Shown piece by piece: positions 1 to 23,052 of a DNA stretch of 23,052 nucleotides (its first letter is position 1; each line of letters begins with the position of its first letter). The stretch lies in the IMG/VR virus record IMGVR_UViG_3300044641_002836, positions 1-23,052 of that record; one strand, 5' to 3'. The translations under genes were made by a program, and so were the position numbers. This DNA comes from a virus. The notes under the pieces were generated by a model, which was not told the origin of the DNA, searched no databases, and was given only the letters and a program-made list of their open reading frames with translations.

Positions 1-165
1 TCTCGTATGTACAGCCGGGCTATGATAGAGTCTGCACTACACAGTTTTCAATCCAGGAATCTTTTAGATTCTCCACGGATTGATTGGAATCGTTGGCCAG
101 ATCTACCAATTGAATTATTGGAGAATTGGACTAGGATTCACACTCAAGAAACAACCGTTTCTTGA
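1..165 (+). CDS. 3' end of an upstream gene, product unknown (partial)
   Basis: Frame 1 is open from the first base of the window to a TGA at 163-165, giving the last 54 residues of a protein whose start lies outside. The tail is rich in Trp, Leu, Arg and Asn (for example a DWNRWPDLPIELLENW stretch), which looks like real globular protein rather than a chance frame. It ends 8 bases before the ATG of the SSB-like gene on the same strand, matching the tight packing of the rest of the block. I do not recognise the family. The stop codon lies inside a perfect hairpin (144-165). Confidence is moderate because only the C-terminus is visible. Confidence 0.6.
   Translation, partial: SRMYSRAMIESALHSFQSRNLLDSPRIDWNRWPDLPIELLENWTRIHTQETTVS
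144..165 (+). promoter_or_regulatory. Perfect 9-bp hairpin just upstream of the SSB-like gene
   Basis: TCAAGAAAC (144-152) pairs perfectly with GTTTCTTGA (157-165) around an AACC tetraloop. The structure covers the stop codon of the upstream gene and ends 8 bases before the ATG at 174. No run of T follows, so it does not look like an intrinsic terminator. No good Shine-Dalgarno sequence lies between the hairpin and the ATG, so the hairpin occupies the place where a ribosome site would be expected. A role in translational control of the SSB-like gene or in mRNA stability is inference. Confidence 0.5.
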
Positions 166-173
166 CTCTACCT

Positions 174-923
174 ATGGCTATGGCTAAGAAAGGAACTAAC
201 ACTCAAATGTCAGTTCAAACAAATGCACTACGTATTAAAAAAGATGCCCCAAATGTTGACTCTTATGTTAACGATATCCCAACTGCAGAAGTAGATACTT
301 CTGTAGAACTCTTCGAAGAAGACTCAGAGAATGAAGTACCTGATCGCTCTTCTGTAATTCAAACTGGATGGGCTGCTGCAAAGCGTGCAGCGTCTGAAGC
401 AAATAAATCATATACTGCTGATTTTAAGTTTGATGAAGATGTACAACTAATCAAGTTCCTATCTGCTGAGCCTATGAGCTTTTTGCAGCACTGGGTTCAA
501 CGTCCAGGCAAGAAGTCTTTCATTGGCTGGGAAAACGATCCACTATCCCGTGTTGGCAACAAGCCTGAACGCAAGTTTGCTTTCACAGTTGTAAACCTTT
601 CAGATGAAGAACCACAAATTCAAATGATGACTTGTGGTATTCGTTTGTGCGGTCAGTTAGAGAAACTAAACTCTGACAAAAAGACTGGTCCACTAGATCG
701 TCCAGATATTTACTGGGCGGTAAGTAAGTCCGGTCAAGGAACCAAAACTTCATATTCAATCATGCCCGTAAAAGAGCGTGATCTTGTTGAAGATTGGGAG
801 ATCGATCCTGCAGTTGCGTCTGAATTGACTTCAAAAATGAAGCCACTTGGACCTGATGCACTTCGCATGTCTACGACAGCGGAGCTTGAAGAAATCGCTA
901 AAGAAATTATTCAAGGTCAGTAA
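174..923 (+). CDS. Probable single-stranded DNA-binding protein
   Basis: About 249 residues from ATG 174 (ATG 180 is also possible; a TTG at 162 falls inside the hairpin and is unlikely). An acidic, probably flexible N-terminus of about 60 residues is followed by a mixed region containing the segments FIGWENDPLSRVGNKPERKF and YWAVSKSGQGTKTSYSIMPV. Alternating hydrophobic and polar residues there suggest a beta-rich OB-fold core, and the C-terminus is helical and charged. The layout resembles phage SSBs encoded beside a family A polymerase. It would coat ssDNA during replication and recombination. A long hairpin separates it from the polymerase gene. The call rests on overall look and position, since no catalytic motif can confirm it. 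The alternative is a conserved phage replication protein of unknown role. Confidence 0.6.
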   Translation: MAMAKKGTNTQMSVQTNALRIKKDAPNVDSYVNDIPTAEVDTSVELFEEDSENEVPDRSSVIQTGWAAAKRAASEANKSYTADFKFDEDVQLIKFLSAEPMSFLQHWVQRPGKKSFIGWENDPLSRVGNKPERKFAFTVVNLSDEEPQIQMMTCGIRLCGQLEKLNSDKKTGPLDRPDIYWAVSKSGQGTKTSYSIMPVKERDLVEDWEIDPAVASELTSKMKPLGPDALRMSTTAELEEIAKEIIQGQ

Positions 924-935
924 TCTCTCAACCAT

Positions 936-1004
936 GCTAAGGGGCCTAGATTTGCTCGTTAATGCCTTTCCGAGCAAACCCTCCCTTCTTCTAGGCCCCT
1001 TAGC
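936..1004 (+). terminator. Long two-tier hairpin between the SSB-like and polymerase genes
   Basis: A perfect 15-bp outer stem pairs GCTAAGGGGCCTAGA (936-950) with its reverse complement (990-1004). Immediately inside it, TTTGCTCG (951-958) pairs with CGAGCAAA (971-978) around a 12-base loop. An 11-base pyrimidine-rich bulge (979-989) lies on the 3' side. Only three T follow (1005-1007), and the polymerase Shine-Dalgarno AAGGAG begins 7 bases after the stem. It could be a U-poor or leaky terminator that lowers polymerase expression relative to SSB, or a processing and stability element. The structure is certain; its role is inference. Confidence 0.7.
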
Positions 1005-1021
1005 TTTAACAAGGAGCAATA

Positions 1022-3001
1022 ATGAGAATTGTATTAACTAAAGAACAACTAGATGAAGTCGTAAGTGCGTACGAAAAAGTTGATGCATTTGTATACGACG
1101 TAGAAACAATGGGCCCTCACAGAGGAGATCCAAGACAGAACGATGTGGTTTGGATTGCTCTTGCAACCAACGATCGAGTAGATGTTATTCCTATGGGCCA
1201 TCCAAATGGTCAATACATTCGTACCGATTACCCACTCTTACCCTCCGCCTTAGCTCGTATGGAGCAAGGATTAGAGCTACGCCCAGACTACGATTACAGT
1301 AAAGACGGACGAAAAGCTACAAAAATATTTTCTGAGCCTCCTGAGCAATTAACTCGAGGAGAGGTATTTAAGGCTCTTAAGCCTTTACTTAAGAGCGATA
1401 AGGTAAAGGTTGGGCATAACCTAAAGTTTGATCTACAAAGTGTGGCTAAGTACATGGGAGGAAGACCAGAGCCTACTTTCTTTTGTACGCTAAACGCAGC
1501 CTTTGTAATAAACAGCCAAGACAGGACTGATCTTGGGTTAGATGATTGTTTAAAAAGAGAATTTGATTTTGATATGGTCAAGGGCGTAGGTAAAAAGATT
1601 GAAGACCACTCCTTTGATGAGGTGGCTACCTACGCTGGATTAGACGCTGAGTGGACTTGGAAACTCTACAAGCGGTATGAAGAGCGCCTAAAAGCAGATG
1701 GTCTATGGGGAATATTTAGCCTAGAGATGGATGTTCTAAAGGTTATCTGCGACATGGAACTGCACGGAGCAGATGTAGATGTAGAGCAACTAGCGCTTTT
1801 AAAAGATGATCTAGACGAGCAGTTAGAGAAAACAAAAGCATCTATCTTTGGTTTAGCTGGCAGAGCTTTTAATATTAACTCTGTGCCAGAGCGGCAGCAA
1901 TTACTTTTTACGCCTAAAAAAGATGGGGGTAGAGGCTTAAAGCCTAAGGTAACAACCCCGGCAGGACAAAAGAGAATAGAAAGCGGCTTAACCCCTACAG
2001 TAAATGACTACTCAGTAGCCGAGCCTGCTATAGATATGTTTAGAGAGAAAGATGCCCTAGTAGGTAGCTTACTTAAGTATTCTGAATTGAATAAACTTCT
2101 TACTACATATGTAGTGCCGTACCTTGGTGGTGACGTAGCAAGAACTTTGTTAGGCAAAGAAAAGCTTGTAGCAAAAGAAAGCCTTCTATACCGTGGGCGT
2201 ATTCATACAGACTTTGTGCAATATGGCGCGGAGACCGGCCGATTCTCGAGTCGCAATCCGAATTTGCAGAATGTGCCGGCTCCGCATACTGCTAATGGTA
2301 AAGCAATTCGTAACCTTTTTGTTGCTCCAGAAGGACATAAATTAATTGTTGCTGATTACAGTCAAATAGAACCTAGAATCATAGCGTCTTTTAGTCATGA
2401 TCGTACTATGATACAAGCGTATCAAAATAAAGAAGATATTTACACCACTATTGGAAACACTATGGGCGTAGATCGTAAAGCAGGAAAAGTATTAGTTCTT
2501 TCTTTAGCTTACGGTGTTGGGCCAGATAAGATTGCTACAGAAATTGGGTGTAGCCTTACCGAAGCACGTGAGTTATTAGATTCTTTCTCTGCAAAGTTTC
2601 CCGCCGTAAACCGTTATAAGCGACAGGTTATTGCTGATAGTCGGAGAAGAGCTCCCATACCTTTTGTAAGCACTCTGCTTAAGCGTAGACGCTACTTACC
2701 TGACCTTCGTGCAAAAGAGCAGTGGAAACGCTCTAGAGCTGAACGACAGGCCTTTAACACTGTTATTCAGGGATCCGCAGCTGATCTAATTAAAGTAGCT
2801 ATGGTGCGAGCTAGCGCAATGATTCCTGATGAAGCAAGTTTAATTTTGACTGTTCATGATGAGCTTGTTACCGTTACCCCGGATTACTTAGCTGAGGAGA
2901 CTGCGGAGCAGATCCGCTTAGCTATGGAAGAGATACGCGCTCTTAGCATACCTATGCTGGCAGATGTTAAGATAGTGTCTCGTTGGGGAGAGGCAAAATA
3001 G
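1022..3001 (+). CDS. polA: DNA polymerase I family (family A) with 3'-5' exonuclease
   Basis: 659 residues; ATG 1022 is preceded by AAGGAG. All three proofreading exonuclease motifs are present: Exo I DVET (D26, E28), Exo II NLKFD (N133, D137) and Exo III YAGLD (Y204, D208). The polymerase core follows: TGRFSSRNPNLQNVP, motif A DYSQIE (D445-E450), motif B R485xxxK489xxxL493xxxY497G498 and motif C VHDE (D613). There is no 5' nuclease domain, as is usual for phage enzymes. This is the replicative polymerase of the phage. The residue equivalent to E. coli Pol I Phe762 is Leu493. A short stretch near 2225-2290, encoding the conserved TGR..SS..PNLQN motif, uses more GC-ending codons than its surroundings. 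The next gene starts directly after the stop. Confidence 0.97.
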   Translation: MRIVLTKEQLDEVVSAYEKVDAFVYDVETMGPHRGDPRQNDVVWIALATNDRVDVIPMGHPNGQYIRTDYPLLPSALARMEQGLELRPDYDYSKDGRKATKIFSEPPEQLTRGEVFKALKPLLKSDKVKVGHNLKFDLQSVAKYMGGRPEPTFFCTLNAAFVINSQDRTDLGLDDCLKREFDFDMVKGVGKKIEDHSFDEVATYAGLDAEWTWKLYKRYEERLKADGLWGIFSLEMDVLKVICDMELHGADVDVEQLALLKDDLDEQLEKTKASIFGLAGRAFNINSVPERQQLLFTPKKDGGRGLKPKVTTPAGQKRIESGLTPTVNDYSVAEPAIDMFREKDALVGSLLKYSELNKLLTTYVVPYLGGDVARTLLGKEKLVAKESLLYRGRIHTDFVQYGAETGRFSSRNPNLQNVPAPHTANGKAIRNLFVAPEGHKLIVADYSQIEPRIIASFSHDRTMIQAYQNKEDIYTTIGNTMGVDRKAGKVLVLSLAYGVGPDKIATEIGCSLTEARELLDSFSAKFPAVNRYKRQVIADSRRRAPIPFVSTLLKRRRYLPDLRAKEQWKRSRAERQAFNTVIQGSAADLIKVAMVRASAMIPDEASLILTVHDELVTVTPDYLAEETAEQIRLAMEEIRALSIPMLADVKIVSRWGEAK

Positions 3002-3445
3002 ATGTGGCCATTTAAAAGACGTAAAGAAAAGTATGACATCATAGATCATGTAGTTAACGTATCTATGCCAATACTTATACGCCAGGTAATTTATGATTCA
3101 ATCTTTGACTCTGCAGATAAGATCTCAACAATGATGGGGCTAGAACCAATATCTGATGAAGTCTCAGAGATGGAAATACGGGCAAGTGAAGAACGAATCT
3201 CACAGTTCTCCGCACTACTTCCTTTTATAGACTCTCATGCTGACATAGCCGCACAAATTGCTTGTGCAGCATACTCTATAGAGGCAGATCTTGTTAATAG
3301 TTCTGTCCCAGGTAGCGAAGAGGCGTTAGAAGAATTAACTAGGTTATTTAAATTAGTCTCTATGTCATCTTCAGTATCTTGCATTTCAACTTTAATGAAT
3401 CTCGGCTTACTAGAAACAAAGGTGGTATCAAACAATGACGAATAA
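3002..3445 (+). CDS. Hypothetical protein
   Basis: 147 residues beginning with ATG at the base after the polymerase stop, so it is probably translationally coupled. The N-terminus is basic (MWPFKRRKEK); the rest is predicted to be mainly helical and is acidic in the middle. A hydrophobic, Ala-rich stretch around residues 75-95 is too polar to be a confident membrane segment. I recognise no domain or catalytic motif. It overlaps the start of the next gene by 11 bases. Its place between polymerase and RecA suggests a replication accessory role, but that is only context. Confidence 0.75.
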   Translation: MWPFKRRKEKYDIIDHVVNVSMPILIRQVIYDSIFDSADKISTMMGLEPISDEVSEMEIRASEERISQFSALLPFIDSHADIAAQIACAAYSIEADLVNSSVPGSEEALEELTRLFKLVSMSSSVSCISTLMNLGLLETKVVSNNDE

Positions 3446-3824
3446 CGATTGGTGGTCTAAGAAATTAAGCACCCAACCTAACACTAGCGCTACTCCACGA
3501 ACTAGTCCCCCCGTTAACCTGCCCTATACTCATCAACCTGGAAACCCAAATGTACAAGTTACGTACGATCAAACTAACGACCAAACTATGAGTAAAGCTC
3601 AAAGTTCTCGTCAAAGCAACCGTTGTCCGGGGTGTAACTCAGGAAATTATATGTCGCCTCCAGGAACCAATTTGATGCGTTGCTATGATTGTGGGTATCC
3701 TTTGGTACAGGCTGGAAGTGGAGTAATCTCTACTAGTTCTAGCGGCGGTGCAGCAATACCAGCTAAACAACCTAATCAAGGATCAGGCTTTAAACCAAAC
3801 GTCATAGTAGATAGGATTCAATAA
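3435..3824 (+). CDS. Hypothetical zinc-ribbon protein with disordered flanks
   Basis: 129 residues. The first 55 and last 40 residues are rich in Pro, Ser, Thr, Gln, Asn and Gly and look disordered. In the middle, CPGC and CYDC pairs about 17 residues apart form a typical zinc ribbon (roughly residues 64-87). Such small ribbons bind nucleic acid or protein partners. The ATG at 3435 lies inside the end of the previous gene, and the stop overlaps the RecA start as TAATG, so the three genes are likely co-translated. No specific function can be named. Confidence 0.75.
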   Translation: MTNNDWWSKKLSTQPNTSATPRTSPPVNLPYTHQPGNPNVQVTYDQTNDQTMSKAQSSRQSNRCPGCNSGNYMSPPGTNLMRCYDCGYPLVQAGSGVISTSSSGGAAIPAKQPNQGSGFKPNVIVDRIQ

Positions 3825-4876
3825 TGGCACTAAATTCAGATGTTTTAAAAATTGCGGCTTTAATTAACAAAAAGCACGGAGACAGTACTGTAGTGCTAGC
3901 AAGTAAAGTTCAACTACCTAAGCGAATTACTACCGGGTCTTTAACCCTTGATGTAGTACTAGGTGGGGGTTGGCCTATGAACCATTGGGTGGAGGTAGTT
4001 GGTGAGGCTTCACATGGCAAGACTGCTCTTGCACTTAAAACTATTGCTGCAAATCAAAAACTAAACCCAGAATTTACTACCGTATGGATTGCTGCAGAAG
4101 CTTTTGATTCTCAATATGCTGAGATGTGCGGGGTAGACAACGAACGAGTTTTATTAGTAGAAACTAACAGTATGGAGGATGCTTTTGAAGCGGTTATTAA
4201 ATTTATGGAAAGTAAATCTGTGGACATGGTCGTTATCGATTCTCTACCTGCCTTGGTTCCTAGTGCAGAAGATGAAAAGACTATGGAAGAATTCACTGTG
4301 GGTCGTGGCGCACTTATTACCAATAAGTTCTTTAGAAAAGTGGCGTCAGCTACCAGACGAGACCTCATCGAAGAAGAACGACCAGTACTCGGATTAATGA
4401 TTAATCAGTACCGTATGAAGATTGGGGTTATGCATGGAGATCCACGCACTACCCCTGGAGGGCTGGGTAAGGACTACGCATACAGCATTCGTTGTGAAGT
4501 AAAGCGCGATGAGTGGCTAGAAGTAGGTACCGGCCAAGAAAAGAAACGAGTAGGCCAAACTATTCGAGTAAGAACTATTAAGAATAAGACTTTCCCACCT
4601 CAACAGACCGCCTACCTGGATTTTTACTTCTCAGGTGGGGGAGCTATCCCTGGAGGGGAGTATGATAGGGGCAAGGAAATTGTTGCTTTAGGAATCCTTA
4701 ACGGGATTATTGATCGTCGTGGAGGGTGGATGTACTACGGTGATCGAAAGTGGCAAGGAGCTCAAGCTATGATTGATTCGCTTCGTGAAGAGATAGATCT
4801 TAGTGAAGAGCTAAGCAGGGCTGTTCTTGATACTTTAAAATCTCAACCGGTTGTAATGGTCGGCAATGAAGACTGA
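3824..4876 (+). CDS. recA: RecA-like recombinase (UvsX type)
   Basis: 350 residues, close to the usual size of RecA. Walker A is GEASHGKT (residues 60-67), Walker B is MVVID ending at D139, and the catalytic glutamate lies in the AAEAFDSQYA segment (RecA has AEHALDPIYA there). The loop 2 region GDPRTTPGGLGKDYAYSIR closely matches the GNPETTTGG..FYASVR region of bacterial RecA. The protein should form filaments on ssDNA and carry out strand exchange, working with the SSB-like protein, the Cas4-like exonuclease and the two resolvases nearby. The C-terminal 50 residues are acidic, as in many RecA proteins. The start overlaps the preceding stop (TAATG), and the next gene starts inside its 3' end. 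Confidence 0.93.
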   Translation: MALNSDVLKIAALINKKHGDSTVVLASKVQLPKRITTGSLTLDVVLGGGWPMNHWVEVVGEASHGKTALALKTIAANQKLNPEFTTVWIAAEAFDSQYAEMCGVDNERVLLVETNSMEDAFEAVIKFMESKSVDMVVIDSLPALVPSAEDEKTMEEFTVGRGALITNKFFRKVASATRRDLIEEERPVLGLMINQYRMKIGVMHGDPRTTPGGLGKDYAYSIRCEVKRDEWLEVGTGQEKKRVGQTIRVRTIKNKTFPPQQTAYLDFYFSGGGAIPGGEYDRGKEIVALGILNGIIDRRGGWMYYGDRKWQGAQAMIDSLREEIDLSEELSRAVLDTLKSQPVVMVGNED

Positions 4877-5183
4877 AGGTCAAAAGCAGTCGCGCAAGCA
4901 TGAGAATAGGCTTGCAAAAGTAATTGGTGGATCTGTGTCCGCTGCTTCTGGAGCTTTTTGGTCTAGAAAAGGTGACGTGAGAAACAAAGAACTATTGATT
5001 GAGCACAAGTGGACTGGTAAAAAGCAGGTCACGGTTAAATCAGATGTTCTTAAAAAGATTACTACGGAGGCTATTCTTGATGGACGTATACCTATTCTTG
5101 GTATACACCTTGACGGGGAGAACTACGTAATACTTGGAGAGGAGGATTTTTTTGAACTTCGAAACTCACTACAAGGAGAATAA
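4866..5183 (+). CDS. PD-(D/E)XK nuclease, probable Holliday-junction resolvase
   Basis: 105 residues starting inside the last codons of recA. The active-site pattern is clear: E13 in an N-terminal helix, then G36-D37 and E46-x-K48 (SRKGDVRNKELLIEHKW). A helix with KKITTEA and a beta strand (IPILGIHL) follow. This small one-domain layout fits the Hjc/RecU-like resolvase group and related single-domain phage nucleases. Overlap with recA supports a role in processing recombination intermediates. The window also encodes a RuvC-fold resolvase at 7096, so the two may act on different branched structures. A nicking or restriction-like nuclease remains possible. Confidence 0.75.
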   Translation: MKTEGQKQSRKHENRLAKVIGGSVSAASGAFWSRKGDVRNKELLIEHKWTGKKQVTVKSDVLKKITTEAILDGRIPILGIHLDGENYVILGEEDFFELRNSLQGE

Positions 5184-5498
5184 TTGGATAACAGGGAAAA
5201 CCCTCCCTGGGCTTGGAGATATGATGCAAAGTGTCGTGGCGAAGACACTGAAATCTTTTTTCCACCAAGAGACAAAGCACTATACAAGCCAATTGCAGAC
5301 AAAGCTAAGGCGATATGTTGGGGCAAAGACGGTAAGTCTGCCTGCCCTGTTCGCAAGCAATGTTTAAGTGAAGCTGTAAATAACGACGAACTTCATGGAA
5401 TTTTTGGGGGCATGTCCCACAGAGAACGTAATGCTATGAAACGTAAGTATGAAAAACAAGGCCTTACCCTGGATGAATGGTTAGAAAAGGAAAAATAA
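5184..5498 (+). CDS. whiB: WhiB-like iron-sulfur transcription factor
   Basis: 104 residues from a TTG start with AAGGAG five bases upstream, directly after the preceding stop. The family layout is present: C17 near the N-terminus, C45, C54 and C60 in a CPVRKQCL context, then the turn GIFGGMSHRER (residues 72-82) and a basic C-terminal tail. WhiB proteins carry a [4Fe-4S] cluster and bind the housekeeping sigma factor; phage members such as WhiBTM4 redirect host transcription. The family is restricted to actinobacteria and their phages, which points to the host. The spacing C45-x8-C54 is longer than the usual C-x2-C, because of a WGKDGKSA insertion. Confidence 0.92.
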   Translation: MDNRENPPWAWRYDAKCRGEDTEIFFPPRDKALYKPIADKAKAICWGKDGKSACPVRKQCLSEAVNNDELHGIFGGMSHRERNAMKRKYEKQGLTLDEWLEKEK

Positions 5499-6374
5499 GT
5501 GGCAAAATCTCAAACAGTCTCTAGTAAGAAGCTTAAAGCTTTCTTAGATGCTAATAAGCGAGAGACTCGTTTATTGGGGTATATGGAACGTCATATGCTT
5601 GCTCAACCTTTTGATGAGCGTTCGCAGGACGTGCTCCACCCCTCTGACATAATTAAACCTGAGTGGTGCGCTCTTGCAGCCTATCACGCATTAAATGGAA
5701 ATTATGTTGAGGTTAGAGAGAAGCCTACTCTCAGACTTAGTTCTATATTTAGTGTTGGCCATTCTGTTCACGCCAAGTGGCAGGGCTGGTTAAACGATAT
5801 GGGCGTCCTTTATGGCAAATGGTATTGCGATACAGACAATAAGTATGTCTGGGGTGTCTCTGACGAGGTTAACCTTGGCACAAGTATTTATGAGTATCGA
5901 GAAGTCCCTTTATCTAGCCCAAAGCACAGAATCTCAGGCCATTCTGATGGTTGGGTAAAGGGACTCGGGGAAGACTTTCTAATAGAGATTAAGTCAGTAG
6001 GTCCTGGAACAATTCGTATGGAGATGCCAGCCCTATTTAACGGCGGTGCTGATCTAGACGCTGCTTGGAAAAATATTAGGCAACCATTTAGATCACATAT
6101 ACTCCAAGGACAGGTATACCTACACCTAGCCCACCTTATGGTTGAAGAGGGCACTCTAGAGTCTGCGCCAGAAGAAATAGTTTTTATCTACGAGTTAAAG
6201 TCAAACCAAGACTATAAAGAGTTTTCTGTTGCCTACAACCCTGAGTTCGTAAAAGAGATCTTTGACAACGCACTTGACGTAGTGTGGGCGGTAGACAATA
6301 ATAGGCCGCCTGTGTGTAGTATTGACGCAACAAAGGGCTGCAAACGTTGTGAGCCATTTAAGGGGGATAAATGA
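5499..6374 (+). CDS. Cas4-like PD-(D/E)XK exonuclease with iron-sulfur cysteines
   Basis: 291 residues from GTG 5499, directly after the whiB stop. Visible are C57 near the N-terminus, H88/H91 in GHSVHAKW, D150 in SGHSDGW, E163-x-K165 in LIEIKS, the QxxxY motif (Q203, Y207) and three C-terminal cysteines C273, C281, C284. One N-terminal plus three C-terminal cysteines is the cluster pattern of Cas4 and AddB-type nucleases. No CRISPR array or other cas gene is visible, so this is the phage recombination form, expected to resect ends to ssDNA for RecA. It overlaps the next gene as ATGA. Confidence 0.88.
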   Translation: MAKSQTVSSKKLKAFLDANKRETRLLGYMERHMLAQPFDERSQDVLHPSDIIKPEWCALAAYHALNGNYVEVREKPTLRLSSIFSVGHSVHAKWQGWLNDMGVLYGKWYCDTDNKYVWGVSDEVNLGTSIYEYREVPLSSPKHRISGHSDGWVKGLGEDFLIEIKSVGPGTIRMEMPALFNGGADLDAAWKNIRQPFRSHILQGQVYLHLAHLMVEEGTLESAPEEIVFIYELKSNQDYKEFSVAYNPEFVKEIFDNALDVVWAVDNNRPPVCSIDATKGCKRCEPFKGDK

Positions 6375-6853
6375 GCATCAGTAGAAAAGTATTAGAGTCG
6401 TTATCTGAATTAGGCATAACACTTTCAGCAAAGCCAGATTTTGAAATACCAAATTTACCTAGGGATATAACAGAGTTAGATGACGAAGGTCTTATGGATC
6501 TCTTTGTTCAGTTTACTCAATGGAATGATCATTTATCTGGAGCTAGGGCAATAGCAGTAATAAATGAGCGAGAGGCTGAGAGGGCGGTAGACTCTGTTGA
6601 AGCTAGGTGCATGATAGATAATTGGCAAGGCGGAAAAAATGACAGGGTTGCTGTTGCTAAAGCAACTATTACTATTAGCCCAGAAGTTGAAGAGCTTAAA
6701 CATGATTTAGATATTAAGTACGCATTTAGAAAGTTACTAGAAACGAGGGCGGAAAATGTTGAAAGAGATTCGCAAGTTGTATCAAGAGAACTTACACGAC
6801 GCACTTCAGATGGAGGAGGGTTTAGATCTCGTGCTAGAAAATTCACCCCATGA
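6371..6853 (+). CDS. Conserved phage protein of unknown function, helical
   Basis: 160 residues, starting with an ATGA overlap after the Cas4-like gene. The protein is strongly helical and charged: an N-terminal segment with LPRDITELDDEGLMDLFVQF, a central long helix rich in Ala, Glu and Arg, and a C-terminal QVVSRELTRRTS segment with a basic tail. From memory, similar proteins sit beside the Cas4-like exonuclease in many actinophages, usually annotated only as hypothetical. A role as recombination or nuclease partner is suggested by position alone. It overlaps the next gene by 98 bases, which is unusually long. Confidence 0.8.
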   Translation: MSISRKVLESLSELGITLSAKPDFEIPNLPRDITELDDEGLMDLFVQFTQWNDHLSGARAIAVINEREAERAVDSVEARCMIDNWQGGKNDRVAVAKATITISPEVEELKHDLDIKYAFRKLLETRAENVERDSQVVSRELTRRTSDGGGFRSRARKFTP

Positions 6854-7130
6854 GACTATCCTTGAAGAAGCCCAACGCCTCATCACTAGTGATCGTAACT
6901 CTAGCTACGACCACCCTTTGGATAATTTCAGCCGCATTGCTGCTATCTGGTCTGTTGTACTGGGGCGAGAAGTCACCCCTGAACAAGTCGGACTCTGTAT
7001 GGTCGGAGTAAAGTTAGCTAGGGAATCTTATTTACCTAAGCGAGATAACCTTGTAGATGGTGCCGGATACTTTGGCACAGTGCAGATGGTTATAGATGAG
7101 CGCGAGCGTCGTGCCAAAACAGAATCCTAA
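6756..7130 (+). CDS. DUF6378-like phage protein
   Basis: 124 residues from ATG 6756, with GAGGGCGG just upstream; ATG 6810 or GTG 6831 would shorten the overlap with the previous gene. The core ILEEAQRLITSDRNSSYDHP, followed by a helix with ITPEQ-like VTPEQVGLCMVGVKLARES and a DNLVDGAGYFG ending, matches the phage family I know as DUF6378 (name from memory). The family is frequent in actinophages next to nucleotide and DNA metabolism genes. The Asp/His/Glu-rich helical pattern recalls MazG-like folds, but no activity is established to my knowledge. Confidence 0.8.
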   Translation: MLKEIRKLYQENLHDALQMEEGLDLVLENSPHETILEEAQRLITSDRNSSYDHPLDNFSRIAAIWSVVLGREVTPEQVGLCMVGVKLARESYLPKRDNLVDGAGYFGTVQMVIDERERRAKTES

Positions 7131-7695
7131 GATAATTGACGGTGGATTACCATTAGACCATCCGTGCGATAAGTACATAGGTATAGATCAGTCATATAGT
7201 GGATTCGCTATAACCGCTTATTCAAAAGACGGAGCTTATTACACCGAGGTGTTCCAGGGACAGGGGCGTGGCGTAGAACGCCTATCCTCAATACAGGCTT
7301 TCGTTGGTGATTTCCTGGGAGATCGGGTTATTAATGTAAAGGGTGCGGCCATGGAGGGATACTCCTACGGAGCTCAGATGGCCCATATGGCGGGAGAACT
7401 TGGCGGTATGGTCAAGTTAGAGTTGAAGTGCTGGTTCTATAATGTAGACGACGCTAAATACCCTTTAATAATTCCTCCATCAGTTCTTAAGAAGTATGTA
7501 ACCGGTAAAGGAACCGGAGTACAAAAAAACCAGATTCTCCTCAATGTATACAAGAAGTGGGGGGTTGAGTTCATGGATGACAACGCTGCAGACTCTTATT
7601 CCCTAGCTAGACTAGCGGCGGGGGAAGCTGATCTGGCCTATGAAAAGCAGATAATAAAAAACGTTTTAGACCCCAAATATAGAGAAAAGCCTTAA
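7096..7695 (+). CDS. RuvC-like Holliday-junction resolvase
   Basis: 199 residues. The RNase H fold signature is visible: strand 1 with the first catalytic Asp (YIGIDQSYSG, D31), a second acidic residue on a later strand (GAAMEGYSYG, E87), the IIPPSVLKKYVTGKG segment typical of RuvC-like phage enzymes, and the C-terminal helix motif DDNAADSYSLA (residues 161-171, D166 as last ligand). It would cut four-way junctions or branched DNA before packaging. It overlaps the previous gene by 35 bases. It is the second resolvase-like protein in this block, from an unrelated fold to the one at 4866. Confidence 0.85.
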   Translation: MSASVVPKQNPKIIDGGLPLDHPCDKYIGIDQSYSGFAITAYSKDGAYYTEVFQGQGRGVERLSSIQAFVGDFLGDRVINVKGAAMEGYSYGAQMAHMAGELGGMVKLELKCWFYNVDDAKYPLIIPPSVLKKYVTGKGTGVQKNQILLNVYKKWGVEFMDDNAADSYSLARLAAGEADLAYEKQIIKNVLDPKYREKP

Positions 7696-7744
7696 TACTT
7701 ATTCCTGAGGGCGATTACTAATCGATACCAAAGGAACACTACTT

Positions 7745-8026
7745 GTGACAGACCAAAACGAAGAAGAAAAGTTCTTGCGTGTAAGCGCAGGGTCTAATGC
7801 TCAATCTGTGGGGTCAGCTATAGCCCACGCCCTGTATGAAAACCCAACCGTAAAATTACGTGCTGTTGGGGCTTCTGCAGTAAACCAAGCTGTTAAAGCA
7901 ATGGCTATTGCTAGGGGTTACGTTGCTCCTAGAGGACTTGACCTAACTTGCCGCCCAGGATTTACTACGGTAGATTCAAGAGACGGGCAGATTAGCGCCA
8001 TAGTTTTTACAATTAGCGTAAACTAG
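7745..8026 (+). CDS. spoVS: SpoVS-like (stage V sporulation protein S) regulator
   Basis: 93 residues from GTG 7745 with AAGGAA upstream. The whole length matches the SpoVS/Alba-like domain: LRVSAGSNAQSVGSAIAHAL, a central VGASAVNQAVKAMAIARGYV, and the RGLDLTCRPGFTTV strand. In Bacillus SpoVS influences sporulation and septation; the fold is related to Alba nucleic-acid-binding proteins. A phage copy could modulate host gene expression or bind nucleic acid. It follows a 49-base gap after the RuvC-like gene, the first real intergenic space in this block. The family assignment is strong; the role in a phage is inference. Confidence 0.9.
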   Translation: MTDQNEEEKFLRVSAGSNAQSVGSAIAHALYENPTVKLRAVGASAVNQAVKAMAIARGYVAPRGLDLTCRPGFTTVDSRDGQISAIVFTISVN

Positions 8027-8063
8027 TTTCTGAGATCTCAACTCAACCTTAAAGGAAGTAGAT

Positions 8064-8432
8064 ATGGCCAAATCATCAAATCCTAGCCCAGAGGAATCTT
8101 TAGCCGGAATGGCAAAGACTGGCGCACCACGTAAGCCTATGAACAAAGATGGAGTTAAGTTTACTTCTCCATCCGCGTCACCACAAGCTGGCACACTTAT
8201 TAAAAAGAAGAACACAGCAGCTGGCGACCCGTACGCACAGCCTATGGGTATTCGTAGTAACGTACCAGCGTCTAACTCAGACCGTCAGGGAGCTCAGTAC
8301 CGGATTAGCTCTAACTACATGAAGCAAACCTCTCCTGAGGCGGGCTTTACTCAAGCTAATGGTCGAATCTTTAAATCTGCAACAATGCGTACTAATCCTA
8401 ACTTCAGCGATGGAGCTAGCACTTCTTACTAA
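8064..8432 (+). CDS. Hypothetical low-complexity protein
   Basis: 122 residues from ATG 8064, preceded by AAAGGAAG. Composition is rich in Ser, Pro, Ala, Lys, Asn and Gly without hydrophobic core segments, so it is probably disordered. Repeated small motifs (MAK, SNP, APRKP) give no family signal. It could be a minor virion or DNA-associated protein, like the basic unknowns downstream at 12121-15397, but nothing specific supports this. A strong hairpin follows the stop. Confidence 0.7.
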   Translation: MAKSSNPSPEESLAGMAKTGAPRKPMNKDGVKFTSPSASPQAGTLIKKKNTAAGDPYAQPMGIRSNVPASNSDRQGAQYRISSNYMKQTSPEAGFTQANGRIFKSATMRTNPNFSDGASTSY

Positions 8433-8445
8433 TTCGTTGTATGCT

Positions 8446-8484
8446 AGTGCTAGGTCTTAGAGGACTCCTCTAGGGCCTAGTACT
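8446..8484 (+). terminator. 18-bp hairpin in the gap before the HTH gene
   Basis: AGTGCTAGG (8446-8454) pairs with CCTAGTACT (8476-8484) with one G-T wobble, and the pairing continues without a break through TAGAGG/CCTCTA to a three-base loop ACT (8464-8466). The continuous stem is about 18 pairs with three wobbles. It lies 14 bases after the preceding stop and 17 bases before the GGAGGAAG ribosome site of the next gene. No T-tract follows, so it is either a U-poor terminator or an RNA-processing element. It shares the CCTAG/CTAGG core with the hairpins at 936-1004 and 22846-22882. Confidence 0.65.
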
Positions 8485-8511
8485 GCAATTGGACTAAATT
8501 TGGAGGAAGAT

Positions 8512-8745
8512 ATGTCGTTGCAAGATCTTTACGCAGAAGTAAAAACAATAGGCATTTCAAAAGCCTGTATTGTAGGGCAATGGGCAGCTACCCTTTCTGA
8601 AGAAGATAAAAAAGCATTAGACCTCGCCATAGAAGATGACGACCTAAGTACAAAAGATTTATTTTTATTGCTCCGTCGTGCTGGCGGCACGTTTGGCAAA
8701 ACCGCTGTTCGTGACCACCGACAAGGAGATTGTGTATGTCTTTAG
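8512..8745 (+). CDS. Small helix-turn-helix-like protein
   Basis: 77 residues from ATG 8512, chosen because GGAGGAAG sits at 8502-8509; an in-frame TTG at 8500 lies upstream of that site and is unlikely. The protein is helical, with an acidic middle and a C-terminal segment LLRRAGGTFGKTAVRDHRQG followed by a CVC pair. The form 'LRRAGxxFGxTAVxxHRxGxC' resembles small DNA-binding proteins that precede phosphoesterase genes in actinophages (from memory). The stop overlaps the start of the phosphoesterase by 10 bases, so the two are likely co-translated. Confidence 0.7.
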   Translation: MSLQDLYAEVKTIGISKACIVGQWAATLSEEDKKALDLAIEDDDLSTKDLFLLLRRAGGTFGKTAVRDHRQGDCVCL

Positions 8746-9899
8746 CAGATGATTATGATTCAATAATTCAAGCTGGTAATCAAGGTTCAGATAAAGCCAA
8801 CAAAAATATTCCAGAAGCGTGGCGACCACGTTCTGAAATAGGTACAGAGGGTGGCTTTGTTATTTCAACTCCAAGACCAGATGGTAATACTCCCGGCGCA
8901 GAAGAAATATTAATAGAGGCAAAACTAGACCCAGCAGAGTGGGTAGTAGTTTCTCATCGTAGATCACGTTGGCAAACGTTTAACGGTGATTGGTTAGAGT
9001 CATTTAGAGTCAATGTAGTTCCTTCGAGAGTAAATACCAGACCTGATTATGATTTAGAACAATTGTTAATGGGAATAACTAAGTGGTCGCCAAGTAAAGT
9101 TGTATCTGCTTCAGGAGATTTAACAGCTGTATACAGCATAGGCGACACTCAATATGGAAAAGACGACACCCCATCAATTATAGATAGAGTATTAAAATCT
9201 TTTAATTCTGCAGTAGATCATCACAAGTATTTAGCAAAAAAGTATTCCATTGGTCAAATTGCATTACCACAACTCGGTGACTGTATTGAAGGAATGACAA
9301 GTCAAAAAGGTAAAGTAATGGGTCGACACGATATTGGCGTATCAGAGCAGGTACGCGTTGGTCGTAGAATGTTACTAGCTCAAGTCAAGGCATTAGCTCC
9401 TCTATCACCAAAGCTTATTATTCCGGTTGTTCCTGGGAACCATGATGAAGTTCAAAGATTTTTATTAGGTAGGCCAGAAGACTCTTGGCAGATTGAAGTA
9501 GTCTCTCAAGTTGAAGATATTTGTAAAGAAAACGATTTTTTGCGAGATCGCGTAGAGTTTAGATATCCTGCAGCAGATGACATGACTATAGCTGTGAATT
9601 TAAGTGGGGTCATGTACGGCATGGCTCATGGCCATCAAGCTCGTGACATGATTAAATGGTGGGGAGGTCAAGCTATGGGTCGATGTGCTGTAGCGCAGGC
9701 TGACATACTAAACGTTGGGCACTACCACCATTACCACGCCCAAAGCGTTGGCCCTAGATTATTTGTACAAAACCCTGCAATGGATAACGGATCTGCTTGG
9801 TTTAGAGATAAGTCTGGGCTAGAAAGCGCTCCAGGAATAGTGTCTATGGTTGTAGGAGACGGCGTAGATCCTAGAAGAGAATTAATAGTTCTTACCTAG
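8736..9899 (+). CDS. Calcineurin-like metallophosphoesterase (Mre11/SbcD type)
   Basis: 387 residues from ATG 8736 with AAGGAG at 8723-8728 (the upstream in-frame TTG 8730 is too close to that site). The full two-metal motif set is present: GDTQ (D137, Q139), GDCIEG (D182), GNHDE (N235, H236, D237, E238), HGH (H298, H300) and GHYHHYH (H329, H331). The first 130 residues contain a region with VVSHRRSRWQTF and are not part of the catalytic core. The family includes Mre11/SbcD nucleases and phage recombination nucleases. It may trim DNA ends together with the RecA and Cas4-like proteins. No SbcC/Rad50 partner is visible. Confidence 0.88.
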   Translation: MSLADDYDSIIQAGNQGSDKANKNIPEAWRPRSEIGTEGGFVISTPRPDGNTPGAEEILIEAKLDPAEWVVVSHRRSRWQTFNGDWLESFRVNVVPSRVNTRPDYDLEQLLMGITKWSPSKVVSASGDLTAVYSIGDTQYGKDDTPSIIDRVLKSFNSAVDHHKYLAKKYSIGQIALPQLGDCIEGMTSQKGKVMGRHDIGVSEQVRVGRRMLLAQVKALAPLSPKLIIPVVPGNHDEVQRFLLGRPEDSWQIEVVSQVEDICKENDFLRDRVEFRYPAADDMTIAVNLSGVMYGMAHGHQARDMIKWWGGQAMGRCAVAQADILNVGHYHHYHAQSVGPRLFVQNPAMDNGSAWFRDKSGLESAPGIVSMVVGDGVDPRRELIVLT

Positions 9900-9921
9900 T
9901 TTAGCGTGACGTACTGACCAC

Positions 9922-9947
9922 GTGTACTGCATGATAGGCCAGTACAC
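9922..9947 (+). other. 8-bp inverted repeat in the gap after the phosphoesterase
   Basis: GTGTACTG (9922-9929) and CAGTACAC (9940-9947) form a perfect 8-bp stem around a 10-base loop, in the 74-base gap between 9899 and 9974. A second GTACTG lies just upstream at 9911. The following CTGCCCCTTACTTTTAGG is pyrimidine-rich but is not a clean T-run. It may be a weak terminator or processing site before the membrane-protein genes. Confidence 0.4.
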
Positions 9948-9973
9948 CTGCCCCTTACTTTTAGGATAACTTA

Positions 9974-10216
9974 ATGTCTAATGTTGAGTTCGCTTTTACC
10001 GCAGTTATTGGAACCTTTACAATTCTTGGAATATTAGAGTTGAGGGTTACTAGAATGGTAAAAAGACTTGTTGTTGATTACTTCTCAGAATTAAAACCAA
10101 ACGGGGGCAGTTCAGTTAAGGACGCAGTTAATCGTCTAGAAAAAAGTCAAGAAGCTCAATCAAAAAGGTTAGATGATCTCTTTACTATATTAGTAAAGAA
10201 AGTAGATAAGGAATAA
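9974..10216 (+). CDS. Small membrane protein with coiled coil, possible lysis accessory
   Basis: 80 residues from ATG 9974 with AGGA upstream. One N-terminal membrane segment (about residues 5-22, FAFTAVIGTFTILGILEL) is followed by basic residues, an ELKPNGGSSVKDAV segment and a C-terminal amphipathic coiled coil. The PNGGSSxxDAV form recurs in small actinophage membrane proteins encoded next to holin-like genes (from memory). The position directly before a second membrane protein supports a lysis or membrane role. Exact function is unknown. Confidence 0.75.
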   Translation: MSNVEFAFTAVIGTFTILGILELRVTRMVKRLVVDYFSELKPNGGSSVKDAVNRLEKSQEAQSKRLDDLFTILVKKVDKE

Positions 10217-10218
10217 TC

Positions 10219-10497
10219 ATGAAGAAGCTAGATCCAAAAATCATAGCAATGCTCGCATCATATGGGCGCTCATTTCTTGCAGCAGCCGTAGCTCTATGGA
10301 GCACTGGAAACACTGACCCAAAGGGACTCATCGCAGCCGGACTAGCAGCAATCCTGCCAGTAGCAATTCGCGCCGTAAACCCAAAGGACCCAGCATTTGG
10401 TCTTGTAAAGCTCGCTTTGCCTGAGGTTGAGAAGCAATTAGCTGCTGTTTTGGCAAACTCAAATAAGAAGGCCGCTAAGAAAGCCAAAGCTAAGTAG
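10219..10497 (+). CDS. Holin-like small membrane protein
   Basis: 92 residues from ATG 10219 with AAGGA upstream, two bases after the previous stop. Two hydrophobic segments (about residues 10-27 and 36-52) flank a short TGNTDPKG turn, and the C-terminus is Lys/Ala-rich (KKAAKKAKAK). Two membrane helices with a charged tail fit a class II holin. The RAVNPKDPAFGL segment is one I associate with actinophage holin-like proteins. No endolysin is visible in the window, so a lysis role is likely but unproven. The gene uses more C-ending codons than its neighbours. Confidence 0.7.
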   Translation: MKKLDPKIIAMLASYGRSFLAAAVALWSTGNTDPKGLIAAGLAAILPVAIRAVNPKDPAFGLVKLALPEVEKQLAAVLANSNKKAAKKAKAK

Positions 10498-10515
10498 AAG
10501 AAGTAAACTTAAGGC

Positions 10516-11061
10516 ATGCCTCAATCACATCAAAACTGGCAATACCTTGGTGCTAATGGTTATCAAGGCGCTTACACCACCACTGGTGGAAATGGTACCC
10601 CAGTGGTACCACGAAGCGACCTTGACTACCAGCGCTTAGGTATTGGTCGTGTTCCACAAGCGGAATACCCAGACGGCTATCTAGGAACTATACGTTCACG
10701 CCGTGATGATAAAGGCAAACCTTACGCTGTATCAGATACAGTATTAGATTCTTTAAAGAACAGAACAAATCAACGCGCTTACCAACGTGGAGTACACAAA
10801 GGCGAGCGCATTGATCCAGGTCAATATATGTGGCCAGAAGATTTACGCCCAGATCGTAGAGTAAAACAAAATCTTTACTCTATGGCTGAAAATGACGGCG
10901 CAATTACTATGACCATTCCTCGATACACCCCAAATCAGAACCTAGCTCCGGCCCCTAAATTGGTAAACGACGGTAAAGCTAATATCTCAGCAAACGTGCC
11001 TGCAGAGTTTAATCCTAGACTTGCTCAGCAGTTCTCTCACTTACGACCACATTGGAATTAA
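10516..11061 (+). CDS. Hypothetical protein
   Basis: 181 residues from ATG 10516 with only a weak AAGG upstream. The sequence is rich in Gly, Tyr, Asn, Arg and Pro, with no hydrophobic segment and few predicted helices, suggesting an extended or partly disordered protein, perhaps virion-associated. The N-terminal GGNGTPVVPR region is encoded by a stretch dense in inverted repeats (10577-10611). It ends one base before the ATG of the next gene. I do not recognise the family. Confidence 0.75.
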   Translation: MPQSHQNWQYLGANGYQGAYTTTGGNGTPVVPRSDLDYQRLGIGRVPQAEYPDGYLGTIRSRRDDKGKPYAVSDTVLDSLKNRTNQRAYQRGVHKGERIDPGQYMWPEDLRPDRRVKQNLYSMAENDGAITMTIPRYTPNQNLAPAPKLVNDGKANISANVPAEFNPRLAQQFSHLRPHWN

Positions 11062-11062
11062 T

Positions 11063-11323
11063 ATGGCACTAGAAAACGACGAGCCCTTTTACACTACACG
11101 AGAAGTTGCAAAAAAATGGCGTGTTAGCCCAAAGACTGTACGTCGTCATGCTGTAAATTTAAAAGGTGTAGGCGTAAGCCCGGGAGGCCACAAAAGATAT
11201 TCTCAATCAGAGATTGAAAGCGTGCTTGGTAAGTTAAGTCAGGGAATACCTCTTGCACCTAGAAAACCCCCTCGTTCACGAAAAAATGACACTGCTAATT
11301 TTGAAGGCGGTCAAGTTAAGTGA
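11063..11323 (+). CDS. BldC/MerR-type helix-turn-helix protein
   Basis: 86 residues from ATG 11063; an in-frame ATG at 11021 lies within the preceding gene and is unlikely. Residues 8-55 form a winged HTH: YTTREVAKKWRVSPKTVRRH is the helix-turn-helix and GVSPGGHKRYSQSEIESVL the wing and third helix, with the GGHxRY signature of BldC, AlpA and excisionase-like proteins. A basic Pro/Arg tail follows. It could be a transcriptional regulator or an excisionase-like recombination directionality factor. No integrase is present in the window to decide between these. Confidence 0.87.
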   Translation: MALENDEPFYTTREVAKKWRVSPKTVRRHAVNLKGVGVSPGGHKRYSQSEIESVLGKLSQGIPLAPRKPPRSRKNDTANFEGGQVK

Positions 11324-11688
11324 ACTCACAAGACTCCATCTATGACCATACTAAACCTCGACAAATTGTAGGAACTCGCAATGAAGAAGAAGATCTTGGT
11401 ATTCGTTATGACTATATGGGCCCTTTTGCTAATAAGCAAGAGCAGCTTATTTCGCAAGCGCTAAACTCTGTAACTATGCCGGGCCACGCTTTACAGCGTT
11501 TGGTACGACCAACTATACCTACTATACAGATGCTCCCACCTAGATTTGGGTATCGTACCCGAGTTCTTGGTATACGCGACGTTATGAATGTGGATGAAAC
11601 CTTCCAGCCAACTAGGGTAGACTTTACTGCATCCCAAGCAGGCTACCAAGGAACCCTGCGTAACGCACAAGACCAAGGATTCTGGTGA
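11320..11688 (+). CDS. Hypothetical protein
   Basis: 122 residues from a GTG that overlaps the preceding TGA (GTGA). The protein has a charged N-terminus with RNEEEDLGIRYDYMGPF, a helical middle and a C-terminal segment rich in Arg, Thr, Gly and Gln. No catalytic or binding motif is evident. The stop overlaps the thioredoxin start as TGATG, so the two are coupled. It has no family I can name. Confidence 0.75.
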   Translation: MNSQDSIYDHTKPRQIVGTRNEEEDLGIRYDYMGPFANKQEQLISQALNSVTMPGHALQRLVRPTIPTIQMLPPRFGYRTRVLGIRDVMNVDETFQPTRVDFTASQAGYQGTLRNAQDQGFW

Positions 11689-11951
11689 TGAAAGAGTTAT
11701 GGCATTTTACAGCTGAATGGTGCACCTACTGCAAGCAGATGAAGCCTCTTATAGAGGAATATCTAACAGCTAACCCAACAGTTGAGTATGTAAAGATTGA
11801 CTTTGACGAAGATAAGGACGCGGCAGAAATAAACCGAGTTGGGGCAGTACCTACATTTATCTTTTTTAACGGAGGCAACATGGTTAACCGCATAGACGGC
11901 GCCTTTGATGTAGAAAAGATTGATGAGATCTTTGCTGGACAGAAGGTTTAA
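11688..11951 (+). CDS. Thioredoxin-like protein
   Basis: 87 residues from ATG 11688 (overlapping TGATG; AAGGA at 11675-11679; a GTG three bases earlier is possible). The active site is WCTYC (C12, C15) after the first strand, and the cis-proline is in GAVPTF (P55). The length is between glutaredoxin/NrdH and full thioredoxin, and the fold order is that of a compact thioredoxin. It may reduce the C-terminal cysteine pair of the class II ribonucleotide reductase at 19355, although the two genes are 7.6 kb apart. A glutaredoxin-like role is the alternative. Confidence 0.9.
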   Translation: MKELWHFTAEWCTYCKQMKPLIEEYLTANPTVEYVKIDFDEDKDAAEINRVGAVPTFIFFNGGNMVNRIDGAFDVEKIDEIFAGQKV

Positions 11952-12134
11952 ATGGAATACGCTACTAAGTCTGTATACTCTGGGTCAAAGTTCTGTCCAA
12001 AATGCGATGAGCTAATGACTCCCCTCGAGGTTCTTTACTCTGGGGATACTGGGCTATGTGTAGAGTGCCGAAATCTTATGTATAAAAAACACGCTAAGTC
12101 TGCAATGGGAGGTGGATCTCGTGGCGAAAGGTAG
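11952..12134 (+). CDS. Small zinc-ribbon protein
   Basis: 60 residues, with ATG directly after the thioredoxin stop. CPKC and CVEC pairs (residues 15-18 and 36-39) form a zinc ribbon separated by a short LMTPLEVLYSGDTGL segment. The C-terminus is basic and Gly-rich. Such proteins usually bind nucleic acid or act as small adaptors. It overlaps the next gene by 14 bases, and its last codons carry that gene's GGGAGGTGG ribosome site. Confidence 0.75.
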   Translation: MEYATKSVYSGSKFCPKCDELMTPLEVLYSGDTGLCVECRNLMYKKHAKSAMGGGSRGER

Positions 12135-12441
12135 TGCTCCTAAACCCCCTAAACCTAAAGCACCTCCTAGAGCAATAGGCGGTAGCAAAGCTTCTCAAAC
12201 ACCAAAAGCAAAGGCTAGATTAGCTCCCGGCGGTGCAACCACTGGGTCTATGAGCAGCGGCTGGTCAAAACAAGCCCGTCGAGCCCCTTGGGTATCTAAA
12301 CAATCTATGGGTATTAATCCTGGTTCTCCCGCAGCTATATCTAAATACCGACATAGTGAGAAATTTGTAGCTCGAAGCAAAAAGGTCATAAGGCCCAGAA
12401 TTGCCAAAGTTCGCAAAAAGTTTAAGGCGCCAGATCAATAA
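12121..12441 (+). CDS. Basic low-complexity protein
   Basis: 106 residues from GTG 12121, preferred over GTG 12112 because GGGAGGTGG (12108-12116) is then correctly spaced and the product begins MAKG like several neighbours. It is rich in Lys, Arg, Pro, Ala, Ser and Gly; the first 40 residues are a KPPKPKAPP-type repeat and the C-terminus is KKVIRPRIAKVRKKF. It is probably disordered and able to bind nucleic acid. First of the run of basic unknowns. No family recognised. Confidence 0.7.
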   Translation: MAKGSAPKPPKPKAPPRAIGGSKASQTPKAKARLAPGGATTGSMSSGWSKQARRAPWVSKQSMGINPGSPAAISKYRHSEKFVARSKKVIRPRIAKVRKKFKAPDQ

Positions 12442-12461
12442 GAATAGGGAAAAATAGAACC

Positions 12462-12815
12462 ATGAAAACAGCAGTAGCCTCAGCAGATGATGACGGCCCA
12501 AAGAAGAAGTTTGGTGTTGGCCTGCCTAAAGCGCCTAGCAAAGGCAGTTATGGCATTAAACCCGATAAAAATGACGGTGAATACTTTGGCCGAGTTATTA
12601 GAGAAAAAGAAAAGCCTAAAAAAGCTTATGCTGGTGCGGGGGCTAATCCGGATAATCCCAAAGGCCCTAAAGTCAATAACAAAATGAAGGTTGTCCCTTT
12701 AAAGGAAAAAAGTTTAAAAGATCACGAAATGCAAAAAGCTAAGGCAAAAGAAGCAGTTAAGAATAAGAAAAAAAGCTCCGCAAATACGAAGCCAAAAAGA
12801 AAAGGAAATAAATAA
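12462..12815 (+). CDS. Lysine-rich disordered protein
   Basis: 117 residues, of which 30 are Lys. Composition (Lys, Pro, Gly, Asn, Ala) and the lack of hydrophobic clusters predict disorder; the C-terminus is almost purely basic (KPKRKGNK). AGGGA lies 12 bases before ATG 12462. The next gene starts at the base after its stop. Possible roles are DNA condensation or binding to host nucleic acid, by composition only. No homologue recognised. Confidence 0.65.
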   Translation: MKTAVASADDDGPKKKFGVGLPKAPSKGSYGIKPDKNDGEYFGRVIREKEKPKKAYAGAGANPDNPKGPKVNNKMKVVPLKEKSLKDHEMQKAKAKEAVKNKKKSSANTKPKRKGNK

Positions 12816-13187
12816 ATGGCAAAAAAAGACGCATACAAAGGTACTGATTATCTTTCTGGCGTACCAAAGCGCGAGCAAGCTGCGCGTAAAAAGGCAGCTG
12901 CAGCAAAAGACGCAAAAAAGCGTGAAGCACACCCAAAGTTAGAAAAAGTTAAGGACAAGGTTAAAGGAACCATTAACGAGGCACGAAAAGTTCTTCCTAG
13001 AAAAGTAGTTGTTGAAGATAGCAAAGAGTTCGTTGAGCGCCAACGTGGTATGGGTGGCGGACCTAAGACTCGTGACCACTATGTTGATGCAAAAAGAAAA
13101 GCAGGTCAAAAAGTAAAGCCTCGTGTTGAGAAGTCCAAAGGTTGGGGCAAAAATGCACCTATTAAAAAGAGAAAGATGGATGAATAA
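12816..13187 (+). CDS. Lysine-rich basic protein
   Basis: 123 residues with 28 Lys and 11 Arg. The N-terminal half is an Ala/Lys/Arg/Glu-rich helix (QAARKKAAAAKDAKKREAH) that could form a long single helix; the C-terminal half has a KVLPRKVVVEDSKEFVERQR segment and a basic end. The pattern recalls histone-H1-like bacterial tails, though no domain is certain. It is packed directly between two other basic unknowns. Confidence 0.68.
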   Translation: MAKKDAYKGTDYLSGVPKREQAARKKAAAAKDAKKREAHPKLEKVKDKVKGTINEARKVLPRKVVVEDSKEFVERQRGMGGGPKTRDHYVDAKRKAGQKVKPRVEKSKGWGKNAPIKKRKMDE

Positions 13188-13189
13188 AA

Positions 13190-13543
13190 ATGAGACCACC
13201 ACGTCGCGACGGTAAAAGAAAACCTTTTAGGTTTGGTAAAGATAAAAAAGGAAGTGCGGACACTATTGCTGCAATACAAGCCATGGCAAAGTCAGGCGCA
13301 CTTCGTGATGCAGGGCCAAAGCCTACTGATGACGAAAGACGTCAAAATCATTACGACCGTGAAGACGTTAAGTATGAGGCTGACTATGGCTATTCAGGTC
13401 GCTCTGGATCTGGCGAAAGGGTAGATAGAGGAACAGCTCTACGTACCGCAGCAAAGAAATTAGACAAGACCATTGAGAAACAAAAAACAGATCCTACTTA
13501 CAATAGTGGAGTTCGTTCAGCAACTGAATGGGTGAAAAAATAA
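13190..13543 (+). CDS. Basic hypothetical protein
   Basis: 117 residues from ATG 13190. The N-terminus is strongly basic (RPPRRDGKRKPFRFGKDKKG); a short helix with DTIAAIQAMAKSGAL follows, then a charged, Tyr-containing and Gly-rich stretch, and a C-terminal helix. The stop overlaps the next ATG as TAATG. The family is unknown. The short hydrophobic helix makes it the most likely of this group to have a small folded core. Confidence 0.7.
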   Translation: MRPPRRDGKRKPFRFGKDKKGSADTIAAIQAMAKSGALRDAGPKPTDDERRQNHYDREDVKYEADYGYSGRSGSGERVDRGTALRTAAKKLDKTIEKQKTDPTYNSGVRSATEWVKK

Positions 13544-13815
13544 TGGCTACTAACGAATCACGCTCACTTAATAAGTCTATGGACGAGGGCGCAACAGACG
13601 GCAAGTACCGCAAAGTTCGTCCTAACACAACTGTTGCTCCTGGCACAGGTGACGAAATCATGCTTGCAAACCGTCGTGGCTTAAATCCTTATTGGAACTA
13701 TGACTTCATCGACTCTGAGTCACCAACAAAAGTAAACCCACTTAAGGCAGAAGCTGCTTTAGGTCGCCGCCCTATGATAGATAAGACTTATAACCAAACT
13801 CTTCCTACGGACTAG
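13543..13815 (+). CDS. Hypothetical protein
   Basis: 91 residues from ATG 13543 (TAATG overlap); an in-frame ATG at 13528 lies inside the preceding gene and is less likely. Less basic than its neighbours, with Asn, Thr, Tyr and Pro spread along the length and an NRRGLNPYWNYDFID segment. No domain recognised; possibly an extended virion-associated protein. It is separated from the next gene by 3 bases. Confidence 0.7.
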   Translation: MATNESRSLNKSMDEGATDGKYRKVRPNTTVAPGTGDEIMLANRRGLNPYWNYDFIDSESPTKVNPLKAEAALGRRPMIDKTYNQTLPTD

Positions 13816-13818
13816 GTA

Positions 13819-14145
13819 ATGGCAAAAAGAACGCTAAAGGGTGACCTTAAACGTATTAAAAACTCTCGAGCTGCGGGAGACCTTCGTGCTGCAAAAACTA
13901 AGGTTAAAGATGCGATAGTAAACCGCGGGAGTAAAAAAAAGATGCCTGCTGATGTTTCAGCGCGGTTTGACACGCACTTAAAATCATTAATGGCAAAAGA
14001 TGCTAAAAGAGACATAGGACCTAAACAACAAGAGCCCGGTACGACCGCTGGTGGATCTAGAATTGCCCACTTTGGGATGGACTGCGCCACTTGTGTAACA
14101 AAAGACTTTAAAAATTACCCTAGTATTGATGGGTTAAATTTATAG
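13819..14145 (+). CDS. Hypothetical protein with C-terminal Cys pair
   Basis: 108 residues from ATG 13819. The N-terminal half is basic and helical (TLKGDLKRIKNSRAAGDLRAA); the C-terminal part has a single CATC pair that could form a metal site in a dimer or a disulfide. The stop TAG shares its last base with the GTG start of the next gene, a sign of coupling. No family recognised. Confidence 0.7.
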   Translation: MAKRTLKGDLKRIKNSRAAGDLRAAKTKVKDAIVNRGSKKKMPADVSARFDTHLKSLMAKDAKRDIGPKQQEPGTTAGGSRIAHFGMDCATCVTKDFKNYPSIDGLNL

Positions 14146-14936
14146 TGGCAGATGATACTAAGTTTTCGGAGTTAATGACCGAAACCCCTGGCGGTAGTCG
14201 ACCAGCTTTAGACTCAATAAGAGAAACAATGGCCACTGTAGGTGGCGTTGGCTTTGAAGGTGGAAGTTATGTTGCCCCTAAACAGCGTGGAAAACGTGGC
14301 AATAAAGGAAATAAAACCGCAAAAGGTACGGGATTAGCTACTGGCGGAGCTCAAAGAGACCGTCACGCTTGCTTTGGCACTAACTGTGAGCAAAAGGGTA
14401 CAAACTTAGTTTCTATTCCGCATGACGGAGGCACTCACTATGCCCCAATGTGCTATGACTGTAAAGAAACAGCAATTAAAAATGCTAAAAAGCGTGGTTT
14501 ACCTGTGCCTACAAGCACTAATATGACTGCTCAAGTAGCCGATATGTTTGATGTTCAAGATAGTGACTATGAAGAGTCAGTTCCTAATAAACTTGTTGCG
14601 TCTTCTCCAGAACGAATTAAAAGAAATCCTAGTAGGTTTAAATCTTCTTCTGGCACCGGACGCCCAGGCGTTAGTATTGTTAACGCAATAGTAGACGCTA
14701 TGGATCCGGAAAGAGTTGCAGCAACTATCCCCGTAATGGCACATAGACTTAAAAATGCTCCTGGACAATGGGAAAACCCAGACGGTCCTGATTATAAATT
14801 AGGCCAAGCAGATCCTAAAGTAGATACAGTACCTAGACACCCGCTATCAATTAGCGAATCTCCTGCGTACGTAAATCGCGCAGTTTTTGAAGTAAAGGGT
14901 CGTAGAGGAGAGCTAGACGCCGGATTAGTTAAATGA
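14145..14936 (+). CDS. Hypothetical protein with zinc-binding cysteines
   Basis: 263 residues from GTG 14145. A disordered, basic first 75 residues (KQRGKRGNKGNKTAKG) leads into a cysteine and histidine region, RHACFGTNCEQ and HYAPMCYDCKETA (about residues 75-110), which looks like a four-Cys zinc ribbon or HNH-like treble clef without a clear HNH triad. A helical stretch VSIVNAIVDAMDPERVAATI lies near residues 175-195. The rest is Pro-rich. It is the largest of this group. ATGA overlap with the next gene. Function unknown. Confidence 0.72.
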   Translation: MADDTKFSELMTETPGGSRPALDSIRETMATVGGVGFEGGSYVAPKQRGKRGNKGNKTAKGTGLATGGAQRDRHACFGTNCEQKGTNLVSIPHDGGTHYAPMCYDCKETAIKNAKKRGLPVPTSTNMTAQVADMFDVQDSDYEESVPNKLVASSPERIKRNPSRFKSSSGTGRPGVSIVNAIVDAMDPERVAATIPVMAHRLKNAPGQWENPDGPDYKLGQADPKVDTVPRHPLSISESPAYVNRAVFEVKGRRGELDAGLVK

Positions 14937-15397
14937 AGCGCCCAGGTAGAATATATCGTTTTCCTGGGGCTGGCCCTAAAAGACAAGAACGTATGGATGC
15001 TAACCTTGCGCCCACAGATCCAGGGTTCGTAAGAAGACACCCAAAGCTTTCTGATCAACCTAAAAAAATAAAAGTAAAAAGATCTCCTGTAGATAGGTCA
15101 ACAGGAATAACTCCTACCGCTTCTAGCGTTAGAGTTGCATTAAAGGACGGCCATATAACTGAACAAGAAGCAGACGAGCTAAATCCCAAACATTCTGAGC
15201 CGCCTGTCAAAAGAGGGGCTAGAAAAAAGACCCCTAAACCAAGTGGTATAGAGGTTACCGAAGAGGTTAGAAATGGGCGTACATATAAAGTTACTAGGTT
15301 ACCCGACTACACACCTGCACAGCTAGAGGCGGTACGTAAAAAGACTAATGTGGGCATTAGGTATCGTGATAGGAAAGAAGGAAAAGCCGGAGGATAG
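14933..15397 (+). CDS. Basic hypothetical protein
   Basis: 154 residues from ATG 14933 (ATGA overlap). Rich in Lys, Arg and Pro; a helical segment ASSVRVALKDGHITEQEADE and a C-terminal TYKVTRLPDYTPAQLEAVRK segment may be small folded parts. Last of the run of basic unknowns. No catalytic motif or family recognised. A 32-base gap with a hairpin over the ribosome site follows. Confidence 0.7.
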   Translation: MKRPGRIYRFPGAGPKRQERMDANLAPTDPGFVRRHPKLSDQPKKIKVKRSPVDRSTGITPTASSVRVALKDGHITEQEADELNPKHSEPPVKRGARKKTPKPSGIEVTEEVRNGRTYKVTRLPDYTPAQLEAVRKKTNVGIRYRDRKEGKAGG

Positions 15398-15406
15398 GGT
15401 AAGATG

Positions 15407-15425
15407 TTCCTCCTATAGAGAGGAA
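15407..15425 (+). promoter_or_regulatory. Hairpin that pairs the ribosome site of the next gene
   Basis: TTCCTC (15407-15412) pairs with GAGGAA (15420-15425), which is the Shine-Dalgarno sequence of the gene starting at ATG 15430. The stem is 6 bp with a 7-base loop. The same GAGAGGAAT ribosome site recurs before 21400 without this pairing. Sequestration of the site could lower translation; this is inference from a short stem. Confidence 0.4.
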
Positions 15426-15429
15426 TATT

Positions 15430-16014
15430 ATGGGAGTACCAATTTTAGGTCAAGGCGGTCTGCCTGCTGATCAAAATGGAGAGTACGTAGAGGTCCGCGA
15501 TGAAGGGCCTAAGATTAGGCTACTCTACTGTTATAACTGTAAATCAATCGAAGAGCTGCCTGATTTTGAGGGCAACTCAGACGATGATATTTTCTTAGAG
15601 CTAGCTGTTGAAAAGCATAATAGTGCTGGAATACCTCACACAGGTTTTCTATCTCGTATCGGCGTGAAGCTCTGGGCACAAGAAAAGTTTAGAAAAGAAA
15701 TTATAAAAAATATCCGAAACCGCGTAGGTGGAGGATTAGCTGATATTGATCCAGACTACTACACTACTAAAGCTACTTTTTACGAAGATGCTATGAAGTG
15801 TTATTCGGATCATCTCCGCCCTAAAGGTGGATGCCCTGACTGGAGAGATTCAAAGAAGCGGCTTATTCCTAAGACTCATGCTGAACGTAAGGAAGCAGGA
15901 CTTCCTATGCCAGCACAGTCCGCAGGTACCGACGTATTTCTTTGTGACTTTTGTCCAGTAAAAACTCACGTAGTTACGCAACAGCGTAAAAAAACCGGAA
16001 TGTACAACGAATAG
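15430..16014 (+). CDS. Hypothetical protein with two CxxC pairs
   Basis: 194 residues from ATG 15430 after GAGAGGAAT. A CYNC pair near residues 34-37 and a CDFC pair near 173-176, plus single cysteines between (CY, GGCPDW), suggest a metal site formed by distant parts. The middle contains a helical region with SRIGVKLWAQEKFRKEIIKN and a TKATFYEDAMKCYSDHLRP segment. It looks well folded, unlike the basic genes upstream. From memory similar proteins occur in other actinophages without a known role. Confidence 0.78.
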   Translation: MGVPILGQGGLPADQNGEYVEVRDEGPKIRLLYCYNCKSIEELPDFEGNSDDDIFLELAVEKHNSAGIPHTGFLSRIGVKLWAQEKFRKEIIKNIRNRVGGGLADIDPDYYTTKATFYEDAMKCYSDHLRPKGGCPDWRDSKKRLIPKTHAERKEAGLPMPAQSAGTDVFLCDFCPVKTHVVTQQRKKTGMYNE

Positions 16015-16023
16015 GAATAAAAA

Positions 16024-16266
16024 ATGGTTGAAGAAAAAAAGACTTTTGTTATTGGATTTGCAGTACTTATAGACCTAGAAGGAAATGTATATTTAGAAAC
16101 TAACCCAGAAGCATTTTCTATGGGAGTAGAACGACCTGCAACTTTGCGAGAAGTGCGACGTTACACGTCTGAGTTATTAATGGATCTTAACGCTCAGTCT
16201 GCAGCAGAATACACTCTTGTAAAGCTAGCTTCAGCAAATCAAAAAGCTTCTGCTGAAACAGAGTAA
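16024..16266 (+). CDS. Small hypothetical protein
   Basis: 80 residues from ATG 16024. A beta-hairpin-like start (FVIGFAVLIDLEGNVYLET) is followed by the helical RPATLREVRRYTSELLMDL segment. It is compact, with no cysteines and no membrane segment. The two-part pattern appears in small conserved actinophage proteins, but I cannot assign a function. It lies three bases before the 51-codon gene. Confidence 0.75.
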   Translation: MVEEKKTFVIGFAVLIDLEGNVYLETNPEAFSMGVERPATLREVRRYTSELLMDLNAQSAAEYTLVKLASANQKASAETE

Positions 16267-16269
16267 ATC

Positions 16270-16425
16270 ATGGAGGCCTTTATAAAGGGCGTTTTGAAAC
16301 AATTCCTAGAAAGCAAACAAATCTGGTTTGTACTTAATGACCAGGGAGCCTTAATTTTTAATACTTTAGGGTTCTCTAAGTTCATTGTTAAAGAGTTAAC
16401 TGAGACATACACCTATCGAGGATGA
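16270..16425 (+). CDS. Very small hypothetical protein (51 codons)
   Basis: ATG 16270 to TGA 16423-16425 encodes 51 residues. The gene fills an otherwise empty 171-base gap and keeps the tight spacing of the neighbours (3 bases after one gene, 12 before the next). The product alternates hydrophobic and charged residues (AFIKGVLKQFLESKQIWFVL, then ALIFNTLGFSKFIV), suggesting a small alpha/beta or membrane-associated peptide. No clear Shine-Dalgarno is visible, so coupling to the previous gene is likely. No family known. Confidence 0.6.
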   Translation: MEAFIKGVLKQFLESKQIWFVLNDQGALIFNTLGFSKFIVKELTETYTYRG

Positions 16426-16437
16426 AGAATAGTACCT

Positions 16438-17355
16438 ATGGAGAGATTTTCAGAAGTAAGCCTATCCCCTAGCGATACCTCCTACTTCAGCAAGCCTGAA
16501 ACAGAGCTTGACCCTAGATTATTTATAGGTACTCATCTTCGTCCTTGGGTGCGTAATGGAATACAGAGACTTCTTTACGAGCACCTAAAAGTGCGATACA
16601 TGAATGCAGAGTCTTGGACTACGGTCTGGTTAGCTGGATCCGGCGTATCTTATCAGTGGTCTGCAACACGAGACCCTGCAGATTTAGATTGTTTAGTGGG
16701 CGTTGATTACACAACCTTTAGAAAATACAACAATGACTATCTAGGCTTGTCTAACGATGAGATCGCTCATATGTTTAATAAAGACTTTAATACTGATTTA
16801 ATGCCTAACACCAGAAATTGGGAAGGGTATGAACTCACGTACTATGTCAATCCTCAGTCTGATATACGAGACATCAACCCATATGCCGCGTATAACTTAA
16901 CCTCAGACTCTTGGACAGTAGAGCCTAACCGTAATCCTAGATCTAAACCTGACCCAAGAGCTTGGGAAAACAAAGCAGAAAAAGATTATGAAACAGCTCT
17001 CGAATTAGTTAATAGGTATGCTCAAGCTTTAAACGAAGTTCAAGCTACCACTAATCCAGCGTATAGATTAAACGCTCAAAGACGTTTAGAGGATGTTGTA
17101 GATCAAGCCGTTGCGTTCTATAACAGTATTCATGAGGGTAGAAAAGTTGCCTTTAGCAGTATAGGTTCTGGCTACGAAGACTTTAATAATTATCGCTGGC
17201 AAGCTGGAAAGCAATCTGGCGCAATACACGCGTTGAAAGCAATAAAAGATTACAGAGACAGCGCAAAAGAAGAAAAAGAATTAGAAACCTACGGAATGGT
17301 TTTACCTGACACGGAAACCTTGATTAGGAGAGCCGCTACACATCGGAGACCATAA
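16438..17355 (+). CDS. Nucleotidyltransferase-like protein
   Basis: 305 residues from ATG 16438. The Pol-beta-type signature is visible: WLAGSGVSYQW (G67-S68) followed by DPADLDCLVGVDY with D82 and D84, and D90 nearby. This is the hG[GS]x(n)DxD pattern of nucleotidyltransferases. A third carboxylate cannot be placed by eye. The C-terminal half is helical with an ALNEVQATTNPAYRL region. It begins a tightly packed cassette: the HAD-like gene starts at the base after its stop. It may transfer a nucleotide to a protein, RNA or small molecule; the substrate is unknown. Confidence 0.7.
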   Translation: MERFSEVSLSPSDTSYFSKPETELDPRLFIGTHLRPWVRNGIQRLLYEHLKVRYMNAESWTTVWLAGSGVSYQWSATRDPADLDCLVGVDYTTFRKYNNDYLGLSNDEIAHMFNKDFNTDLMPNTRNWEGYELTYYVNPQSDIRDINPYAAYNLTSDSWTVEPNRNPRSKPDPRAWENKAEKDYETALELVNRYAQALNEVQATTNPAYRLNAQRRLEDVVDQAVAFYNSIHEGRKVAFSSIGSGYEDFNNYRWQAGKQSGAIHALKAIKDYRDSAKEEKELETYGMVLPDTETLIRRAATHRRP

Positions 17356-17820
17356 ATGGCAACAGCACTTATTTCACTAGACGGCGTACTTAGAACAGAA
17401 ACTGGCGACCCAATACACGCTGGAATAAAGCTATTTCGCGTAATGAACGAGCACTATCGCGTTGTTCTAGCTACTGATGGGACAATTGAAGAAGCCGAGC
17501 ATTGGTGCAGAGCTAATTTAATCTTAGGTTACGCAGATTTGTATGACAATAGGTTAGCTTTTGAGGGGCAAGATTTACGTATGCGCCATTTAGCTTACGC
17601 TAGATCTCAAGGTGAGGTTGAACTATTTATAGACTGTGATGTAGATAGGTCTGCAGCAGCCATGAATGCTGGAGTACCTACTATGTTATTCTTATCCCCT
17701 ACGTTTGTTCGTAGAAAGCGCCCTGTTCGCCCGTGGGAAGAGCTTAAAGAAGAAGTAAAAGCTCAAAGAGAATTGAGTATTCAAATGATGACCGACAGCG
17801 CTTTAAGAAGGTGGGAATGA
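17356..17820 (+). CDS. HAD-like protein with altered motif I
   Basis: 154 residues. A HAD fold is suggested by motif I (LISLDGVL, residues 5-12), motif II-like VVLATDG (T40) and motif IV (LFIDCDVDRSAAAMNAGVPT; D93, D95, D97). In motif I the position of the nucleophilic Asp is Ser7, while the second Asp (D9) is kept, so ordinary phosphatase chemistry is unlikely. It may act as a binding or regulatory subunit, or use another mechanism. It touches the gene before it and overlaps the gene after it by 4 bases. Confidence 0.72.
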   Translation: MATALISLDGVLRTETGDPIHAGIKLFRVMNEHYRVVLATDGTIEEAEHWCRANLILGYADLYDNRLAFEGQDLRMRHLAYARSQGEVELFIDCDVDRSAAAMNAGVPTMLFLSPTFVRRKRPVRPWEELKEEVKAQRELSIQMMTDSALRRWE

Positions 17821-19304
17821 TGGATCTAGTATTTCTAGGTGGAGAAGTCCCATCACACCGTAAGCTTTTGATCGATGCTGGAGTCAAGCACATTGGAATT
17901 AACTATTGGCGCCTGGTAAAGCGAGGCCTACCAAAGACCAAAGAATACCTTTTGTCTGAAAAGTACCCAGATGATGTACGTATCTACGTAGATGGGGGCG
18001 GATATCAGGTTAATAAAGAGTCTCTATCTGTGGGAGAACTCGAAGAATACGCGGGAGAGTATCAAGATTGGGTAGTTACGAATGAAGATAAAATCTTTAT
18101 GGCTACAGAAATCGATGCCAGAGCCCTTGGACCAGCTTGGATCAATGAGCAACGAAAATCTTTTTGGGAAGACTTTGGAACTGACCGATTTATGGCAGTT
18201 TGGAATAGTGCCTTAGGACATCCAGCCTTAATGAGCCTGTCTCAAGGATACGAGCATGTGGCTATCCTTGGAGAAACTTTAGATACCGATTTAACGCTCT
18301 CAGCACGCACACGAGCATTGAAGTCACAGTTTGACACTTCCTTCCACGGATTAGCTTGTGCTAACCCTGCAAATCTGCGACAGGTGCCTCTGAGCACCGC
18401 TAGCACCCTATCCTGGCTCTCGCCTATGATGCGTGGAGAAACCATAGTCTGGAACGGCTCTCGCCTGGTTAGATATCAAAAGAAGATGAAAGATCAAGCC
18501 CGACCAAGATACAAAGCTATCATCGAGAAGGCCGGATTAGATTTTGATTTGATTATGGAAGACGATAGCAAGGAAGTTACTAAATTAGCGATTTGGTCAT
18601 ACCTACAGCTAGAGGCATCTTTAAATAAGAATATGGTCCCACTATTATCTGATAACAGTGTGTACAAGGACGACCCAGGTTCTGCGGAAACAGGGGGTGC
18701 GGAACCTGATAATAGACCCCTAGAAGTGCGGAAAGATTCTGCCGTAATTAGGGGAAGAACCCCTGAAGAAATGCGTACTTTACCAGTATTTTCTGTAAGT
18801 ACAAAATCAATAATTGAAAGAGATTCTTCTGGAAGAGACGTTATACAAGAAGCGCCAGTCTTATCTACAAGCGGTGTTTCGCTTCGTCAATGTAACACAT
18901 GTTTCGTTGCCGCAAATTGTCCTGCAATGAAACCTGATGCAGCTTGCGCTTTTAACCTTCCACTTGAGGTTAAGACTAAAGAACAATTAAAGGCTCTTTT
19001 AAACGCAGTTATTGAGATGCAGGGCTCTAGAGTCGCTTTTGCACGATTTGCGGAAGAGTTAAATGGTGGTTACCCTGACCCAAATACCGGACAGGAGATA
19101 GACAGATTGTTTAAAATCATCAAGCAATTAAAAGAACTTGAAGAAAATAAAGAGTTTGTTCGAATGACTGTAGAGCGTCAAACCTCTGGTGGTGTAATGT
19201 CAGCTTTGTTCGGAGATCGTGCTAGTACCTTAAAACAGCTACCAAATGATGGGCTTTCTGAGGAAGATACCACTAGAATACTCTCTGATAATCTAGAAAA
19301 TTAA
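17817..19304 (+). CDS. tRNA-guanine transglycosylase/DpdA-like barrel with C-terminal Cys cluster
   Basis: 495 residues from ATG 17817 (ATGA overlap; ATG 17820 is also possible). The N-terminal ~220 residues resemble a TGT TIM barrel: YVDGGGYQV (59-65) matches the TGT TDSGGYQV base-binding motif, and TEIDA (97-101), YEHVAILGE and FHGLACANP (176-184) fall in the expected order. The usual second Asp (TGT D280) is not obvious; the matching area reads STASTLSWLSP. After a polar linker (about 270-350) comes C359-x2-C362-x5-C368-x8-C377, a likely metal or Fe-S site, then a helical tail. DpdA enzymes put 7-deazaguanine bases into phage DNA. The assignment is by motif only. Confidence 0.6.
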   Translation: MMDLVFLGGEVPSHRKLLIDAGVKHIGINYWRLVKRGLPKTKEYLLSEKYPDDVRIYVDGGGYQVNKESLSVGELEEYAGEYQDWVVTNEDKIFMATEIDARALGPAWINEQRKSFWEDFGTDRFMAVWNSALGHPALMSLSQGYEHVAILGETLDTDLTLSARTRALKSQFDTSFHGLACANPANLRQVPLSTASTLSWLSPMMRGETIVWNGSRLVRYQKKMKDQARPRYKAIIEKAGLDFDLIMEDDSKEVTKLAIWSYLQLEASLNKNMVPLLSDNSVYKDDPGSAETGGAEPDNRPLEVRKDSAVIRGRTPEEMRTLPVFSVSTKSIIERDSSGRDVIQEAPVLSTSGVSLRQCNTCFVAANCPAMKPDAACAFNLPLEVKTKEQLKALLNAVIEMQGSRVAFARFAEELNGGYPDPNTGQEIDRLFKIIKQLKELEENKEFVRMTVERQTSGGVMSALFGDRASTLKQLPNDGLSEEDTTRILSDNLEN

Positions 19305-19307
19305 CCT

Positions 19308-19330
19308 GCGCTGTTATCTGATAACAGTGC
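19308..19330 (+). promoter_or_regulatory. Palindrome upstream of the ribonucleotide reductase gene
   Basis: CTGTTATCTGATAACAG (19311-19327) is a perfect 17-bp palindrome around a central T, extended by GCG/TGC to a 9-bp stem with a 5-base loop in RNA. It lies 3 bases after the preceding stop and 25 bases before the reductase GTG. The core TTATCTGATAACAGTG (19314-19329) occurs a second time inside the preceding gene (18645-18660). It could be an operator or a processing hairpin. No ribozyme or B12 riboswitch structure was recognised. Confidence 0.55.
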
Positions 19331-19354
19331 TATTACCCTTTGATTGGAGTCTGT

Positions 19355-21373
19355 GTGTTTTCGTTTCATTTAAGTGAAGATTTTGTCGCCTCGTATAAGG
19401 ATAAGAAAGTACCTTGGGGGTACACAGATGCCGGAGGAAACTCGGTAGGCGAAATTACTTTTATGAGAACTTACTCACGATTAAAAGAGGATGGCACTAA
19501 AGAAACTTGGGTAGATGTTTGCCAGCGAGTAATCGAGGGCATGTATTCTATTCAGAAGGATCACTGTAAAACTAATCGACTTCCCTGGAATGGTCAGCAA
19601 GCCCAGGCTTCAGCTCAAGAAGCTTTTGACCGTATGTTCAATCTTAAGTGGACTCCGCCAGGCCGAGGACTTTGGATGATGGGAACTCCTTTCGTAATGG
19701 AAGGCAAGAACTCAGCCGCTCTACAGAACTGTGCTTTTGTAAGCACCTCAGATATGAGCAAGAACGACCCATCCACACCGTTTACATTTTTGATGGAAGC
19801 GTCAATGCTAGGTGTCGGGGTAGGGTTTGATACCAAGGGTGTCAATAAAGAATTCACAATTTATAAGCCAGAAGGTGAGCAAGCATATGTCGTCCCAGAT
19901 ACCAGAGAAGGGTGGGTTGAGTCAGTCTCCCTTGTCATCAATGCCTACTTACGACCAGATTCGAAGACTCCAGTATTTGATTACAAAGAGATCCGTCCAG
20001 CAGGTACGCCAATCAAAACGTTCGGCGGAACCGCAGCTGGATCCGAACCACTTGAGAGACTCCACACGGCCCTTACAAATCTCTTTAAGGGACGAGCCGG
20101 AGAGAAAATAAGTACAAAGGACATAGTAGATATCGCAAACCTTATTGGCGTATGCGTAGTATCTGGAAACGTCCGCCGCTCAGCAGAACTTGCCTTGGGC
20201 CAACCTGACGATAAAGACTTTGTAGACTTAAAGAATTCATCAGTATTCCCTGAAAGAAACTCCTATGACCCAGATAAGCCGGGTTGGGGATGGATGTCAA
20301 ATAACTCTTTAGAGGCAACCGTAGGTATGGATTACAGCCCATTCGTAGAGGCTATTGCCCTAAACGGTGAGCCTGGATTTATCTGGTTAGATGTTTCAAG
20401 GAAGTACGGCCGTCTGGTCGATCCGGAGAATAATAAAGATTACCGAGCTGCAGGGTACAACCCATGTGCGGAGCAGACTTTGGAGTCTTACGAATGTTGT
20501 ACTCTCGTTGAGACCTATATCAACCGCCATACAGACATTAAAGACTATATGCGTACACTCAAATTTGCCTATCTCTACGCAAAGACAGTCACACTCATCC
20601 CTACTCACTGGCCAAACACTAACGCAATCATGCAGCGTAACCGCCGTATCGGTTGTTCAGCCTCTGGATTAGCAGCCTTTGCTGATACTCAGGGATTGCC
20701 TAAGTTACGTGAGTGGTTAGACACTGGCTACGCTGAAGTCCAGAAGTGGGACAAGATGTACTCAGAATGGCTATGTATCAGAGAGTCAATCAAAACTACA
20801 AGTATTAAGCCTTCCGGCACTGTGTCAATCCTGGCAGGAGAAACTCCTGGAGTTCACTGGCCTATCGGTGGTCAATACATCCTACGCTCAATTAGATTCG
20901 CTAAGTCTGACCCAATGTTAAAACTCTTTACAAAGGCAAAGTACCTAGTCGAGGACTCTGTCACGGATCCAAACAACACTTCAGTCGTTTACATCCCAAT
21001 TAAATCGGTTCCGGTACGCCCAGAGCAATCTGTATCTATTTTTGAGAAGGCTAACTTGGCAGCTTTAGCCCAAGCATACTGGGCGGATAATTCAGTCTCA
21101 GTTACTCTTTCGTTTAATACCGATACGGAGTCACAGCATATAGGTACGATCCTACACATGTACGAAGGACGTCTGAAGACCGTCTCATTCTTACCAAAGG
21201 GTAACGACGTATATCCTCAGCAACCATACACTGAAATTAGCGAAGCAGAGTATAATAATTACGTCGGTAAACTTAAGCCAATAGACCTATCGCCTATCTA
21301 CAACGGAAATGCTTTAGATGCTGTTGGTGAGGAATACTGTACAACTGATATATGTGAAATCAAGTTTGCTTAA
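19355..21373 (+). CDS. nrdJ: Adenosylcobalamin-dependent ribonucleoside-triphosphate reductase (class II, monomeric)
   Basis: 672 residues from GTG 19355, chosen because GGAG (19346-19349) sits five bases before it; an in-frame TTG at 19340 precedes that site. Catalytic residues of the Lactobacillus RTPR family are present: C126 (LQNC) and C382 as the redox pair, C371 and E373 in NPCAEQ as radical site, and the C-terminal CTTDIC pair (C662, C667) that passes electrons in. It reduces ribonucleotides (NTPs in this family) to deoxy forms using vitamin B12, without oxygen demand or a second subunit. Thioredoxin at 11688 is a candidate reductant. Codons ending in C seem more frequent than in nearby genes. 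Confidence 0.95.
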   Translation: MFSFHLSEDFVASYKDKKVPWGYTDAGGNSVGEITFMRTYSRLKEDGTKETWVDVCQRVIEGMYSIQKDHCKTNRLPWNGQQAQASAQEAFDRMFNLKWTPPGRGLWMMGTPFVMEGKNSAALQNCAFVSTSDMSKNDPSTPFTFLMEASMLGVGVGFDTKGVNKEFTIYKPEGEQAYVVPDTREGWVESVSLVINAYLRPDSKTPVFDYKEIRPAGTPIKTFGGTAAGSEPLERLHTALTNLFKGRAGEKISTKDIVDIANLIGVCVVSGNVRRSAELALGQPDDKDFVDLKNSSVFPERNSYDPDKPGWGWMSNNSLEATVGMDYSPFVEAIALNGEPGFIWLDVSRKYGRLVDPENNKDYRAAGYNPCAEQTLESYECCTLVETYINRHTDIKDYMRTLKFAYLYAKTVTLIPTHWPNTNAIMQRNRRIGCSASGLAAFADTQGLPKLREWLDTGYAEVQKWDKMYSEWLCIRESIKTTSIKPSGTVSILAGETPGVHWPIGGQYILRSIRFAKSDPMLKLFTKAKYLVEDSVTDPNNTSVVYIPIKSVPVRPEQSVSIFEKANLAALAQAYWADNSVSVTLSFNTDTESQHIGTILHMYEGRLKTVSFLPKGNDVYPQQPYTEISEAEYNNYVGKLKPIDLSPIYNGNALDAVGEEYCTTDICEIKFA

Positions 21374-21399
21374 AAATTAACCTAAAGAGAGGAATACAT

Positions 21400-21579
21400 A
21401 TGACAGAAGAGAAGTTCGTAGAAGAAGATATAGACGATATTGAGGACGCTATATTGGAAGAGTTAGACGATGAAGATTTTGAAGAATTGGAAGACTATTT
21501 GCTAGAAGACGAGGACATAGATGACGGTATGGGGGATACCCCCTGCGACTGTGATGGTCAAGACTGCGACTGCATCTAA
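21400..21579 (+). CDS. Very acidic small protein with Cys-Asp tail (59 codons)
   Basis: ATG 21400 to TAA 21577-21579, with AGAGAGGAAT upstream, encodes 59 residues. Thirty are Asp or Glu, only one is Lys and none is Arg. Residues 1-45 look like acidic helices (DIEDAILEELDDEDFEELED); the end CDCDGQDCDC holds four cysteines (C49, C51, C56, C58) that could bind metal or form disulfides. It is the last gene before the terminator and follows the reductase by 26 bases. Strong acidity suggests a DNA mimic; the Cys tail suggests redox or metal use. Both are inference. Confidence 0.75.
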   Translation: MTEEKFVEEDIDDIEDAILEELDDEDFEELEDYLLEDEDIDDGMGDTPCDCDGQDCDCI

Positions 21580-21610
21580 TCACACGTCACCGGTCCCGGT
21601 CCCAACACAA

Positions 21611-21660
21611 ACAAATCCCAAGTTAGAAACCAGCCAATAGGTCTCTAACTTGGGATTTGT
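21611..21660 (+). terminator. Strong terminator at the end of the plus-strand block
   Basis: ACAAATCCCAAGTTAGA (21611-21627) pairs perfectly over 17 bp with 21644-21660 around a 16-base loop, and is followed by CTTTTATTCTTTTTCTTT. This is a classic intrinsic terminator for the plus strand. It lies exactly between two convergent blocks; the minus-strand gene ends at 21664, so the stem may also stop minus-strand transcripts, although the T-run on that side is weaker. Confidence 0.9.
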
Positions 21661-21663
21661 CTT

Positions 21664-21885
21664 TTATTCTTTTTCTTTGTAGTTGCAGTCGGGGCAGGAC
21701 TCAAGTGTATAGTCCTCCTCATTGCCGTAGTAAATAACTCCCTGACCATAACATAAGGTGCATTCGGTTATCTTTGTTTGGCGCTCTAGATACTCAGCAA
21801 AGTGCTGATTAATCTTTGAGATAGTCAAGTTCATGTGCTCCAAGATCTGACTCTGTATAAGAATCTCCCTCTCGATAGAACTCAT
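21664..21885 (-). CDS. Small zinc-ribbon protein (DnaJ-like CxxCxGxG)
   Basis: 73 residues from ATG at 21885, with AAGGAG seven bases upstream. The N-terminal half is a helix (IEREILIQSQILEHMNLTIS); the C-terminal half has CTLCYGQG and CPDC, the zinc-ribbon pattern of the DnaJ central domain in single form. Small phage proteins of this kind bind zinc and perhaps nucleic acid or partner proteins. It is the last gene of the minus-strand operon and overlaps the 55-codon gene upstream by 77 bases in another frame. Confidence 0.78.
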   Translation of the reverse strand: MSSIEREILIQSQILEHMNLTISKINQHFAEYLERQTKITECTLCYGQGVIYYGNEEDYTLESCPDCNYKEKE

Positions 21886-21976
21886 GCATATACTCCTTCT
21901 CTATTGTTACTATTTGCTTTATTCGATCGATAGATTCTTCTGCTTGTTTCTGTATTGCATCTTTGCTTGTGGACAT
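21809..21976 (-). CDS. Very small hypothetical protein (55 codons)
   Basis: Read on the minus strand from ATG at 21976 to TAA at 21811-21809. AGAAGG lies five bases before the ATG, and the preceding stop is directly adjacent (TAAATG). The product is helical and charged (DAIQKQAEESIDRIKQIVTI). It overlaps the zinc-ribbon gene by 77 bases, which lowers confidence, but without it the 91-base gap would hold nothing. No family known. Confidence 0.5.
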   Translation of the reverse strand: MSTSKDAIQKQAEESIDRIKQIVTIEKEYMHEFYREGDSYTESDLGAHELDYLKD

Positions 21977-22111
21977 TTAACCTTCTATACCGAAGTCCTG
22001 GCATACAAGCATTACCGCATCGTCTAGGTCAGCTATCAAGACCTCTACTTCGTTAGGGTTAAGATCTTTGACCATCTCTGTAGTTATTGATGACTCCCAA
22101 ACGTTTTTCAT
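21977..22111 (-). CDS. Very small hypothetical protein (44 codons)
   Basis: Minus strand, ATG at 22111 to TAA at 21979-21977. The start overlaps the stop of the upstream gene as ATGA, and the next gene starts at the adjacent base, so it fits exactly in the operon. The product is acidic and helical (NPNEVEVLIADLDDAVML), with one Cys. The length is small but the exact fit at both ends supports it. Function unknown. Confidence 0.62.
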   Translation of the reverse strand: MKNVWESSITTEMVKDLNPNEVEVLIADLDDAVMLVCQDFGIEG

Positions 22112-22356
22112 AGTTTTACCTCTACGGTAGCTGTAAAGACTTTGCTTTCTTCATCAGCTGTCCAGCGGATAGATTTACGGTTAACCATTTGAGCACACCA
22201 ACGCTTTGCTGGCGCAACGCTTGTCCAGGCAGAATGAATAACTGATTCCTCAGGGACTGCATCTGAGTCTCCAGTTATCTCAACTGTTGCCAGCCAAGCT
22301 CCGCTCTTCTCTTGATTTTTTGCGAGCTTGAATGAGTAATTGAGCTTTGATCGCAT
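22108..22356 (-). CDS. Small hypothetical protein, beta-rich
   Basis: 82 residues on the minus strand from ATG at 22356, with AAGGAAG six bases upstream. Alternating patterns (WLATVEITGD, VFTATVEVKL) suggest a small beta-sheet protein with a helix around SVIHSAWTSVAPAKRWCAQM. No known motif. It overlaps the glycosylase-like gene by 77 bases and the 44-codon gene by 4, as expected in a compact early-type operon. Confidence 0.7.
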   Translation of the reverse strand: MRSKLNYSFKLAKNQEKSGAWLATVEITGDSDAVPEESVIHSAWTSVAPAKRWCAQMVNRKSIRWTADEESKVFTATVEVKL

Positions 22357-22801
22357 TTGATTCTTCCTTTGTTAGTAGTATTCCTTGTTCTTTTGGCCAT
22401 AGATATGGCAAGTCATCCGGAACATCAAAGTTGTAGTGATGAGGATCTTTTCTGTTCAGGTTTGATTGATGACTCCTGTGGAAATCAATATTACCCCACC
22501 ACCAAGGTCGCTTGAATGCGGTTGGTTCTAAGGTGTTCATGATGTCCTGTGTTTGTGTTGAGACCGTGTCTTGATAGCCACGATCTTTCCATTCTTCGCA
22601 TATACGAAGATTGTATACGCAGAGAAGACCTTCGTGTCCTCTCCACATTACAGCTGCTGGATGGTTTCTCCATCCAAGTGTCATACCTAGATTAGCTTTT
22701 AATATTTGTAGGCTTTCTACACGTTGCTTACCTAGGCGTTTATCGTCTAATGCCCTAGCCGTCTTTATTTCGTCGGCGTAAGGCAGGAATGTATTCACCA
22801 T
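22280..22801 (-). CDS. MSMEG_6728-like protein (predicted pyrimidine-dimer DNA glycosylase)
   Basis: 173 residues on the minus strand from ATG at 22801, with AAGGAAAG upstream; a longer frame from 22864 would begin inside the hairpin and is unlikely. The family pattern is clear: MVNTFLPYADE at the N-terminus, ARALDDKRLGKQRVESLQIL, GWRNHPAAVMWRGHE, and HRSHQSNLNRKDPHHY with DVPDDLPYLWP at the end. Family members are annotated as pyrimidine-dimer DNA glycosylase-like, common in actinobacteria and phages. Repair of UV damage is a plausible role for a phage in sunlit water. The activity is inferred from annotation. Confidence 0.87.
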   Translation of the reverse strand: MVNTFLPYADEIKTARALDDKRLGKQRVESLQILKANLGMTLGWRNHPAAVMWRGHEGLLCVYNLRICEEWKDRGYQDTVSTQTQDIMNTLEPTAFKRPWWWGNIDFHRSHQSNLNRKDPHHYNFDVPDDLPYLWPKEQGILLTKEESNAIKAQLLIQARKKSREERSLAGNS

Positions 22802-22845
22802 GATATACTTTCCTTGAACTCCTTCCTCTACTAGGGTTCTTAAGT

Positions 22846-22882
22846 CCCCTAGGCAATACGGCACGGCTGCATTGCCTAGGGG
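22846..22882 (-). terminator. 12-bp hairpin between two minus-strand genes
   Basis: CCCCTAGGCAAT (22846-22857) and ATTGCCTAGGGG (22871-22882) form a perfect 12-bp stem around a 13-base loop. It lies between the partial gene ending at 22900 and the glycosylase-like gene starting at 22801. No T-run follows on either strand. A nearby CTAGGG (22831-22836) could pair with CCCTAG (22847-22852) as a weaker alternative. It may be a U-poor terminator or a leader structure. Confidence 0.6.
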
Positions 22883-22899
22883 CCCGTCAATATGTCAAA

Positions 22900-23052
22900 C
22901 TATTCGGAAATAATTTTTGCATCAATGATACAAATATCTTCCCCGGGTCGCAATTGGTTTCTGTCAAGCCAGCCTGTAGTGAATTGGTCGCGTATGTATA
23001 GCAGGAAGTTATTCTCCAGGCTTAGTGGAGTTTTTAATCTGCCGTGATACAG
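22900..23052 (-). CDS. 3' end of a minus-strand gene, product unknown (partial)
   Basis: On the minus strand a frame is open from the window edge (23052) to TAG at 22902-22900, giving 50 residues. The composition looks like a folded protein (for example SLENNFLLYIRDQFTTGWLD and PGEDICIIDAKIISE). It is followed by a hairpin and then the glycosylase-like gene in the same direction, so the minus-strand block continues beyond the window. I do not recognise the family from this tail. Confidence 0.6.
   Translation of the reverse strand: MYHGRLKTPLSLENNFLLYIRDQFTTGWLDRNQLRPGEDICIIDAKIISE

Follow-up and report, generated by a model that had tools for sequence, protein, structure and literature searches.

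The window analysed here, a viral stretch of 23,052 nucleotides (positions 1 to 23,052 of IMG/VR record IMGVR_UViG_3300044641_002836), carries three adjacent genes, one of them resembling DpdA, and it raises the question of whether this cassette modifies bases, as a sequence-only reading had proposed, or does something else with DNA. The three open reading frames, all on the plus strand at 16438–19304, are present as that reading claimed. NT (16438–17355, 305 aa), tentatively assigned from motifs and moderate structural matches to a nucleotidyltransferase fold with a helical C-terminal domain, abuts the gene of a small protein (17356–17820, 154 aa; HAD-like, the HAD fold being putative) lacking the motif-I nucleophile Asp. 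DPD (17817–19304, 495 aa), which combines a DpdA/TGT-like barrel with a Cys-cluster domain, starts either with the ATG at 17817, sharing four bases with the stop of the HAD-like gene, or with the ATG at 17820 (the ORF list gives a GTG at 17811).

The proposal that these genes form a unit was upheld by the co-occurrence analysis: NT, the HAD-like gene and DPD are found together at 272 out of 285 loci of relatives, all of which were selected via a DPD or NT match, and this joint occurrence is not due to chance; the genes of some relatives do not abut. The cassette is carried by many viruses of actinobacteria; the Streptomyces phages BRock and GiJojo, both of them isolates, have it too. Two plus-strand genes upstream may belong to it as well: a 194-aa protein with CxxC motifs (15430–16014), a possible fourth member, has an intact relative at 257 out of 282 loci and also adjoins cassettes without NT, and an 80-aa protein (16024–16266), a possible fifth, was found at 40 out of 42 loci in the first IMG/VR scan. 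PADLOC yielded no match, and the window contains no tRNA and no Rfam match at the gathering score.

The TGT/DpdA barrel predicted for the third gene was recovered by both profile and structure comparison. DPD matches PHROG_887 at E = 4e-55, and profile comparison shows it to be homologous to DpdA of Enterobacteria phage 9g (probability 97.8, E 6.8e-13). The barrel domain (residues 1–272; 17820–18635, plus strand) was modeled with a mean pLDDT of about 90. Foldseek alone gave no match at E ≤ 0.001 and ranked other barrels above TGT; a second look at the model with VIA-align put TGT first, all 50 matches listed being TGT or DpdA (Z 17.3–17.9), among them DpdA 7ui4 (Z 17.6) and the TGTs 1iq8, 2ash and that of Zymomonas. 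Searches of PDB sequences with the DPD, NT and HAD profiles produced no significant match. Despite the common fold, DPD differs from TGT in being below Pfam detection, in having lost the nucleophile, and in carrying its four-Cys cluster in a separate C-terminal domain.

DPD departs from DpdA in its active site, as well as in its additional Cys domain. The nucleophile of 9g DpdA, D215 (in the motif CDSSSW), aligns opposite S195 of DPD (18402–18404, plus strand), and among 162 distinct homologues this position is occupied by Ser in 138, Thr in 12 and Ala in 10, with two gaps, so that none of the 160 scored has Asp. The barrel also contains D58 (17991–17993, plus strand). The motif DGGGYQV had been read as marking base exchange; the Asp in it is present in the window and kept in 86 out of 160 distinct homologues, but replaced in the other 74, so that neither Asp is kept family-wide and base exchange inferred from this motif was rejected. 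Other positions are almost invariant, namely, H176 (159 out of 160), which is the retained His of DpdA, and E97 (160 out of 161), located where a barrel strand ends. TGT folds lacking the nucleophile are known elsewhere: eukaryotic QTRT2, which DPD resembles in this respect, is a TGT accessory subunit and the partner of an active TGT.

The earlier observation that preQ0 genes are missing extends beyond the window: a search of 21 related records of 94–113 kb (their completeness is not given) turned up neither QueC nor QueD/PTPS, which speaks against a preQ0 pathway encoded by these phages themselves. It might still be argued that DPD uses preQ0 from the host to place a 7-deazaguanine or some other base in the phage's DNA or the host's tRNA: the protein has the DpdA fold and the conserved His, and other phages have been described in which a DpdA gene stands alone, with no genes for preQ0 synthesis (PMC6884629). 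Since the nucleophile Asp is absent from all 160 homologues and the first Asp is lost in 74 of them, we consider a base-modification pathway via DPD, as the sequence-only reading envisaged it, unlikely, and active modification fed by host preQ0, given also the missing QueC and PTPS, very improbable.

NT is the sole cassette member that retains catalytic residues. Its conserved residues G67-S68, D82-x-D84 and E132 correspond to a GS motif and a DxD motif, each kept in 144 out of 144 sequences, and a third acidic residue kept in all 147 scored, in agreement with the nucleotidyltransferase-like character predicted for the first gene. Structural matches are moderate (Z under 8): the core (model residues 26–156) resembles the MNT-type nucleotidyltransferases 1ylq (Z 6.7) and HI0073 (1no5, Z 6.5), from which NT differs in having its own helical C-terminal domain. 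The top VIA-align ranks go to helical proteins (Z up to 9.5) aligned to this C-terminal part, a type of match that common arrangements produce, and Foldseek against the PDB found none at E ≤ 0.001. By profile, NT matches a viral model named nucleotidyl transferase at E 8.8e-9 and, weakly, Pfam DUF6932 (13 out of 18 members, best E 0.0034). NT is predicted to be the only still-catalytic member, which would transfer a nucleotide to some acceptor.

For the second gene, the claim of a HAD-like protein without nucleophile held in one half: the motif-I position has Asp in just 6 out of 152 distinct sequences (Ser in 72, Ala in 44), whereas the HAD fold itself found no meaningful profile match in 19 members, nor was there an hhalign match to E. 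coli GmhB. The protein is probably a non-catalytic partner.

A nucleotidyltransferase next to a presumably inactive TGT-like barrel could be directed at tRNA, with NT modifying tRNA ends and the barrel holding the molecule. The TGT fold of DPD, the moderate similarity of the NT core to HI0073, and the 26–33 tRNA genes in three Streptomyces-type records are consistent with this; however, the count in the remaining 18 records searched is 1 to 9 in 13 of them and zero in five, the window has none either, and a tRNA-directed role, which we regard as improbable, leaves unexplained the pair of DNA sites described below.

Two copies of a 17-bp palindrome, neither assigned to a strand, lie in and after the DPD gene, 669 bp apart. 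Copy 1, CTATTATCTGATAACAG, with one arm mismatch, is at 18642–18658, inside the DPD gene at the linker between the barrel and the Cys domain, where it codes for LLSDNS; copy 2, CTGTTATCTGATAACAG, a perfect palindrome with an odd centre, is at 19311–19327, six bases past the DPD stop. These paired palindromes appear not to have been reported before; searches of the open-access literature, not aimed at paired sites, found no account of them or of the cassette.

The pair recurs among relatives, where the second site is in many cases at the DPD stop or just downstream. Of 141 distinct DPD genes, 58% have at least 12 bp common to the linker and stop windows, compared to 0.02% of 9,887 control windows, and the codons at the linker palindrome are frozen (63 out of 73 compatible, 0.57 expected). 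An identical 7-bp core is seen in both copies in 75 out of 141 pairs, the shuffled mean being 44.8 (maximum 53 of 1000), and in genomes with rare cores the two match in 16 cases out of 38, compared to 0.97 upon shuffling (maximum 5 of 1000), and differ in 22, although these shuffles overstate independence, as the sequences share descent. The sites are conserved as DNA, and the copies covary between phages. The distribution has gaps: part of the freshwater set has a weak second site or none, and Saccharothrix and Terracoccus have no such pair. The distances from the site to the contig ends vary, which is uninformative on fixed genome ends there.

The palindromes could be operators through which a phage repressor or activator governs an internal promoter along with the gene that follows, with the role of DPD, NT and the HAD-like protein unrelated. 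The sites are palindromic, some copies are inverted relative to each other, and one promoter-like match (18620–18648) overlaps the linker site; however, such matches are no commoner than in shuffled sequence (two found, mean 2.0). Moreover, the exact core, missing from 10 out of 28 records of about 100 kb, is nearly restricted to DPD (24 out of 25 occurrences across these records), and in several Streptomyces-type phages the common string keeps the same two places though the downstream gene differs. We consider such regulation somewhat unlikely. The copies also flank the linker-plus-Cys segment in many lineages, often matching within a genome, as recombination boundaries for swapping or deleting this segment might. 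Spacings are mostly 600–672 bp; values such as 650, 658, and 671 bp are not divisible by three, and there are inverted pairs too, so the property being kept is not in-frame excision. The Cys domain is, in addition, the best-conserved portion of DPD, and no empty allele was seen, without a systematic search for one, making an exchange module a poor candidate.

This domain (18876–19301, plus strand), whose fusion to the barrel had been noted correctly, contains C358, C361, C367, and C376 (18891–18947), all four kept in every homologue scored. It appears to be a distant relative of the C-terminal part of certain small terminases (TerS): comparison with TIN2-type TerS gives an hhalign probability of 71 (E 3.6e-5, 140 columns), and TerS of the Tsukamurella phage TIN2 matches PHROG_887 at E 0.0018. 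The label TerS in TIN2-type phages was assigned by gene position. These proteins and those of Gordonia phages (PHROG_6902) share with DPD the distant Cys domain and a layout in which it follows a stretch of about 270 aa; unlike that of DPD, their genes adjoin TerL, a TGT barrel was sought but not found in the TIN2-type N-terminus, and in the six genes tested, as in the Bacteroides Cys gene, there is no site pair (longest common string 9 bases). In Bacteroides phage BS162P1 the barrel next to the Cys gene retains both catalytic Asp; thus, the Cys domain is found alongside a seemingly active DpdA as well.

DPD might itself be a small terminase that recruited a TerS-type Cys domain and co-evolved with a bipartite palindromic packaging site in and behind its own gene. 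The pac site of phage P22, as quoted in PMC9611059, offers a parallel: this single asymmetric 22-bp sequence lies inside the TerS gene, as the linker site lies within the gene of a putative packaging protein, and it also contains TTATCTGA, possibly by chance; the DPD sites differ in being two palindromic, covarying copies, mostly 600–672 bp apart. PHROG_6902 matches DPD weakly in 6 out of 21 records (E 3.8e-4 to 0.0068); matches also turned up in 3 out of 14 control genomes. DPD does not adjoin TerL: measured along the record, a distance of at least 25 kb separates NT from TerL in each of the 20 records that allowed both to be placed. Adjacency to TerL is not strictly required for a TerS role. 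Canonical TerS (PF05119) was found in none of 21 records, other TerS types still being possible; six TerL neighbourhoods, two of which seem to lie on the other strand from TerL, gave no TerS assignment, and comparison of NT with TerS yielded nothing. We regard this small-terminase reading as unlikely.

The reading we prefer, tentatively and with a probability a little below 0.4, is broader: DPD would be a former DpdA, no longer capable of base exchange, that now serves as a DNA-recognition factor, binding DNA through the barrel and the Cys domain, with the paired palindromes in its own gene as its predicted targets. The purpose would be to select the site for handling phage DNA, with the start of packaging, as in small terminases, as the most plausible case and autoregulation as the alternative. 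The distance from TerL, the remote relation to TerS, the relatives without a site pair or exact core, the rare-core genomes whose two cores differ, and the Cys domain next to the BS162P1 barrel count against this broader reading too.

PHROG_887 and the BRock record label the DPD family "queuine tRNA-ribosyltransferase," which implies 7-deazaguanine chemistry, yet a large set of proteins under this label lacks the nucleophile, and therefore such annotations need an active-site check. If the DNA-recognition reading is true, a base-editing enzyme would have become a recognition or packaging protein whose target is written in its own gene, and the cassettes of BRock and GiJojo make this testable in isolated Streptomyces phages.

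The three open reading frames of the cassette predicted by the sequence-only reading were all recovered in the ORF list of the window, a virus record of 23,052 bases: NT, a nucleotidyltransferase-like protein of 305 aa (16438–17355); the HAD-like protein (17356–17820); and DPD, a TGT/DpdA-like barrel with a C-terminal Cys domain (17817–19304), whose ATG lies at 17817 or 17820, the former start yielding a 4-base overlap with the stop of the HAD-like gene. Relatives were collected by a DPD search of viral contigs (42 loci), by profile scans (at least 557 candidates for DPD and 523 for NT, 80 of each retained), and with a Streptomyces-type query (80 of 115 retained). Profiles of NT, the HAD-like protein, and DPD find the full set in 272 out of 285 loci (selected by a DPD or NT match, the same contig being sometimes revisited and the window's own copy excluded), and thus the proposed gene unit is real and widely kept. 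Nine of the 13 incomplete loci are cut by a contig end (L185, L211, L233, L240, L244, L250, L259, L273, L274); Terracoccus (L214 and L310, apparently one sequence) and Saccharothrix (L313) gave no NT match despite long enough flanks, and in L314 (Streptomyces sp.) DPD is reduced to a fragment and is the sole gene detected. Of 21 records of 94–113 kb, the completeness of which is not stated, 20 match the NT profile.

Among the loci listed with positions, the genes follow the order NT, HAD, DPD on a single strand with variable spacing, and one additional gene separates HAD from DPD in Streptomyces phages BRock and GiJojo. Intact relatives of a 194-aa gene located upstream occur in 257 out of 282 loci, also where NT is missing, hence the conserved unit may extend beyond the three genes. 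Elsewhere in the window, a series of short low-complexity Lys/Pro-rich ORFs lies 5' of the cassette (12112–13815, +), a pyrimidine dimer DNA glycosylase (PF03013, E 2.8e-18) is encoded on the opposite strand (22280–22864, −), and ORF 5184–5498 (+) has a WhiB-like Cys pattern, presumably compatible with an actinobacterial host. GiJojo (L002, L299) also carries a large tRNA array, a Ro-like RNA-binding protein, an RNA ligase, and a CobT-like gene; the 18 non-Streptomyces-type records searched have from 0 to 9 tRNA genes.

The DPD fold is that of DpdA. In the AlphaFold2 model (mean pLDDT 74.5, about 90 for residues 1–272, low in the C-terminal part), Foldseek alone ranked other barrels at the top, none at E ≤ 0.001; a structural aligner gave TGT or DpdA in all 50 matches listed (Z 17.3–17.9; 17.6 for DpdA 7ui4), and profiles matched PHROG_887, “queuine tRNA-ribosyltransferase” (E 4e-55), and the DpdA type of Enterobacteria phage 9g (E 6.8e-13). 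Ser195 of DPD aligns with Asp215 of 9g DpdA (in CDSSSW), which is the nucleophile, as established for TGT enzymes. Among 162 distinct DPD sequences this position is Ser in 138, Thr in 12, Ala in 10, a gap in two, and never Asp. The first Asp, that of DGGGYQV, is kept in 86 out of 160 distinct sequences, His176, opposite the conserved DpdA His, in 159 out of 160, and Glu97, two residues ahead of the Asp aligned with 9g Asp114, in 160 out of 161. Since the nucleophile is absent and the first Asp partly lost, the sequences do not support the usual DpdA/TGT chemistry, and the base-modification pathway earlier suggested, in part from DGGGYQV, is probably wrong. A search for preQ0 genes, covering QueC and PTPS/QueD, found neither in 21 related records and was positive in 12 and nine out of 14 control genomes, respectively.

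The NT model (pLDDT 87) resembles nucleotidyltransferases moderately in its core (1ylq, Z 6.7; HI0073, Z 6.5), its C-terminal part giving higher-ranked helical proteins, and the 11 matches to viral models at E ≤ 0.001 comprise one named nucleotidyl transferase, one named amidoligase, one named LETM1-like, and uncharacterised ones. Gly67, Ser68, Asp82, and Asp84 are present in 144 out of 144 scored sequences, and Glu132 in 147 out of 147; a few members have an internal stop in the matched stretch (loci L018, L020, L021, L022; record G020). In the HAD-like protein the nucleophile position holds Ser, Ala or another residue (Asp in six out of 152), and neither the profile search nor comparison with GmhB confirmed a HAD fold.

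Two palindromes accompany DPD: copy 1 (18642–18658, CTATTATCTGATAACAG) in the linker between the barrel and the Cys domain, and copy 2 (19311–19327, CTGTTATCTGATAACAG) six bases past the stop, 669 bp from copy 1. Elsewhere in the window the 13-base core is absent at up to two mismatches, an equal match count arising in one of 100 shuffles. The exact 11-base core occurs in 18 out of 28 records at 25 places, 24 of them at DPD and one at position 33163 of related record G022; reversing the pattern as a control gave a single occurrence apiece in three records. Directly 3' of copy 2 lies a class II-type (B12) ribonucleotide reductase ORF (19340–21373, +; RNR_Alpha, E 2e-31; RNR-II insertion domain, E 7e-13), which also comes next after DPD in most of the freshwater relatives among those listed.

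The paired sites covary and are constrained at the DNA level. In 58% of 141 distinct genes, the linker window and the stop window have 12 or more bases in common, compared with 0.02% of 9,887 control windows, and in 135 genes (Streptomyces and Terracoccus types excluded) own pairs share on average 12.2 bases versus 10.7 across genomes (maximum of 20 shuffles, 10.93). Of 140 linkers, 73 read exactly LSDNS, and 63 of these use only site-keeping codons, with 0.57 expected from codon use of the same genes; codons of conserved motifs, DPN and C[DN]TC among them, vary. The 7-base core is identical in both copies in 75 out of 141 genes (shuffled mean 44.8, maximum 53 of 1000), and in 16 out of 38 rare-core genomes (mean 0.97, maximum 5), although these sequences share descent and the shuffles are not strict probabilities. 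As some matching rare-core copies are inverted to each other, the site probably acts as DNA rather than RNA.

In divergent members, where windows were placed by distance from the stop, GAGTAACTAC stands at both positions in BRock, GiJojo, and L208, and AGTAACTACAT in L212, all Streptomyces-type; L210, of the same type, has no shared string (scoring took in neither L207, L209 nor L211). Nonomuraea has an 11-base and Herbidospora a 10-base match, and the Streptomyces-type, Nonomuraea, and Herbidospora cases are individually weak. Saccharothrix and Terracoccus show no notable shared string at the two positions, and copy 2 is weak or absent in some freshwater members.

The Cys domain is the best-conserved DPD segment, with Cys358, Cys361, Cys367, and Cys376 invariant in all scored sequences. 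In Bacteroides phage BS162P1 (L003:6857–8489), a DpdA-like barrel that retains the two catalytic Asp (TDSGAF, VDSVTW) is followed by a separate Cys-protein gene, and the two are a split form of DPD. The domain is similar to the C-terminus of small terminases (TerS; so labeled from gene position) encoded beside the large terminase (TerL) in Tsukamurella and Gordonia phages (tblastn E 0.2; hhalign with the type of Tsukamurella phage TIN2, probability 71, E 3.6e-5, 140 columns); TIN2 TerS also matches PHROG_887 (E 0.0018). With a cutoff of E ≤ 1, the TIN2-type profile matches six out of 21 records, always within DPD and with E values from 3.8e-4 to 0.0068, but these matches are weak, since three out of 14 control genomes match too. 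The TerS-like protein of Rhodococcus phage ReqiDocB7 (L304:152–1548) is annotated as two ORFs, perhaps with a frameshift in the Cys region.

A packaging role of DPD and its sites would be compatible with the TerS-like domain and with a precedent in P22, where, according to PMC9611059, the pac site lies within the TerS gene itself; the pac sequence quoted there contains TTATCTGA, also the middle of the palindrome, possibly by chance. Against this role, a distance of 25 kb or more separates NT from TerL in 20 out of 20 records with both placed on the record, and no site pair was found in TIN2-type TerS genes. The main rival explanation of the constrained pair is that the sites are operators. In the reading we prefer, DPD would descend from DpdA and bind DNA, with the paired palindromic sites, new in this analysis, as its putative targets.
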